Of a stretch of DNA of 64,000 nt, positions 1-64,000 are shown one piece after another. The notes beneath the pieces are model-generated. The model made no database searches and was not told the DNA's origin. It worked only from the letters and a program-made list of their open reading frames with translations. Both the position numbers and the translations under genes were made by a program. Location of the stretch: the NCBI GenBank assembly GCA_002163155.1, contig MAAO01000002.1:372001-436000 (forward strand), given 5' to 3'. Each line of letters opens with the position of its first letter. Position 1 is the first letter of the stretch. This stretch comes from Halobacteriovorax marinus. GTDB lineage: Bacteria; Bdellovibrionota; Bacteriovoracia; Bacteriovoracales; Bacteriovoracaceae.

Positions 1-2
1 TA

Positions 3-122
3 AGTCTCATAGAAGCCGTCAATCAAAGAATGTCTGCAAGGAAAGTGGATTATTCAAAATTGTGTCATATGGTGAGAAAGAGACTAGGTGATATTTACCA
101 AACCAATAAAGCTTGCCGTTAA
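3..122 (+). CDS. C-terminal end of an unidentified protein (5' end outside window)
   Basis: An open frame runs in from the left edge (first full codon at 3) and ends at a TAA at 120-122. The 39 visible residues are basic and helical in character and end in TNKACR. That is too little to name a family; a basic C-terminal helix like this occurs in several nucleic-acid enzymes, but this is only a guess. The stop codon overlaps the stop of the opposing gene by four bases (TTAA), a pattern repeated elsewhere in the window, which supports the frame being real. Confidence 0.5.
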   Translation, partial: SLIEAVNQRMSARKVDYSKLCHMVRKRLGDIYQTNKACR

Positions 123-865
123 TCTAATTCTCTCTCAGAGAGGTCATTTAGATATTTCACAGCAATTTTAGTTCCAGTGCCATCTTCGAGAAAATAGGGA
201 ATAGTCACGTGTTGGCTGACAAAGCACTTAAGGGATTGATCATCTTTTTCGGCTTCTTCAGCCGAATCATAATGCTGCTGAATTCTATACTCAACTCCTT
301 GAACACTTCCTCCTTCAATATTTCTCGACTCGTTTGTTAGTGAGATCTTTTGAACCGATATGGCATTAAATGAGGGTTCATTTTCATACTTCCACTGATT
401 TGAACTACCCAGAACATTGTAAATATTCTTTGACGTAGAATCAAACTTCTTGGAGCGAAGATAGAGCATACTCGTTGCTAGGGAGGGAGTTGAGATAAAG
501 AACTTTGGAGTTGTATTTAGTTCAAGAACTTTTTCCTCTTTGGAGCTCTGAAAGGTATAAGTGATTGAATTTCTCTTGTGATTAAATGTGAAAGTCTCAA
601 CGACGTTTTCATCTCCAAGGTTCTTGTTGATAATTACAGTCGTTGGTGTGTAATCTTTGTTGACCTTGTAGTCCACAGTAATATTCAAGAGCTCTCCAGT
701 AGAGACTCTGGAAATGAGCTGACTAGAGAAGAGTAGACCTGAATCATTCTTTTCTTTAAAGACTTCAAAAGTTTCTTCACAGTAAATATTGGTATTACGC
801 AGGTACGTGTACGCACCGCGATATATTTTGTTACCTTTTCTTTTTGATTTGTCTGAGCTACTCAT
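119..865 (-). CDS. Hypothetical cytoplasmic protein
   Basis: 248 residues, no signal peptide and no membrane segment. The first dozen residues are Ser/Lys/Arg-rich, and the rest alternates polar and hydrophobic residues in a way that suggests mostly beta strands, ending in an acidic tail. I do not recognise a family. It ends in a four-base stop-codon overlap with the gene entering from the left edge, and starts 45 bases from the divergent ion-channel gene, so the two probably share a promoter region. Base composition matches the neighbours. No function can be assigned. Confidence 0.75.
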   Translation of the reverse strand: MSSSDKSKRKGNKIYRGAYTYLRNTNIYCEETFEVFKEKNDSGLLFSSQLISRVSTGELLNITVDYKVNKDYTPTTVIINKNLGDENVVETFTFNHKRNSITYTFQSSKEEKVLELNTTPKFFISTPSLATSMLYLRSKKFDSTSKNIYNVLGSSNQWKYENEPSFNAISVQKISLTNESRNIEGGSVQGVEYRIQQHYDSAEEAEKDDQSLKCFVSQHVTIPYFLEDGTGTKIAVKYLNDLSERELD

Positions 866-910
866 AATACTATTTTACTAAATCATTGAAGATTGGAAAA
901 GAGAGTAATA

Positions 911-1408
911 ATGGCCAATTATGAAGCCTCAATACTTAACCGACTAACTAGACTCTTTAAGTCGAAAGAATTTATTGTTCTCACAATTGTGGGAAATGCC
1001 TCAATTTTTATCTTCTCTGGCTGTATTTACATGCTTGAAAGAGACTTAAATCCATCTATGAACGCTTTTATTGATGCCATTTGGTGGGGTTTTGCTACAG
1101 TTACTTCTGTGGGCTATGGTGATGTTGTTCCTGTCACGACTCTTGGAAAAATTATAGGTATTCTTTTGATGCTTTTGGGGACGGCTTTATTCGCCACATA
1201 TACTGCTCTATTCGCCAATTCTATTTTAGGGCGACAAGTTAGTAGGCTAAAGGGAGAATTTCGCTATATTCGTTCTGGAATGAAAAATATGCAAGATGAC
1301 ATAGTCCAAGAAGAAGGACAAATAACGAGCTCAATTGATGAAATTCGTTTGTCTCTTGAAAGATTAGAAAGTAAATTATTAAGTGACCAATCACAAAAGG
1401 AAAAATAA
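911..1408 (+). CDS. Two-transmembrane potassium channel-like protein
   Basis: Predicted inner-membrane ion channel of the bacterial 2TM (Ion_trans_2) class. Two hydrophobic helices (about residues 20-45 and 80-105) flank a pore loop with the selectivity-filter motif TSVGYGD, the signature of K+ channels. After the second helix comes a roughly 55-residue charged, probably coiled-coil tail rather than an RCK/TrkA_N domain, so gating by a nucleotide-binding domain is not evident. An in-frame TTG lies at 893, but the ATG at 911 is preceded by AGAGAG at good spacing and was chosen. It is immediately followed, with no gap, by a small membrane protein and then a MATE transporter, suggesting one operon. 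Confidence 0.88.
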   Translation: MANYEASILNRLTRLFKSKEFIVLTIVGNASIFIFSGCIYMLERDLNPSMNAFIDAIWWGFATVTSVGYGDVVPVTTLGKIIGILLMLLGTALFATYTALFANSILGRQVSRLKGEFRYIRSGMKNMQDDIVQEEGQITSSIDEIRLSLERLESKLLSDQSQKEK

Positions 1409-1759
1409 ATGTCTTACGAGTTTTACAAATTTCTACACATTGCTTTTATTATTATCGTAGCTGCAGGTTTAGGGGTGGCTTACCACTCAACTCAACCAAA
1501 GTACTTTAAGATTTTAACAGGAATTTCAAGCCTGCTTATCTTAGTCACTGGAATGGGACTACTTGCTAGAATTGGTGTGAGCCATGGTGATGGTTTTCCT
1601 GGTTGGGTAATAGTAAAGATGTGTCTATGGCTAGTTTTAGCTGTTGCAGGTCCAGTTCTCGCTAAGAGACTTCCAGACTCAATTAAACCAAAGGCATTCT
1701 GGGGAATCGCAACAGTTCTATTTGTCGCAGTTTATATGGCCGTAAATAAACCATTCTAA
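1409..1759 (+). CDS. Small four-helix inner-membrane protein
   Basis: 116 residues with four hydrophobic segments (about 7-25, 32-50, 65-85 and 94-111) and a conserved-looking loop rich in Gly/His (GVSHGDGFPGW). The organisation resembles the SirB2/CopD-like four-helix families, but I cannot place it firmly. The ATG follows directly after the stop codon of the channel gene, and its own TAA shares one base with the ATG of the MATE gene (TAATG), so all three are probably translationally coupled. Role unknown; membership in a transport operon is the only clue. Confidence 0.75.
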   Translation: MSYEFYKFLHIAFIIIVAAGLGVAYHSTQPKYFKILTGISSLLILVTGMGLLARIGVSHGDGFPGWVIVKMCLWLVLAVAGPVLAKRLPDSIKPKAFWGIATVLFVAVYMAVNKPF

Positions 1760-3072
1760 TGGATAATCAAATAAAGCTCACTTCTAGTGGGCTTTTTCTT
1801 TTTTCTCTTCCAAGTATACTTGGTTCGCTGTTAGAGCCAATTACTGGTGTAGTTGACACGGCCCTTATCGGAAATTTTAATACCACTTGGTTAGCGGCGC
1901 TTTCACTCGGTGTTATTTTATTAAGTTCTTTTACTTGGGTGTTTAATTTTCTTATTCACACTTCTACTCAAGCTGTGAGTGAGGCGTACTCTAAAAGAGA
2001 CTTTAAAGAAGTTTCTGGGCGCATTAAAGTTGCTTTGATTCTCTCTCTTATTATCGGTGTCTTGTCATCTATTGGGCTATACATCTTTAGAGGCTTTCTC
2101 TTTAAATTAATTGGAGTCACTCCAGAATTATCTCCTATAGTGGATAGTTATTATTCTATTCGCTTAATTGGACATACTTTTCTCATTATATCGGGAACTC
2201 TCATTTCAATTCTTAGGGGGTTCGGGCTCGTTAGGGTTTGCTTTGGACTGATTTTTATTTCAACTGCTATTAATGTATCCCTATCTTGGTACTGGCTCTA
2301 CTATACTGACCTTGGAATTGCTGCAGTGGCCTGGGGTTCTGTTGTTGCTGCTGTAGTATCGATGCTTACGGGGATGTACTTTGTTTTTAAAAAGAAAGAA
2401 ATTTCCTTCTCTCTTTTTCTAGTTCCTGTTGAGAGACATGAGTGGATAAACTTTGGAAAAAATTCTCTAAATATGTTCTTTAGATCTCTTATCTTAACAA
2501 CATGTTTCTTTTTAAGTACTCGTTTCGCAGCCAGGCTTGGAACGTATCCACTGGCAGCTCATCAGATACTCTTAGAGTTTTGGTTATTCTCATCCTTTTT
2601 AATTGATGGAGTTGCCCTTAGTGGAAATATTCTCGCAGCTAAATTTAAGGCACAGAGGAATATTTCCGATTACAAAACCATGGAAAAGAAGCTCTTATTT
2701 CTTGGATTACTCATAGGTCTCTTATTTACGATTACCTATCTTTGTATTCCAAATCTGTTATGGAGTATTTTCACAAATGATCAAGTAGTAAAAGATGAGC
2801 TATCTAAAGTTTGGATATTCTTGGCACTTGCTCAGGTTATAGTCTCAATTAGTTATGTCTATGACGGGCTGCTCTTTGGACTAGGCAAATTTTCTTATTT
2901 AAAAACGCAGATGTTCTTTGCTTTCTTCATTGCATTTTTGCCGTTTAGTTTATATTCCTTCTATAGTAATTCCTTAACACCAATTTGGCTGAGTCTCATC
3001 TCGCTTGGATTCTATAGATTATTTATTGGTTACTTTGGTACCAAGAGACCATGGGAGAGTGTTTGTGAGTGA
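1759..3072 (+). CDS. MATE family efflux transporter (DinF-like)
   Basis: Predicted inner-membrane multidrug/metabolite exporter that uses a Na+ or H+ gradient. 437 residues, the usual MATE length, with about twelve hydrophobic helices in two similar halves. The N-terminal helix carries the family pattern of Pro/Gly followed by DTALIGN, and the second half repeats it around LEFWLFSSFLIDGVA. The DTALIG segment and overall sequence look closest to the DinF branch. In a cell that makes a sodium gradient with NQR (6-11.8 kb), Na+ coupling is plausible but not shown. Starts inside the stop codon of the previous gene and overlaps the following methyltransferase gene by eight bases. Confidence 0.9.
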   Translation: MDNQIKLTSSGLFLFSLPSILGSLLEPITGVVDTALIGNFNTTWLAALSLGVILLSSFTWVFNFLIHTSTQAVSEAYSKRDFKEVSGRIKVALILSLIIGVLSSIGLYIFRGFLFKLIGVTPELSPIVDSYYSIRLIGHTFLIISGTLISILRGFGLVRVCFGLIFISTAINVSLSWYWLYYTDLGIAAVAWGSVVAAVVSMLTGMYFVFKKKEISFSLFLVPVERHEWINFGKNSLNMFFRSLILTTCFFLSTRFAARLGTYPLAAHQILLEFWLFSSFLIDGVALSGNILAAKFKAQRNISDYKTMEKKLLFLGLLIGLLFTITYLCIPNLLWSIFTNDQVVKDELSKVWIFLALAQVIVSISYVYDGLLFGLGKFSYLKTQMFFAFFIAFLPFSLYSFYSNSLTPIWLSLISLGFYRLFIGYFGTKRPWESVCE

Positions 3073-3724
3073 CGCTGGTGCAAAAGGTTTTGCAAAAAAA
3101 TACTGGGACGTGAATTATGCCTCTCCTTCTGAAATGGATGGAATAGGAAATGCAGCTAATCATGCAAAGTATATGAAGTCAGTTTTTGAATTAGACTTTA
3201 TTGATATTAGCAGTGTCTGTGATTTAGGTTTTGGGCTAGGTCATTTATTTGAAGAGGTCTTAAAGGCCTTTATTCCTTACCGTGCTGTAGGAATAGAACC
3301 TTCAAAACACGTTTTTAAACAAGTTAAGAAAAGAGGGATAAGTCCTGTCGACTCAACAAATCTAAAGCTCTATAACCTCGATTTACTTTCGTGGTGTGAG
3401 TCTGATCGATTTAAAAAGCAATTTGATTTAGCCATTTGTACTTCGGTTTTTCAATACCTAACGGATGAGGAAGTCAGAACAATTCTCCCGATACTCTCTA
3501 AACGCGTGAAGTATATGTACTTTTCCGTTCCTACAAATAAGGAACTTGATAGGCAGATTGAAGATTTGGACTTTAAAGATGAATACGCCATAAGACGTTC
3601 AAGGTCATGGTATCAAAAAGAAATAAAGAAGCACTTTACCTTTGTCTCTAATAGACTTCTTGAGAGTAAGTTTCACTTCAATGAAGAGAATACTTTCTTC
3701 ACTGATCTCCTATTTAGATTCTGA
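3065..3724 (+). CDS. Class I SAM-dependent methyltransferase-like protein
   Basis: 219 residues if started at GTG 3065, which has GGGAGAG about five bases upstream; this start overlaps the MATE gene by eight bases and suggests translational coupling. A Rossmann-type SAM-binding segment is visible early (VCDLGFGLGHLFEEV, about residues 55-70), followed by an acidic residue ending strand two (VGIEPS) and a later strand FDLAICTSVFQYL, as in many small-molecule or protein methyltransferases. Substrate unknown. The last 15 bases overlap the convergent histidine-kinase gene. Confidence 0.8.
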   Translation: MSDAGAKGFAKKYWDVNYASPSEMDGIGNAANHAKYMKSVFELDFIDISSVCDLGFGLGHLFEEVLKAFIPYRAVGIEPSKHVFKQVKKRGISPVDSTNLKLYNLDLLSWCESDRFKKQFDLAICTSVFQYLTDEEVRTILPILSKRVKYMYFSVPTNKELDRQIEDLDFKDEYAIRRSRSWYQKEIKKHFTFVSNRLLESKFHFNEENTFFTDLLFRF

Positions 3725-5191
3725 TTGAATAGGGATGGAAATTTCTATTTTTGTAAACTGCCCAAGCTTTGACTCTACTTTTATATCCCCTTTAAAGAGA
3801 TTATTAATTATTTCAAAGGAGACTGTTAAGCCAAGTCCAGTGGCCTTGTTTGTCGGTTTAGTTGTATAAAAAGGTGTGAAAATTAATTTCATATCTTTTT
3901 CTGAAATGCCAATACCATTATCATAGATAGATATTAGGATTGAACTCTCAACTTTCTTTGAAGAAATTTTTAAAAGAGGATGATAATTCTCAGGATCATT
4001 TAAGTACTTTTCATCTATGGCCTCAAACGAATTGTATATTAAGTTATAAATGGCCTTACTTAATTCATTTCTTTGACCTTTAATTTTTGGAATGTCTTTT
4101 TGAAAATTTCTTTGCAAAATTCCTTTTGAACTCGAAATTTTACCTTTCATCGCCAATAAGGTTGTATCGGCCATTTCTTCTATCAACTCATTAATGCTAA
4201 ACGGTTTGCGCTGGTCTTCTTCTTGAGTAGTATATGAAGCTAACAAGTGACCAACAATTTCATCTGCCTTCTTTCCTTCTTTTCCTATGAGATCAATACT
4301 TATGTCCATATCAGAGAATGCTTCATCTAGATCCATAGTAACAACTGGTTCAATTTTTTCTTTCTCCTCTTTTAAATCATCAATGACTGTTTCTAAAATC
4401 TTTGAAGCATTAATAATAATGTTAAGAGGGTTTCTTATTTCATGAGCAAGGCCTGATGTGAGAACACCAAGACCTGCCAGACTTTCTTGTTGGATAAGTT
4501 TTTCTTTTAGCGAATCAATCTGTTCAATATGTTTAATTAGATCTTTGTTTGTAGTCTCAAGTTGCCTCTTTCTTTTTTTCAAATTCAATAAGAGGTGTTC
4601 GTTATCTTGTTTGGTTTCCATGAAAGTAATAATGTAAGAATTCATAGCTAAAGATGATTTAATAATCATGCCGCAAAAAAATATTATTAAAAAGCACATG
4701 ATGTAGTTCAGTTGTGTTCCTTGTTGGAAATACCATATTGCGAAAGGAGACATGATGAGAATTGAGTAGGGAATAAAAATCTTCTTCGAAGAAGCGTAAC
4801 CATTCATGGCAACGGCACACATACCTGCTGCAATAATAATGAGAAATGATTTGATAGAGTACGGCACATAGTCGTAGAACCAATAGGAAAAAACTCCATA
4901 GGTGAGAGATGAAATATAAGCAAATAGCGAAAAGAGGTTCTCGTATTTTTCAGTTTTTATTAATTGGTCTTCATAAAATTTTTGCAAAAATCGATGATAG
5001 AAATACCAACGTAGAATTGAGGTGAGCACAGTAAGAAGTAGCCAGCTATAGAGAATTTCTTTAGGAATAAGGGGGTGGAGAATATAAAGTAGAATGAAAC
5101 TACTCAAAATCAGTCCAAAGATACTGACTTTGGCATTCTCGACTAAGTGTTTAAGCCTGCGAACAGACAATATATTTTTTCCCTTTTCCAT
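3710..5191 (-). CDS. Membrane-bound sensor histidine kinase (orphan)
   Basis: 493 residues. About six hydrophobic helices occupy residues 20-190, followed by a coiled-coil linker (200-235), a HisKA domain with the phospho-acceptor in SGLAHEIRNPL (His250), and an HATPase domain with an N-box (NELSKAIYNLIYNSFEAI), G1 box (DNGIGIS) and G2 box (TGLGLTVS). An acidic insertion between the HisKA helices (about 270-300, EEKEKIEPVV onward) makes this segment longer than usual. No response regulator is adjacent. The kinase core resembles the NtrB/AtoS-like group that often works with sigma-54 activators. That is interesting given the sigma-54 promoter at 12 kb, but the link is inference. Confidence 0.93.
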   Translation of the reverse strand: MEKGKNILSVRRLKHLVENAKVSIFGLILSSFILLYILHPLIPKEILYSWLLLTVLTSILRWYFYHRFLQKFYEDQLIKTEKYENLFSLFAYISSLTYGVFSYWFYDYVPYSIKSFLIIIAAGMCAVAMNGYASSKKIFIPYSILIMSPFAIWYFQQGTQLNYIMCFLIIFFCGMIIKSSLAMNSYIITFMETKQDNEHLLLNLKKRKRQLETTNKDLIKHIEQIDSLKEKLIQQESLAGLGVLTSGLAHEIRNPLNIIINASKILETVIDDLKEEKEKIEPVVTMDLDEAFSDMDISIDLIGKEGKKADEIVGHLLASYTTQEEDQRKPFSINELIEEMADTTLLAMKGKISSSKGILQRNFQKDIPKIKGQRNELSKAIYNLIYNSFEAIDEKYLNDPENYHPLLKISSKKVESSILISIYDNGIGISEKDMKLIFTPFYTTKPTNKATGLGLTVSFEIINNLFKGDIKVESKLGQFTKIEISIPIQSESK

Positions 5192-5267
5192 TATTACTTT
5201 TTCGGTATATAAAGAATTAAAAATTAATTGAAAATAATAACTTACTTAGTAGGTCATTGGAGTTTTT

Positions 5268-5756
5268 ATGAGTTGTCCTTGTGGATTAGGAAGTGATTAT
5301 GCAAGTTGTTGTGAACCTTTACATAAATTAACAAAAACAGCTGACACAGCTGAGCAATTGATGCGTTCAAGATATTGTGCCTTCGTTAAACATGAAATTG
5401 ACTATATTGTTGCTACTCAGGACGAAGAGGGGCGTAAAGGTCTTAACAAGCAAGAGATCGAAGCTTGGTCAAAAGAAAGTGAATGGAAGAAGCTTGAGAT
5501 TGTAGATACTGTGGACGGTGCGTCAACTGATGAAACTGGTTTAGTTGAGTTCAAGGCCACTTACCAAGTAGGAAATAAAGAAGTTGTTCACCATGAAAAA
5601 GCTTCTTTTAAGCGCGAAGATTCTAAGTGGGTCTTTGAAGAAGGCGAAGTTCTACGTGATTCAGTGAAAAGAACTGGCCCTAAGATAGGAAGAAATGACC
5701 CATGTCCTTGTGGAAGTGGGAAAAAATATAAGAAGTGTTGTCTAATTAACGCTTAA
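5268..5756 (+). CDS. ychJ: YchJ family protein with two SEC-C zinc-binding motifs
   Basis: 162 residues. The N-terminal [13 protein letters not shown] and the C-terminal [16 protein letters not shown] are both SEC-C type metal-binding motifs, as at the end of SecA. Between them is the NTF2-like YchJ core ([13 protein letters not shown] near residue 30 is diagnostic for UPF0225). The molecular role of YchJ is not established. The gene stands alone between a divergent kinase gene and a pair of hairpins that look like terminators. Confidence 0.92.
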
Positions 5757-5766
5757 TGTTTTTACT

Positions 5767-5800
5767 TCGGGGATTCCTTGATGGCTTCCCCGATTCTTTT
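5767..5800 (+). terminator. Hairpin terminator after ychJ
   Basis: Perfect 7-bp stem TCGGGGA (5767-5773) with TCCCCGA (5787-5793), then TTCTTTT. It begins 11 bases after the ychJ stop codon. Typical intrinsic-terminator geometry. Confidence 0.7.
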
Positions 5801-5841
5801 AAACTCTAATGTCAGTGGGGGATTAGAGTTTCTCTTCTTTT
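5801..5841 (+). terminator. Second hairpin, back-up terminator before nqr
   Basis: Perfect 10-bp stem AAACTCTAAT (5801-5810) with ATTAGAGTTT (5822-5831), 11-base loop, then a T/C-rich run. It directly follows the first hairpin. The AT-rich 190 bases from here to nqrA must hold the nqr promoter, but I see no convincing consensus there. Confidence 0.6.
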
Positions 5842-6031
5842 TATAATCTCTTCTTGTCAGTCTCTTTCCCTTAACTTCTTTTTATTTGTATGCTACGTGT
5901 TGAATATATTTAGGGTTTCTTTAATATGAAGTAGTTACATATTGCGATATTTTTAGTATAAAAACAAAAACCAAAATTTTAAAAATTTATATAAATACTC
6001 ATATTAACGCTTAAACGGGATTGTTATTGCC

Positions 6032-7372
6032 ATGATTCGTATTAAAAAAGGTTTAGATGTTCCATTGACTGGTTCACCTAAGCAAACAATCGAAGCTGGT
6101 CCTCAAGTGAAAAGAGTTGCCTTAACAGGTTCTGACTATGTCGGAATGAAGCCTTCAATGAAAGTTCAAATTGGAGAAACTGTTAAAATTGGTCAAGTTC
6201 TTTTCGAATGTAAAAAAAATGAGGGTCTTGCTTACACTTCTCCTGTGAATGGAAAAGTTGTAGAAATTAACAGAGGGGCTAAGAGAGTTTTTCAAACTCT
6301 AGTAGTCGAAGTTACAGGTCACGAGCAAATTGAGCTCACTCACTACAAGAAAAGAAGTGTAAGTGATCTTTCTTCTTCTGATGTTAGAAGCCTGCTTTTA
6401 GAGTCTGGCCAATGGACAGCTCTAAGAATGAGACCATTCTCTAAAGTTGCCTTGTTAACTGATACTCCTAAGGCCGTTTTCATTAATGCTATGGACACAA
6501 ATCCTCTGGCGGCAAACCCTGATCAAGTGATTGGGCAATACGCTGAAGATTTTAAAGCTGGTGTTGAAGTTCTTTCAAAATTAACAGAGGGAAAGACTTA
6601 CGTATGTAAGGCCGCTGGTTCAAAAATTTCTACTCCTACTAATGTTGTAGTTGAAGAGTTTGCTGGACCACATCCTGCTGGATTAGTTGGAACTCATATT
6701 CACTTCTTAGATGCAGTACATGCTGACAAGACTGTGTGGCATGCTGGTTACCAAGACGTTATCGCAATTGGTAAACTTTTTACGACTGGAAAAATTTGGT
6801 CTGAAAGAGTGATTTCTGTAGCGGGACCAAAGGCTAAGAATCCAAGACTACTTACAACAACTCTTGGGGCCAACGTTTTAGATATCGTTGCCAATGAGCA
6901 AGAGTCTGGAGAACTTAGAATAGTTTCTGGTTCTGTATTAAATGGTCGTAAAGTTGAAGATGCTTATATTTTCCTTGGACGTTACCACAATCAAATTTCA
7001 ATTTTAGAAGAAGGACGTGAAAGAGAGTTCTTAGGTTGGCAGATGCCAGGACTTAATAAATTCTCTATAAAGAGAACTTTTGTTTCTAAGTTCTTTACTC
7101 CTTCTAAGAAATTTAACATGAATACAACAACTCATGGTTCTGCAAGAGCTATGGTTCCTGTAGGAATGTATGAAAGAGTAATACCAATGGATGTTCTTCC
7201 AACTCAACTTCTTAGGTCTTTATTGACTAAGGATACTGACTTAGCTCAACAGCTTGGTTGTTTAGAGTTTGATGAAGAAGATTTAGCACTATGTACTTTT
7301 GCTAGTGTAGGTAAGAAGGACTTTGGTCCTATTCTTAGAGAAAGTTTAACAATTATTGAGAAGGAAGGATAA
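6032..7372 (+). CDS. nqrA: Na+-translocating NADH:quinone reductase subunit A
   Basis: 446 residues, the length of Vibrio NqrA, starting with the family opening [14 protein letters not shown] and containing [15 protein letters not shown], a hallmark of NqrA. NqrA is the cytoplasmic subunit without redox centres described for ubiquinone interaction in the six-subunit NQR complex, which couples NADH oxidation to Na+ export. It is first gene of nqrABCDEF. The region upstream of the ATG has only a weak ribosome site (GGGA 12 bases away). The 275-base upstream gap holds two terminators of the previous gene and presumably the operon promoter. Confidence 0.98.
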
Positions 7373-8578
7373 ATGAAAGCTTTAAGAGGTTTTCTTGATT
7401 CTCAACACCACCACTTTGCTAAAGGCGGAAAGCTAGAAAAGTTCTATCCAATGTATGAAATGATAGACACTTTTGCTTACACTCCTGGTGAAGTGAGTCG
7501 AGGATCAGTACACGTTCGTGATGGGATAGACCTAAAGAGAACGATGGTAACAGTTGCAATGGCCCTGACATTTTGTCTATTAATGGCCTGTTATAATACT
7601 GGGCTTCAGGCCAATACAGCATTAGCAGCTCAAGGATTAACAAGTTTAGACGGTTGGAGAGGGAGCATCATGGCTGCCCTTGGTTTAGGATTTGATCCTA
7701 GCAATTGTGTTTCAAACTTTGTTTATGGATTATTATTTTTTGCTCCAGTCTTTCTAGTGACAAATATCACTGGTGGATTTTGGGAAGTTGTTTTTGCAAC
7801 AACGAGAAAGCATGAGATTAATGAAGGGTTCCTAGTAACAGGATTACTCTTTCCACTCATTCTTCCTCCTTCAATTCCTCTATGGCAAGTTGCTGTTGGG
7901 ATTTCGTTTGGAGTCGTTTTTGGAAAGGAAGTTTTCGGTGGAACTGGAAAGAACTTTTTAAATCCTGCACTTACAGCTAGAGCGTTTCTATTCTTTGCTT
8001 ATCCTGGAGAGATTTCAGGTGACGCAGTTTGGACGGCAGTTGATGGTTTCACTGGGGCGACTGCTCTTGGTCAAGCTGCAATCGCTGGACCTGCTGCAAT
8101 CACAGTAAGCTGGATGGATGCTTTTCTTGGATTTATGCCAGGTTCAATGGGTGAGACTTCAACTCTTGCTTGTTTAATTGGTGCACTTGTTCTTGTTGTT
8201 TCTGGAATTGGATCTTGGAGAATAATGCTCTCAATGACTATTTCTGGAATGCTATTTGCTCTACTTTTAAATACGATCGGCTCAACGACAAACCCAATGT
8301 TTGCTCTGACTCCAGCTTGGCACTTTGTGCTCGGAGGGTTTGCCTTTGGTATGGTCTTCATGGCCACTGACCCTGTGTCAGGATCAATGACTTTTAAAGG
8401 ACAATTTATTTATGGAACTCTTATCGGTTTCATGGTGATTTTAGTTCGTGTTATTAACCCAGCATTCCCTGAAGGGGTTATGCTAGCAATTCTTTTCTCA
8501 AATTGTTTTGCACCACTGATCGACTGGTTTGTTGTAAATGGTGACATCAAGAGAAGAGCTGCTCGGATTAAGGCATAG
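7373..8578 (+). CDS. nqrB: Na+-NQR subunit B (covalent FMN, riboflavin)
   Basis: 401 residues, about ten transmembrane helices. The covalent FMN site is present as [11 protein letters not shown] with the acceptor threonine at about residue 230 (Thr236 in Vibrio cholerae). The N-terminal [18 protein letters not shown] and [10 protein letters not shown] blocks are typical. NqrB is the large membrane subunit in the Na+ path. It abuts nqrA with no gap. The acceptor threonine would be flavinylated by ApbE, encoded 7.5 kb downstream in this window. Confidence 0.98.
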
Positions 8579-8587
8579 GGAGTTGTT

Positions 8588-9349
8588 ATGAAAAGTGAAA
8601 CAGGAAAAACACTATTAGTTGCTCTTATTCTTTGTATTGTCTGTTCAGTTTTAGTTTCTGGAGCAGCGGTATCATTAAGACCAATGCAACAAGTGAATAT
8701 AAAATTAGATGTTAAAAAGAATCTCTTAGTCGCAGCTGGTCTTATTAAGTCCACTGCTAAGAGAGAAGAAATTGAAGCTGCTTATAAGAATGTAAAGCCT
8801 CTCCTTGTTGACCTTGCCTCTGGTGAAGTTGTTGAAGGTGATGTTGAAAATTACAATCAAAAGAAAGCAGCCAAAGACCCTAAGCAAAACATTATGATTG
8901 AACGCTCTATTGATAAGGGTTCAATCAAAATGAGAGCTAAGATCGCTAAGGCCTACCTTATTCAAGAAGATGGAGTGACAACAATGCTTGTTCTTCCTGT
9001 TCATGGAAAGGGACTTTGGTCTACGATGTATGGGTTTCTTGTGCTTGAGCCAAGTACGACTATTGTAAAAGGTATCGGTTACTACGCTCACGGAGAAACG
9101 CCAGGTCTTGGTGGTGAAATTGATAATCCATCATGGAAAGCAACTTGGGCCGGGAAGAAACTCTTAAATGATTCTTTTGAACCAGTTCTAAAAGTTGTTA
9201 AAGGTACTGCAAAGACTGACACTGAAATTGATGGTCTCTCTGGTGCAACACTGACTTCTAATGGTGTATCTGGAACAATTCAGTACTGGTTAGGGAAAGA
9301 TGGTTTTGGACCTTTCCTAGCTAAGTTTAGAGAAGGAGGGATTCAGTAA
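8588..9349 (+). CDS. nqrC: Na+-NQR subunit C (covalent FMN)
   Basis: 253 residues: one N-terminal transmembrane helix (about 8-28) and a periplasmic FMN domain. The flavinylation motif is [10 protein letters not shown] with acceptor Thr at about 221 (Thr225 in V. cholerae). The block [11 protein letters not shown], shared with RnfG/NqrC proteins, is intact. NqrC passes electrons between the 2Fe-2S/Fe centre and NqrB. Preceded by a good ribosome site (GGGAG) after a 9-base gap and overlapping nqrD by one base (TAATG). Confidence 0.98.
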
Positions 9350-9966
9350 TGAGCCTCAAAAAAGTATTATTTGCTCCAATAACTGAAAATAATCCAATTG
9401 CTCTACAAATCCTTGGGATCTGTTCTGCTCTTGCGGTTACAACAAAATTAGAGACAGCCTTTGTTATGTGTATTGCCGTGACTTTAGTTACAGCATTTTC
9501 AAACTTCTTTGTTTCTCTTATTAGAAACCATGTGCCATCAAGCATTCGTATCATTGTTATGATGACTGTGATTGCTTCACTTGTGATTGTAACTGATCAG
9601 CTTTTAAAAGCGTTCGTTTACGATATTGCCAAGTCGATGTCTGTTTATGTGGGTCTGATTATTACAAACTGTATCGTTATGGGTAGAGCGGAAGCCTACG
9701 CCATGAAGAACGGTCCGATCACGTCATTTATTGATGGCCTTGGTAACGGACTTGGTTACAGTATAGTTTTAATTTTCGTGGCCTTCTTTAGAGAATTATT
9801 TGGAAGTGGAAAACTTCTTGGATTTGAAGTTCTCCCAACAGTTGGAAACGGTGGTTTTTACCAAACAAACGGTATGGCCTTATTAGCTCCAAGTGCCTTC
9901 TTTCTTATCGGAATCTTCATTTGGGGATTACGTACTTGGAAAGTTGACCAAGTGGAAAAGGAGTAA
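9349..9966 (+). CDS. nqrD: Na+-NQR subunit D
   Basis: 205 residues, six predicted membrane helices. NqrD and NqrE are inverted-topology paralogues that hold an iron centre between them through cysteines in membrane half-helices. The corresponding segments here are [12 protein letters not shown] (second cysteine site) and the earlier [11 protein letters not shown]. Start and stop are tightly packed with nqrC (one-base overlap) and nqrE (3-base gap). Confidence 0.97.
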
Positions 9967-9969
9967 CAG

Positions 9970-10581
9970 ATGTTAGAACATTATTTAAGTTTATTTATTA
10001 AAGCGATATTTATTGAAAACCTCGCACTTTCATTCTTCCTTGGAATGTGTACTTTCTTAGCAGTTTCTAAGAAAGTTAAAACATCCCTAGGTCTTGGAGT
10101 TGCGGTTATTGTTGTTCAAGTCATTACAGTGCCTGTGAATAATCTTCTCTACACTTATCTCTTAAAAGAGAATGCTCTTGAGTGGGCCGGTGTGACAGGA
10201 GTTGATCTTTCATTCCTAGGACTTATTTCTTATATCGGTGTTATTGCAGCACTGGTTCAGATTTTAGAAATGGTTTTAGATAAGTTTTTTCCAGCACTCT
10301 ATGCTGCCCTTGGAATTTTCCTTCCTTTGATCACAGTGAACTGTGCCATCCTAGGTGGATCACTCTTCATGGTAGAGAGAGATTATAATTTCGCAGAAAG
10401 TTGTGTTTATGGTTTAGGTTCAGGAATTGGTTGGGCCCTTGCGATTGCAGCTCTTGCAGGAATTAGAGAAAAAATGAGATACAGCGATGTACCTGATGGT
10501 TTAAAAGGATTAGGAATTACCTTTATTACAGTAGGTCTTATGGCCTTAGGGTTCCTCTCTTTTTCAGGTATTCAACTTTAA
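9970..10581 (+). CDS. nqrE: Na+-NQR subunit E
   Basis: 203 residues, six membrane helices, partner of NqrD. The cysteine-bearing half-helices are visible as [15 protein letters not shown] and [20 protein letters not shown], the latter a signature of NqrE/RnfA. Maturation of the intersubunit iron centre is thought to need NqrM, present at 17.06 kb. Followed by a 27-base gap before nqrF, the largest gap in the operon. Confidence 0.97.
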
Positions 10582-10608
10582 TAACAATATTAGAGAAAGG
10601 TCATAATT

Positions 10609-11835
10609 ATGAATGAAATTATCCTTGGTGTTTTAATGTTTACAGTGGTTGTTTTGGCCCTTGTACTAATAATTCTCTTTGCTAAGTCAAAGTTGGTTAG
10701 TTCTGGAAATATTAAGCTCACAATCAACGGTGAAAAAACTGTTGAAATACCAGCAGGTGGAAAGTTACTAAACGCCCTTGCTGATCAAAAACTCTTTGTT
10801 TCTTCTGCCTGTGGTGGTGGTGGAACATGTGGACAGTGTAAAGTGAATGTTCACGCTGGTGGGGGAGAGATTCTAGATACAGAAACTTCTCACATCACTA
10901 AGAAAGAAGCAAAAGAAGGTTGTCGTCTTGCTTGTCAGGTTTCTATTAAAGAAGATATGGAAATCGAAGTTGAAGATGAAGTCTTTGGTGTTAAGAAATG
11001 GGAATGTACTGTTCTTTCTAACCACAATGTTGCGACTTTTATTAAAGAATTTAAAATCGGTCTACCTGCTGGTGAATCAGTTCCTTTCAAGGCCGGTGGA
11101 TTTATTCAAATTGAAAGGCCAGCAGGGCTTACAATAGATTACAAAAACTTTGATATTGAAGAAGAGTACAGAGCAGATTGGGACACTTTCAAAGTTTGGG
11201 ATAATATCTCAACTGTTGAAGATGAAACTATTAGAGCTTACTCTATGGCCAACTATCCTGAAGAAGAAGGAATGATCTTACTTAACATAAGAATCGCTTC
11301 CCCTCCTCCAAGGTCTCCGAAAGGAACACCTCCAGGGAAAATGTCTTCTTATATATTTGACTGTAAGCCAGGTGATAAAGTTACAATTTCTGGTCCGTTT
11401 GGAGAGTTCTTTGCTCGTGAAACTAATAAAGAAATGGTCTTTGTTGGTGGTGGAGCAGGTATGGCGCCAATGCGTTCACATATCTTCGATCAACTTAAGA
11501 GAATTAAGACTGATAGAAAGATGAGCTTCTGGTATGGAGCACGTTCTAAGAGAGAGATGTTCTACATTGAAGATTTTGATATGCTTCAAAGAGAAAATGA
11601 TAACTTCTATTGGCATTGTGCACTTTCAGATGCTCAGCCAGAAGATAAGTGGGAAGGTTACACTGGGTTTATTCACCAAGTTCTTCTTGATGAATACCTA
11701 AAGAGTCACCCAGCACCAGAAGATTGCGAGTACTACCTTTGTGGGCCTCCAATCATGAACAAGTGTGTAATTGATATGTTAATTGACCTAGGGGTTGAGG
11801 CTGAAGATATCATGCTTGATGATTTTGGTGGATAG
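10609..11835 (+). CDS. nqrF: Na+-NQR subunit F, NADH dehydrogenase (2Fe-2S, FAD)
   Basis: 408 residues, identical in length to Vibrio NqrF. It has an N-terminal membrane helix (4-25), a ferredoxin domain with cluster ligands Cys68, Cys74, Cys77 and Cys109, an FAD-binding RAYSMANYP motif, and an NADH-binding [12 protein letters not shown] block. The C-terminal end carries [10 protein letters not shown] and a terminal DDFGG. It takes electrons from NADH into the complex. Strong intrinsic terminator 33 bases downstream. Confidence 0.98.
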
Positions 11836-11867
11836 AGATTACCAATTCAAATTACTTTTTTAATGAG

Positions 11868-11895
11868 AAGGCCGCTTTATTAGCGGCCTTTTTTA
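11868..11895 (+). terminator. Intrinsic terminator of the nqr operon
   Basis: Nine-base perfect stem AAGGCCGCT (11868-11876) with AGCGGCCTT (11882-11890), 5-base loop, followed by a run of Ts to 11895. It is placed 33 bases after the nqrF stop and is the strongest terminator in the window. Confidence 0.92.
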
Positions 11896-11968
11896 TTGTC
11901 TAATATCTAGACACGTCTAAACATATTACAAACTACTAACTGTAACTAGCTGTTATTATTATCACTTC

Positions 11969-11985
11969 TTGGCACATCTATTGCT
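11969..11985 (+). promoter_or_regulatory. Sigma-54 (RpoN) promoter, -24/-12
   Basis: TTGGCACATCTATTGCT matches the published RpoN consensus (TTGGCAC, R, four bases, TTGCW) at every defined position, with GG (11971-11972) and GC (11983-11984) exactly ten bases apart. The predicted start of transcription is near 11996, giving a leader of about 23 bases that contains AAAGGGG as ribosome site for the exported protein at 12019. The only sigma-54 site of this quality that I found in the window. Confidence 0.85.
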
Positions 11986-12018
11986 CTTATAAGGGAAATA
12001 CTTTTAAAGGGGATATAT

Positions 12019-12738
12019 ATGAGAAATCTAAAATTTATAGCAGTTGTCTTATTGTCTATTGTTTCACTAAGTCCAAAATTTGGAATTCAAAACTCAAGAG
12101 ATATCTCTTCAGTTGATTGTATAGACTGTGTATCGAACTCAGAGGTATCAACTCATTCTAACCAAGTTGAAAAAGCAGTAGAGAAAATTACTAAATCTAT
12201 TCCTAAACTAACAGGAAATGCAGGAACCTTTGCTAAACTAAAAACAGGCCAGAAGTGTGAAGCTTTCTATTCTGATAAGCATAAGAGTACCGGTAGACTT
12301 ACAAAAGATATTCAATACCACCTACCTATTAATGATGAAATGTTCGAAGACGATAGTGAAGCACAAAATGCTTTCTATATGGAATCCGTTGTTAAAGGTC
12401 GTATGAAGTCTAAGAGAGAAGTTAAGCCCTATATAGGAAAGTCTATGGAAGGTGATATCTTTATGATTGAGAAAGCTTATAGAGGAGCAAGCCTCGTTGG
12501 ATATAATATTACAGTTTCTTTTTGTTCACTTGAAAAGAAATCAGGAAAGAAGTTAATTCATGACAGTAGAAAATTAGTCAATATGGGAGTGCTTTCTGTA
12601 ACATTCGGAGAAGCGAGTTCATGTGGTGATTTTTATGACATAGATAATGCTGAAATGGGTATGGTTTCAAAAGGTAAAGGTCTCTTTAATAGCGATGTAC
12701 CTTTTCAAAAAATGATAAGTTCAATTGATTGCGAATAA
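12019..12738 (+). CDS. Exported cysteine-containing hypothetical protein, sigma-54 controlled
   Basis: 239 residues with an N-terminal export signal (MRNLKFIAVVLLSIVSLS) and no further membrane segment. The mature part contains about seven cysteines (DCIDC near 35-38, KCEAF, FCSLEK, SSCGDFYD and a C-terminal DCE), suggesting disulfide bonds in the periplasm or outside the cell. No recognisable catalytic motif. The gene is monocistronic: a consensus sigma-54 promoter lies at 11969-11985 and an intrinsic terminator follows at 12748. This means production needs an RpoN activator, so the protein is probably made only under a particular condition or life stage (inference). Confidence 0.85.
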   Translation: MRNLKFIAVVLLSIVSLSPKFGIQNSRDISSVDCIDCVSNSEVSTHSNQVEKAVEKITKSIPKLTGNAGTFAKLKTGQKCEAFYSDKHKSTGRLTKDIQYHLPINDEMFEDDSEAQNAFYMESVVKGRMKSKREVKPYIGKSMEGDIFMIEKAYRGASLVGYNITVSFCSLEKKSGKKLIHDSRKLVNMGVLSVTFGEASSCGDFYDIDNAEMGMVSKGKGLFNSDVPFQKMISSIDCE

Positions 12739-12747
12739 TATCTATTA

Positions 12748-12774
12748 GGCCACAACCCCAGTGGCCAATTTTTT
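12748..12774 (+). terminator. Intrinsic terminator of the sigma-54 transcript
   Basis: GGCCAC (12748-12753) pairs with GTGGCC (12761-12766) around a 7-base loop, followed by AA and six Ts. It starts 9 bases after the stop codon of the exported protein. Confidence 0.88.
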
Positions 12775-12837
12775 CACTATAGATTCCTAAACTTTTTTGC
12801 TTTATTCTTTTAAGTATTAAATGACTTAGGAGAAAAT

Positions 12838-13152
12838 ATGTTACTTTCAAATATTGAAACAATCCCCGGAAAGAAAGTTGTTGAGTTCTTTGGTCTAGCA
12901 ACTGGATCTACTGTAAGGGCGAAACACTTTGGTAAAGACCTCATGGCAGGACTAAAGAATATAGTTGGTGGAGAGCTCACGGGCTATAGTGAGCTTCTCA
13001 CTGAATCCCGCGAAGAGGCGATGCAGAGAATGATCGCACAGGCGAAGAACTCCGGAGCCAATGCCATCGTTAATGTTCGTTTTTCAACTTCATCTGTAGC
13101 TCAAGGAGCAGCTGAGCTTTATTGTTATGGAACAGCTGTAAGAGTGGAGTAA
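12838..13152 (+). CDS. ybjQ: YbjQ / UPF0145 family protein
   Basis: 104 residues, full length for the YbjQ family. It shows the family's blocks: an N-terminal TTIPGK-like strand (IETIPGKKVVEF), GLATGSTV, the GGELTGYSELL turn, REEAMQRMIAQAKNSGANAIVNVRF and a C-terminal YGTAVRV. YbjQ proteins form a pentameric, dodecin-like fold; their biochemical role is not settled. Good ribosome site (AGGAG). It is first of three tightly packed genes, followed by a membrane-anchored paralogue and an M48 protease. Confidence 0.93.
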   Translation: MLLSNIETIPGKKVVEFFGLATGSTVRAKHFGKDLMAGLKNIVGGELTGYSELLTESREEAMQRMIAQAKNSGANAIVNVRFSTSSVAQGAAELYCYGTAVRVE

Positions 13153-13155
13153 GAG

Positions 13156-13608
13156 TTGGAACAGTTAGTAATATTTGGTGTTTTGATTGTTCTAGGTTTT
13201 ACATTTGGAAAAGCAAACGAAAAGAAACATTACAAATCAATAAGAGAAAGAGAAAAGTCATCTCGATCAATTGCTGTGGTCAATTTTAAGAAACCTCCTT
13301 TTGATGATTCTAAAATAGAGGATCAGAAATTAGTTATTGGAGCTACCGTAATCTCAATTGATTACTTTAAGCTCATTTCAGCAGGACTTAAGTCTCTCTT
13401 TGGAGGAAGGCTTAGAAGTTATGAATCATTAGTTGATAGAGGTAGAAGAGAAGCGATACTTAGAATGAAAGAAGAAGCGAAAGGTTTTAATATGATTTTA
13501 AATGTTCGAATTGAAACTTCTTCTATTTCTAAGGGGCCGAAAAATAATAGTGTTGGAAGTCTTGAAGTTCTGGCCTATGGAACAGCAATTAAAGTTAATG
13601 AAGTATAG
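13156..13608 (+). CDS. Membrane-anchored YbjQ paralogue
   Basis: 150 residues. An N-terminal hydrophobic helix (about 3-17) and a basic linker precede a YbjQ-like domain (VIGATVISIDYFKLI, FGGRLRSYESLVDRGRREAILRMKEEA, NVRIETSS, YGTAIKV) clearly related to the gene just upstream. Start is TTG 13156, with GGAG six bases before it, three bases after the ybjQ stop. A short insertion (KGPKNNSVGS) precedes the last strand. The helix suggests that this copy tethers the YbjQ-type oligomer to the membrane, next to the membrane protease encoded downstream (inference). Confidence 0.85.
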   Translation: MEQLVIFGVLIVLGFTFGKANEKKHYKSIREREKSSRSIAVVNFKKPPFDDSKIEDQKLVIGATVISIDYFKLISAGLKSLFGGRLRSYESLVDRGRREAILRMKEEAKGFNMILNVRIETSSISKGPKNNSVGSLEVLAYGTAIKVNEV

Positions 13609-14410
13609 TCCCAAAAATCTTGAAAATGAAGTCAACGTAGGTAAGGGAAGTCCTCTAAAAGACTTTTTTAAAATGTTGGCTTCAACACTTGTGATCCTCT
13701 CCATTACATTTATTATTTTTGAATTAAGTATAAATGTCTTAGTTAAAAATATTCCAGATAGTTTTGAAGAGAAATTACACAACTTTGTATTTAAAAAGTT
13801 CTATGCAAGTTACCAGCAAAATGAAAAAGAAAAGAATGTTCAAATAATTCTAAATAAGTTACTAGAGCATTCAGTGTTAAAGACAAAAGAATTTCAAATT
13901 AAAATAATAGAAGACGATTCAGAAAACGCCCTTGCTCACATGGGAGGAAGGATTGTCATTCATGAAAAACTTTTAAAGGAAACAAAGACTGAGAACTCTC
14001 TGGCATTAGTTTTGTCCCATGAATTAGGTCACTATAAATACCGTCATCACCTGCAAGGTTTAGGAAAAGCTGTCATTATTCTCTCCATTTCCCTTGCTGC
14101 AAATGGATCTGGTGATTTCTTCAATGATTATATATCGAAGGCGCTAAAATTTAATATTCTAAGATCAAATAGAGATGCAGAGAGGGAGGCCGATAGTTTT
14201 TCCATTGATCTCCTTCACAGGAGCTATGGTCATTTTAATGGAGCATTTAGTTTCTTTGAAAGAATAAGTAAGCTTTCTTCAGAGTCTAAAGTCTTTGGTA
14301 AGTACTTTCAAACTCATCCGCTGCCAAAAGAGAGAATAGTATTTTTAACAGAGTTATCTCTTAAGAAGAAAGATCAAAAACCTGGAAAAATAATCCCTTA
14401 TGAGTATTAA
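13598..14410 (+). CDS. Membrane-anchored M48-type zinc metalloprotease
   Basis: 270 residues from ATG 13598, which overlaps the previous gene by 11 bases; an ATG at 13577 is an alternative, and neither has a strong ribosome site. One membrane helix near residues 28-48, then a soluble domain with the zinc motif HELGHYKYRHH at about 140 and the third-ligand block READSFSIDLL at about 195. A C-terminal HPLPKERI typical of M48 peptidases follows. Related proteins act in envelope quality control (HtpX, BepA, LoiP). Its operon with two YbjQ proteins suggests that these regulate or partner the protease. Ends one base from the convergent kinase gene. Confidence 0.88.
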   Translation: MKYSPKNLENEVNVGKGSPLKDFFKMLASTLVILSITFIIFELSINVLVKNIPDSFEEKLHNFVFKKFYASYQQNEKEKNVQIILNKLLEHSVLKTKEFQIKIIEDDSENALAHMGGRIVIHEKLLKETKTENSLALVLSHELGHYKYRHHLQGLGKAVIILSISLAANGSGDFFNDYISKALKFNILRSNRDAEREADSFSIDLLHRSYGHFNGAFSFFERISKLSSESKVFGKYFQTHPLPKERIVFLTELSLKKKDQKPGKIIPYEY

Positions 14411-14411
14411 A

Positions 14412-15911
14412 TTAAGAAGATAAACTTTTAGTTGATTTTATGTGCTTCGAAGGGATGAATCCTCCTGCTAGAAAAATCCCATGAGGCGTGTGCCAATTCA
14501 CTGGAAGCGTTACTTTAAAACAAGTATTTGGACAAGTCTCATCAATAGATAAGTTCCCACCGTATTTCTCCGCTATACTTCCACTTATGCTAAGGCCCAG
14601 ACCTGTGCCCTTACCAAAGGGTTTTGTTGTGTAAAAAGGCTCCAATATTTTCTTGTGAAGTTCTATTGGAATACCAGTTCCTGAATCTAAGACCTTAATG
14701 GAGGCCTCTTTGGTACCAACTTCAATAATAATTTTAATCCATTTTTCTTTTAGGTGAGAGATTGCATCGTAAGAATTATTTAGTAAATTTAGAAAAATTT
14801 GAGATATTTCAACAGGATTAGTCTTTAAACAAGCAAATGTTTCTAAATGATTTGAATCTACATAAATTCCTTCGTTCTTAAATTTTTCCTGGCAAAGAAT
14901 CAATGTGTCTTCAATGATGGAAGCGAGGGATATATTTTGAATATCACTATCATCAGACTTTCTAGAAACTTTTGATAATGAATCTACTATTTTCTTTATT
15001 CTCATCGTTGTTTTTTCAATTTTCTGAGCGTAATTCAAAAGCTGTTCACTACTTAAGTTTTCATCCTTAGATAATCTTTTAAGTTTTTGAGCGTAGCCTG
15101 AAATAATGGCCAAGGGATTATTTATCTCATGTCCTATACTTCCGGCCATTCTTCCAATAGATGCCATCTTATCTATCTCGCAATTATTTTCAACTTCAAT
15201 CTTTTGCTCTGTCATATCTAGTAGAGAGCCTACGATTGAAACAGGTTGTCCTTTTTCATCTGTTATGGCCCTACCAACGGATTTTAAAAACTTTCTCTTC
15301 TTAGAATATGTCTCTATTTCATGAGAGAATTCAAAGTAACCACTCTTGAAACACTCTTCAAACTTTGTGACATATAAAATTTTAGTATCTTTGCTAATCG
15401 AATTTATCCAATAGTCTTCATTAACTTCAATATGAGTTGGAATTTCGTGTATTTCTCGTAACTCTTTAGAGCAATTTATAACTTTATTCTTTAAGTCATA
15501 TTCCCAAAAACCTAACTTAAACATCTTTGCGACTTCAAAGAGTTTCGCTTCATCTCTTAGAGCATTCTCCTGTAATTTGTAGAGTTCAGAAATATTTCGA
15601 ATAACACAGAGAACGTGTTCTGAATCTAGTATGGGAATGAGGGCAAGATTGTAATGTTTCGAATTTTTTTGAAAGTTAAAATTATAAGTTGAAAGAGAAG
15701 TTGTCACTTTTTGAAGTGACGTAATTAGGTCCATTTGCGAACTTACTGGAAGTAAGTTTTGAAGATAACAATTAACTAGATTTTTTGAGGTCTGCTCTTC
15801 GAAATGTTTGCTATAGAAAATGACCTTACCGTGGTGATCAATTTCATAAATATGATCTTCGAGGTGATTTAAAAAAAACTCAAATTTGTCTTTATTATCA
15901 ATATGACTCAT
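14412..15911 (-). CDS. Cytoplasmic PAS-domain sensor histidine kinase (orphan)
   Basis: 499 residues, no membrane helix. Two PAS domains (about 8-110 and 125-235, the second ending in the PAC-like SIVGSLLDMTEQ) precede HisKA with GSIGHEINNPLAII (His261) and an HATPase with NPVEISQIFLNLLNNSYDAI, DSGTGIP and GTGLGLSIS. A roughly 35-residue non-conserved tail follows. The HEINNPL form of the H box is typical of the NtrB-like kinases of deltaproteobacteria and Bdellovibrionota. No response regulator is next to it. Diverges from apbE with 124 bases between them. Confidence 0.93.
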   Translation of the reverse strand: MSHIDNKDKFEFFLNHLEDHIYEIDHHGKVIFYSKHFEEQTSKNLVNCYLQNLLPVSSQMDLITSLQKVTTSLSTYNFNFQKNSKHYNLALIPILDSEHVLCVIRNISELYKLQENALRDEAKLFEVAKMFKLGFWEYDLKNKVINCSKELREIHEIPTHIEVNEDYWINSISKDTKILYVTKFEECFKSGYFEFSHEIETYSKKRKFLKSVGRAITDEKGQPVSIVGSLLDMTEQKIEVENNCEIDKMASIGRMAGSIGHEINNPLAIISGYAQKLKRLSKDENLSSEQLLNYAQKIEKTTMRIKKIVDSLSKVSRKSDDSDIQNISLASIIEDTLILCQEKFKNEGIYVDSNHLETFACLKTNPVEISQIFLNLLNNSYDAISHLKEKWIKIIIEVGTKEASIKVLDSGTGIPIELHKKILEPFYTTKPFGKGTGLGLSISGSIAEKYGGNLSIDETCPNTCFKVTLPVNWHTPHGIFLAGGFIPSKHIKSTKSLSS

Positions 15912-16035
15912 TGTTAATACCTCTTTTCACACCCTTTACACCATAATTTGCGACTATAATCAATATAAAATGTTTAATAACGTATATTCTTTAATTAGAT
16001 TAGCTAAAGGGTTAAAAATTTGATAATTAGCAATT

Positions 16036-17049
16036 ATGAAAATTATCTTATTGTGCAGTATTCTCCTCTCCTTACTTTCTTGTTCTCCATCAAGTAAGTT
16101 GTTGAAATTTGAAGGAAAAACCATGGGGACGACCTATCATATACGTTATATAGGTAAGGGAAGTACTGATAAATCTCCCATTTTTAAAGAAGAAGTAGAT
16201 AAGCGCTTACAAAGCATTAATCAAAGTATGTCGACCTATATTCCAACTTCTGAACTCTCAGTTTTTAACAAGAGTCGGTCCTTAGAGTGGCAAGTTATTT
16301 CAGCTGAATTGTTGAAAGTCGTAAAGCACGCTTTGGTAGTTGGAGAAAAAAGTCATGGCGCCTTCGATCCAACTATTGGACCTCTAGTTAATCTGTGGGG
16401 ATTCGGACCTAAGGGAAAGAGGGAAGTTCCTTCTAAAGAATCAATTCACAATGCTCTTAAGAATGTCGGTTTAGATAAGATTGAGTTAGATTACAAAAAA
16501 CTTCTTTGGAAGAAGATGACTAAAGATGTCTACGTTGATCTGTCCGCTCTAGCTAAAGGTTTTGGTGTTGATGAAGTCGCCAATATATTAGAGGAACAAG
16601 GTATCCTGAATTATATGGTTGAGATTGGTGGCGAAGTCAAAACTATGGGTTCAAAGGGAAGTAAACCTTGGATCATAGCGATTGAATCTCCAGGTTTGGA
16701 AAAAGAAGCAGGTCCATACCAAAGGTTACTTGAATTAAAAACACACTCCCTAGCTACTAGTGGTAATTATAGAAACTTCTTTAAACAAGGAGATACTCAC
16801 TATTCACACACTATTGATTTTAAGACTGGTAAGCCTGTGTCACATACACTTGCTAGTGTTAGTGTTGCAGATAGTGCGTCTTGTATGAACGCTGATGCAT
16901 GGGCCACGGCTTTAATGTCCATGGGTGTTGAAAAAGGTTTTAAAGTGGCTGAGCAGTTAAAAATTGCTGCTTACTTTATATATAAATTAGACTCATCGAG
17001 TGAATTTGTCATAAAGCAAACAACAGAGTTTACCAAACTTAATTTATAG
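16036..17049 (+). CDS. apbE: FAD:protein FMN transferase ApbE, lipoprotein
   Basis: Transfers FMN from FAD onto threonines of NqrB and NqrC in the periplasm. 337 residues, lipoprotein signal with lipobox LLSC (lipid-bearing Cys at about 16). Family motifs are visible: MGTTYHIRY, FDPTIGPLVNLWGFG, DLSALAKGFGVDEVA, VEIGGEVKTMG and the metal-site DADAWATALMSMG-type block near the C-terminus (MNADAWATALMSMG). Together with the adjacent nqrM it supplies the accessory functions for the nqr operon 4 kb upstream. The two are commonly next to nqrF in Vibrio; here a protease operon and a kinase intervene. Confidence 0.97.
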   Translation: MKIILLCSILLSLLSCSPSSKLLKFEGKTMGTTYHIRYIGKGSTDKSPIFKEEVDKRLQSINQSMSTYIPTSELSVFNKSRSLEWQVISAELLKVVKHALVVGEKSHGAFDPTIGPLVNLWGFGPKGKREVPSKESIHNALKNVGLDKIELDYKKLLWKKMTKDVYVDLSALAKGFGVDEVANILEEQGILNYMVEIGGEVKTMGSKGSKPWIIAIESPGLEKEAGPYQRLLELKTHSLATSGNYRNFFKQGDTHYSHTIDFKTGKPVSHTLASVSVADSASCMNADAWATALMSMGVEKGFKVAEQLKIAAYFIYKLDSSSEFVIKQTTEFTKLNL

Positions 17050-17058
17050 GTATTTTAT

Positions 17059-17295
17059 ATGAAAATGTTCTTAGTTTCTCTTATTGTAATGCTTGCTGCA
17101 ATCTCAGGAATGGCCGTAGGGGTTATTTTTAGCAATAAAAAATTAAAAGGTTCTTGTGGAGGACTTGGAAAACTCATGGGTGATGACTGTTCTTTTTGTG
17201 ACAAGAAAGATGAGTGTGATAAGTCTTCTGAGAATAAAGAAGATTGTTTAAAAATTGATGAAACAACTAATACGGTTTCTTTAAATATATCGTAA
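17059..17295 (+). CDS. nqrM: Na+-NQR maturation protein NqrM
   Basis: 78 residues: an N-terminal membrane helix (4-25, ending AVGVIFSNKKLKGSCGGLG), followed by the conserved cysteines of the NqrM/DUF539 family (GSCGGL, DDCSFCDKKDEC). NqrM is required in Vibrio for assembling the iron centre between NqrD and NqrE. The C-terminal tail here, with another cysteine (EDCLKID), is longer than the classical short form. Nine bases after apbE with a short ribosome site, so the two form an operon. Confidence 0.93.
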   Translation: MKMFLVSLIVMLAAISGMAVGVIFSNKKLKGSCGGLGKLMGDDCSFCDKKDECDKSSENKEDCLKIDETTNTVSLNIS

Positions 17296-17452
17296 ATGGC
17301 CCACATTAACGCCTAGTCCTTGAACACTAGACCTTTCTTCTCCAGTAACGAACTAGGCAAATTTCTCCAAAAACATTTCTAATTCATCCATTATTCAATT
17401 CTCAGTAAATTACCTCGATAAGACAATAGAACTATTGTGAACAGAGGACTTC

Positions 17453-20176
17453 ATGACAATTAAGAAGAAGTTTAAATTACAGGATGCTTTAAAAAGCTTC
17501 TCTAGCGATTCACTCTCTGAAGAGATCGATAGAGAGATTTATCCTCCAATCATTAAAGAAGTCATTGAAGAGAATAAGAAAAGTCTTATTGAAGCACCCC
17601 CTCGCTTTAATAAAGAAAAGTTTGAAAATTACTTTTTTAACGAATCGGAAAATGAAGATACAGAGAATGCCCCTAAGTCTTTTCTTGAAAAAGAATTTGA
17701 GATTAATAACACTAGTGAATCAAATGTACTCAAAAGAAATATAAATGATAAATCAGGACAAATAAAATCCTTAAAAAGTGTACGAAAAACTGAGCTTGAA
17801 AATTATTTAGAAAATACAAAATCATTAACTGACCTAGAACACAAGAAAGTAGAAGTCGAAGAGTTATTAGACTATGAGAAAACTAAGAATAAATCGATTA
17901 GATCTAAACTCATTAAAGTTAAAGCAGATATAAGCACTTTTAGTGTTAATATTGAAAAAGTAAAATCGACTATAATTAATCAACGTGTAGAGACAGAAGC
18001 TATTCAAAGTGAATTACTTCGTTTAGAAAATTCTAAGAATGAATTAGAAGAAAAGATTTCTGTATTTACACTTGAAAACGGTAAATTGTCTGAACAAGTA
18101 TCACTCTCTCATAGAGATAAAAATGACATTCTAATCGTCATTCAGGCCAATCAAGATATTATTACAGATTACAAAAAGCAAATTGTAATAAATAAAGAAA
18201 ATATTACATCAATAAGAAACGAAATAGATTATAAAAATAAACAAATATCTTCGCAAACTGAAGAAGTTGGCTTTGCTAAAGATGAACTCGCAAACATAAA
18301 GAAATTAGAAAATAATATAAAGCAGGACTTGATTAAGAGCGAGTTAGAGCTTGAAAGAGAAAATAATAAATTTTCTAAGATTTCAGAAAATATACAAAAT
18401 ATCAAAATTGATATCTCTAATCTTGAGAGTCAGTCAGTTTCAATTAGTGACAAAAGAAGAGTCTTAACAGCAGAATTTAATGAATATGAGTCTCTATATT
18501 CAGAATTAATTGAAACAAAGAAGTCCATCGAAAATGAACTACAAGTAAAGAATGAAATCATTACGAAGTATGATTCACAAATTTCTCAAATGGAAACTAA
18601 GAACGAAAAGCTTCTTAAAGAGAATACAGGTAAGAAAGAACTAAATATCTCAAGAAGTAACGAGGTTGATAAGTTACAAAAAATCTTTAAAATGAGAACA
18701 GGAAAAATTCAACGTTTAGAAAATGATAACTTTGAATATGAAAAAATGAATGGGGTACTTCTTAGTGATCTAGAAGAACATAAAATTCAAAATACTGTGC
18801 TTGAAAGAAGGTTAAGTGGTTTAAGCTATGACTATAAGTGTTTAGATAATGAACTTTCACTTAATAAGCAAGACCTTGAAGAAAGCCGTGTTCAAAATGA
18901 GAAGTTAGATTATGATATTTCTAAAGTTTCAAGCTCTAGAGATCAGATCGTGGATAATATTTCAAATATAAAATCACAATTACATAAGTCTAGTATGAAT
19001 CTAGAAGAAAAATCTTATAATCTATCACGGGTGGAGAAGGACTCTGAAAAACAGGTTTCTAGTTTTACATCATTAAAAATTAAAAGAGATGAGGTACAAG
19101 ATCAATTGGCATTTTTAACTAATGATCTTTCTGCTAAGAATTGTGAATTAAAGCAACTCATTGGAGATCGAAGACATGTTCAATCTCAAATAAAAGATCT
19201 TACCTTAAGTGAAATTAGAAAAAATGTTAGTGCTACTAAGAAGAATGAAGCTCTAAGTTTATTAAAAACTGAAAAAATTCGCTTGCTGGACTCCAAATTG
19301 TCTTTAGAGGAAAAAGTTAATCTTCTCACTAGTGACATCAGCGAAGTCGATGGGCATATTTATGCCGAAAATGAAATTGTTCAACGAACTGTTATTGAAC
19401 AAAAAGAGATCGAAGAAAGAATTGTCGAACTTGAGGGTTATCAAGTTGAATTAAATGACAACTTTATTAGCTTGAAAAATAAAAAGAAAGAATTGAGTTC
19501 TCTCTGCGAAAAATCGTACATTGATAAAAGAAGACTGGAGAGTAGTATACTTAGAGTTGATAGAGACAAGAGTGAAGTTGAGAATGAGTTGTTAAGCATT
19601 CAGGAAGACTATGGACATATTGATAAAGAGTATATCAATGTAAAAAATAAATATCATAATAAAATGAGTGTTGTCCAAGAACTTAAGAGTCAAAAAGGTA
19701 AACTAAAGGATCAGTTAACTACTAGAAAAACTATAATTGATAAAAAGAAAACTGAACTAGATTCTATCTCTGTTGAAGAGAAGCAAATAACGCTTGAGTT
19801 AACAAGCTTAAATGAAACATTTTCTAATGCTAACAGCTTGATGATATCTTCTACTATGGGAGTTAAGCACTCTAGGCAAGAGTTGAAGAGAAAACGGGAT
19901 GAATTAGAACTCGCTAAGGCGAAATATATCTCACTAACGTCTAACTCTAAAGATCTACAAGAAGATCACGGTCAACAAATGATCTTAATAAAAGAATTGG
20001 ATCAAACGAAGAATAGGTATTTGACCTTGATCGAGGAATTATCTATTAAGAATACCAATAAGAAAGCAAAAATACTTGAAGGTAATCAATTTATAGAAAC
20101 ATTACAAAAAGAAGTAGAGACTTTAAAAGAGAATGTTCATCTCTTAAATAATTATCGAAAGAAGAAAGCTGCTTAA
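17453..20176 (+). CDS. Giant coiled-coil protein (907 residues)
   Basis: After an acidic N-terminal segment of about 115 residues (the first 30 basic and helical), almost the entire protein from about 115 to 900 is a continuous Glu/Lys/Ser/Asn-rich heptad coiled coil with very few prolines. There is no signal peptide and no Walker A or ABC signature, so it is not an SMC ATPase. Proteins of this form make filaments or cytoplasmic scaffolds, e.g. the coiled-coil, intermediate-filament-like proteins known from Bdellovibrio; homology to those is not established. It ends in a four-base stop overlap with a methyltransferase-like gene; another long coiled-coil gene lies 1.1 kb on. Ribosome site GAGG is well placed. 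Confidence 0.85.
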   Translation: MTIKKKFKLQDALKSFSSDSLSEEIDREIYPPIIKEVIEENKKSLIEAPPRFNKEKFENYFFNESENEDTENAPKSFLEKEFEINNTSESNVLKRNINDKSGQIKSLKSVRKTELENYLENTKSLTDLEHKKVEVEELLDYEKTKNKSIRSKLIKVKADISTFSVNIEKVKSTIINQRVETEAIQSELLRLENSKNELEEKISVFTLENGKLSEQVSLSHRDKNDILIVIQANQDIITDYKKQIVINKENITSIRNEIDYKNKQISSQTEEVGFAKDELANIKKLENNIKQDLIKSELELERENNKFSKISENIQNIKIDISNLESQSVSISDKRRVLTAEFNEYESLYSELIETKKSIENELQVKNEIITKYDSQISQMETKNEKLLKENTGKKELNISRSNEVDKLQKIFKMRTGKIQRLENDNFEYEKMNGVLLSDLEEHKIQNTVLERRLSGLSYDYKCLDNELSLNKQDLEESRVQNEKLDYDISKVSSSRDQIVDNISNIKSQLHKSSMNLEEKSYNLSRVEKDSEKQVSSFTSLKIKRDEVQDQLAFLTNDLSAKNCELKQLIGDRRHVQSQIKDLTLSEIRKNVSATKKNEALSLLKTEKIRLLDSKLSLEEKVNLLTSDISEVDGHIYAENEIVQRTVIEQKEIEERIVELEGYQVELNDNFISLKNKKKELSSLCEKSYIDKRRLESSILRVDRDKSEVENELLSIQEDYGHIDKEYINVKNKYHNKMSVVQELKSQKGKLKDQLTTRKTIIDKKKTELDSISVEEKQITLELTSLNETFSNANSLMISSTMGVKHSRQELKRKRDELELAKAKYISLTSNSKDLQEDHGQQMILIKELDQTKNRYLTLIEELSIKNTNKKAKILEGNQFIETLQKEVETLKENVHLLNNYRKKKAA

Positions 20177-21183
20177 TCTAAAAGACATTCTTTAGAAATA
20201 AATCCATTTGAACTCAATTCTAGGCCCTCTTCAGGGGCAGAGATTACTTTTAGAATTTTCTGTTCTTTTTCCTTATAAAGAATGATGTCTTTATTTATAT
20301 ACTTTTTTTGAAATACGGTGAGTTTCGGTGAGAAATTTACGATTTTATCGTGAGCACAATTAAGTTTAAAACGTCTGCCATTTAAATTAATAGTAGGAGT
20401 TTCTTCTAAGTAATCTATGTAACTTTTCTTTGATGTTGTAAGCCAGTTAAAAACTCCCAGAATAGGATTCGTTGATTGCACTTCGACAAATTCTGCTTGA
20501 TAAAATTTATCTTCAAATGTTAGCTCTTGCCTTTTCTTTTGGTTTTCATTTTTGAATTGATAGAAGTTCATATCATGTCTTTTAGAACTCAGCTGAAAGA
20601 GAATTACTTTATCTGTAAAACGATTGTCAAAAGTCACTCTGTTAATCAAGTCTCCATGTGATTCGACGAGCCAGACTTTCATTAAACTTTCAGTTTCACT
20701 TATTCTATTGAGTAATGTATTTAAGAGTTTCCCTACTGGCTGATAGAGAAAGACTATATCAAAGGGGGCCATATTAAACTGGGTGGCATCGTCGCAGATA
20801 AATAAATTCTTGTTGAGCTTTAATTTTTGGGCCATCTCCTTTGCATGATCGATTCTTTCTTTAACTATTTCAATAGAATAGATATTGTTTTTTCCTAGAA
20901 GAGAGGAGAGTAAGCTACCTTTGGCATAAGAAGCTCCAAGGTCAAGCATGGTGAGATTTTCTCTCTCAAGAAAATTTATCATTTGGTAATAATCAAACCA
21001 ACTCGTATTGAGCGCTTGTTCATCAAGTCTCTCGCCCTCGTAGGTTTCAATAGATTGATTATTTTTCGGAATAGACTTTTCAGTTTGCTGGTAATTGAAA
21101 TTGAAGAACTGATCGCAGAGATCATTAAAAACCTTAGGAGTTTTTTCTTGAGATAAAACTTGAGAAAACTTGATTTTTTTCAA
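20173..21183 (-). CDS. SAM methyltransferase-like protein with extra C-terminal domain
   Basis: 336 residues. The central part has a class I methyltransferase nucleotide site (LTMLDLGASYAKGSLLSSLL, about residues 78-97), an acidic strand-two end (IYSIEIVKERIDHA) and a following DDATQF strand, similar in layout to DOT1-like or rRNA methyltransferases. The N-terminal 75 residues and the beta-rich last 130 (with RRFKLNCAHDKIVNF) are not recognised. Substrate unknown. It lies between two genes for long coiled-coil proteins on the other strand: it converges with the first (four-base overlap) and diverges from the second (49 bases). Confidence 0.75.
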   Translation of the reverse strand: MKKIKFSQVLSQEKTPKVFNDLCDQFFNFNYQQTEKSIPKNNQSIETYEGERLDEQALNTSWFDYYQMINFLERENLTMLDLGASYAKGSLLSSLLGKNNIYSIEIVKERIDHAKEMAQKLKLNKNLFICDDATQFNMAPFDIVFLYQPVGKLLNTLLNRISETESLMKVWLVESHGDLINRVTFDNRFTDKVILFQLSSKRHDMNFYQFKNENQKKRQELTFEDKFYQAEFVEVQSTNPILGVFNWLTTSKKSYIDYLEETPTINLNGRRFKLNCAHDKIVNFSPKLTVFQKKYINKDIILYKEKEQKILKVISAPEEGLELSSNGFISKECLLD

Positions 21184-21232
21184 TAAAATCTCTTTTTTTG
21201 ATAATTAAACTACGTTTTTCCTCTAATTTCAA

Positions 21233-23647
21233 ATGCTTATAGAGGCTATAATTGAGCTTTTTAGGTCTCAAAATGTTGAGTTTTATGTCCTAAGTGACGA
21301 TAAGTATTACGATGACGGTGTTTTGGAGGACCATATCACAAAAGTTTACCTACTACAGATTCAAGATAAAGTTTTAAAAATATTTGATATTTTTGAAATT
21401 GTATCATTTCTTGAAAGTTCTAAGCTTGAAGGGCAGGATTATGTCTTTGATCTAAGAGTGAGAAGTTGGATAAAGGTTTGTGAAATACAAGTGCTTAGAG
21501 ATACTGGTTTTGTTTTTAAAGCTTCCATTGAAAAAGAGATACCAAGTTTTATTCCTCCCCATAAATTGCCAAGTGAGAGTTTAGAAGAGTCAGTTGATTC
21601 AGATTATCTCTACTTACTAAAGTTCTATGAAGAACTTAAGCAAAGCAGTATCGATCATGTAGAAAGCGTAAGGCGAACTCACGAGATTGAGTTGCTAAAT
21701 ATAAAAAAAGAGAACTCTAGCTTACAAAGTGGTGTGAGTGAATTGAATGTTCTTGTTTTTGAATTAGAAAAAAGTAAAGAGCAACAAGAGCTACTAAATT
21801 CCAATCTAGAAGAAGTTGTAGGTGAGTTTAAGGCTGATGCCTTCTTAAGCTCTAAAAAGCTTAATCTAGCGGAAGAGGAGCTCTTACAAGCGAAAGTTCA
21901 TCTAGAGACTGAAAAAGAAAAAATCTATCATGAATTAGAAGAGTTCAAAAATACTAATACTAAGAGCTTTGAATCCATTGTTCTTACCGAAAAAGAAAAC
22001 TTTGAATTAGTTCAGAAGAACCAATCTCTAAGTTACGCATTAAAAGTTCAAGAGCAAAAATATCATGATATGAAATTGATCTTTACTCAATATGAAGACC
22101 ATTCAAAGAAAGAAGGTCTTAATGAAAGAGTTCTTGAAAAGGCCTTTGATTACTTCCTTCACGGACCTGTGGGTGGAGATCAAGCAAAACTTGAAAAGAA
22201 AGTTGACCTACTGGAAAAGGAACTCAAAGAAAAAGATCTTTTCTTCGAAGGAAAATTAAAAAGAAGTTCAGATGAGTTAAGTGAAGTTTCTAGTCACTTT
22301 AAAAAGAAGAATAAAGAAATAGAGCTACATTATAAGAAAAATATTTCGGAACTTTTAAATGAGAAAGAGATTCTCGTTAAGAAAGTTGATGAGCTAGATT
22401 CATATCATGCTCATGTTCAGAAGAACCAAAGTCTAATTGATAGTCAATCTAGCAAAGAGAATGAAAAACATACTCTGCAAATTTCTTTCCAAGAGGCTAA
22501 GCTAGAAAAAGCAACAACAAGAATAGCCTTTTTAGAGTCAGAGCTGTCTAAAGTTATGAACGAGAACCAAGGCCAAGTTGAAGTTATTGATAATTTTGAA
22601 AAAGCCTTAAAAGTAAAGAAGAGTGAGGAGAACAAGGTTCGCTCACAAGAGTTAGATCATAGTGAAAAAATTAAACAACTAGAGAACTCTAATAAAGATC
22701 TTCTTGAAAAGAATACAAAAATTGAAGAATTAATAAAAGCAAATCAGCTGCTATTAGATAAAAATAGTAAAGTCGAAACAAGAAAGAGTGAATATAAAGC
22801 AGAATATACTAAGCTTCTTGCAAAGTCTGAAAAGTCTCTAGCAAAAATTAAAGCTCTCGAGAATCAAAAAAGTGACGTTGTTGTTGATGATGATTCACAA
22901 GAAGAACTAGAAAAATTAAAGCAAGAGATAGAAGGTTACACTAATAGATTACAGAACGAGCAGGACAAGACTTTACAGTTGAAAATTGATTTAGAAAAAC
23001 TCAAAGAAGCTGATACGAAAATCGAATTAGTTAAGGCGAGTGGGCAAGATGAAGAAGAGTTAAGTAGACTTATTGGAGATTCTTTTGAAGTTGTAAATGA
23101 TTCTGTATGGATCATTCAAGGGGACGACGGTAAGAAATCTGGTCCGCATTCTTTTTCTACAGTTTATGACATGAAAGAAGCTGGAGAATTAACTAAAGAG
23201 AGTAGAGTTAAAAAGCAGGGTGAGGCCTTTAAGCCATGTAAAGATATATTTGAATTGTCAGTTCCTGTCACAACTCACGGCGAAGGCGAAAATAGAAGAT
23301 TCTTTGTAAAAAGAAATTCTGTCAGAGTTCCTTTTTATGAACTCGTTACATTTGAAATTGGTGGAGAAGAGTATAGAGGTTACTGTACTAGTTTAAGTTC
23401 TGGTGGTGTCTTTATTGAAATGACTAAGATAGATGAAGAAGTTTTCAAAATGAATGGTAAGGGTCGTGTCTTATTTCCAAGTGGAGCACTAGAGAGTCCA
23501 TTTAATTGTATTGCACAAATAAAGAATGTATCTGTAGAGAAACCAAAAGGTATTGGTTTAATGTTCGTCGATCTACCTGACGAAGCTAAGGAAGATATCC
23601 TGAGTTACGTGAATAATTGTTTAAATAAGAATAAGAAATCAGCTTAA
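21233..23647 (+). CDS. Coiled-coil protein with C-terminal GYF-like and PilZ domains
   Basis: 804 residues in three parts. (1) A globular N-terminal region of about 125 residues. (2) A coiled coil from about 130 to 600. (3) A GYF_2/DUF4339-like domain (DSVWIIQGDDGKKSGPHSF to the end of KPCKDIFEL, about 622-675) and a PilZ domain (about 690-795). PilZ domains bind cyclic di-GMP. The arginine motif RNSVR (RxxxR) is present, but the second motif reads SLSSGG, with Ser where Asp/Asn is usual. The architecture suggests a cytoplasmic scaffold that answers to c-di-GMP. The ATG at 21233 has no clear ribosome site. A bidirectional terminator follows. Confidence 0.88.
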   Translation: MLIEAIIELFRSQNVEFYVLSDDKYYDDGVLEDHITKVYLLQIQDKVLKIFDIFEIVSFLESSKLEGQDYVFDLRVRSWIKVCEIQVLRDTGFVFKASIEKEIPSFIPPHKLPSESLEESVDSDYLYLLKFYEELKQSSIDHVESVRRTHEIELLNIKKENSSLQSGVSELNVLVFELEKSKEQQELLNSNLEEVVGEFKADAFLSSKKLNLAEEELLQAKVHLETEKEKIYHELEEFKNTNTKSFESIVLTEKENFELVQKNQSLSYALKVQEQKYHDMKLIFTQYEDHSKKEGLNERVLEKAFDYFLHGPVGGDQAKLEKKVDLLEKELKEKDLFFEGKLKRSSDELSEVSSHFKKKNKEIELHYKKNISELLNEKEILVKKVDELDSYHAHVQKNQSLIDSQSSKENEKHTLQISFQEAKLEKATTRIAFLESELSKVMNENQGQVEVIDNFEKALKVKKSEENKVRSQELDHSEKIKQLENSNKDLLEKNTKIEELIKANQLLLDKNSKVETRKSEYKAEYTKLLAKSEKSLAKIKALENQKSDVVVDDDSQEELEKLKQEIEGYTNRLQNEQDKTLQLKIDLEKLKEADTKIELVKASGQDEEELSRLIGDSFEVVNDSVWIIQGDDGKKSGPHSFSTVYDMKEAGELTKESRVKKQGEAFKPCKDIFELSVPVTTHGEGENRRFFVKRNSVRVPFYELVTFEIGGEEYRGYCTSLSSGGVFIEMTKIDEEVFKMNGKGRVLFPSGALESPFNCIAQIKNVSVEKPKGIGLMFVDLPDEAKEDILSYVNNCLNKNKKSA

Positions 23648-23684
23648 GGAGAGTCTCTCCGTGAACTTATAGGAAATTTAAACC

Positions 23685-23714
23685 AAAAAAAACTCACTTT
23701 CGTGAGTTTTTTTT
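23685..23714 (+). terminator. Bidirectional terminator between the PilZ gene and tRNA-Leu
   Basis: A run of As and CTCAC (23685-23697), loop TTTC, then GTGAG and a run of Ts (23702-23714): a 13-bp perfect hairpin with a T-tract when read from either strand, so it can end both the rightward PilZ transcript and the leftward tRNA transcript. Confidence 0.9.
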
Positions 23715-23730
23715 CGTTTGGTAGAAAAAC

Positions 23731-23817
23731 TGGTGCCCCGGGCGGGACTTGAACCCGCACGGCCGTGAAGCCCCGGGATTTTAAATCCCGTATGTCTACC
23801 AATTTCATCACCAGGGC
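23731..23817 (-). tRNA. tRNA-Leu (anticodon UAA), CCA encoded
   Basis: Reading leftward from 23817, the acceptor GCCCTGG pairs with CCGGGGC (one T-G pair). The anticodon arm is CGGGA-TTTAAAA-TCCCG with anticodon TAA. A long class II variable arm follows, then the T arm GCGGG-TTCAAGT-CCCGC, discriminator A and genomically encoded CCA (23731-23733). 87 bases. The long variable arm and anticodon identify leucine. Confidence 0.97.
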
Positions 23818-23956
23818 AGAAATTATTTTTTAAACATTACCAGAGTATTTTAAAAAGTCTACCTTAAGTACTAAAAAAAGTGAGATCTTCTTGAAAGGTA
23901 TGAACAGTGTGTTAAAATTAATTATTAAATTTAATTAAGTTAGGGAATGAATGCTC

Positions 23957-25468
23957 ATGAAAATATATCTAACTCTTATTTTGGTGTTGCTAATCTCTAG
24001 TTGTGCTAAGAAGACACATAAAATTGTACCTGTCGTGGCAAAGTCCTCATGGTTAAAGACCAATGATCTCTATAATCATAAATCCCACAATGGTGAGTAT
24101 CTTATCCATCCATTCTTTGACCTTGTGCCTTTTGCTTCTAGGCAAGATAACTCAATTAATTTTGTCATGACGACACCCGCAGGAGCGAGAAATAAGTATA
24201 AATTAGATCTCCGTTCCGGAAAGATGTATCGCAGACATCAGTTTTGTGACCAAAAGGATGTTTGGAAGAAGTATTCTGGAAATATATATAGACCTCCTTA
24301 TACAGAAGGTTTTGTTCCAAGGTTACTAGATCAACTTGGAACACCACAGAAAATTATAGTCTTTGGAAAGAATCGATATTTCCAAGATTTTGAATTAACA
24401 CCAACAAGATCTCAAAGAGTTCGTGTGGTGGGTAGTGTTTTGCAGCAGTACTGTAAATCATTTCCTTGCCGTGGGAAAAATAGGTGGCAGTCGCGTTTAG
24501 TTTTGGTGGCGGTTAATCCATTTGATCCTACCTTCGAAAGAATTCATCATATTAATCAATTAAGGAAAATTGTTGATTGGCCCTATGTCAAAACCTTCAT
24601 CGAAAATAGTGATGGAAGGCATATCTCTGGTAAGGAAGATACGCCCGCTTATAGGGTTATAGGTAATATTGGACCTAAAGAATCACTAGTTAATTCCATT
24701 AGCAAGGGACATTTATTTAAATTCAAAGAGCTCAAGGTTCTGAGAAATAGCTGTCATAAATTCTATGATCATATATGGAGTAGTGTTGAAGAAATACGAA
24801 AGAAGAAGCGATTAAATAAATTAGGATTAAGTCCAAAGATAGCTCATATTTGGGATAAGAAAGATGCTCTAAGTGGAAATGTTCTCAGTGGTGAGATTGA
24901 AGAGGTTAGGAAAAAAGATGTTATTGATACTAGTATTAGAACTTCTGACTTTTCGATTTACTTTAAACACTTTTATAAGAATTATCGAAAGCGTTTCCTC
25001 ACATGCCAGAAGTTCGTCAGAGACACTAGTATAAATGCAAATAAGAGAAGACTATGGTTCTTTAGCTATTTAACCTCTTTTTTTAATGCTGAGCGTTTAG
25101 GTTATATCTATTCGTGTTCAAGACAAACTTGGATTGAGAATCCTATGCTGGCAAATGGAAAGAGAATGTATGGTCACAAGAGAAACTTGGCAAACTGCAC
25201 AAGCAGAGAACTTGATCGTTCTTTTGATATGAGCATTACAGTTCAAACTGGTCTCTTTCGTTCATTCCAGGAGCATAATCGCTATATTGAATATGATGAA
25301 GGGTCTGGCGCCACACATCAAAAGCTCTATTCTTGGGTTAGAAGTACAGGGGATGGTTACTCGTGTGACCGCAAGCGTTACGAAAAGGTTTCTCTATTTC
25401 CTCAAGATATTAATTGGCAGAGCTTTGGAGAGAAAGGTATGCGAAAGAGAACTGATATAATTCAATAG
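23957..25468 (+). CDS. Large hypothetical lipoprotein
   Basis: About 503 residues. The N-terminal MKIYLTLILVLLISSC is a lipoprotein signal (lipobox ISSC); in-frame ATGs at 23951 and 23957 are both possible, and the second has the better spacing from AGGGA. The mature protein is basic and rich in Tyr, Arg and Trp with scattered cysteine pairs (YCKSFPC near 160, CSRQTW, CDRKRY), giving no family that I recognise. No catalytic motif stands out. It is probably anchored in the outer or inner membrane facing the periplasm. Single gene between the tRNA and the nuo genes. Confidence 0.8.
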   Translation: MKIYLTLILVLLISSCAKKTHKIVPVVAKSSWLKTNDLYNHKSHNGEYLIHPFFDLVPFASRQDNSINFVMTTPAGARNKYKLDLRSGKMYRRHQFCDQKDVWKKYSGNIYRPPYTEGFVPRLLDQLGTPQKIIVFGKNRYFQDFELTPTRSQRVRVVGSVLQQYCKSFPCRGKNRWQSRLVLVAVNPFDPTFERIHHINQLRKIVDWPYVKTFIENSDGRHISGKEDTPAYRVIGNIGPKESLVNSISKGHLFKFKELKVLRNSCHKFYDHIWSSVEEIRKKKRLNKLGLSPKIAHIWDKKDALSGNVLSGEIEEVRKKDVIDTSIRTSDFSIYFKHFYKNYRKRFLTCQKFVRDTSINANKRRLWFFSYLTSFFNAERLGYIYSCSRQTWIENPMLANGKRMYGHKRNLANCTSRELDRSFDMSITVQTGLFRSFQEHNRYIEYDEGSGATHQKLYSWVRSTGDGYSCDRKRYEKVSLFPQDINWQSFGEKGMRKRTDIIQ

Positions 25469-25529
25469 CTTAGTTTACAATATCTTAGTAAATTTCTAGA
25501 ATATTAGAAAAGTAATTAAAGGAACCCTC

Positions 25530-26054
25530 ATGGCTAGAGAGGCAGACGGCCTGTCGTTTTTACAAACACAAGGACCAGAAGGAATTGATAAGTTAGCACT
25601 CACAACACGTGCTGATTCATTTCTTGAAAAATTTGATAATTGGGTTCAATCTCATTCGATTGTGCCTTTCGTATTTGATACTGCATGCTGTTCTTTAGAG
25701 TATGGATGGCACTTTAACGACCAATTTGCTCATGACAGTTTTAGTCCTGAACAAATAGAGGCCTGTGATAGTGATCTACTCTTAATTGGTGGAACAATTA
25801 ATTTAAAAACCTATCCGCTTATTAGAAAAACCTATGAGCAAATGCCTAAGAAGAAATGGGTCGTGGCCATAGGAGCATGTCCTATGTCTGGTGGACCCTT
25901 CCCATCGTATAATGTCGTTAAAGATGTATCTAAGGATATCCCTGTTGATATTTTTATCCCTGGTTGTCCTCCAACTCCACAAGATATAATGGATGGAATG
26001 AAATTGTTAAAACAAAGAATTGAGATGGGAGTGATGGCAAGTGGTAACTCCTAA
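25530..26054 (+). CDS. nuoB: NADH dehydrogenase (complex I) subunit B-like
   Basis: 174 residues, matching NuoB. All four ligands of the N2 [4Fe-4S] cluster are in place: Cys53-Cys54 (DTACCSLEY), Cys117 (AIGACPMSGGPF) and Cys146 (IPGCPPTP). In complex I this subunit hands electrons to quinone together with NuoD. Ribosome site AAAGGAA. It overlaps nuoCD by 14 bases. No nuoA precedes it and no nuoE-N genes are here, so it belongs to a stand-alone Q-module set. Confidence 0.95.
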   Translation: MAREADGLSFLQTQGPEGIDKLALTTRADSFLEKFDNWVQSHSIVPFVFDTACCSLEYGWHFNDQFAHDSFSPEQIEACDSDLLLIGGTINLKTYPLIRKTYEQMPKKKWVVAIGACPMSGGPFPSYNVVKDVSKDIPVDIFIPGCPPTPQDIMDGMKLLKQRIEMGVMASGNS

Positions 26055-27675
26055 TTCGTTCTTAAACTACTATAGTGGTAAACTTAATGTCATAGATGAT
26101 TCTAATGCAGAATTGATTCTTGAACCCAATGAAGATATTAAAGGTATTTTTAAAAAGTTGAAAGAAGAGTTTGGATTTATCATGCTCATTGATATCTTTG
26201 GCCTAGATCTTTTAAAGAAGAAGTCGTTTGACCCGCAAAATGAAAGACGATTTCAAGTTGTCTATATACTTCTAAATATGGAAATGCATTTACGTCTTCG
26301 AGTCGTTGTGAATGTTGATGTCGAAAAGAATGAAGTTCTTCCTAGTTGTCGTGATCTTTGGGCAGCCGCTCACTGGTGTGAGAGAGAAATTTGGGAAATG
26401 TTTGGTATCTCGTTTGGCACTGAAAGTGAAAAGCGATTACTTAGCGTAAGTGGTCTTAAAGGGTTTCCTTTTAGAAAAGACTTTTCTTTTAATGGGCTGG
26501 ATGAATCTTTGGATTCTGAAGAAAGCATATTTGAAAATATTACAGATGTTCCAAAATATAAGTTAAATCTAGTCGATAGTTTTAGTATCGGTCCAATTCA
26601 TCCGGCGCTAAAAGGATCAATGAAGTTACATCTACAAATTGAGGGAGATGGAATTCTCAACTCTCAATTAGAAGTTGGTTATCTACATCGATCTATAGAA
26701 AAATTATGTGAAGAAAAATTGTATACGCAAATCATTCCACTGACTGATCGATTGAACTTCTTTTCTGCTGCAAGTAATAATATCGGTTGGTGTAAGGCAG
26801 TAGAAGATCTTGTTAATATTGAGATTAGTGATAAGGCCAAGGCAATGAGAATGGTTGCCAGTGAACTTGCAAGAGTGAGTGATCATACGCAATGTATTGG
26901 TTCAATTGCAAGAGCGGTAGGAATGTTTGAACCTATCCAACTTTCTATCAGTATTAAAGAGATCGTCTCTTCGCTTTTTGAAAGATTGTGTGGGTCTCGT
27001 TTTAATTCTTCAATATCTCGAATTGGTGGAATGAGTGTAGAGGTTCCGAGCGGTTGGGTTAACGACTGTTTAACCACACTAAAAGTTATTTCTAAAAAAG
27101 TGGATGAGATTGACACTCACTTAACTCGCTCAACATTGTGGATAGAAAGACTTCGTACAACCACATTAAATGCCTATGATGCCATTGATCTTGGAATAAC
27201 GGGACCGAACTTAAGGGCCTGTGGAGTCAATTATGATATTAGAAAAGTTTCACCTTATTATTTCTATGAAGATGTCGAATTTGAAATACCTCTTGGGATT
27301 AATGGTGATTGTTATGACCGCTACTTAGTAAGAATTGAAGAAATACGTCAATCTTTAAAAATTATCTCACAAGTTTTAGATAGCTTACCTCTTGGGAAAA
27401 TGTGTGTTGATAAACTTAAGACTGAACTAGATTTAAATCCTCTTAACTTTGCTCCAAATCTTTGTGAAGGTTATTCAATGACAGAAACTCCAAATGGAGA
27501 GTTAGGTTTCTTTATTTCTTCTGACGGTGAGAATCGACCCTATAGAGTTAAAATTAAAGGGCCATCTTTTTTCTCGGCACAAGCATTTTCTTCAATGTTA
27601 GAAAACACGAAAGTAAACGATGCAATGATTTCTCTGTGTTCGATGAATATAGTTGCAGGAGAGGTTGATAGATGA
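26041..27675 (+). CDS. nuoCD: Fused NuoC-NuoD complex I-like subunit with altered quinone site
   Basis: 544 residues; NuoC (about 1-150, with HWCEREIWEMFGI and FPFRKDF) is fused to NuoD (about 180-544, ending in SDGENRPYRVKIKGPSFF and MNIVAGEVDR). In complex I, the NuoD N-terminal loop and a tyrosine hold the quinone head. Here the loop reads GPIHPALKG, with Lys191 where the conserved His sits, and TDRLNF, with Phe240 where the conserved Tyr sits. No [NiFe] cysteine pairs are present, so it is not a hydrogenase subunit. GTG start at 26041, GGGAG upstream; the stop overlaps the NuoI-like gene by four bases. Confidence 0.93.
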   Translation: MVTPNSFLNYYSGKLNVIDDSNAELILEPNEDIKGIFKKLKEEFGFIMLIDIFGLDLLKKKSFDPQNERRFQVVYILLNMEMHLRLRVVVNVDVEKNEVLPSCRDLWAAAHWCEREIWEMFGISFGTESEKRLLSVSGLKGFPFRKDFSFNGLDESLDSEESIFENITDVPKYKLNLVDSFSIGPIHPALKGSMKLHLQIEGDGILNSQLEVGYLHRSIEKLCEEKLYTQIIPLTDRLNFFSAASNNIGWCKAVEDLVNIEISDKAKAMRMVASELARVSDHTQCIGSIARAVGMFEPIQLSISIKEIVSSLFERLCGSRFNSSISRIGGMSVEVPSGWVNDCLTTLKVISKKVDEIDTHLTRSTLWIERLRTTTLNAYDAIDLGITGPNLRACGVNYDIRKVSPYYFYEDVEFEIPLGINGDCYDRYLVRIEEIRQSLKIISQVLDSLPLGKMCVDKLKTELDLNPLNFAPNLCEGYSMTETPNGELGFFISSDGENRPYRVKIKGPSFFSAQAFSSMLENTKVNDAMISLCSMNIVAGEVDR

Positions 27676-28061
27676 TCTTAGAAAGAGAGCTATATAAATC
27701 AATCGGGGCCACTAGAGCAATTGCAAAATCGCTTAGAGTTTACTTTGTCACTATTATTTCTGGATTAATAAAACCAAGACTACAATTAGTGACTAGTTTT
27801 TCTAGAGGACTCCCTGAACTTATAGATTCTAAAAATTGTTCTAATTGCAAGAAATGTGAATTGATTTGCCCTACGAATTGTTTGAGTATTGAAGAGAAAT
27901 CTGATCAACTAGAGAGTTTTATTTTAGATGTCAGTGCCTGTATTTTTTGTGGTCTTTGTAGTGATGTATGTTCCCCCAAAGTGTTAACTCTTACTGATCA
28001 TAGACCTCTGGCTTCTCATGGTGAGAGTCTCTGGAAAATTGATTTAATGAAGAGAGAGTAG
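27672..28061 (+). CDS. nuoI: NuoI-like 2x[4Fe-4S] ferredoxin subunit
   Basis: 129 residues, shorter than typical NuoI (about 160-180). Two cluster motifs are complete: CSNCKKCELICP (about 56-67) and CIFCGLCSDVC (about 94-104). The amphipathic N-terminal 40 residues resemble the membrane-contact helix of NuoI. Overlaps nuoCD by four bases (ATGA). It completes a nuoB-CD-I set that corresponds to the connecting Q-module of complex I. A glycosyltransferase gene starts three bases later. Confidence 0.88.
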   Translation: MILERELYKSIGATRAIAKSLRVYFVTIISGLIKPRLQLVTSFSRGLPELIDSKNCSNCKKCELICPTNCLSIEEKSDQLESFILDVSACIFCGLCSDVCSPKVLTLTDHRPLASHGESLWKIDLMKRE

Positions 28062-28064
28062 TCA

Positions 28065-28775
28065 TTGCAAAAGAACATTTCAATAATATTTTCTGTCTTC
28101 AATGAACTTAGTCTTACATTTTTTGAAGCTTCCTTGAAGCAATTATGTTGTAACCCAAGGGTTGAAGTCATTTGTGTTGATGGTGGAAGCACAGATGGTA
28201 CTAAAGAATTAGTTAAAAGTTATGGAGCAATATTAATTGAAACTCAGGGGCATTCAAGGGCACATCGATTAAATGTTGGAATTTATAGTGCACAAAATGA
28301 TTTAATTTTCCTACATCACCCTAGAAGTTTCATTGATGCTACAGCTATTGAGTATATGTTAGAGCATTACGAGGAATTGAAGTGGGGTGGTTTAACTCAT
28401 CGATTTGATCAAACACACTTTCTTTTAAAATTTACTTCTTGGTATTCTAATAATGTACGGGCAAAGATTAGAGAAATTTTCTATCTCGATCATTGTATTT
28501 ATTTTAAGCGATCACTGTTTTCTACTTACCAAACGATAGTTCCTGAAATTGTTATCTTTGAGGATACTGCCTTAAGTGAAAGGCTTTCTCATGTGGCCCC
28601 TGGAGTTTTACTTCCATTTGAATCTACAACATCTTCCATTCGTTTTAATAAAAATGGAGTTTATAAACAGGCCCTTCTTAATCAAATCATGAAAATAGGG
28701 TACCTGTTAAATATCTCTGATGAAGTTATGAATAAAGTATATGAGAAAGGACTTTCGTTAAACTCTAAATATTAG
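28065..28775 (+). CDS. Family 2 glycosyltransferase
   Basis: 236 residues from TTG 28065 (AGAGAGAG upstream). GT-A fold features: SIIFSVFNE at the N-terminus, VICVDGGSTDGTKELV for nucleotide-sugar binding, GHSRAHRLNVGI, and a following LIFLHHPRS where a DxD-like block is expected (not a classical DXD). It resembles the TIGR04283-type glycosyltransferases of unknown acceptor. Cotranscribed with the nuo genes by spacing, probably without functional linkage. Overlaps the convergent aat gene by four bases. Confidence 0.88.
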   Translation: MQKNISIIFSVFNELSLTFFEASLKQLCCNPRVEVICVDGGSTDGTKELVKSYGAILIETQGHSRAHRLNVGIYSAQNDLIFLHHPRSFIDATAIEYMLEHYEELKWGGLTHRFDQTHFLLKFTSWYSNNVRAKIREIFYLDHCIYFKRSLFSTYQTIVPEIVIFEDTALSERLSHVAPGVLLPFESTTSSIRFNKNGVYKQALLNQIMKIGYLLNISDEVMNKVYEKGLSLNSKY

Positions 28776-29446
28776 AGATGATTTGGTTTAATTCTCTTGT
28801 GTATGTCGGTGGCATTTAACATTTCAATAAAATTTTCTCGATCAACTTCTTTTCCACCTATACTTTCCACTACAGGTGTCACCATTTGGGTATCAAACCA
28901 CTTTACTCCGCCTGCTTTAAGCTTTTGGATTAAATGATAGAGAGCAAATTTAGAAGCATTGTCTTCAATGTGGTACATGGACTCGCCTGAGTAGAAGTTA
29001 CTAATGCAAACTCCGTAAACTCCTCCCACTAATCTTTTAATACCATTAGATTCAAGATAGGTTTCAGCACTATAGGCATATCCATTTTTGAAGAGATTTA
29101 TATATTGTGAAATGATCTCATCAGTAATCCAAGTTCCGTCTTGGTCATTTCTCTTGGCGATGGCGCAATTCATGATAACTGTTTCAAAATTTTGATTGAA
29201 TTCGATCGTGTAAGTGCACTTTTTCAAGAATTTTTTGAAACTCTTCGCCATATGAAAGTCTTTAAACTCTAGAATCCCCCTTGGATTTGGAGAGAACCAG
29301 GCCAATGGCATATCTTCAGAAATAGGCCATGGGAAAATTCCTGACTCGTAGGCAAGCAGAAGTGACTCTGTTTCAAGGTCTCCACCAATCGCTAGAAGAC
29401 CATTCTCATCGGCTTTATCAACGGAGGGGAACTTAAGAATTGCCAC
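28772..29446 (-). CDS. aat: Leucyl/phenylalanyl-tRNA--protein transferase
   Basis: Adds Leu or Phe from tRNA to proteins with N-terminal Lys/Arg, marking them for ClpS/ClpAP degradation (N-end rule). 224 residues. Signatures: GIFPWP near 37, WFSPNPRGIL, GGVYGVCISNFYSGESMYH, and WFDTQMVTPVVESIGG. GTG start at 29446 overlaps the upstream agmatinase-like gene by 14 bases, with GAGG as ribosome site. Last gene of a leftward four-gene operon. Confidence 0.97.
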   Translation of the reverse strand: MAILKFPSVDKADENGLLAIGGDLETESLLLAYESGIFPWPISEDMPLAWFSPNPRGILEFKDFHMAKSFKKFLKKCTYTIEFNQNFETVIMNCAIAKRNDQDGTWITDEIISQYINLFKNGYAYSAETYLESNGIKRLVGGVYGVCISNFYSGESMYHIEDNASKFALYHLIQKLKAGGVKWFDTQMVTPVVESIGGKEVDRENFIEMLNATDIHKRIKPNHL

Positions 29447-30539
29447 TATTCATGGCCTCTATAAGGTGTGCAGAAATTGCTGCTCCAACACTTAGAGTTG
29501 TATGGGGTTCTGGATGAGTTACGTGGTCAGCACAAACAAGAGGAGCTATTTCAACCATATCTGCACCTGTAATTTTAAACTCAGAAGCTAAAAGCTTTAT
29601 GATCGTAATAGCTTGATCCGGAGCTAGGCCTCCTGGTTCTGGAGTTCCCGTGGCACTGGCATATTTTTCATCAAGAGCATCGATATCAAAACTTACATAG
29701 AGTTCGTCTATTTTTTCTTCTATGAGGTATTTTTTTACTTCCTCAGCAATTTGCGCAGGACCTCTCTCTTGTATTTCTTGAGTCCAGTATTGTTGAACAT
29801 TAAAAGTATTTTCCCAGTGAGATCTATCTTTACCACTAGATCTAATGCCTAGTTGTATTAAATGCTCTGCTTTGTTTAAGAAGGGGATGATATGTGTACA
29901 CCAACTTCCAAAACATATGTCAATTCCCAGTCTTTCAACGAGGAGATCTGTGTGAGCATCAAAGTGAATGATCGCAGCTTTTATCCCTTGTTTCTTCTTT
30001 GCCTTTAAATAACTTTTAACTAGCGGATAACTCACTGAGTGATCCCCTCCAATGCCAAAGACTTTCTTTTCAGGAAAGGCTGCATAGAGTTCATCGCAAA
30101 TTGTTTCTGTAATACTTAATGCGCTAACAGGATGCTTAGAGTTCTCATCACTATAGAGTGCTCTTCTGCAATTTTTGATTGTGTCTTCATTTAGGTATTT
30201 ATCATGTAAGAGGTGAGGGATGACACGAACGTCACCAAGGTCAACATAGTTGACTTCAGGATGTTCTTCTAAAAGTGTTGATCTTAAGAAAAGAGGACCC
30301 CAATTAGCTCCTCTTTGTATGCCTCCGCCAGTATCACTACAGACTCCGAGGATGAGTGGAGCATCATTTTTTAAGACGTCCCCTAGAGAGTTATGCCATT
30401 TTTCTTTTATAGATTCATTCGTGCCGTAAAGCTTGTTGTGCAGATGTGCTTTTCTTTCTTTGGCAGTATTAACTGTATAAACACCATCGCCTGGAGGGCA
30501 TAGTAGATCTTTCGCTAACTTTATAAAGTTATCTGTCAT
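29433..30539 (-). CDS. Arginase/agmatinase family ureohydrolase
   Basis: Binuclear-manganese enzyme that hydrolyses a guanidino substrate. 368 residues, longer than typical agmatinase because of a roughly 60-residue N-terminal extension. All metal-binding motifs are intact: GGDHSVSYP, FDAHTD and SFDIDALDEKY, followed by TGTPEPGGL, as in agmatinases and proclavaminate amidinohydrolase. Exact substrate (agmatine, arginine, formiminoglutamate or another) cannot be fixed from sequence. Eight bases separate it from the dehydrogenase gene upstream, and it overlaps aat by 14. Confidence 0.9.
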   Translation of the reverse strand: MTDNFIKLAKDLLCPPGDGVYTVNTAKERKAHLHNKLYGTNESIKEKWHNSLGDVLKNDAPLILGVCSDTGGGIQRGANWGPLFLRSTLLEEHPEVNYVDLGDVRVIPHLLHDKYLNEDTIKNCRRALYSDENSKHPVSALSITETICDELYAAFPEKKVFGIGGDHSVSYPLVKSYLKAKKKQGIKAAIIHFDAHTDLLVERLGIDICFGSWCTHIIPFLNKAEHLIQLGIRSSGKDRSHWENTFNVQQYWTQEIQERGPAQIAEEVKKYLIEEKIDELYVSFDIDALDEKYASATGTPEPGGLAPDQAITIIKLLASEFKITGADMVEIAPLVCADHVTHPEPHTTLSVGAAISAHLIEAMNSGNS

Positions 30540-30547
30540 TTTTATTC

Positions 30548-31495
30548 CTATATTAAAAAATCCTCTCTAATTCTATTTTGAAGAAGAGAATCATTATACT
30601 TGCTCTTGAATTCTTCAAGATCCTTACATTTATGTATGAAGTCATTTATCACATTCCATTCAAAATGTAGAATATTTGTATTTAAAGAATTATGTACACC
30701 AGCTATATGGGAGCTTAAAGTAATATTTTTAAGTCCAAGAAAATCTTTACTCTCAAAAGGCTCTTTTTCAAAAACATCAAGATAAGCATAGGCCCTCTTG
30801 TTTGCCAATAAACTATCCACGAGAGCTGACTGGTCTACTAGTCCACCTCTCGCTGCATTGATAAATAAATAGTAAGGAGCCAGCTTGGCTAGAAATTCCT
30901 TATCAATCATTTTCTCGTTTTTCTTATTTAAACTGCAGGCCATTATAACTATTTCTACATCTGTGGGATCTAGCTTGTTGTCAAATTTATAAGGGTCATA
31001 AATACTAGGGCTCGCACCTAGAGTTTTTAATATGAGTTCAACTCTCTTTCCAATATGGCCATGACCAATGATTAAGATTTTACGATCACTCACAAGGTTT
31101 CTTGACCATTTTCTTGTATTATCCCATTCCGGACTATGGCCAATTTTACTAGTATGTTCAAAAATGGCTGACATGATATAGGTCGCAACTGAATTCATTC
31201 TTATATTACTTCCCACTACAATTGGAAAGTTCACATCTTTTACAAATTCTATGGGGAGATTGTCATAGCCTGAATTTGGGTGCAAGAGTAGTGCGATGTC
31301 ATCTAGGTCTTTTAAGTCTTCTACTTGAGTATTACTAGTTGTAATAATAATTTTTTTTAATCCTTCCTGAGGTTCTTTTTGATAAAGAACTTCAGGAATT
31401 ATTTCAAGGTGCTTTTTCTCAAGAATAGTAAAGTTTGCACCTTGGTAACTGGAAACATTTTTTCTAATTATTTGATAACTTTTATTCACTGACAT
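30548..31495 (-). CDS. D-isomer-specific 2-hydroxyacid dehydrogenase
   Basis: NAD(P)-dependent oxidoreductase of the SerA/phosphoglycerate-dehydrogenase superfamily, 315 residues. NAD site ILIIGHGHIGKRVE (about 151-164, acidic strand end at YDPYK), catalytic Arg in NAARGGLVD, Glu in DVFEKEPF and His in SSHIAGVH. The catalytic domain is complete; there is no ACT domain. Substrate unknown. ATG at 31495 overlaps the C92-type hydrolase gene upstream by 14 bases. serC lies elsewhere in the window (56.1 kb), but a serine-pathway role is not implied by context. Confidence 0.92.
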   Translation of the reverse strand: MSVNKSYQIIRKNVSSYQGANFTILEKKHLEIIPEVLYQKEPQEGLKKIIITTSNTQVEDLKDLDDIALLLHPNSGYDNLPIEFVKDVNFPIVVGSNIRMNSVATYIMSAIFEHTSKIGHSPEWDNTRKWSRNLVSDRKILIIGHGHIGKRVELILKTLGASPSIYDPYKFDNKLDPTDVEIVIMACSLNKKNEKMIDKEFLAKLAPYYLFINAARGGLVDQSALVDSLLANKRAYAYLDVFEKEPFESKDFLGLKNITLSSHIAGVHNSLNTNILHFEWNVINDFIHKCKDLEEFKSKYNDSLLQNRIREDFLI

Positions 31496-33197
31496 ATTGT
31501 GTATCTCTATAGCTAGTAGAGTTGTTATAAATGAATTGTTTAAGTTTTGTTCTACAAACCCTTAATTCAATTCTACGTCTTCTACGACTTCCAACTCTAA
31601 TATTTCTCTTAACTATAGTTTTACAGCTTCTAATTTTTTTGTCAAAAGACTCTTTGCCATTTCGACTTCTTTTTTTGTTGAAAACGTAACCTATTTTCTT
31701 CGCTAGGCTTGAGCTTTTTACTTTTGTTAATTGACCCTTTTTCTTTGACCAATAATTTAAAACAAAATTCACAGGAGATTTTTCGTAGTACATGAGCTCT
31801 GCTACGTTATCAGGAGATATAGTTGGACGACCAAAGATATACTCTGTAGGCCAAGTGATTTCACCAAAGGCTAAGAAGATTAACTCTGAACAAACAATTT
31901 TGTCTGTTGTTTCAACATCGAAATTAAAATCGTATTCTTTACCTAATTGATCAAAAGCTCTTGAATATACCTTTAGAGACAACTCTTTGTTTTTAATTAT
32001 GTCTGGTTTTCTCAAGATAAGAATATCATCAATTTCTAAAAAATCTTTTAAACTCGTAAGTCTAACACCAGGTCTGACAGCTTCAATGATCCTCTTGCCT
32101 GCTTCAATTTCTTTTTGATAGGGAGCAATGACTTCAGAGTTCCAAAGCCCAGCTTCAATCAACTGTTCTTTAGAACCTAAATAGACTGCTGCATGACCAA
32201 AGTGTCCAGGTATAAAAGCGTCAGTAAGGGCAAAAGGAGTTTTCTCAAGAATAATATCTAGCGGTTTTAGAGATTTCTCAAGAGATATTTGAATTTGTTC
32301 ATCATTAAATAGGTAACCGTGACGCCAACGTATTTTTCCAACTAAGTTTCCAAACATTCCACTTATGGCATTTGTTATACTTCCAAAGAAAGAAACCAAC
32401 GTATCTACAAAGACATGATTTTTAATCTCAAATTTATTTTTGGAGAGTACTATATCGTAGGCGAAAGACTCTGGAATACTGGCAATCATCTCTTTTATTT
32501 CTTGATCTAGTTCATGGCCTTTATTTCTAGAGTTCATATCTTTCTTATATTGTATAAAAACTCTAAGATATTCCCTGATAACTTTTCTATGACTATTTTC
32601 TAGAATGTGAGACATCATAATGAAGAGCTCTTTTTCTTTACCATTTACATTTGCTTTTGTTTTAACAATATTTTTTAATAATCTTCTTAATTTACTATCG
32701 TGATAGTAGGTTTGATAATTTTGATAAAAACTACTGTAGAGTTTTAAGTAACTTGATAACCAGAGTAGATCTTTCCCAAATGTAATAGAGTCTCTTGGAT
32801 CTAGAAATTCATTAATTTCTGAAGGTTTCGCGTAAGAATTTAGCTCGTTAAACTTAATCGCAACATGGTGATAGATATTTATAAGGTGACCTAAAATAGA
32901 AATCTGGTGTCCGTTAAGGACCTCATCTCTACCAATTTCTTTTCTGAGTCTTTTTCCAAAATAGAGCGAAAATTTGTCTAGTCTATTTATGGACTTATTT
33001 AGTTTTAGGAAGGATTTTCTATTAATCAGAAAGTCTTCTTCTGTTTTTCCCGTGGAGAACTTTGTTTCTCCCACTGCGGAGTTTAACTCCAAAAACATAG
33101 CGTCTGGATTCGTTAGATCTACACTTAATTGAGAACCAAAAGAATTTATAGTCGCTAGACTTAAAAATACTGATATAATTATGGGTATGAGTTTCAA
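31482..33197 (-). CDS. Exported YiiX/C92-type papain-like hydrolase
   Basis: 571 residues with an export signal (MKLIPIIISVFLSLATINS) from TTG 33197, which has AGAGG upstream. Residues 25-290 are helical and unrecognised. From about 312 there is a circularly permuted NlpC/P60-like domain of the YiiX/YebB (peptidase C92) type: DIILEKTPFALTD, then the His block PGHFGHAAVYLG (His335), and later DKIVCSELIFLAFG with the catalytic-type Cys436. The last 90 residues are strongly basic (RNGKESFDKKIRSCK, RVGSRRRRRIELR). Likely acts in the periplasm or is secreted; the bond cut (amide, ester or lipid) is unknown. First gene of a leftward operon. Confidence 0.85.
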   Translation of the reverse strand: MKLIPIIISVFLSLATINSFGSQLSVDLTNPDAMFLELNSAVGETKFSTGKTEEDFLINRKSFLKLNKSINRLDKFSLYFGKRLRKEIGRDEVLNGHQISILGHLINIYHHVAIKFNELNSYAKPSEINEFLDPRDSITFGKDLLWLSSYLKLYSSFYQNYQTYYHDSKLRRLLKNIVKTKANVNGKEKELFIMMSHILENSHRKVIREYLRVFIQYKKDMNSRNKGHELDQEIKEMIASIPESFAYDIVLSKNKFEIKNHVFVDTLVSFFGSITNAISGMFGNLVGKIRWRHGYLFNDEQIQISLEKSLKPLDIILEKTPFALTDAFIPGHFGHAAVYLGSKEQLIEAGLWNSEVIAPYQKEIEAGKRIIEAVRPGVRLTSLKDFLEIDDILILRKPDIIKNKELSLKVYSRAFDQLGKEYDFNFDVETTDKIVCSELIFLAFGEITWPTEYIFGRPTISPDNVAELMYYEKSPVNFVLNYWSKKKGQLTKVKSSSLAKKIGYVFNKKRSRNGKESFDKKIRSCKTIVKRNIRVGSRRRRRIELRVCRTKLKQFIYNNSTSYRDTQYVSE

Positions 33198-33348
33198 AAC
33201 TGCCTCTCATGTTTAACTTAATCTCAGTGAAACTATCCTTGTATGCGTCGTGCGTCAATGACCTCTGTAAAGATTAGCCATGGTTAAACTGTTGAAATTA
33301 GGTAATGCTTATTGACTTCGGGCCTTGTAGGACTTAAAAGATCTAATT

Positions 33349-33362
33349 GCCAATGAATTGGC
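33349..33362. promoter_or_regulatory. Palindrome in the C92 hydrolase/map divergent region
   Basis: GCCAATGAATTGGC: 6-base perfect arms around GA, centred about 25 bases upstream of the map start in the 183-base gap between two divergent genes. The position fits an operator or 5'-leader element, but the arms are short and chance is possible. Confidence 0.3.
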
Positions 33363-33380
33363 GTATTTAAGGAAGAGATT

Positions 33381-34157
33381 ATGATTTCAATAAAATCCAG
33401 TAGAGAAATTGAACTAATGAGAGAGACTTGTACACTTGCTACAAGAACTATGGAGTATATAGAACCATTCATTAAGCCAGGTGTATCTACAGAAGAGTTA
33501 AACAAGTTATGTCACGACTATATTATTGAAAATGGTGCTTATCCTTCACCTTTAAACTACCACGGATTTCCTAAGTCTATTTGTACTTCTAGAAATGAAA
33601 TAATATGTCATGGTATTCCATCTAAGAAAGATATTTTAGAAGATGGAGATATTTTAAATATTGATATTACGACTTACTTAAAAAAGTTTCACGGTGATAC
33701 AAATAAAACTTTCTTCGTTGGAGAGGTTTCTCCTGAGGTGAAAAAACTCGTTGAAGTCACTTACATGTGTATGAGGGAAGGAATCAATCAAGTTAAGCCT
33801 GGTGGGCATATTGGAGATATTGGAGCTGTGATCGAAGAGATTGCTCATGATCATGGCTACTCTGTTGTTGAAGAGTATTGTGGTCATGGAATTGGCCGAG
33901 AGTTTCACGAAGAGCCACAAGTTGTACATGTAGGTAAACGTGGTGCTGGGCCAGAAATAAAACCAGGAATGACTTTTACAATCGAACCTATGATTAACTT
34001 AGGTAAGAGGCACTGTAAGGTGCTTAAAGATGGTTGGACAGTTATAACTAAAGATAAGAAGTGGTCAGCTCAATTTGAACACACAATTCTTGTGACTGAA
34101 ACTGGTCATGAGATTTTAACTTTACGTTCTGACGAAGAGAAAATTTTCAAACTTTAA
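33381..34157 (+). CDS. map: Methionine aminopeptidase, type I
   Basis: Removes the N-terminal methionine from new proteins. 258 residues, typical type I length. The five metal ligands are visible: Asp in NIDITT, Asp in GDTNKTF, His in GHGIGREFHEEP, Glu in FTIEPMIN and Glu in QFEHTILVTE. The substrate-pocket block NYHGFPKSICTSRNEIICHGIP is conserved. Ribosome site GGAAGAG. Its stop overlaps the start of the Fe-S protein gene by one base (TAATG). Confidence 0.97.
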   Translation: MISIKSSREIELMRETCTLATRTMEYIEPFIKPGVSTEELNKLCHDYIIENGAYPSPLNYHGFPKSICTSRNEIICHGIPSKKDILEDGDILNIDITTYLKKFHGDTNKTFFVGEVSPEVKKLVEVTYMCMREGINQVKPGGHIGDIGAVIEEIAHDHGYSVVEEYCGHGIGREFHEEPQVVHVGKRGAGPEIKPGMTFTIEPMINLGKRHCKVLKDGWTVITKDKKWSAQFEHTILVTETGHEILTLRSDEEKIFKL

Positions 34158-34978
34158 TGAGTAATTTTAATCAAAAGCCTTTTCTTATTTCATCTGAATC
34201 TGCAATTGAAATAGGTTCTCAAAATTATCAAGTCTATTTAGATATTAATAATCGCTCTCGCTTAGAGGGCTTTTATTTTCTTTGTGCAAAAGAAGATCCT
34301 TGGTTTGTTGTCTTTCAATCCTTTGCTCTTGTTTTAGAAGGAGTTCGACTTGAAGGTATTGAGCAAGCGGTATTAAGTTGGAAAGAAGGTCATAAAGATA
34401 TTTTAAAAAAACAATTCATCATGCTGCCCGAGTTTCTCCTGCATCTTGCTCTGGATCAGTATCATGGTAAAAACCATGATCATGAATCCCTGAGTAAGTT
34501 TAAAAGTGAACAGCTTATTTGTCGCTGTTTTGGAGTTTACGAACAGCATATTGAGGAACATGTTCAAAGTTATCCTAAGGCGACTGTGCTGGATATTGCT
34601 GATGAGCTTAGAGCAACTATTGGTTGTGGCACTTGCCACTCAAGGGTTGTTGAATATTTGGAAAAGTGTCTAAGTAAGAGCATAATTGAAAACCTAGAAG
34701 AGACAGACTTGGCCGTTGAGTTTGATAGTGATGGGAAAAGGATTCGACCTCTTGGGCTCACTCCTAGTGACTTTGTTTTAAAAATAGATCAACTAAAAAA
34801 TAAGTGGATTAAAGATCAAGAGCTTACTAGATACAAGATTGAAATAGAAAGTATCACAGGGTTAGAAATTGACTTCAGTGTTGAGCCTCAAGATAATGGA
34901 CAATATATTGTGGACACCCTTAAAGAGCATATTGAATCTAAGCTTAATTTAATTCTTCGTTTTAACCTTCTTGATTAA
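34157..34978 (+). CDS. NifU-like protein with BFD [2Fe-2S] domain
   Basis: 273 residues. A bacterioferritin-associated-ferredoxin type [2Fe-2S] domain is clear at about 118-172, with ligands Cys122, Cys124 (ICRCFG), Cys157 and Cys160 (GCGTCHSR). This places it near NifU-type scaffolds. The N-terminal 100 residues have the outline of a NifU/IscU N-domain (FQSFALVLEGVRLEGIEQAV) but lack the cluster-binding cysteines of that domain. The C-terminal 100 residues lack the CxxC of an Nfu domain. So only the BFD centre seems able to bind iron-sulfur. Translationally coupled to map, whose enzyme needs metal. Confidence 0.75.
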   Translation: MSNFNQKPFLISSESAIEIGSQNYQVYLDINNRSRLEGFYFLCAKEDPWFVVFQSFALVLEGVRLEGIEQAVLSWKEGHKDILKKQFIMLPEFLLHLALDQYHGKNHDHESLSKFKSEQLICRCFGVYEQHIEEHVQSYPKATVLDIADELRATIGCGTCHSRVVEYLEKCLSKSIIENLEETDLAVEFDSDGKRIRPLGLTPSDFVLKIDQLKNKWIKDQELTRYKIEIESITGLEIDFSVEPQDNGQYIVDTLKEHIESKLNLILRFNLLD

Positions 34979-35572
34979 GACTTTTTGTTTTTTATCACAA
35001 GCTTCATAAATGGCTTCAAGATATTTTAACTTCATGAAAATTTTAGAGATCAGTTTCTTATTCTTAATAAGTTCTCTTGGCTCAAGCTCTTCTTGTAGGT
35101 ATTGAAACTTACTCATAAACTGCTCAAGTTGTGGAATGTTTTCCTTTAAGCAGTGAGGATAGGGAGTCTGAGATTGAATTAATGCTAGGAATTCAAATAA
35201 TATAAGAGGAGCACGGTCAACAAGAGATTCATAGTTCGCTTTATAGAGAGCTAAGAAACTTGGGCTCTTTGAAAAAACTTTCTTAAAGATTTCAGTTTCT
35301 CTAATAAGAAGATTTTTAAGTAGGCCGATAGATGGTGGAAACTCTTTTGTTATACAAATTTCCTTAAAATACTTTTCTTTTAATTTGAATTCACCTGCGG
35401 AAGAAGCTTCATTGATAAATTTTTGATTCAATAAGTAATGAGGACCTGTTCGCCTTGAGTTGTGGAGAGAGAGCTCTTCCTTTCCTAGGCAATGGAGTAG
35501 GTTAGACTTCTTATCCTTTGCCTGAGTAGAGAATATTGAGAAAATGAATATCAAAAGTACTAAGTTTTTCAA
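34949..35572 (-). CDS. Exported hypothetical protein
   Basis: 207 residues; TTG start at 35572 and a signal peptide (MKNLVLLIFIFSIFSTQAK, likely cleavage after TQA). The mature part is helical and Lys/Glu/Leu-rich with four cysteines (LHCLGKE, EICITKE, PHCLKEN, YEACDKK), and ends in a lysine-rich tail. No family recognised. It overlaps the convergent Fe-S gene by 30 bases, the longest convergent overlap in the window, and diverges from tatC. Confidence 0.7.
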   Translation of the reverse strand: MKNLVLLIFIFSIFSTQAKDKKSNLLHCLGKEELSLHNSRRTGPHYLLNQKFINEASSAGEFKLKEKYFKEICITKEFPPSIGLLKNLLIRETEIFKKVFSKSPSFLALYKANYESLVDRAPLILFEFLALIQSQTPYPHCLKENIPQLEQFMSKFQYLQEELEPRELIKNKKLISKIFMKLKYLEAIYEACDKKQKVLIKKVKTKN

Positions 35573-35704
35573 GTAAGCTCACTTTGCCAAAAACATCTTT
35601 GTAATATATAAGTAATTATCGGTATTTAAGCCTATAACTTAAGTAATTTTGGCAACTTAAAGATAATATATAGGTCACAATAAGTCCAAGTGTTGGAGAA
35701 TTCG

Positions 35705-36448
35705 TTGAAAGAGATGTCCTTAGTTGAGCATTTAGAGGAACTGAGAACTATTATGGTTCGAGTGGTGCTAATTTTAGCGGTGAGCTTTGTTGTCTGCTAC
35801 AGTCAGGGAGAAGTCATCTCTGAACTCTTACTTACACCGCTGAGAGATGCTCTTAGTAATGAAACTAACCCTGGTCAAATTATTTACCTAGGTTTGTTAG
35901 ATAAAGTCCTAAGTCAATTTCAAGTGGCCTTTTGGTCTAGCGTTATAGTTTCCTCTCCTTTTTGGTTTTATCAATTATGGAAATTTATCAGACCTGGTCT
36001 CTACGAACATGAAGCTAAAGGGGTTCGGCCTTTTGTTATTGTGGGGTTTGTTCTTTTTTGGCTGGGAATATGTTTTGGTTACTTCATCGTTTTTCCACTC
36101 ACATTTGAAACTCTAATGGGTTTTGGAGTCAGTAATGTTACGGCGAATATATCTTTAAAAGAGTATTTGGTCTTGGCCTCAAAAGTTCTAGTATTTCTTG
36201 GAATCATTTTTCAACTTCCAAATTTATTGTTGATCCTAGGATTCATGGGGATTGTGACAAAGCAATCTCTAAGAGGCATGCGAAGTTATGTATATGTCGG
36301 TTTTGCGGCGATCAGTGCCGTGCTCACTCCGCCTGATGTCATCACTATGATGGGACTTTGGGTTCCTCTGGTTTTTCTTTTTGAAGTGGGGATTTTAGCG
36401 GTGGCGCTAGTTGTTCATCCGTATTTAGCCAAACATCATTCGTCTTAA
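35705..36448 (+). CDS. tatC: Sec-independent protein translocase TatC
   Basis: Core receptor subunit of the twin-arginine translocase, which exports folded proteins. About 247 residues with six membrane helices. Family landmarks: SLVEHLEELR at the N-terminus, SSPFWFYQLWKFIRPGLYEHE, FGYFIVFPLTFETL, and VLTPPDVITM near the last helices. Start chosen at TTG 35705, six bases after GGAG; ATG 35714 and GTG 35690 are alternatives. No tatA or tatB next to it. Confidence 0.96.
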   Translation: MKEMSLVEHLEELRTIMVRVVLILAVSFVVCYSQGEVISELLLTPLRDALSNETNPGQIIYLGLLDKVLSQFQVAFWSSVIVSSPFWFYQLWKFIRPGLYEHEAKGVRPFVIVGFVLFWLGICFGYFIVFPLTFETLMGFGVSNVTANISLKEYLVLASKVLVFLGIIFQLPNLLLILGFMGIVTKQSLRGMRSYVYVGFAAISAVLTPPDVITMMGLWVPLVFLFEVGILAVALVVHPYLAKHHSS

Positions 36449-36449
36449 A

Positions 36450-36602
36450 TCAGGTAAATTTTGGACGTTGTTTACATCTGGGAGAGGAGTCTGGGGTACA
36501 AGTTTTGGCAATTAGAGTTTTACCCTTTTCAGTTCCTTGAAAAGTACCTTGAGTTACAAATGTGGTGTTTAAGAGTAAGGCCCACGCCAGTAAACACTTC
36601 AT
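36450..36602 (-). CDS. Small exported peptide, 50 residues
   Basis: A short gene facing tatC. ATG at 36602 preceded by AGAGGGAAAT, a strong ribosome site, and TGA at 36452-36450, one base from the tatC stop. The product begins MKCLLAWALLLNTTFVTQG, a plausible export signal, and the mature part of about 31 residues has two cysteines (TCTPDSSPRCK) that could form a disulfide. A rightward frame of about 70 codons over the same bases lacks a ribosome site and was rejected. The tail-to-tail abutment with tatC is exactly the arrangement seen for other real genes here. Nothing else was seen between 36603 and the hldD start at 36814 beyond AT-rich sequence. Confidence 0.6.
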   Translation of the reverse strand: MKCLLAWALLLNTTFVTQGTFQGTEKGKTLIAKTCTPDSSPRCKQRPKFT

Positions 36603-36813
36603 ATTTCCCTCTAACGTTCAACGGTTTCATAAATCATCTCATGAATTTTGATATGCCCTTAATAATAATGTAAAATCAGCTTGTTATAATTATTGGTGCT
36701 TTATTTGATGCCTTTAGTGCGTGGCAAATTAACAAAGCAATAGTGGTTAAGTAGTTGAAAAGAATGTAACATATTGATTAAGTAATAAGATTAAAGAAAG
36801 TAAGGAATAGATC

Positions 36814-37791
36814 ATGATTTTAGTGACAGGCGGTGCCGGATTCATTGGAAGTGTACTCGTAAAAGAGCTCAACCTTCTAGGTAGAGAAGATATAATAATT
36901 GTCGATAAATTAGAAAGTACTCCCAAGTGGAAGAACCTCTTAGGTTTGAAATATTTAGAATATATTCACTGTGATGAACTCTTAACAGGGTTAGTTGATG
37001 AGATCATAGATTCTGTGAGTTTCATTTTTCATATGGGTGCCTGTTCCGCTACTACTGAGATGGATATGGACTATCTTATGAGAAATAATGTGGAATATTC
37101 TAAGGCCTTATTTCAACTTGCTACTGAGAAGAATATTCCCATCGTTTATGCCTCTTCTGCTGCCACTTATGGTGACGGAGAGTTAGGTTATAGTGATGAG
37201 CACGAGAAAATTCCTAAACTTACTGCACTTAATCCCTACGGTTATTCTAAGCAGCTTTTTGACGAGTGGGTTTTAAAACAAGAAAGTTATCCAAAACAGT
37301 GGTTTGGATTAAAGTTCTTTAATGTCTACGGAGCCAATGAGTATCATAAAGAAGAGATGAGATCTCTCGTTCACAAGGCCCATGGGCAAATTAATGAAAC
37401 AGGTTCAGTGAAACTTTTTAGATCACATAGAGACGACTTTGAAGACGGAAAACAACTAAGAGATTTTATCTATGTAAAAGATATCGCTAGAGTCATGATT
37501 GAGATGATGAATCCTAGTGGGGCGAATTTTTCAGGTATTTATAATCTTGGGACTGGTCAAGCTAGAAGTTTTCTTGACCTAGTTAAAGCGACTTTTAAGG
37601 CGATGAAAAAAGAAGAGAGTATTGAATTTATCGATATGCCTATGTCTATTAGAAATCAATATCAATATTACACTCAAGCTGAAATGAATAAGTTTAAAGA
37701 GTTCTTACCCAATTTTAAATTCACGTCTCTAGAAGATGGGGTAGAGGATTATGTTAAGAATTATCTAGAAACAGATAAGCCACACTACTGA
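36814..37791 (+). CDS. hldD: ADP-L-glycero-D-manno-heptose 6-epimerase
   Basis: Makes ADP-L-glycero-beta-D-manno-heptose for the LPS inner core. 325 residues; extended SDR fold with NADP site VTGGAGFIGS, family-specific VDKLESTPKWKNL block, and active-site YGYSKQLFD (Tyr-x-x-x-Lys). RDFIYVKDIARVM and NQYQYYTQAEMNK are typical of HldD. Its presence implies a heptose-containing LPS. Followed after seven bases by the FliG-like gene, so probably cotranscribed. Confidence 0.97.
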   Translation: MILVTGGAGFIGSVLVKELNLLGREDIIIVDKLESTPKWKNLLGLKYLEYIHCDELLTGLVDEIIDSVSFIFHMGACSATTEMDMDYLMRNNVEYSKALFQLATEKNIPIVYASSAATYGDGELGYSDEHEKIPKLTALNPYGYSKQLFDEWVLKQESYPKQWFGLKFFNVYGANEYHKEEMRSLVHKAHGQINETGSVKLFRSHRDDFEDGKQLRDFIYVKDIARVMIEMMNPSGANFSGIYNLGTGQARSFLDLVKATFKAMKKEESIEFIDMPMSIRNQYQYYTQAEMNKFKEFLPNFKFTSLEDGVEDYVKNYLETDKPHY

Positions 37792-37798
37792 GGTTCCC

Positions 37799-38224
37799 AT
37801 GCAGTTTAATGGTGGAGTTAAAGCAGCAGCTAAAATGTTATCGGCCCTACCTACGGCCGATAGGTTGAGAATTCTTGCGGACATAGCAAAACAAGATCCA
37901 CAGCGCGCAGAGCTTTTAAAAAGAGAAATGGTTGTCTTTGAAGATTTACTTTATCTCACTGTTAAAATGTTAGTTGAATTATTGCGAGAAATTAACTTAG
38001 ACGACTTGGCGCTAGCGCTTAGAATCGCTTCTCCTGAGTTGCGCTCACATATCCTTGGTAATGTTTCCAAGTCTATTCGCCTTGAGCTTGAGGACGTTCT
38101 AAACGGCAAGCCAAGACCGGTATCCGAGGTTGAACAATGTCTTGAGAAAATTATGGATGTTGTGAGAAGGAAAGTCGAAAAGGGTGAGTTAGTTCTCTCT
38201 GCTAATTCTGAGGAAATGGTTTAA
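37799..38224 (+). CDS. Free-standing FliG C-terminal domain protein
   Basis: 141 residues covering only the end of the FliG middle domain and the FliG C-terminal domain, where full-length FliG has about 330-340. Landmarks: DRLRILADIAKQDP, VVFEDLLYLT, the torque-helix region LLREINLDDLALALRIASPELRSH (Asp-Asp kept), ILGNVSKSIRLELED and SEVEQCLEKIMDVVRR. In the flagellar motor this domain touches MotA and converts ion flow to torque. Lacking the N-domain that binds FliF, this protein cannot be a normal switch subunit. It sits after hldD with GAGG as ribosome site and no flagellar neighbours. Possibly a modulator or part of another motor (inference). Confidence 0.8.
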   Translation: MQFNGGVKAAAKMLSALPTADRLRILADIAKQDPQRAELLKREMVVFEDLLYLTVKMLVELLREINLDDLALALRIASPELRSHILGNVSKSIRLELEDVLNGKPRPVSEVEQCLEKIMDVVRRKVEKGELVLSANSEEMV

Positions 38225-38466
38225 CTTTACTCCTGTAAATTGCCCACTTTTTGCTACATCGTTTAAATTTATTTACTTGAGAAAAGTGAATTTTCTTTAC
38301 CTTTTACTGTCATGTAACCCTTCGATAACATTCAACAGCTAGAAACTCCAAGCTAAAACTTCTAATTTAGCCCTAATAAATAAAATTTTTTTAAAGAAAT
38401 AGAATAAAATTCTTAAGTAAGTAACCAATTAAGTCGATTACTAGATACAGTTAATGGAGTAGGTTA

Positions 38467-41352
38467 GTGAAAAAGTTATTATTCAAATTCTTATTGTTCT
38501 TTTTCAGCCTCACAGTCTTTGCCCTTCCTGGTATAAATTCTATTAGTTATGAATACAGTATTAATGACGAAATTTTTAATAGTGAAATCATTAATAATTG
38601 TAAGAGACAAGTTGAAAATGATCCAAGCCTTGCTAATCTAGGTCTAGATCTTGAAAAGATAAATTGTAATAACCATAAAGATCCGAAAGAGTTTTGTAAT
38701 TGTATAGAGATGATTTCTAATGATGGATTTAATATTGATGAAGAAGAAGAGAGAGAACTAACTTCTATTATTTTACAAAAAGGTTCAGGTTATATTGTAG
38801 AGGATTTTAATGAGTTCTTAGATACTTATCCTGATTATGATAACATTTTAAAGATGGCCCAGAGCTTAGGGCCAGGAGTTTTAGATCAGTGTTTATACAA
38901 TGATACAGGTCTCATTAACGATAAAGCTTCTGGTAAAGATAATGATGTCTTAAAACAACATAATCTCAGTGACAAGATCCTACTTGCAATGTCTAAAAAG
39001 GTTGAGAATGATATTAGAAGCGTTAAGCGACATAATCAAGAAGATTTGAGTAGGGAATTTGATCTATTGAAAAGTTTTTTACTCGAGGATAGAGGTGATT
39101 TTTCTACGAGCTTTGAAAGCTCTGTTTCAAAAATACCCTTTAGTGAAGAACCTCGATATAGTACTGCTGATTTGGAGAGATTTAAGGGACTTCATATTGT
39201 TAGGTGGCTCAAGGATTCAGATACCTTGCCAGTAGATTTAAACCTATTGGCCCTTGATGCTTTAACTTCTAACATGAGTACTGGAAAGGCTAAGCCTGCT
39301 CGTCATTTACGAAAGGAAGAGAAGTTTTTATTAGTTCGAGATTTAACAAAGAAGTGCTTAGAGCTTGGAAAAGGAATAAAGGAATTTACCAAGAAAAATT
39401 TTGTGAAAGAAATAAATAACTTGAAAATAGATCTCTTTGATTCAAATAATGATAATTCAAAAGTTTTACTGAGTCTTTTTGAAAATTACTTTGATGCCAG
39501 TAATGAAGAAGTTAAAGAAAATAGGCAAGCAACATATTTCAATTTAGATAAAATGTACTGTAAGGAAAGGTCATTGGTTGATCTTGATGGATTGACTGAA
39601 GAGCAAAAAGAAAAGACAAAAAAGATTTTAGAAGAATATGGACTGAATGAACTACTTTTATCTGCTGCAGATAGAAAAGCGGAAGAGCTTAATACAGAAA
39701 TACTTGCAGGTGAAGAAAAGATAGATACAGCTACTGCTGATATCTATTATCTTGAATTAGAAAAAAAATATCAAGAGGGCCTTGTATCGAAAAGATTTCT
39801 TATTAAGAACGAAGATACTGGAAAATATCACTTCGATAAAAACAATAAGGAACTTATCGACTTAGTAGAAAGAAGACAAAAGAGAGAAGATATCTTATTG
39901 GTTAAAAATGGAGCAGAGGTTAAAGATGTCTTTATAGCAATGGCTCCAATGTTATTAGGTAACTTAGAATTAAAAATAAATTTAAACAAGAAAAATAAAA
40001 TAAAGTTTGCGAATGAAAATAAAGCACTTGCAAAACAATTAGAGATAGAAATTAAAAGTATAGATAACTATGCCAATAAAAAATCATCTTTAAGTGACAA
40101 GTTAATCGCTGTTGCAGGTGAACAAAAAGCTAAAAGCCTGTTAAATAATGAAGTAAGAAAAGTTGCTAAGGCATCTCAGAAGTCCAACCCCGGACGTTTT
40201 GATCTCGCTTCATCGATGATGAAGAGAAGTTCAAGAAATTACAATCAAAGAACAAAAGCGAAATCAAGAGATAGAGACCTTGTAAATGGGATTGAGTTAT
40301 TTAATAAGAACTTTCCTGCGAAACAGAAGCGGATGCTCGATGCAAAAATTTCAAAAGATAATTTTGCTGTTAAAAGGATCATAACTAAAAGTGTTTCAAA
40401 AGTTGTTAAAAGAGAAGTTAAACCCTCTGAAAATATATTTAGTGTAAAAAAACAAAAGAGATCAGTAAACACAATTCCTGTTCCTCAAAAACAGCTAGAA
40501 AGAAGTATTAAATCCAAACGAGAAATGGAATTGGAGAAGCAATACGCAGCTCTTGAAACATTATATAATAATGAAAAAAAATCTTCTTCTAGTAAGGTTG
40601 TATCTACAAAAAAGAATTCTCTCCAGGCTGAGATATTAAAACTCAAAAAAGACCTAGAAAAACAAAGAAATGACTTAAAGAAAGAAGAAGTGGCCATCAA
40701 GGCTAAAACTAATAAAGTGGAAATAGCTCCTGTTGCGGAAAGAGTTGAGAAGGATTATGCACCTTCAGAAAGCTTTAGTTCTGAATCATTGTATAGTTCC
40801 GGCCGTGAATATACTAAGCCGACTACTGAGGCGAGCAGATCAAATACTGCAACGGCCGCAAGTAATAACTCCAGCGTACAAACTTCTAATAATTCTAATA
40901 ACGCGAGATCTGTGGCATCAACTCCTCAAGCATCTAGTTCATCTGATACGACTAAAAGTTCTAGTGGTTCTAAAGGAACACGTGGAGACTCATCCAATGG
41001 TAAAATAAGCTTGAATAAAAATTCGTCTTCAAGTTCCGAGAACTATTCAATTAGTAAAAGTACTCTCAATTCTGATTCATCAGGGAGAGTTGTACAAATT
41101 GATTTCTCGATTGAGTCTGTTCCTGAATCAGAAAGAGCAGATATTTTAAAGAAGCTCTTTCTTGAAGGTGAGGAGCAAATTATATTAGAGCTTCCTAGTG
41201 GAGAGAAGATGGTTGTAAAAAACACATCTAAAGAAACTAAGCCTACTGTTAAGGTATCTCCTACAGACGAAGCTAAACTTAGACGAAAGAGACGTCACGA
41301 AGATTTAAAAAGAATTATTGATTTAGAATTTTCTAGTACAACAATAGAATAA
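38467..41352 (+). CDS. Very large exported protein with low-complexity Ser/Asn/Thr region
   Basis: 961 residues from GTG 38467 (GGAG seven bases upstream). Signal peptide ending around FSLTVFALPG. Then a cysteine-bearing N-terminal section (NNCKRQ, INCNNH, EFCNCIEM), a long Lys/Glu-rich helical part with coiled-coil stretches, a strongly basic section (about 590-720), a Ser/Asn/Thr low-complexity linker (about 765-870), and a compact acidic-then-basic C-terminal block of about 90 residues (VVQIDFSIESVPESERADIL, RRKRRHEDLKRII). No known domain recognised. The layout looks like a surface or periplasmic structural protein rather than an enzyme. Preceded by 242 bases without a gene. Confidence 0.82.
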   Translation: MKKLLFKFLLFFFSLTVFALPGINSISYEYSINDEIFNSEIINNCKRQVENDPSLANLGLDLEKINCNNHKDPKEFCNCIEMISNDGFNIDEEEERELTSIILQKGSGYIVEDFNEFLDTYPDYDNILKMAQSLGPGVLDQCLYNDTGLINDKASGKDNDVLKQHNLSDKILLAMSKKVENDIRSVKRHNQEDLSREFDLLKSFLLEDRGDFSTSFESSVSKIPFSEEPRYSTADLERFKGLHIVRWLKDSDTLPVDLNLLALDALTSNMSTGKAKPARHLRKEEKFLLVRDLTKKCLELGKGIKEFTKKNFVKEINNLKIDLFDSNNDNSKVLLSLFENYFDASNEEVKENRQATYFNLDKMYCKERSLVDLDGLTEEQKEKTKKILEEYGLNELLLSAADRKAEELNTEILAGEEKIDTATADIYYLELEKKYQEGLVSKRFLIKNEDTGKYHFDKNNKELIDLVERRQKREDILLVKNGAEVKDVFIAMAPMLLGNLELKINLNKKNKIKFANENKALAKQLEIEIKSIDNYANKKSSLSDKLIAVAGEQKAKSLLNNEVRKVAKASQKSNPGRFDLASSMMKRSSRNYNQRTKAKSRDRDLVNGIELFNKNFPAKQKRMLDAKISKDNFAVKRIITKSVSKVVKREVKPSENIFSVKKQKRSVNTIPVPQKQLERSIKSKREMELEKQYAALETLYNNEKKSSSSKVVSTKKNSLQAEILKLKKDLEKQRNDLKKEEVAIKAKTNKVEIAPVAERVEKDYAPSESFSSESLYSSGREYTKPTTEASRSNTATAASNNSSVQTSNNSNNARSVASTPQASSSSDTTKSSSGSKGTRGDSSNGKISLNKNSSSSSENYSISKSTLNSDSSGRVVQIDFSIESVPESERADILKKLFLEGEEQIILELPSGEKMVVKNTSKETKPTVKVSPTDEAKLRRKRRHEDLKRIIDLEFSSTTIE

Positions 41353-41355
41353 AAA

Positions 41356-41706
41356 TTATTCCAACTTTTGGCAGGCGAGTTTGCCCACATGACTACTTGA
41401 AATTAAAACAAGGTCATCTGTGGAGTGAGTCATGAGTTCTGCATCATATTCTTCAAACTTTTCATACTTCTCGGCCTGAGACCTATTTAGCAACTGGAAG
41501 AGCCTCATGTCGTTATTTAGGTTCTTAATCACAATGGAGTAGTCTTCATTGACTTCAGTAATAGCATTCTCTGAAACGATCTGGTTTTTAAAGATTGTAT
41601 GTACTAATTCAGCTTCTTCATTTTCAAGAATCAAAGTACAGGAGAACTGAGCTGCGCTGAGTTCAAATGAGATAAGAATGAATAGAAATGCCATAATTAT
41701 TTTCAT
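41356..41706 (-). CDS. Small exported hypothetical protein
   Basis: 116 residues with a signal peptide (MKIIMAFLFILISFELSAAQ). The mature part has two cysteines, one near each end (FSCTLIL and LACQKLE), fitting a single disulfide that closes a small domain. Acidic; no family recognised. It ends three bases from the 961-residue protein gene and diverges from another small exported-protein gene across a palindrome-bearing region. Confidence 0.75.
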   Translation of the reverse strand: MKIIMAFLFILISFELSAAQFSCTLILENEEAELVHTIFKNQIVSENAITEVNEDYSIVIKNLNNDMRLFQLLNRSQAEKYEKFEEYDAELMTHSTDDLVLISSSHVGKLACQKLE

Positions 41707-41851
41707 GGCGCCATACTATGTTATTTTCTGACTCTCTGCGTATAAATTAAAAAAAATACAGGGACATGCTTTAATCCAACTCTAACGTATTGTTTTCCCG
41801 TAGTTTCTGACACTGTTTAACATCGAAATTGTGACACACCTCAGTCTTTCG

Positions 41852-41868
41852 TATCTAATAATTAGATA
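41852..41868. promoter_or_regulatory. 17-bp perfect palindrome, operator candidate
   Basis: TATCTAATAATTAGATA: two 8-base arms around a single A, lying between divergent genes for exported proteins (starts at 41706 and 41970). A second short inverted repeat (GATAG GCA CTATC, 41865-41877) overlaps its right arm. This symmetry and location suit a dimeric regulator acting on both promoters; the regulator is unknown. Confidence 0.5.
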
Positions 41869-41969
41869 GGCACTATCCGACTAATATTGTTTAACTTTTC
41901 CCCTATGAGGACTATATTGACGCCAACAAGAGATATCGGTCCTATGTAGATTTAACAGTGAGGTGACCT

Positions 41970-42347
41970 ATGAAAAAACTAATATCCATTTTAATTTTTA
42001 CTTCAATCATATTTTCAACAAATGCTAGTGCTGCAGATTGTTTTCAAACTCTATCGAGTGATTACTCGCAAGATAGTGGTGCTTTTAAAGTTGCCGACTA
42101 TGAACTTAATGGTGAATTTGAAGTTACTCCTGAGTCTTATTCTGTTGAGGCCCTTGATAAACTATTTTCTAATATTGGATGCGTAGCTTCTGTAAGAGAA
42201 AAAGCGGCCGTAAAAATTTCATGTAAAGAAATCATGCCAGGAAATCCAGCTTCAAGTGTTTGCTATTTAGAAAATGAATTAGGTTACTTCTTTATATCTA
42301 AAGACATGCTCGACACTGTAAATATTGTATTTAATAGATGGGATTAA
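41970..42347 (+). CDS. Small exported hypothetical protein
   Basis: 125 residues; signal peptide MKKLISILIFTSIIFSTNASAA with a clean ASA-type cleavage site. The mature protein has four cysteines (ADCFQTL, IGCVAS, ISCKEI, VCYLEN), so two disulfides are plausible. It has no recognised family. Ribosome site GAGGTGA. It overlaps or abuts the next exported-protein gene, so the two are probably made together. Confidence 0.78.
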   Translation: MKKLISILIFTSIIFSTNASAADCFQTLSSDYSQDSGAFKVADYELNGEFEVTPESYSVEALDKLFSNIGCVASVREKAAVKISCKEIMPGNPASSVCYLENELGYFFISKDMLDTVNIVFNRWD

Positions 42348-42349
42348 TA

Positions 42350-42760
42350 ATGAGAAATTTCTTATTCATTTTAATCCTTCTTCTTTGTGCCAATTCATTT
42401 GCAGTTGATACTAATCCAATTAAATCAGTTTCTGCTATTGAGGAATTGTCTTGGGCGCTTGAGTCTTCTCGTTGGGACTATGAGCAGTCAATGGTGATTT
42501 CATTTGATGAAAGAAGTCCTATTTCAGAATTAAACTGTGAAAGAAGTGATCATAGTGAATTAGTTTTACTTTTTAATAATGCTATTTCTAGATATAGAAA
42601 CTACTTCCCTGATGAAGATCTTCCTTATGTTTCGGCCTTAACAGAACTGAAACGTATCTTGACTGGAAAAGTTCTTGAGTATTGTTTGATCCAAGAAGCT
42701 GACCAAAAGGTTTGGCAAGTGTACTTGGATTCAGATTTTCTAGTTTCAATAGAGCAATAA
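42350..42760 (+). CDS. Small exported hypothetical protein
   Basis: 136 residues from ATG 42350, chosen over ATG 42338 because it puts GGGAT at the right distance and gives a standard signal peptide (MRNFLFILILLLCANSFA). Two cysteines in the mature part (LNCERSD, EYCLIQE). Helical, acidic, unknown family. Starts two bases after the previous stop codon; second gene of the pair behind the palindrome at 41852. Confidence 0.75.
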   Translation: MRNFLFILILLLCANSFAVDTNPIKSVSAIEELSWALESSRWDYEQSMVISFDERSPISELNCERSDHSELVLLFNNAISRYRNYFPDEDLPYVSALTELKRILTGKVLEYCLIQEADQKVWQVYLDSDFLVSIEQ

Positions 42761-42808
42761 TCTTCAATTTTTTATTTTTGGTGTTAACATAAGTTTCTGG
42801 AGGAACTT

Positions 42809-43519
42809 ATGTTAGAAAAATCTTTTGCTTGTCGCAATCTTTTACATAAAATGGATACAGGAGTTTTATCAACTCAAATGGATCATGAAGGTGAGACCTT
42901 TCCTTATGGCTCTATCTGTCCCTACGTTCTCATGCCTAACGGCGACATCATAATTTTAATTAGTGAAATTGCTACCCATACGAAGAATATTCACCTTAAT
43001 CCCAAAGTTTCTTTTACAGTCTTTGATTACCATAAGGGTAATAAGCAAACAGCTGCCCGTTGTAGTGTCATGGCCATAGCTGAGATTGTAAAAAAAGAAG
43101 GGGAAGGAGCAAGAGCTGTAGAGCTCTACACTCATTTTTTCCCAGAGTCTAAGAGATATTTTGAGACTCACGATTTTAGTTTCTTTAAATTGTGTGCTGA
43201 AAAAATTCGCTTTATAGAAGGCTTTGGTAAAATTAATTGGATTTCAAAAGATGAGTATCAAAGTGTTCATCCTATTTGGTTAGAAAGTAAGGTTAAAATT
43301 ATTGAACATATGAATAGTGATCACTTTGATGCTCTGGTTAAGTACCGAAATGAAATTCTAGAAATATTGGAAGGTGATGTGACTTTATTTGATGTCTGCA
43401 GTGATGGCTTTCATTTAAAAGTTGAAAATGAAATTCATTACATTCCTTTCTCAAAGTTTTGTTTGGATGAAAAGAGCGTGAGAGATGAATTCATTTGGCT
43501 TTTAAGATCCTTGAATTAG
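42809..43519 (+). CDS. HugZ-like protein: PNPOx domain plus DUF2470
   Basis: 236 residues. The N-terminal 145 residues form a split-barrel of the pyridoxamine-phosphate-oxidase/heme-utilisation type (FPYGSICPYVLMPNGDIIILIS, LNPKVSFTVFD, RCSVMAIAEIV). The C-terminal 75 residues are DUF2470-like, with the motif IIEHMNSDHFDAL. This two-domain layout is that of HugZ/HutZ heme-handling proteins and related flavin-binding proteins; which cofactor it binds cannot be told. Good ribosome site (GGAGG). Overlaps the convergent LysR gene by 18 bases. Confidence 0.87.
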   Translation: MLEKSFACRNLLHKMDTGVLSTQMDHEGETFPYGSICPYVLMPNGDIIILISEIATHTKNIHLNPKVSFTVFDYHKGNKQTAARCSVMAIAEIVKKEGEGARAVELYTHFFPESKRYFETHDFSFFKLCAEKIRFIEGFGKINWISKDEYQSVHPIWLESKVKIIEHMNSDHFDALVKYRNEILEILEGDVTLFDVCSDGFHLKVENEIHYIPFSKFCLDEKSVRDEFIWLLRSLN

Positions 43520-44302
43520 ATCTGCAATCTCTTTTATGTGAGACGGCATTTGCTTATAGTTTAATGTCGTCATGAATATTTCTGAATTGGGAAGATTTGG
43601 TAAATCATAGATACAGAGATTTTCATTTTTCTTTAAAACGTGATCGGGAACTACAGCAATTCCTAAATTATTTTTGACTAAATTTAAAATTGTGTGAATG
43701 GAGTCAACAGTTACTAAATTCTTACTCTCTTTTTTACAAAGTCTAAAAAGGTTATCGCCCTCACTAAAAACAATCCATCTATATTCATGAAGCTTTTTTA
43801 AGTCAGTTTCTTCTTTTGCAATGAGAACAAGTTTCTCATCAAATAATTTTAAAGAAGAGACAAGTTCTGATTGAAGGTTTTCAGTTGAGAATGTTATATC
43901 ATAACGTCCATCTTCAATTCCTGTCTTTAAGTCCCCTTGGTCTTCTATGTGAATAGAAAGATTGCGCTCATACTTTTTACAGTACTTCGTGAGAAAGGGA
44001 GTGAACCAATTTTTGAGGAGTCCATTAAGTATTCCAATTCGAAGAGGTCTCGAATCTTCTTTTTGAAAAATATCTTCGGCCATCTCATTAAATTGCTTAG
44101 CGGCCAGAAAAAGTTCTTTACCTTTATTTGTTAAGAGTACCTTTTTAGAAGATCTAATAATAAGTTCTTCATCAAGTGCTTCTTCTAATAATTTTATTTG
44201 TCGACTAACTGCGGATTGTGCAATTTTGAGGTGTTCAGCAGCTTTTGAGAAACTCGCAAACTCTGCTGTTAATAAGAATGCTTTTAAGTAACGGTAGTCC
44301 AT
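43502..44302 (-). CDS. LysR family transcriptional regulator
   Basis: 266 residues, a little short for the family (about 290-300). The N-terminal winged helix-turn-helix is classical (YLKAFLLTAEFASFSKAAEHLKI and AQSAVSRQIKLLEE), followed by a substrate-binding-type effector domain (PLRIGILNGLLKN, YDITFSTENL, NNLGIAVVPDHVLKK). Target genes unknown. It converges with the HugZ-like gene and is followed in the same direction by nothing; the IscA-like gene lies just upstream on the same strand, so the two may be cotranscribed. Confidence 0.93.
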   Translation of the reverse strand: MDYRYLKAFLLTAEFASFSKAAEHLKIAQSAVSRQIKLLEEALDEELIIRSSKKVLLTNKGKELFLAAKQFNEMAEDIFQKEDSRPLRIGILNGLLKNWFTPFLTKYCKKYERNLSIHIEDQGDLKTGIEDGRYDITFSTENLQSELVSSLKLFDEKLVLIAKEETDLKKLHEYRWIVFSEGDNLFRLCKKESKNLVTVDSIHTILNLVKNNLGIAVVPDHVLKKNENLCIYDLPNLPNSEIFMTTLNYKQMPSHIKEIADLIQGS

Positions 44303-44344
44303 AGATAACTTCTTCCTATTATCTCTAGTTGAACTCCTTGGGAC

Positions 44345-44758
44345 TTAACCCAATAATGGTGGAGTTTTTTCAGGAGATTTTCTCCAAAACTTTCCAGAGT
44401 ATTTTTTCTGAAGGTGATTTGTAATAACAAATCCTTCAATATCTTTTTCGAAATCTTGAATAAAGTCTACCGAAGTTTCTTGTAGATAGAAAGCGGCAAA
44501 TGGATCGAGGAGAATCGTAATTTCGCCATCTCCATTTTCAATCTTAACTTGAAAATCATCGTCTTTTATATCTGTGAAACCTGCTGAATAAGTAAAACCA
44601 TCACATCCTTTTCCAGAGACGAGAATTCGAAAATATTTACCGGCTAGAGTAAAGTCATTATTTAAAATGAGCTCTAATTGTTCTTGGGCACGCTCTGTAA
44701 AATAAACAACAGGTTTATTAACTAGTTCTGGGTTTATTTTGTTTTCCATAAAGGCCAT
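44345..44758 (-). CDS. IscA/HesB-like protein with only one cysteine
   Basis: 137 residues with the A-type Fe-S carrier fold: LTERAQEQL-like N-terminus (YFTERAQEQLELIL), FRILVSGKGCDGFTYSAGF (Cys52), ILLDPFAAFYLQETSVDFI and EGFVITNH. In IscA, ErpA and SufA, the C-terminal CGCG supplies two further cluster ligands; here this region reads KKYSGKFW, and Cys52 is the only cysteine in the protein. It therefore should not bind clusters as a classical carrier. It may bind iron differently or be a structural relative. Confidence 0.82.
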   Translation of the reverse strand: MAFMENKINPELVNKPVVYFTERAQEQLELILNNDFTLAGKYFRILVSGKGCDGFTYSAGFTDIKDDDFQVKIENGDGEITILLDPFAAFYLQETSVDFIQDFEKDIEGFVITNHLQKKYSGKFWRKSPEKTPPLLG

Positions 44759-44912
44759 ATGAGTTCTCTTCTGCTAGTTGTGTGTGTCGTGTCAAACTTG
44801 ATGTTACTAAGTTTGTAATGTAGATTTTTAAAAATTGAAACTCGTTTTTTTTAAACTTCTAGCTTAAAGGGAACCTTAATTTCAAGTCATTTTTTTAACA
44901 GGATCGAAATTA

Positions 44913-46631
44913 ATGAATTTAAAATATAAAATTAATATTGAAAAACCTGAAACTCATTACTTAAGTGTCACAATCACAGGTGCTAGAAATAAGACTGACG
45001 ATAAATTATCTTTCTTTATTCCCTCTTGGTCTCCTGGCTCTTATTTAATGCGTGAATATGGAAAGAATATTCGTAATTTTAAGGCCTTAAATGCAGTAGG
45101 CGAGTATTACCAATTTATGCAAACGGATAAAGGGGTCTATGAAGTTGATTTTAAAAACTCTTTACTAAACGGAGATAATTCACAGTTTGAAATTAGTTAT
45201 GACGTGTTCTGTCATGAGCTTACTGTGAGAACTTCCCATATAGATTTAAGTCATGCCTTTATTCACGGTCCAAGTGTTTTTATGGGAATTGTTGGTGTTG
45301 ATCTTGTTGAGCCAAGTGTGGAAATTAACTTTCCTCCTCTATGGTCAAAAATTTCTACAGGTCTAAGAGATATATCTATTAAGCCAGAAGTTTTTATTTA
45401 CTCTGCTAGTAACTATGATGACCTAATTGATTCTCCTATAGAGATAGGTTGTCAGGAGACAGATGGTTTTAGAGTTGCAGGTATTGATCATGAACTTAGT
45501 TGGTATGGAAGTACCATGCCTCACGATCATGATTTAAAGAAAGATATTAAAACTATTGTAGAAACTATTTCAGATACTATGGGAGATATTCCTTACGAAA
45601 AATACACCTTTATGACTCACTTTGCTCCTGGTCTCTTTGGAGGATTGGAGCATAAGAATTCAACTGCTCTTCAATATAGTTCTACCAGTATGGTTGATAG
45701 GAAAGGTTACATTGATTGGTTGGAGCTTGTGGCCCATGAATATTTTCACACTTGGAATGTGAAAAGAATACGACCACTTGAGCTTGGTCCTTTTGATTAT
45801 CTCTCTGAGGCCATGACTAGAATGCATTGGTTGACTGAAGGTCTAACTAGCTTTATGGATCAACTCTTTGTTCACCGTGCAGGGCTTTGCACGCAAGAAG
45901 AGTACTTAGAAAGAATGAAAGTAAATTTAAATCGGTACTTCTCTATTCCTGGGAGGAAATTTCATTCACTAGAAGATAGTTCATTTAATTCTTGGATTAA
46001 GCTTTATAGACCTGATGAGAATTCTAATAATTCAACAATTAGTTACTATTTAAAAGGTGGGCTCGTTTTCTTTGTTTTAAATATTTTATTAAAGAGAAAT
46101 GATTCTTGTATTAATGATCTCTTGAGTCTGCTGTGGAAGAGGTATCTAGAAAATCCTGCAGTTGGAATGATAGACTCAGAAGTTTACAAAATGATTGATT
46201 CCCTGGCCGGTGAGAAAGTTAAAGATGAATTTGCTCATATGATTCGTTCTACAGAAGAGATAGACTTTGAAAAATATTTAAAAGTTATGGGTGTGAAAGT
46301 AGAGTATACAGAAGAGTCAAAACCTTGGATTGGGATCACTCCTCGTTATGATGCTGAAAATGTAAAAATTAAAAATGTCATTCTCGATTCTCCTGCCCAT
46401 AAGTTTGGTCTCAATGCCGAAGATGAAATCATTGCCATTGAGGGAATGAGAATTCATAAGGGGAACTTTTCTGAGCATGAAAAGTTTCTTAAAATTAATA
46501 CCACTTACACTTTCACTGTCTCAAGACTAGGTTACATCGTAACTGTTCCTGTACTTATAGAGAAAGCACCTAGAATTATAAAGTCATTAAAAAGTTTAAA
46601 TGAATCACTTACTGAGAGTTTTTTAAAATAA
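44913..46631 (+). CDS. M61 family aminopeptidase (glycyl aminopeptidase-like) with PDZ domain
   Basis: 572 residues, the family's normal length. N-terminal beta domain (SFFIPSWSPGSYLMREYGKNI), zinc motif VAHEYFHTWNVKRIRP at about 275, third ligand in LTEGLTSFMDQL, PDZ-like domain in the last 100 residues (PWIGITPRY, APAHKFGLNAEDEIIAI-like block). GGLEHKNS, conserved in M61, is present. No signal peptide, so probably cytoplasmic, cleaving N-terminal Gly/Ala. The last 23 bases overlap the convergent phosphopantetheinyl-transferase gene. Confidence 0.93.
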   Translation: MNLKYKINIEKPETHYLSVTITGARNKTDDKLSFFIPSWSPGSYLMREYGKNIRNFKALNAVGEYYQFMQTDKGVYEVDFKNSLLNGDNSQFEISYDVFCHELTVRTSHIDLSHAFIHGPSVFMGIVGVDLVEPSVEINFPPLWSKISTGLRDISIKPEVFIYSASNYDDLIDSPIEIGCQETDGFRVAGIDHELSWYGSTMPHDHDLKKDIKTIVETISDTMGDIPYEKYTFMTHFAPGLFGGLEHKNSTALQYSSTSMVDRKGYIDWLELVAHEYFHTWNVKRIRPLELGPFDYLSEAMTRMHWLTEGLTSFMDQLFVHRAGLCTQEEYLERMKVNLNRYFSIPGRKFHSLEDSSFNSWIKLYRPDENSNNSTISYYLKGGLVFFVLNILLKRNDSCINDLLSLLWKRYLENPAVGMIDSEVYKMIDSLAGEKVKDEFAHMIRSTEEIDFEKYLKVMGVKVEYTEESKPWIGITPRYDAENVKIKNVILDSPAHKFGLNAEDEIIAIEGMRIHKGNFSEHEKFLKINTTYTFTVSRLGYIVTVPVLIEKAPRIIKSLKSLNESLTESFLK

Positions 46632-47226
46632 GTGCGTGGGTGAAGAGCATTTGCTCTTTACTCGCAAGTTTCCAATGGCCGTCAATGGCTGGTTCTAAGA
46701 GAAGCTTAAAATCACCATTTGATTTGACTGCAATATCTTTAAGCACAAGTTGTTTATCGTCTTTATACAGAGGAGAGATGGCCTTAAACGCTGCCTCTTT
46801 GATGCACCATAGGTGAAGTGTACTCTTGATTTCATCTTCTTCATTAATGAAGAACTTCTCAATGCCTGGTTTTATCTCTCTGCTGCAATTTTCTAAGTCC
46901 ACTCCAATGGATTTTATCTCTTCACAATATGTAGCCGCGGCCATGGCGAATTCATTGGTATGTGAAAGGGAGACGAGAGCGTTCTTTGCTTCTTCCATGT
47001 GATGATGATTCACAATACCTAAATCGGAGTAGTTTTCAAATTGATTGAGACCACAATTTTGTAGCGCCTCTAGTAGCGCTAATCTAGAAGTATAGTGATG
47101 GGATGCTCTCTTCTTTGAAGGGTATCTCTCAAGAACAGCTTTAGGAATAATTCCTTCATAAGTATTTAAAAAGACGGTGGTAATCTTCGAAAAGTAGAGA
47201 TCAATTTCTTGTTGCATAAGCGTCAT
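46609..47226 (-). CDS. 4'-phosphopantetheinyl transferase (Sfp/AcpT-like)
   Basis: Activates acyl- or peptidyl-carrier proteins by transfer of the phosphopantetheine arm from CoA. About 205 residues. Mg/CoA motifs: IGVDLENCSRE (about 113-123) and LWCIKEAAFKA (about 147-157), with SLSHTNEFAMAA upstream. The frame stays open to 47340, but the first 38 residues of that longer version look unlike the family, and a small rightward gene with a strong ribosome site lies there. ATG 47226 (or 47217) is therefore preferred; neither has a good ribosome site. No polyketide or non-ribosomal peptide genes nearby. Confidence 0.88.
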   Translation of the reverse strand: MTLMQQEIDLYFSKITTVFLNTYEGIIPKAVLERYPSKKRASHHYTSRLALLEALQNCGLNQFENYSDLGIVNHHHMEEAKNALVSLSHTNEFAMAAATYCEEIKSIGVDLENCSREIKPGIEKFFINEEDEIKSTLHLWCIKEAAFKAISPLYKDDKQLVLKDIAVKSNGDFKLLLEPAIDGHWKLASKEQMLFTHALILKNSQ

Positions 47227-47266
47227 CTTTTTTCTATAAATAGGTTCTATAAAGGAGAGGTTAACG

Positions 47267-47377
47267 ATGATGCCACATGAAGTACAGGAAGTGATTGCTA
47301 AAGTTCTTTTTTTCGTTTTCGCAACTCTCGTTCTCTGCATGAGCCGCGTTAGTGCCTGTGAAGAAATTCTCTTTTAG
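47267..47377 (+). CDS. Candidate 36-residue membrane or exported micropeptide
   Basis: ATG 47267 is preceded by AAAGGAGAGG, one of the best ribosome sites in the window, with suitable spacing. The frame ends at TAG 47375-47377. The product is MMPHEVQEVIAKVL followed by a hydrophobic stretch (FFVFATLVLC) and MSRVSACEEILF, so it could be a single-helix membrane peptide. It occupies the gap between the preferred phosphopantetheinyl-transferase start and glnN. It has no known homologue to me and may be a chance ribosome site. Confidence 0.38.
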   Translation: MMPHEVQEVIAKVLFFVFATLVLCMSRVSACEEILF

Positions 47378-47498
47378 TATAAGCTTTAACTTATAATCTT
47401 TATTAGATAAACCTGTAGACAGATCCTCCATTTTCTTTGTAGAATTACCATAGTAAATTTATTGTTTGATGATTCCCAAGGACTTAAGGAGAATAGGC

Positions 47499-49694
47499 AT
47501 GCCATCGAAGTATACAAGGTTAGAAGCGAAAAAACTAGCGATTAGTCGTTCTGAGCGATCGATTGAAAGACCAAGAGACGCCCAAGGAAAACTTCTAAAG
47601 GTAAGCGAATACTACGGAAAGAATGTCTTTCATTTCTCTTCTGCACCAGGAATTCCTGAGTCTGTAAAAAAAGAACTAGAAACAGTTTGTTTAACTGGTT
47701 CCACTTTAAAAAAAGAAAATGCAGAAATTGTGGCCAAGGCCGTAACTGAATGGGCCATTGAAAATGGAGCCACTCACTTTTGTCACTGGTTCCAACCACT
47801 AACGGGATCAACAGCTGAAAAGCATGATGCCTTCTTAGATTTAGAAAATGATAGTCCTATTGAAAAACTCTCTGCTACTCAGCTTATGCAAGGTGAGCCA
47901 GATGCTTCTTCTTTTCCAAATGGTGGTTCAAGAAGTACTTTCGAAGCGAGAGGGTATACTTCTTGGGATTTAACTTCTCCTATGTTCATTGTTGAAGGCG
48001 TGAATGGAAATACTCTTTGTATTCCAACGGCTTTTGTTTCTTATTACGGAGACGCCCTAGATATAAAAACTCCTCTTCTTCGTTCAGTGACTATTCTAAA
48101 TGACCTGGCCACTGAATTTATGAACCTCATAGGTTATAAGAACACTAAGCGAGTGAATGTGACTTGTGGAGCTGAGCAAGAATACTTTCTCATTGATAAG
48201 AGTTTCTACTATGCTCGACCTGATTTAGTTATGACAGGAAGAACACTTCTTGGTTCTATCTCTCAAAAAAACCAACAGCTTGATGATCACTACTTTGGAA
48301 GAATCCCTGAGAGAGTTCTCTCTTGTATGGAAGAGATTGATTTTGAATTACACAAACTTGGAATTCCTGCCAAGACAAGACACAACGAAGTGGCTCCTGG
48401 ACAATTTGAACTTGCTCAAATTTTTAGAGACGCCAATATTGCAGCTGACAACAATCAGTTGGTTATGTCGACGATTAAAGACGTGGCAGAGAAGCATAAC
48501 TTCGTGGCCCTTCTTCATGAGAAACCTTTTGCTGGGGTCAACGGTTCCGGGAAACATTTAAACTGGTCTCTTGCCACTGATGAAGGATTAAACCTTTTAG
48601 AGCCTGGTAGTGAGCCTCATTCAAATACAAAGTTTCTAGCTGTTACAGCGATTGTTATTGAAGCTGTTCATAGAAGAGCAAAACTTTTAAGAATGGGAAT
48701 TGCTTCTCAGGGGAATGATCATAGACTTGGTGCCAATGAAGCACCTCCTTCAATCATTTCTGTTTTTACAGGTTCTACGCTAGAGAAAATTTTTAGTTCC
48801 ATAAAAGATGGAAGTGCTTTTAGTCCAGAAGGCGATGTCATTCTAGATTTAGGTGCTCATCAATTAGCTAACCTTGCAATGGATAACACTGATAGAAATA
48901 GAACTTCACCGTTTGCTTTTACAGGTAATAAGTTTGAGTTTAGAGCAGTAGGTTCTACTCAATCAGTTGGTTTCCCATTAAGTTTATTAAATGCCGCAGT
49001 GGCAGAAGTCTTTGAAGATTCGATCACATTCTTAAAGAAAGAATTGAAGTCAGGCTCTGAAAGTGACATTAACAGTGCACTTATGAAACTCACAAAGAAG
49101 TGGATCACAAATTCATGGGATATTATTTTCAATGGAGATGGTTATTCAAAAGAATGGCTTGTTGAAGCTGAAAAAAGAGGACTTCCAAATTTAAAAAATA
49201 CTGCTGATGCTCTTCCTGTACTCTTGGATACTGAGCAAACTCGTTATTTGTCTGAGAAGGGAATTTTTAAGAAGCAAGAACTCGAAATGCGCTTCAATGT
49301 TCTCATTGAAAGGTACAACACTCTTAGAGAAATTGAATTTTCAACTCTTTTAGGACTTGTGAAAAAGAATGTTCTTCCAGCAGCTTTTGAATTTAAGAAG
49401 AACTTAGCAGAAGTGATTAAACTGCAAAGAGAAATAGGCCTTGAGTCTTCAGTAGAAACTGATATTTATAAGAAATTAAATTTCAATGTGGAAACTCTCT
49501 ACGCGAACTTTAACAATCTTACTAATGCTGTTGAAACTAGTATTGAAGATGAAGTTAGGAAGTCTGTTGAAATTGCCAACGTGATTTTTCCTCTCTCTGA
49601 ACAATTAGCTGATTCTTGTAATGAGATTGAAGACATGATGCCAAATGAATTATGGCAACTTCCAACTTATTACGAAATGTTATTTCTAAGATAA
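47499..49694 (+). CDS. glnN: Glutamine synthetase type III
   Basis: Makes glutamine from glutamate, ammonia and ATP. 731 residues from ATG 47499, chosen because AAGGAG sits seven bases upstream; an in-frame TTG at 47466 is less likely. The length and the blocks FPNGGSRSTFEARGYTSWD, THFCHWFQPLTGSTAEKHD, VTCGAEQEYFLID and GVNGSGKHLNWSL identify the GSIII (GlnN) class of large dodecameric enzymes rather than GSI. The adenylylation site of GSI is not part of this class. No PII protein gene nearby. A bidirectional hairpin follows. Confidence 0.96.
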   Translation: MPSKYTRLEAKKLAISRSERSIERPRDAQGKLLKVSEYYGKNVFHFSSAPGIPESVKKELETVCLTGSTLKKENAEIVAKAVTEWAIENGATHFCHWFQPLTGSTAEKHDAFLDLENDSPIEKLSATQLMQGEPDASSFPNGGSRSTFEARGYTSWDLTSPMFIVEGVNGNTLCIPTAFVSYYGDALDIKTPLLRSVTILNDLATEFMNLIGYKNTKRVNVTCGAEQEYFLIDKSFYYARPDLVMTGRTLLGSISQKNQQLDDHYFGRIPERVLSCMEEIDFELHKLGIPAKTRHNEVAPGQFELAQIFRDANIAADNNQLVMSTIKDVAEKHNFVALLHEKPFAGVNGSGKHLNWSLATDEGLNLLEPGSEPHSNTKFLAVTAIVIEAVHRRAKLLRMGIASQGNDHRLGANEAPPSIISVFTGSTLEKIFSSIKDGSAFSPEGDVILDLGAHQLANLAMDNTDRNRTSPFAFTGNKFEFRAVGSTQSVGFPLSLLNAAVAEVFEDSITFLKKELKSGSESDINSALMKLTKKWITNSWDIIFNGDGYSKEWLVEAEKRGLPNLKNTADALPVLLDTEQTRYLSEKGIFKKQELEMRFNVLIERYNTLREIEFSTLLGLVKKNVLPAAFEFKKNLAEVIKLQREIGLESSVETDIYKKLNFNVETLYANFNNLTNAVETSIEDEVRKSVEIANVIFPLSEQLADSCNEIEDMMPNELWQLPTYYEMLFLR

Positions 49695-49733
49695 AAAGAT
49701 TTCTGGCCTAAGACTTCTTAGGTCAGATCTTTT
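49694..49733. terminator. Bidirectional terminator between glnN and the methyltransferase gene
   Basis: Outer arms AAAAGAT (49694-49700) and ATCTTTT (49727-49733) and inner arms CCTAAGA and TCTTAGG form a long hairpin with A/T ends readable from both strands. It covers the last codons of the leftward gene. Confidence 0.7.
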
Positions 49734-50982
49734 GAGTTGCGAGAATACCAATATTTCTAGGGGAGAGCTCTTCATCAAAGAGCTCTTTTAATTCCACGCT
49801 CTGTCCCGCTTCTTCAAGAAGCAGACAACGATCAGTTAAAATATAGTGCTCTAAACATCTTCCAAATTGCCACCTAAGAATATTGCCCAAGTACATTCTC
49901 TTCACTTCTTTCTTTATGTCAGCATCTTCATAGAATTCAGTGAGCAACTCTTCATTGTAGCCACTATCAAGATTTAAAACCTTGAGACGCTTCATAGCAT
50001 AGTCAGAAAAATCTCCCCAATACTCTCTCGAGTGACCATCGCCCACAGAAACAAAGTGAGACTTTCCAACAATCTTATTGAGAAGAAGTTGTAATGAGTA
50101 TCTAAAGGACTTCACTCTTTCTTTTAAGAGATATTCATTGAAATTCATACTGGTATAACCACGGGAGGCCATAGTAAGCGCCCATTTCTTAAGCTTTAGA
50201 TGATTTCCTTGTTTTGCGTATTGAGATAGATTCACATCTGTTTCAGGGTTCATTTTGAGATAACAGCAACCAAAGTTTAGTAAAATCTTTGTACCCATTG
50301 TTATGTGAGTCTCAATGAGGGCATTGGCGAGGGGACCGCAGGTATGCAATCCGAGAGTGAGAGAATCTTTTGAAAATACATTCTTCATAATCTCTTGATC
50401 TTTATCACCGATGAAATTCATATTGATAAACTCTAAATCATTGGCACCCTTTGGGAGAGGGTAAGCATTCGCTCTTTTTATTCCCGACTTTTGAAAGTCC
50501 GCTTCAATATCAATGGTTTTGGTTTTTATTCCACAGTAGTGAGCGAGGATACGCGCCAAGTGACCGACGCCTCCTCCAATATCTGTAGTGTGAGAAAAAC
50601 TATGATCATCATTGAGTTCAGTAATTAGAGAAGTGATGAGAGAGATCTCATGACGCTTCTTTTCTTTCACTTTTTTAAAGGCCCATTCTGTATAAGATTT
50701 CTTTTCGTAAATTTTAAATTGTTCTAACTCTATGAGATCTTTTCTCTTTTTGGAGAGTTCTAGAATTTCTGGGTTTTGAATATGTTCTGTTTCTAAGAAA
50801 CAATCAAATCGCCAAAGTTGCTCCTTACTTAGTGCACTTAATTCATCAATCCAAGAGTCTTGATAGGGCGCCATATGACGAGGATAATCGTCTAATAGCT
50901 CTTCATTCCACATACCTTCATAGGGTTTTAGAAACTCGGTTAATTGATCAAAGTGCTGCTTAAAGTTCAAAACATTTCCCAT
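49723..50982 (-). CDS. METTL25/RRNAD1-like methyltransferase (Methyltransf_32 type)
   Basis: 419 residues. SAM site TTDIGGGVGHLARILAHYCG (about 130-150), acidic strand end TIDIEADF, then LGLHTCGPLANALIE and NFGCCYLKMNPE. The GLHTCG...CCY-K combination is characteristic of a family best known from eukaryotic METTL25 and RRNAD1 and from scattered bacteria. Reaction in bacteria not known. No signal peptide. Diverges from murD across 63 bases. Confidence 0.82.
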   Translation of the reverse strand: MGNVLNFKQHFDQLTEFLKPYEGMWNEELLDDYPRHMAPYQDSWIDELSALSKEQLWRFDCFLETEHIQNPEILELSKKRKDLIELEQFKIYEKKSYTEWAFKKVKEKKRHEISLITSLITELNDDHSFSHTTDIGGGVGHLARILAHYCGIKTKTIDIEADFQKSGIKRANAYPLPKGANDLEFINMNFIGDKDQEIMKNVFSKDSLTLGLHTCGPLANALIETHITMGTKILLNFGCCYLKMNPETDVNLSQYAKQGNHLKLKKWALTMASRGYTSMNFNEYLLKERVKSFRYSLQLLLNKIVGKSHFVSVGDGHSREYWGDFSDYAMKRLKVLNLDSGYNEELLTEFYEDADIKKEVKRMYLGNILRWQFGRCLEHYILTDRCLLLEEAGQSVELKELFDEELSPRNIGILATQKI

Positions 50983-51045
50983 TGCGTTTTTGTTGCAGTT
51001 ATAATGCTTTTATATCTTATTTTAAAGCTCTAAAGGAGTCTATTC

Positions 51046-52383
51046 TTGGTATTTCAAGGTGTAAAATTTGCAGTTATTGGTATGGGTAAATCTGGTATCT
51101 CTGCTGTTAGACTTCTAGGTCACCTAGGGGCCGAGGTTTTGGCCGTAAATAATGGAAATATCGAACAATGGTCAGACTCAGTTGAATCTTTCTCCTCGCT
51201 AACTCTTATGGAGCAGGGGCAGCTTGACTGTGAGAGTGCACTCTTGCAAATGAATTTCATTGTTCTTTCTCCTGGTATTTCTAGAGATATTGAAATTTTA
51301 AGGGCCGCAAAGCAGAAGGGTGTCGTAGTTATCTCCGAAATTGAGCTGGCATATATGGCCCTGAGCGATAGACTTTCTAAGATTATTTCAATTACAGGGA
51401 CTAATGGAAAAACTACAACGGTAACCCTCATTGACCTATTGGCGAGAGCTGCGGGAAAGAGTGTTTTTCTTGGGGGAAATATTGGAACTCCCTTTGCGGA
51501 TTATGCTTACGAAGTACTCTCAAATAAGCGTAAAGAATGTGATCTCATTATTTTAGAATTATCCAGTTTTCAACTTGAGAGTATGCAAACTTTTAAAAGT
51601 GATGCAGCTGCTATTTTAAATATCACTCCAAGTCACGGAGAGCGCTACGAGGAAGTAAGGGATTACGCTCTGGCAAAACTTCATATTGTTGATCGCATGA
51701 ATTTAAATGAAGATATATTTGTTGGAGACCTATCGGGGTATGAAAAAGATCTTCCCGCTGGAATTAAAGTTTCAAAACTAGAAACTCCAAAAGCATTAAA
51801 AGAAATTCATAGTGAACTAGAGGGACGTTTTCATCTCATTGGCTCGCATAATTTAAGTAATCTCAATTTTGCCACTAAACTTCTAGCTTCAGTTTCAATC
51901 GATTGGACAAAAGGAGTAGAGGGATTAGAGGGATTTAGTGGAGTCAAGTATAGGTTGCAAAAGAGAGCTGCCCGTAAGGAACTCTTAGTATTTAACGATG
52001 CTAAGAGTACAAACTGGGAAGCTACTTTTACAGCTCTAAATGCTTGTCAGTTCTCTTACCCTAAAAGTGACGTTGAACTTATTCTAGGGGGACAACTTCG
52101 AGGACACGGAGATGAACTTGGAGATAAACTTCACTCTCTAAAGAATGTCGTAACTAAACTCTATCTCTTTGGTGAATCTGGTCGTTTATTGATGAATGAA
52201 ATCTCTGATCGTTTTCCTTGTGAATACTTCGAAACTCTAGACTTAGTGGTTGAGAGAATGAGTAAGGATACTTCTGAGAGAATAATACTACTATCCCCAG
52301 CATTTCCTTCTTTTGATCAATATGAGAATTATATTCAGAGGGGTGAAAGTTTTGACTTATTGGTTAACGAATACCTTGGCTAG
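51046..52383 (+). CDS. murD: UDP-N-acetylmuramoylalanine--D-glutamate ligase
   Basis: Adds D-Glu to UDP-MurNAc-L-Ala in peptidoglycan precursor synthesis. 445 residues from TTG 51046, seven bases after AGGAG. Rossmann-like N-domain (FAVIGMGKSGISAVRLL), P-loop ISITGTNGKTTTVTLI, GGNIGTPFADYAYE, ELSSFQLES, NITPSHGERY, NDAKSTNWEAT and the C-terminal LSPAFPSFDQYENYIQRGE are all MurD signatures. It lies alone, not in a dcw cluster. Confidence 0.97.
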   Translation: MVFQGVKFAVIGMGKSGISAVRLLGHLGAEVLAVNNGNIEQWSDSVESFSSLTLMEQGQLDCESALLQMNFIVLSPGISRDIEILRAAKQKGVVVISEIELAYMALSDRLSKIISITGTNGKTTTVTLIDLLARAAGKSVFLGGNIGTPFADYAYEVLSNKRKECDLIILELSSFQLESMQTFKSDAAAILNITPSHGERYEEVRDYALAKLHIVDRMNLNEDIFVGDLSGYEKDLPAGIKVSKLETPKALKEIHSELEGRFHLIGSHNLSNLNFATKLLASVSIDWTKGVEGLEGFSGVKYRLQKRAARKELLVFNDAKSTNWEATFTALNACQFSYPKSDVELILGGQLRGHGDELGDKLHSLKNVVTKLYLFGESGRLLMNEISDRFPCEYFETLDLVVERMSKDTSERIILLSPAFPSFDQYENYIQRGESFDLLVNEYLG

Positions 52384-52501
52384 TCACTTTTACAGTGCTC
52401 GAGGGAGCTCTAGACTCGTCTCTTAGTGTGTCAGCAACAGTTATCTTAAGTAGAAAGACACTTAAAATGATGAAGACAAATTTTGCTAGGTTCGTTTGCA
52501 T
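52364..52501 (-). CDS. Candidate small exported protein, 45 residues
   Basis: ATG at 52501 with AAGGA about eleven bases upstream; stop TAA at 52366-52364, so its end overlaps the murD end by 20 bases. The product starts MQTNLAKFVFIILSVFLL, followed by KITVADT, a convincing signal peptide with a VAD-type cleavage site; the mature part is only about 22 residues and polar. The convergent overlap is in line with other gene pairs here, and the signal peptide is unlikely in random frame, but length keeps this tentative. Confidence 0.42.
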   Translation of the reverse strand: MQTNLAKFVFIILSVFLLKITVADTLRDESRAPSSTVKVTSQGIR

Positions 52502-52674
52502 TTTCTTGTAAATCCTTAAAATTGTTTAGAATTTAATATTTATTATCTTTTCGGCTAAAGTTATAAAAACTAAAGTCTTTTCTTTCAAGGAATTCTATTT
52601 GTCTCAAGATTCGTTACGGAATCTTCCCTATATTGGGCAAAAGTGCTACCTTAAGGAATCTTAGGAGTTAAATC

Positions 52675-52869
52675 ATGTTAAAAATCATCTCTACAATAGT
52701 CATCATGTTACTGCTCACCATTCCCTTTCTATCAACTCCCTTAGGGGAAGAGCTTTTCTATGATTATCAAGAAACTAAGCTTCATAAGGCGATCTATTGC
52801 CAGTATGTTGAATGGTTTGGGGCGCAAGGATTTTCACAAGTGAAATTCTATCTTAAATGTAAACTTTAA
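52675..52869 (+). CDS. Small exported or membrane hypothetical protein
   Basis: 64 residues with AGGAG well placed before ATG 52675. Begins MLKIISTIVIMLLLTIPFLST, a signal peptide or membrane anchor, then a tail of about 43 residues with two cysteines (IYCQYVEW and YLKCKL), rich in Tyr and Lys. No family recognised. The leader (52502-52674) contains AAGATTC/GAATCTT inverted repeats at 52606-52625. The M24 peptidase gene starts about 15 bases after it. Confidence 0.7.
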   Translation: MLKIISTIVIMLLLTIPFLSTPLGEELFYDYQETKLHKAIYCQYVEWFGAQGFSQVKFYLKCKL

Positions 52870-52884
52870 TTAATAGGGGTGATT

Positions 52885-54606
52885 GTGAGCAAGAGCTATA
52901 CAAGAACGACAAAAGAAATAGAAGAAAATATACAAGCACTTTGTTCTTATATAAGAAAGGCCGGTTTAGACGGCGCCTATATTTCGAGTTTTGATATTTT
53001 TATGAATGAGTATGTTCCTATGGAGGAGTGTGTTCGTTATTACTTCACAGGGTTCTCTGGTTCCGTTGCTGATGTCTTACTTACTAGCAGTGGAGAGTGT
53101 TACTTATTTGTAGATGGTCGCTACCATGAACAAGCAGACCTTGAAGTTAAAGCAAGTAATGTAAAAATTGAAAAATGTCCCTTTGGTGTTTCTCTATTCT
53201 CTGCTCTTTGTGAAAAAGCTATAGAGCTGAATATCGATTCACTATGGCTAGATGGAGATAGAACTCCTCTTGGACATTATGAAGAGTTTAAAACTATTGT
53301 TAGTAAAACTTGTATTGAATCTACAAATCATCTTAGAGAATTTATTGAGCTTCCAACTTTTAAAAAAGACGCCACTATTTCGAAGGTAGGGAATTTGCTT
53401 TCTTCAAAAGAGAAGGCAGCTCTCTTTCTAAAAAAGGGAGAAGCTTTTTGGTTAAACTCTCTTGATTCCATTGCTTGGATAACTAATATGAGAGGCTACG
53501 GACTGCCTTTTCAAAGTAGTTTTATGGGACGCTGTTTTATTACAAATGAATCTGTCGAACTGGCAATTCCAAGTCATTATGACTGTGTTGTAGAAGATGA
53601 ATTTATTAAAGTGACTAAGTGTGAGATCGATAGCTTTTCAAAAGATTTGAAAGTCGATCCTTCTATTTCAAAAATTTACTACGATCCTGCTCTTATAAAT
53701 CTTACCGATTACTTAGTCTTAAGTGAGAAATTTAATAAGGAAAATCTCTTAGAAAGAGAATCTGGCATTATTTTTATCCACGCTATTAAGAGTGCTAGTG
53801 AAATGAGTTATATGGACGATTCATTTGCTAGAAGTGATCAGGCCATTGTTGATACTTTGAAATGGTTAAAGAAAGGTTTTCATGAAGATCAAACTATAAC
53901 TGAAATGGATTTCTTTAATAAGACTACTGAGTGCTATGAAAATAGGGGAAGCTTGGAGCATAGTTTTGGAACGATCTCTGCGTTTGGCTCCAATTCTTCT
54001 ATCATGCATTACTCAACACCAAGTAAGGACTTACTGGCCGAAGATGGAATGTTGGCGCTCTTAGACTCTGGAGGGTATTTTGAAGGTGGTTTTGCCACTG
54101 ATACCACTAGAACAATTTATCTTGGAAAAAGCGTTGCCTCTGACAAGCAAAAAGAAATTTATACCTTAGTTTTAAAAGGTCTATTACAGGCTCAAGCTGC
54201 CATCTTTCCTGAGGGAACTTGGGGGAGTTATATTGATGCTCTAGCGCGAACGCCTATTCTGCAGGCCGGATATAATTATGCTCATGGAACCGGACATGGT
54301 GTAGGAATAAATGTTCATGAAGGTGGACTAAGGTTTTCTCCCACCAGTTCAATTCCCATAAATATTGGAAATGTAGGTTCAATTGAGCCGGGAATTTATC
54401 TACCAGGCTTTGGTGGAGTGAGACTAGAGAATATTGTCAGTGTTGTTAAGCATCCAACACTTGTAGGTATGTTGTGTTTTAGACCACTTGTATATATCGG
54501 GTTTGATCACTCATTGATAAACTTCTCTCTCTTAAATGAAGTCGAGAAAAATTGGCTGAGTGAGTATGAAGAAGAGTGTCGCCACAGGGGGACACTCCTA
54601 GATTAA
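52885..54606 (+). CDS. pepP: Xaa-Pro aminopeptidase (M24B family)
   Basis: Cleaves the N-terminal residue before proline. About 573 residues: two creatinase-like N-terminal domains plus a C-terminal pita-bread domain, the long architecture seen in eukaryotic APP1-like enzymes rather than short PepQ. Metal ligands: Asp in LLDSGGYFEGGF, Asp in DTTRT, His in GTGHGVGINVHEGG, Glu in SIEPGIYLP and Glu in RLENIVSV. Start taken at GTG 52885 with GGGG five bases upstream; GTG 52879 is also possible. Overlaps the matrixin gene by four bases at its end. The symbol is given by family, not orthology. Confidence 0.92.
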   Translation: MSKSYTRTTKEIEENIQALCSYIRKAGLDGAYISSFDIFMNEYVPMEECVRYYFTGFSGSVADVLLTSSGECYLFVDGRYHEQADLEVKASNVKIEKCPFGVSLFSALCEKAIELNIDSLWLDGDRTPLGHYEEFKTIVSKTCIESTNHLREFIELPTFKKDATISKVGNLLSSKEKAALFLKKGEAFWLNSLDSIAWITNMRGYGLPFQSSFMGRCFITNESVELAIPSHYDCVVEDEFIKVTKCEIDSFSKDLKVDPSISKIYYDPALINLTDYLVLSEKFNKENLLERESGIIFIHAIKSASEMSYMDDSFARSDQAIVDTLKWLKKGFHEDQTITEMDFFNKTTECYENRGSLEHSFGTISAFGSNSSIMHYSTPSKDLLAEDGMLALLDSGGYFEGGFATDTTRTIYLGKSVASDKQKEIYTLVLKGLLQAQAAIFPEGTWGSYIDALARTPILQAGYNYAHGTGHGVGINVHEGGLRFSPTSSIPINIGNVGSIEPGIYLPGFGGVRLENIVSVVKHPTLVGMLCFRPLVYIGFDHSLINFSLLNEVEKNWLSEYEEECRHRGTLLD

Positions 54607-55403
54607 GCTTTTACGGGAACTAGTTGTGGTGTTCTTTGTTTTAAGGCAAAGAACATCATAGTCCCAAGAAGAAGTAAGCTGAAGATTCCCTTTCCTCTTT
54701 GATTGTCATCGATGTAGGCAATAGATCCACAACTCGTAGGTTGCTCTCTAGGGTAGAGATAGCTAATTCCCTTGATGTCGTCATAGCCTAGGGCCTTTCT
54801 ATTGGGCACGTTTGTATAGTACATGAGAGAGTCTCTACCGGAAGCGTGACCAAGACCAAAGGCATGACCAATTTCGTGAGCGAGTACCGCCACAAACTCT
54901 TCTCTAGTAAGAGTAGCAAGTCCTGTTCCAACTTTATTATTTAAGAGAATGACTGAACCAACAATATCTTTTCCGGAAGTGTTTATTGGAAGTGTTACGG
55001 CGAGAACATTATTGCTTGGGAAATTCGCTGCACCTGCTCCTGAATCATCATTACAACTAATTAAAACTTCTGTTGCGCCTGCTAAGGCAGAGTTGGGGGC
55101 ACAAGAGCCACTATTAGTGACACAGATCCTTTCTGTGGCGAAGTCTCCACTTACTGTAACGTGAGAGCCTCTTCTTAATTTTAATTTACTGGTGGGCACT
55201 CTATTCCATAATGTATCAACACCTTCTACTGCCATGGAGAGTATTTCATCGTTAGTAAAAGGAATTTGATCACAGGAGTGAGTAGCTAAATTAACTACAA
55301 CTTCATCTTTTCCAAATGCCGCAGCAAAAGAAGTGTTTAATGAAAAAGTAGCGTAGGAGTTAAATTGAAAAAGAATACTTGTTAAGAGAATTAGAATCCC
55401 CAT
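54603..55403 (-). CDS. Exported matrixin-type zinc protease with C-terminal membrane anchor
   Basis: 266 residues. Signal peptide ending near FNSYA; metzincin zinc motif AHEIGHAFGLGH (about 178-189) with the Met-turn in DSLMYYTN, typical of the M10 matrixins. Four cysteines upstream (HSCDQ, RICVTNSGSC, ISCNDD) could form disulfides. The C-terminus has a small cysteine block (TSCGSIAYID), then a hydrophobic helix GIFSLLLLGTMMFFA and basic end, like tripartite C-terminal sorting tags of the GlyGly/Myxo-CTERM kind. So it is probably displayed in the envelope. Overlaps the barrel gene upstream by 13 bases. Confidence 0.88.
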   Translation of the reverse strand: MGILILLTSILFQFNSYATFSLNTSFAAAFGKDEVVVNLATHSCDQIPFTNDEILSMAVEGVDTLWNRVPTSKLKLRRGSHVTVSGDFATERICVTNSGSCAPNSALAGATEVLISCNDDSGAGAANFPSNNVLAVTLPINTSGKDIVGSVILLNNKVGTGLATLTREEFVAVLAHEIGHAFGLGHASGRDSLMYYTNVPNRKALGYDDIKGISYLYPREQPTSCGSIAYIDDNQRGKGIFSLLLLGTMMFFALKQRTPQLVPVKA

Positions 55404-56011
55404 GATGGTGCTCCAAAGTGGTAGTAGAAACTAAAAGCATAATTAAAACTTCTAGACTCGCTGTCTGTTAAATTAATCGCCCACCCTTCGACTTTTCCTG
55501 AAACATCTTTTACGAAGTTCCATTCAACTGCAAGATTTAGCGTAAGGTTTCTTGAAGTAGAACTTCCATTTGGAATGGGGAAGTCACTAGATCCTGTTCC
55601 ATTATTTAAAGTGACCGTTCCACCTTCAGCAGAAATTCTATTAAAGAGAAAACCAGGTCCTAATTTAAATTTAAGGTCTCTATAACGATAGGCCACAGGC
55701 ATTTGAATCCAATAAGTCCAAGTCGTAATGTATTTATCATCTCCAGAATCTGGAAAATCAAAAGAGAGTTCAGGGTCAAAAGTGAAACTCTCAAAGAGGT
55801 GAAAGCTTGCACCACCTGTTATGTAAGGATTAAATTCAAATGAATTTGTCGAACCAGATTCATCAGTTTGAACACGGCCGACAAATTGAGTAAGGTTTCC
55901 CGCTCCTGCAAATATATCAGTGAAGGCAAAGAATGATTTTGGGGCCACAACTTCCTGAGCAAAGATGCTAGGAGTCATAATAAGCACTATAGTAAGTAAT
56001 AATTTTTTCAT
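55391..56011 (-). CDS. Outer-membrane beta-barrel-like protein
   Basis: About 206 residues from ATG 56011, giving a normal signal peptide (MKKLLLTIVLIMTPSIFAQ); a TTG at 56074 would put 21 odd residues ahead of it. The mature part is composed of alternating aromatic/polar strands (FFAFTDIFAGAGN, YWIQMPVAYRYRDLKFKLGPGFLFNRI, NLTLNLAVEWNFV) and ends in FYYHFGAPSWGF, consistent with an eight-strand OmpA/OmpW-size barrel. Cotranscribed with the matrixin gene (13-base overlap), so the two may work together at the outer membrane. Confidence 0.75.
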   Translation of the reverse strand: MKKLLLTIVLIMTPSIFAQEVVAPKSFFAFTDIFAGAGNLTQFVGRVQTDESGSTNSFEFNPYITGGASFHLFESFTFDPELSFDFPDSGDDKYITTWTYWIQMPVAYRYRDLKFKLGPGFLFNRISAEGGTVTLNNGTGSSDFPIPNGSSTSRNLTLNLAVEWNFVKDVSGKVEGWAINLTDSESRSFNYAFSFYYHFGAPSWGF

Positions 56012-56127
56012 GGGAGTATTTTTGTTGAATTCTTTCACTATGACAATAGAAACCTCTAATAATTGGGTATTCAAAAGGAGAGATTCGATTTATCATAGGC
56101 TCAACAAACCACACCAAGGATGAAGCG

Positions 56128-57243
56128 ATGTTTGAAAATTATAATACTCCCAAAGAATTACGACCAAGTGATCCACGTTTTGGATGCGGTCCTTCATTAG
56201 TTCCTGTGGAATTCTTAGAAAAACTTGCTGCAACAGGACAAGATCTCATGGGTACTTCCCATAGAAAACCAGCAGTTAAAAACCTCGTAAAAGAAGTACA
56301 AGAAGGGATTGCCAAATATTTTAATATGCCAAGCGACTATCAAGTTGTACTTGGAAATGGTGGCGCAACGCTTCTCTTTGATATGATCTCTCTTGGTCTT
56401 GTTAAAAAGAAATCAGCTCACTTCACTTGTGGAGAGTTTTCTTCAAAGTGGTATAAATCAGCCAACTCTATTCCTTGGATAACTTCTGAAGAAGTTAAGG
56501 CCGAATATGGTGAAGGTGTTGTTGGTCAAAATGTTGCTGACGCTGACCTTATTGCCATGACTTTAAATGAAACTTCAACAGGCGTACAAATTGAAGGTCT
56601 GCCAGAAGTTGATGATCAAACACTTCTATGTGTTGACGCAACAAGTGGAGCAGGACAAGTTCCTTGTGATGTTTCAAAAGTTGACGTGTTCTTCTTTTCT
56701 CCGCAAAAAGTATTCGCCTCTGAAGGTGGATTATGGATTGCCCTTATGTCTCCAAAAGCACTTGCGAGAGCAAAGGAAATTGAAGGAAATAAAGAACGTT
56801 ATATTCCAGGAATCATGAGTTTTGATTCTGCTATTTCAAATGGTACCAAGAATCAAACTTACAACACTCCTGCTATTTCAACTCTCTTCTTTATTAATGA
56901 GCAAGTTAAGCTCATGAATGAATTTGGTGGTTACGATAAGGCGATTGCTTATGCTGAAGATAAAGCAAAGCTTCTTTACTCGTGGGCAGAAGAAAAAGAA
57001 TACTTAAGTGCTTATGTAAAAGAAGATAAATTTAGATCACGCGCCGTTGCGACAATTGATCTTGATGATAAGTACGATGCCAGTGCACTCATTTCAATCT
57101 TTGCTAAAGAAGGTTCAGTGAATGGAATTGATGCTTATAGAAAGTTAGGTAGAAATCAATTTAGAATCTCTCTCTTTCACAACGTAAAACTTGAAGACTT
57201 AGAGAAACTCACTAAAATGATCTCTCTTGCTATTGAGTCTTAA
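56128..57243 (+). CDS. serC: Phosphoserine aminotransferase (actinobacterial-type SerC)
   Basis: PLP enzyme making O-phosphoserine from 3-phosphohydroxypyruvate. 371 residues. The opening RPSDPRFGCGPSLVP, MGTSHRKPAVKNLV, VVLGNGGATLLFD, LNETSTGVQIEG, VDATSGAGQVPCDVS and PLP-lysine block FFFSPQKVFASEGGLWIA identify the TIGR01366-like SerC form described mainly from actinobacteria, not the enterobacterial form. Preceded by AAGGATG ribosome site; terminator at 57283. Confidence 0.94.
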   Translation: MFENYNTPKELRPSDPRFGCGPSLVPVEFLEKLAATGQDLMGTSHRKPAVKNLVKEVQEGIAKYFNMPSDYQVVLGNGGATLLFDMISLGLVKKKSAHFTCGEFSSKWYKSANSIPWITSEEVKAEYGEGVVGQNVADADLIAMTLNETSTGVQIEGLPEVDDQTLLCVDATSGAGQVPCDVSKVDVFFFSPQKVFASEGGLWIALMSPKALARAKEIEGNKERYIPGIMSFDSAISNGTKNQTYNTPAISTLFFINEQVKLMNEFGGYDKAIAYAEDKAKLLYSWAEEKEYLSAYVKEDKFRSRAVATIDLDDKYDASALISIFAKEGSVNGIDAYRKLGRNQFRISLFHNVKLEDLEKLTKMISLAIES

Positions 57244-57282
57244 GAATTAGTTTTAGTTAAATTTTTATTATATTTAAGAATT

Positions 57283-57308
57283 GGGCCGCTTTAGAGTGGC
57301 CCTTTTTT
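57283..57308 (+). terminator. Intrinsic terminator of serC
   Basis: GGGCCGCT (57283-57290) pairs with AGTGGCCC (57295-57302, one G-T pair) around TTAG, followed by six Ts. Begins 40 bases after the serC stop. Confidence 0.9.
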
Positions 57309-57319
57309 ATAGTTTAGAT

Positions 57320-58288
57320 CTATTTTAAACAACTCTGATAGTTCTTAGGAGTACACTTTGTGACTCCCGTAAAATTCACTTCCTCTACTTTTTTTCCTTT
57401 ATTTATATCAAGTAAAATTTCAATGGCCATTTCTCCCATTTGTTCTGGTCTTTGACCTACATTGCCAAGGGAATGACCTCTTTTTAATAATTCAATTTGT
57501 GAAGATGTTGTATCAATAGCGAATACATTTACTTTTGTATTAAGTTTCTTTGAAACATGAGAGGTTAATTTAATATAGTCTTTTAAATTCGTTTGAGGCC
57601 AGGCGCCCATGACTGCAACGGTCAGTGGTTTTCCGTCATGTGTTTTAAAAGAGAGTGAGCGAACTAAGTGACTTAAGGCCTTGTCTGAACTTTCCAAACT
57701 ATATAGGGGACACCTCTTATTTGAAACGTACTTGTCCTTGGAGGATTTTTTTATATAACTCATAAAGCCTCTTATTCTTTCGTTTAAATTAAATGAATAA
57801 CGATGCCCACTTATTATACAAAACTCATTCGCCTCTAGTGATTCATCTACAAAGAGTTTAGCCAGCTCATATCCAAGTACGTAGTTATTGGTCCCAATAT
57901 AGGAAACTCTAATTTTAGGGTTAGGCTTTAAGACTTCTTTAGAAAAATCTGCATCTATTGTGACAACTGGAATGTGTTTTGGAATATAGTTTTCTATACT
58001 TCTCTTGGTAAACTCTGAATTTATAATCGCAATAGCAATCCCATCAACTTTCTTACTCACGAGATCCTTGATCGCCTGTTCTTGCAAGTGAGAATTCCCT
58101 GCTTTCATCTCAGCAAAGAGACATTCCACATTCTTTAATTCCTTGGCCCTTCTTAGGCATCCTTTTTTAATACTTTTAAAAAAGGGAATATTAGAATCTT
58201 TGGTAACGATTCCGAACCTATAGATTTTTTCTTCAGAGAAAGAAGATTGGCATAAACAGTAAATGAGCAAGAGATAGATTATTTTCAT
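57320..58288 (-). CDS. Periplasmic sugar-binding-like protein, orphan
   Basis: 322 residues with a signal peptide (MKIIYLLLIYCLCQSSFS). The mature part follows the RbsB/LacI-type periplasmic-binding fold: FGIVTKDSNIPFFKSIKKGC, QAIKDLVSKKVDGIAIAI, VVTIDADF, YIGTNNYVLGYELAKLF, NVFAIDTT and NVGQRPEQMGEMAIEIL. No ABC permease, ATPase or sensor gene adjoins, so it may feed a distant transporter or act as the ligand-binding part of a signalling system. Ligand unknown. Confidence 0.87.
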   Translation of the reverse strand: MKIIYLLLIYCLCQSSFSEEKIYRFGIVTKDSNIPFFKSIKKGCLRRAKELKNVECLFAEMKAGNSHLQEQAIKDLVSKKVDGIAIAIINSEFTKRSIENYIPKHIPVVTIDADFSKEVLKPNPKIRVSYIGTNNYVLGYELAKLFVDESLEANEFCIISGHRYSFNLNERIRGFMSYIKKSSKDKYVSNKRCPLYSLESSDKALSHLVRSLSFKTHDGKPLTVAVMGAWPQTNLKDYIKLTSHVSKKLNTKVNVFAIDTTSSQIELLKRGHSLGNVGQRPEQMGEMAIEILLDINKGKKVEEVNFTGVTKCTPKNYQSCLK

Positions 58289-58518
58289 GAGTAGAGTCTA
58301 AATGTTAATTATTAAGGAAATGTTAACTTCAATTAAACTTAAAAATCTGAGAATTTATAGTTAAATACTCCATATTATCTCAGATAGTAGTCACTTCATT
58401 TTTCAAGATAAAGCTATAAGTAGCTTAAAAGACGTTGTTTTCACTGGGCAATTAGCTTCCCCTTTTATCTCTGAGCGTTTTTCTATAAAATTAACTGAGA
58501 GTTTTAAAAAGGGTCGAG

Positions 58519-59322
58519 ATGAAAGTATTTCTAGTGTCACTTCTATGTCTAATTTTCACTGGCAATTCATTTGCCGCAGATGAGAGGATCAAATCAGCTG
58601 AGCAAATTGAAAGGTTCTTTCTTGATGAAATGAAGGTTTCAAAACCTACTGATACGTCAAAGTTCTATTTCTACAATTTAGCCGCCAGAGAATTCTATTC
58701 TTATAAATTCTACGACAAATCCCTTGAATACTATGAATTAGCAATTGCTATGAAGGTGAGTGAGGATAAGACTGAAGCTTTTATTAATCTCATGGCAATT
58801 GAACATGCTAAGAAGAGAGAAATAACTAAGAAGACTTATGAAAGAGTGATGAAGTATTTAAAAGGTTCTGGAAAAATCAAAGAAGCGGGAATTTCTCGTT
58901 ATATGAACTTTATCTCGGAGAGCTTCTTTAGTGATAAACCAGCTAAAGATTTTCGTGGCTTCTTTGGTCAGTATTCAAAAGATAAAAGTATTAAGAGTTA
59001 TATTAAGAATAAAGAATATAAGAAGGCCCTTAGTTTAATCAATGATAAGAGTGTTTACGATAGTGATATTGTAAATAGAGTGCAATTTGATTTACTGAGA
59101 TCTTTAGTTCTAGGTAAAGCGAAATTTAAATTAAGTTGTAAATCAACTCTTGATAAATTTCCAAACTCCTTTGCTTGGAGTATGAAAGTTTGTCGTACCT
59201 TAGTGAATTATCAAAAGGGAAGAACTCCTTCTAGTAAGGATGTTTCAAAAATAAAGTCTTCACTTAAGAAGCAAAGTGAGTCTCGGCTGTACTTTGCTGT
59301 AGCGGTGGAGGACTTGAAATGA
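58519..59322 (+). CDS. Exported helical-repeat hypothetical protein
   Basis: 267 residues; signal peptide MKVFLVSLLCLIFTGNSFAA. The mature part is Lys/Ser-rich and all-helical; a stretch around residues 45-85 (FYNLAAREFYSYKFYDKSLEYYELAI) reads like one or two TPR repeats. Two or three cysteines near residues 205-220 (LSCKST, KVCRTL). Function unknown. Its stop overlaps the ATG of the papain-like lipoprotein gene by four bases (ATGA), so the two are translationally coupled. Preceded by a 230-base gap that contains the inverted repeat ATCTGAGA/TCTCAGAT (58345-58385). Confidence 0.75.
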   Translation: MKVFLVSLLCLIFTGNSFAADERIKSAEQIERFFLDEMKVSKPTDTSKFYFYNLAAREFYSYKFYDKSLEYYELAIAMKVSEDKTEAFINLMAIEHAKKREITKKTYERVMKYLKGSGKIKEAGISRYMNFISESFFSDKPAKDFRGFFGQYSKDKSIKSYIKNKEYKKALSLINDKSVYDSDIVNRVQFDLLRSLVLGKAKFKLSCKSTLDKFPNSFAWSMKVCRTLVNYQKGRTPSSKDVSKIKSSLKKQSESRLYFAVAVEDLK

Positions 59323-60473
59323 GAAAAATTCTAAAGACTCCCTTCTTTGTATTAGTACTACTTCTATTGCTACCTCTTTCGAGTTGTAATCAGAACTTAC
59401 TAGGTGCCGGTTACGCAGTAAAAAACCTCTTTGCCACTCCTTTTAAAGCCATTTCAAATGGTATTAGTAACTTTCAATATAATTCTATTGCAGAAAAAGA
59501 TGATAACAAAAAGAGTTATAATACTAACGAGTGTTGGGTAAAGAGAAAAGCACCCCTTGATAATCTATCAGATATTGAAAAAATAACTGATGCTGTGAGA
59601 GGGAATGTATGTTCTTGCGTTCCTTGGGGAAGTTGTACTACTGCTGAATGTCCTTGTTCTAGAATGTGTCCGGATAACTTTGATATTTTTAAGAGACCTG
59701 AGAGAAAGTCTCTGGGAGAATTAAGTTTTAAAGAAAATTCTCTTCCTTTTAGAAATGGTGGCGGAGGCTCTAGTGTTACGACGACTCAAGGATTTTGTTG
59801 GGGACATGCTTCAGTCACTTCTAAATTTAATCGCTTAGCTTTCTTCAAGGAAAATGAAACACCTAAACATTCTTTAAAGTCAAAAGACGAGAAAGAGTAC
59901 GGCAAGGCGCTAGATTACTATAAAGAAATTGTGGACAAAATTATTGATAATGAACCGGTTAATATTCCAGGCTATAAGAATTTAAATGATTTTGCCTCTG
60001 AACCAGGTATTCAAGAATATATCGCCGATCAAGTTGCTCACTCATGGGCAGATAGGGCCATGACCTTTAATGGAATTGATGTTGCCTTGAAAAGTAATCC
60101 TAGATCTAAAAAAGAAAATCAAAAATTCTTTAAAGATATAGTGAAGAAAGTTGATCAAAATCAACAACCGCAAATTGTTTTCACCGGTAAAGACAGCAAG
60201 TTCATGACTCACGCAGTTCTTGTTTCTCATTATGAAAAACAAAGTGATGGCTCTACTAAACTTTGTATTAGAGATAATAATTATAGCAGGACACGTGGAC
60301 CAAAGGTTAAATGTAGAGAGAATATGACTATAAACGCAGATGGTTCTGTTCGCTATAGTGCTTGGGGAGATTTAGGAGGGCTTAATGTCGCCCATAATGA
60401 AAACCCTGATTCACTAACTCAGTTTAAAAATTTAAAAGAGAGATGTAACAAAGAAAAAGGGTGTAGTAAGTAA
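59319..60473 (+). CDS. Cysteine-rich lipoprotein with papain-like catalytic motifs
   Basis: 384 residues. Lipoprotein signal with lipobox LSSC (Cys23). A cysteine cluster of seven residues lies between about 98 and 117 (VCSC, GSCTTAECPC, RMC). Then a pattern matching papain-fold hydrolases: Gln157 and Cys160 in TTQGFCWGHA, His298 in FMTHAVLVSHYE and Asp319-Asn320 in LCIRDNN. The order Gln-Cys-His-Asn/Asp and the spacing of the HAVLV...IRDN block fit a catalytic triad. Assignment is by motif only. Anchored to the envelope, so likely an extracellular or periplasmic protease. Abuts the convergent zinc-protease gene with no gap. Confidence 0.72.
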   Translation: MRKILKTPFFVLVLLLLLPLSSCNQNLLGAGYAVKNLFATPFKAISNGISNFQYNSIAEKDDNKKSYNTNECWVKRKAPLDNLSDIEKITDAVRGNVCSCVPWGSCTTAECPCSRMCPDNFDIFKRPERKSLGELSFKENSLPFRNGGGGSSVTTTQGFCWGHASVTSKFNRLAFFKENETPKHSLKSKDEKEYGKALDYYKEIVDKIIDNEPVNIPGYKNLNDFASEPGIQEYIADQVAHSWADRAMTFNGIDVALKSNPRSKKENQKFFKDIVKKVDQNQQPQIVFTGKDSKFMTHAVLVSHYEKQSDGSTKLCIRDNNYSRTRGPKVKCRENMTINADGSVRYSAWGDLGGLNVAHNENPDSLTQFKNLKERCNKEKGCSK

Positions 60474-61448
60474 CTACTTATCTTTACTATCTAAATTAAA
60501 GTACAACTCATCCTCATAGAGGGTGAGTGTTCCTGAAAGATCACTGCCATTATCAAAGTTACAAGATCCATACTTATATATAGTAAAACCTTCTACATCA
60601 TCTTCAGTGAGAGGTGATAGGTAACTTCCCATTAAGTAATCAATTGATTTCACTTCAAAGTTGCAGCCATAATGTGTCTTTTTTATATTGAAAACAGACC
60701 CTATAAACATGGCCTCATAGTATCTATATTGAGTGACATAATTTGAATTGCTTAAAATCGTTTCTTTGTTAAACCAGCACGCTGGCCTTTTTTTATTTAA
60801 AGCGCCGTAGAGGGAAGTGGTGTAGCGACAAGAAATACTAGGGTAGCCATTAAAGTTAGTGATAGAAGTTGTTGAGAGATTGAGTTGATCAAAATCAGTG
60901 TAAGCTTCAGATGGCAATAAGAAGTTCTCAACTTGGCTTTGTTCTTTAGAAGCGAGCAGAATTTCAGCACAGAGGTTTAATTCATCACTTGCAGTATATT
61001 CATCCTTACAAAGACTCTTTTGAAAGATTGAAAGATCTGCAAATGAATTAGAATTTACACTTTTGAAAACTCTCTTTAAACAAACACTTGTCGCAAAGTA
61101 ATCCGCTTCTGCTTCAGCGCTATACTTCTTGGTTGGCATGACTTTCACACCACCTGCTATGAGATGACCCAGTTCGTGACAAATAGTATGAGCGAAAGAT
61201 CTTGTGGTCACTGGAGCTAACCTAGCGTAGGCTCCGTGTAAATTTATATTACCCTTGTTGTCTCTTCTATTGGCGCCTGCATTTACAACTGTGGAGTTCC
61301 AATCGAGATTAAGGGAAATATCCATCCCTGATCCTATGATTTCTTCTTTCATAGAACTCATGACCTTTTTGGCAATTTGGTTGAATTGAACTTCGTCTAT
61401 AGAAGCAATAGAGTTTGAAAAATAGAAAAATAGGATCAAGAATTTCAT
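60474..61448 (-). CDS. Exported zincin-type metalloprotease-like protein
   Basis: 324 residues; signal peptide MKFLILFFYFSNSIAS. Zinc motif HTICHELGHLIAGG (His91, Glu92, His95) with a following YSAEAEADYFATSVC that supplies an ExxxD third-ligand block (Glu112/Asp116), as in M48-like gluzincins. The remaining 200 residues contain about nine cysteines and no recognised domain, so probably a disulfide-bonded substrate-binding part. It sits beside the coupled TPR-like/papain-like pair and may belong with them functionally (inference from location only). Confidence 0.8.
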   Translation of the reverse strand: MKFLILFFYFSNSIASIDEVQFNQIAKKVMSSMKEEIIGSGMDISLNLDWNSTVVNAGANRRDNKGNINLHGAYARLAPVTTRSFAHTICHELGHLIAGGVKVMPTKKYSAEAEADYFATSVCLKRVFKSVNSNSFADLSIFQKSLCKDEYTASDELNLCAEILLASKEQSQVENFLLPSEAYTDFDQLNLSTTSITNFNGYPSISCRYTTSLYGALNKKRPACWFNKETILSNSNYVTQYRYYEAMFIGSVFNIKKTHYGCNFEVKSIDYLMGSYLSPLTEDDVEGFTIYKYGSCNFDNGSDLSGTLTLYEDELYFNLDSKDK

Positions 61449-61512
61449 GTTTTATTGGTAGAATGGTGGAGCAATTTTTTCAATTAAAGTGAAATAATGA
61501 AAGAATTAGTTT

Positions 61513-61528
61513 TTCACATTTGTGAAAC
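61513..61528. repeat. Perfect short hairpin, 7-bp arms
   Basis: TTTCACA-TT-TGTGAAA, between tgt and the exported zinc-protease gene, immediately left of the longer hairpin at 61531. Confidence 0.6.
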
Positions 61529-61530
61529 TC

Positions 61531-61559
61531 TCTCCTGCAACGTGTTGTTACAAGAGAGA
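61531..61559 (-). terminator. Long hairpin after tgt
   Basis: CTCTCTTGTAAC / AACAC / GTTGCAGGAGAG read leftward: 12 paired positions (two G-T pairs) with a 5-base loop, beginning 11 bases after the tgt stop. The T-run after it is weak (AGTTTCAC), so it could end tgt or act as a leader structure of the next gene, 83 bases on. Confidence 0.5.
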
Positions 61560-61569
61560 AGGTCAATAT

Positions 61570-62721
<1,152 letters not shown>

Positions 62722-62804
62722 CTAAATAGTTTTAACAGTTTATGACAGAAAAAGGCCTTAATTTCCAGTAGTAAGCAACATGTATGAAGCAATTCCATGG
62801 GTAT

Positions 62805-64000
62805 TTATGGATTTATACTAAAAAAATCTAAATTCTTATTCTTTAGGGCCTGATTTAAACGATTTAGAGAGTCTACTAACTCCGAAACTTTGGGGAGAGT
62901 CGTAAATTCAGTTAAGGATTCTAAGTAAGTCTGAATACTGACTAAGTAGATTGAGTACTTTTCTAATAGCTCTTTTCTCTTATCTAACTCTTTACCTTCA
63001 TTCATGACTTTTAGAGAATTCTCAAAAAAGAAATCATAGACGCTAGCAATTTCTAAATCAGTAATGTCTTTCTTTGTTTCACTAATTGTCTTTAGAAGGT
63101 CTAGAGTTTTGGACCAGTCCCACGAATTGGCTGTATCAGTATTCTTTAGAATTTTATAATTTTGAAAGAGATTACTTACTTGTTTTTTGGCAAAATTTGC
63201 ATGTTTAAGTTCTGAATTAGACTTATAGATTATAGCTTGTCCTTTTAGGTTGAGGACCATCACCTGAATTTTGTAATACTTAGAAGAGCGATATTCACTA
63301 AATAAAAGAAATTTCTTTGGAGTAGAGTAGTAAGAGATTTTGGACTTGGGCTGCACTTGTAATTGGCCCATTAATTGGCTTTTTAGTGCCGAAAGATCTT
63401 TAAAGAATGGACCATGGTTTATAAATAAATGGAGAGGATCGTTGAAATTTAAATTTAATGAGTTAAGAATCACTTTTTTCAATTGATCAAAAGCGGCCGG
63501 TGAGAAGTCCCTACTTTTTTTACTGTTTAAATTCTCTAAAAGATCTGGATAGTGAATTGCAAACATAGGATTTACATCTCTATTATCTTTAATTGATTTT
63601 AGAATATTAAAATCTGTAAAATATTGTACTTTTAACCATTTAAGTTTCTTCTCCATTTGATAGAAATCAACACCAGGGATAACCTTTTTCTTAAAAGGCT
63701 TTATAGTTGGCAAGATAGTAATTCTCTTATCCCACTTTCCTGAAAACTTTGCTTTCATAGAACTAGATGGCCAGATTCTCTTTATCTTATGGTCTTTCTT
63801 TATTTTGATAGGTCTTTGTTCAGTGATGTTGATTGTTTTAAATGAATCCAAATTTAAAATAATTGGAGTCACAATTGGAGTTAAGAGAAATAGTGGGAAA
63901 AAGAGAAATATTCCGACTATCTGCAGAGATTTAGAGGGGACAGAAAGTCTTGAACCCGTGAGCACTTCTTTAAGAGTTCTCTTTTTTACGATACTAGGAA
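62805..64000 (-). CDS. Membrane-anchored hypothetical protein (5' end outside window)
   Basis: The frame is open to the right edge of the window, with no ATG and no stop between 63966 and 64000 in frame. A GTG at 63965 exists but lacks a clear ribosome site, so the gene probably starts beyond the window. About 398 residues are visible: a basic N-terminal segment (VKKRTLKEVLTGSRLS), one membrane helix (IVGIFLFFPLFLLTPIVTPIIL), a basic stretch (RPIKIKKDHKIKRIWPSS) and a long helical soluble part with no recognised domain. Likely attached to the inner membrane. Confidence 0.72.
   Translation of the reverse strand, partial: PSIVKKRTLKEVLTGSRLSVPSKSLQIVGIFLFFPLFLLTPIVTPIILNLDSFKTINITEQRPIKIKKDHKIKRIWPSSSMKAKFSGKWDKRITILPTIKPFKKKVIPGVDFYQMEKKLKWLKVQYFTDFNILKSIKDNRDVNPMFAIHYPDLLENLNSKKSRDFSPAAFDQLKKVILNSLNLNFNDPLHLFINHGPFFKDLSALKSQLMGQLQVQPKSKISYYSTPKKFLLFSEYRSSKYYKIQVMVLNLKGQAIIYKSNSELKHANFAKKQVSNLFQNYKILKNTDTANSWDWSKTLDLLKTISETKKDITDLEIASVYDFFFENSLKVMNEGKELDKRKELLEKYSIYLVSIQTYLESLTEFTTLPKVSELVDSLNRLNQALKNKNLDFFSINP

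Follow-up and report, generated by a model that had tools for sequence, protein, structure and literature searches.

Respiratory complex I (NDH-1) is an assembly of 14 subunits whose conservation is usually ascribed to its role in coupling electron transfer to the pumping of ions. A smaller kind with 11 subunits, which lacks NuoE, NuoF and NuoG (EFG-less), is also known. This kind, represented by Fpo and the ferredoxin-type NDH-1, has no NADH module, combines a Q-module with a seven-gene membrane arm, and retains the quinone ligands and the proton-channel residues; the type b set of the organism described here belongs to the same kind, from which its residues are presumed. Group 4 [NiFe] hydrogenases, such as Mbh and formate hydrogenlyase (HycE/HyfG), possess a fused C-D protein with NuoB- and NuoI-like partners, and pseudoenzymes conserve a fold that persists under selection after its catalytic residues have been lost. 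In a published account (PMC8119997), the head group of quinone is coordinated by one tyrosine and one histidine of NuoD, and the Na+-NQR of Bacteriovorax marinus is already known (PMC4014512).

A window of 64,000 nucleotides from Halobacteriovorax marinus (contig MAAO01000002.1, positions 372,001 to 436,000) encodes, in a run of three genes, homologues of all the Q-module subunits of complex I: NuoB, NuoC/D and NuoI. This trio resembles NDH-1 in these homologues and in its gene order, and its intact relatives hold E, F and G together with a full second membrane arm. However, the set of the window differs from NDH-1 in the absence of NuoE/F/G, in the replacement of His38 and Tyr87 of NuoD, in the loss of the NuoK glutamates, and in putative membrane subunits that are shortened, highly diverged and encoded at a distant second locus. 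With the EFG-less 11-subunit kind it shares the lack of an NADH module and probably the combination of a Q-module with a seven-gene arm, but it groups as sister of EFG-bearing sets and has lost quinone-ligand and channel residues. Unlike group 4 [NiFe] hydrogenases, its NuoCD holds no CxxC nickel ligands, and, in contrast to described pseudoenzymes, the likeness here concerns an entire multi-subunit membrane complex. We consider it likely that the trio is the Q-module of an altered second paralogue of complex I, that a second membrane arm (arm 2) is its partner, and that selection has kept both. Searches of the literature on Bacteriovorax, on a second complex I or a degenerate one, and on complex I as a pseudoenzyme returned no description of such a complex.

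The trio and its immediate neighbourhood

An earlier note, made from the letters of the window alone, had reported three overlapping genes for NuoB, a NuoC-NuoD fusion and NuoI, with all Fe-S ligands of NuoB and NuoI retained, and both observations have been confirmed by open reading frames (ORFs), family models and structure matches (Table 1). The overlaps between the ORFs measure 14 bp (nuoB/nuoCD) and 4 bp (nuoCD/nuoI). Searches with Pfam and NCBIfam match NuoB to Oxidored_q6 (1.8e-22), NuoCD to Complex1_49kDa (1.6e-74) and 30kDa (1.7e-27), and NuoI to its family (1.8e-13). Together with the solved-structure matches, these models leave no doubt about NuoB and NuoCD and give good support for the two-cluster domain of NuoI. 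Sequence inspection and alignment show the C-C/C/C pattern of NuoB, and 12/12 Fe-S cysteines are present in the trio, as they are throughout the genus (five members, G000-G004).

Table 1. Features of the locus and of its proposed membrane partner (window positions unless contig C5 is named)
Feature	Position	Strand	Description
LP, lipoprotein gene	23951..25468	+	immediately precedes the trio in nearly all relatives
nuoB-like gene ("type c" NuoB)	25530..26054	+	174 aa; 4/4 N2 cysteines kept
fused nuoC-nuoD gene (nuoCD)	26041..27675	+	544 aa; GTG start
short nuoI-like gene	27672..28061	+	129 aa; two complete CxxCxxCxxxC motifs
arm 2, seven membrane ORFs	C5, about 162588-167892		first ORF overlaps the nuoN stop

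A [NiFe] hydrogenase-type enzyme was considered and rejected: nickel-ligand CxxC motifs are absent from the NuoCD sequence of the window, the hydrogenase models score far below those of NuoD on this protein, and its best matches are NuoD proteins of complex I. No other nuo genes were found in the window, either among its ORFs or by genome-wide family matches, so that the claim of a trio with no further complex I genes holds within the window; it fails for the genome, other contigs of which carry a NuoH, a second NuoD and complete operons for membrane subunits. As to the Na+-NQR that had been placed in the same window, an NqrA domain is found at 6035-6313, and the other nqr genes are assigned tentatively by ORF size and order. 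Downstream of the trio and on the same strand, a gene for a TIGR04283-like glycosyltransferase, scoring below the family cut-off, occupies window positions 28065-28775; this neighbour is found in the genus of the window and in G013, and not in most other relatives.

The lipoprotein gene LP also heads the ancestor-like run LP-B-CD-E-F-G-I, and it is tied to the trio by its position. Its AlphaFold model is confident (pLDDT 86), with family I inorganic pyrophosphatases as the best PDB matches (E about 1e-8). The DGDPxD aspartates are absent, LGTPQK being found at that place, and the protein holds many invariant cysteines. LP would be a secreted, probably inactive protein with a pyrophosphatase fold. 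LP is present in 109/129 genomes, and in G009 and G021 it is retained with no trio beside it, which weakens the idea that it is a strict functional partner of the trio.

Complex I genes elsewhere in the genome

The genome of the organism (4.5 Mb) encodes one canonical NuoH and, besides the NuoD of the window, one other NuoD. The latter belongs to a canonical set of nuoB-C-D-I genes on C1 (L032 9088-11929), and NuoH to a canonical operon, nuoA-H-J-K-L-M-N, on C5 (arm 1; L009; L053 2873-10589). PF00361 finds in this genome the three canonical antiporter subunits and no others. Searches of the genome with PF01512, PF01257 and PF10588 found no NuoF, NuoE or NuoG, which bears out the earlier note's view of the trio as a Q-module that lacks an NADH module and differs from standard complex I. 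The organism thus carries an EFG-less complex I (the type b set) in addition to the trio of the window. That canonical set, divided between the two loci of B-C-D-I and A-H-J-K-L-M-N, is likewise without an NADH module in the genome. A split standard complex I, of which the trio would be one part, was rejected because both canonical gene groups exist separately and the trio is placed on its own NuoD branch.

The genome search that had been recommended for nuoA, E-H and J-N thus returned, besides the missing E, F and G, a canonical A-H-J-K-L-M-N operon. Arm 2 directly follows this operon, and its ORFs encode proteins of 106, 319, 166, 93, 510, 265 and 335 aa, those of canonical arm 1 measuring, in the same order, 143, 386, 176, 101, 728, 515 and 492 aa. 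By a simple hydropathy count, the predicted helices number about 3-8-5-3-15-10-11 in arm 2 of the genus and 3-8-5-3-17-14-14 in the canonical arm. None of the seven arm 2 ORFs was recognised by Pfam, the weak matches of the protein in the NuoK slot including NuoK itself (E 0.29). After the membrane-arm run, at L053 15997-19185, lies a gene for a 1062-aa protein with many TPRs, which is adjacent to that run in nearly all relatives, even where arm 2 is absent.

A graded series in the relatives

The comparison of neighbourhoods that the earlier note had called for gave a graded series, from an intact LP-B-CD-E-F-G-I run to the trio form. At the intact end, G017 and G041 hold a clearly recognisable second AHJKLMN at the place of arm 2 and LP-B-CD-E-F-G-I at the trio locus. 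E-F-G are also present at this locus in the Bacteriovorax and Bacteriovoracaceae contigs L082-L090 and L092, some of them cut by contig ends; the genus of the window belongs to the same class and family as the named contigs of these groups and of Halobacteriovorax. Intermediate sets have been found in G023, G098, G097, G080, G137, G040 and others, and pieces of E, F and G are kept in G063, G136 and G142. In G008, degenerate NuoE, NuoF and NuoG lie between CD and I (L039 8681-11492), and its NuoF has lost the region of the NADH site and kept an N3-like SCGACLGC motif. In G022, the genes A-B-CD-H-I-J-K-L-M-N form a compact run that lacks E, F and G (L047 5908-15001), and in the tree described below its NuoD is not a member of the type c group.

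In profile comparisons, arm 2 of G017, G023 and G022 proves to encode NuoA to NuoN (E 1e-13 to 1e-95), and the NuoH proteins of intermediate sets match the ancestor-like set (E about 1e-9 to 1e-37). The protein in the NuoH slot of the window's genus shows a weak link by hhalign to the NuoH of G013/G040 (E 1.7e-4 over 256 columns, probability 49%). An iterative search over a reduced set reached part of the graded series but did not extend to the genus of the window. The sequence link of the genus's arm 2 to complex I is thus confined to this hhalign match of the NuoH slot. The A, J, K, L, M and N slots of the genus gave no significant sequence link to Nuo subunits; their identity is given by gene order, helix counts and the intermediates. 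Across the arm 2 comparisons, slot-matched pairs beat slot-mismatched ones (p=0.0018), and the gene order is conserved even in genera whose membrane proteins can no longer be aligned. A second arm is present in the window's genome and in 31 other sets, nearly always after nuoN. The earlier description of the Q-module as "free" has therefore not stood, since synteny and the graded relatives assign arm 2 to the trio. The two are not strictly bound, as some genera other than the window's carry the trio without arm 2: in G056 and the g56 members, nuoN is directly followed by the TPR gene.

In a NuoD tree of 85 rows, the type c rows group together, separate from the canonical NuoD of the phylum, from other phyla and from the type b row. 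The separate branch that had been suggested for the trio's set is thus recovered. Within type c, the rows with intact EFG and those without it lie on the two sides of one branch, so that the window's set appears as the sister of EFG-bearing sets in this tree, which was built by a quick method and has its long branches flagged.

Loss of catalytic residues

The histidine and tyrosine of NuoD that coordinate quinone are those at positions 38 and 87. Measured against the NuoD of T. thermophilus, the three key positions of which were checked, the NuoD of the window holds Lys instead of His38, Phe instead of Tyr87 and Ala instead of Asp139. His38-Tyr87-Asp139 is found in all type c sets whose EFG is intact, and the other type c sets have lost His38 with the apparent exception of G081, in which the other two positions differ. 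In the membrane arm, both channel glutamates are absent from 5/5 arm-2 NuoK-slot proteins of the genus in an alignment of weakly similar sequences. Judged from these residues, the set of the trio is predicted to lack the functional quinone site and the pumping arm that characterize ferredoxin-type complex I. Losses among relatives go further: the N2 cysteines are gone in many rows, with about eight losses on the tree, and the NuoI motifs have been lost in G007, G019, G024, G075, G076, G085, G056 and the g56 group.

Proposed assembly and alternative explanations

It is proposed that the ancestor was a complete 14-subunit NADH:quinone oxidoreductase, encoded by LP-B-CD-E-F-G-I and a second nuoA-H-J-K-L-M-N. 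In the lineage of the window, NuoE, NuoF and NuoG were lost and NuoD lost its quinone-ligand His and Tyr, while the membrane subunits would have diverged almost beyond recognition with their order, helix counts and open frames retained. Synteny and the graded relatives indicate that the partner arm is the seven-gene run that overlaps the end of canonical nuoN on another contig, and the trio and arm 2 would probably form a membrane-docked, complex-I-shaped assembly. This assembly is probably catalytically altered and pseudoenzyme-like, although in the genus it may still carry Fe-S clusters; its residues make normal quinone reduction and pumping through NuoK unlikely, and its retained task could be scaffolding, regulation or a new reaction. 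The proposal of a novel oxidoreductase rather than complex I is accordingly less apt than that of a derived NADH complex I whose quinone ligands have been lost.

As a tentative extension, which we regard as a real possibility, the product may be a complex-I-shaped membrane machine without any redox chemistry, recruited for a new mechanical, regulatory or scaffolding job. Such a pseudoenzyme complex would span a class of predatory bacteria and include several genera without the N2 and NuoI clusters. For the window's genus, the main rival is remaining electron transfer, a rather unlikely reading in which an 11-subunit, NADH-module-free enzyme would pass electrons from ferredoxin, flavodoxin or another donor through NuoI and N2 to an altered acceptor site. 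Some redox chemistry could survive the replacement of His38 or Tyr87, and the 12 Fe-S cysteines, including the NuoI motifs, kept throughout G000-G004 argue for some remaining transfer, as do the low omega of NuoB among G001/G003/G004 and the precedent of EFG-less 11-subunit complex I. Nevertheless, both quinone ligands are replaced, both NuoK channel glutamates are gone, and in sister genera the proteins persist although their N2 or NuoI ligands are gone, and therefore selection in those genera is not for electron transfer.

An improbable explanation is that the trio serves as an alternative peripheral arm on canonical arm 1, swapping with canonical B-C-D-I. Arms 1 and 2 do share one gene run, and the genome has a single canonical NuoH. 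However, arm 1 already has its canonical B-C-D-I set, intact relatives own a second arm, the trio persists in four genomes in which no NuoH was found (G012, G054, G058 and G060), and arm 1 occurs in G006 and G009, in which no type c set was found.

Still less probable than such a swap is that the trio and arm 2 are a decaying, functionless relic on its way out, a reading favoured by fast evolution, by the loss of motifs and by a stepwise disappearance of genes in which LP outlasts the others (G009 and G021). Against it, no internal stops occur in the type c NuoCD frames that were listed for members of the class, and gene order is conserved where the membrane proteins are unalignable. In addition, third codon positions differ most in every gene, and omega lies well below 1, at about 0.05-0.17 for the trio among G001/G003/G004, 0.25-0.31 for G000/G002 (with no NuoI value), about 0.10-0.48 for arm 2 and about 0.01-0.12 for arm 1 in pairs within the genus; these values are rough, dS being near or beyond saturation and several pairs giving no dS. 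The frames of the trio and arm 2 thus stay open under purifying selection.

The soluble, membrane-independent Q-module enzyme that the earlier note had envisaged is the least probable reading. G054, G058 and G060, which have the trio with no NuoH found by genome search, speak for it, but a second arm accompanies the trio in the window's genome and in 31 other sets, and the arm-less trios examined have lost N2 and therefore do not qualify as the free Fe-S oxidoreductases that were envisaged.

If the trio and arm 2 do represent an altered paralogue, a set of complex I subunits has been kept through the loss of electron entry, of the quinone ligands and, repeatedly, of the terminal Fe-S cluster. 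Within one class, the gradation of sets from intact to altered offers a natural experiment on the mutual dependence of the parts of complex I, and genes now annotated as NADH dehydrogenase subunits become named candidates for another role in predatory bacteria.

Na+-NQR and the NADH function

The same series also informs how Na+-NQR replaces complex I. In the lineage of the window, NADH oxidation would have passed to Na+-NQR, and this replacement is likely because NuoF and NQR nearly exclude each other and because NQR is missing from the genus that keeps E, F and G. NqrA was found in 77/129 genomes. Complex-I-type NuoF, assigned manually on the basis of frame lengths and of the contigs shared, occurs together with NqrA in 4 genomes and alone in 38, while 73 have NQR alone and 14 have neither, several of these 14 being incomplete (Fisher p=1.5e-16, uncorrected for ancestry). 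In g14, the genus with intact EFG at the trio locus, NQR was found in no member.
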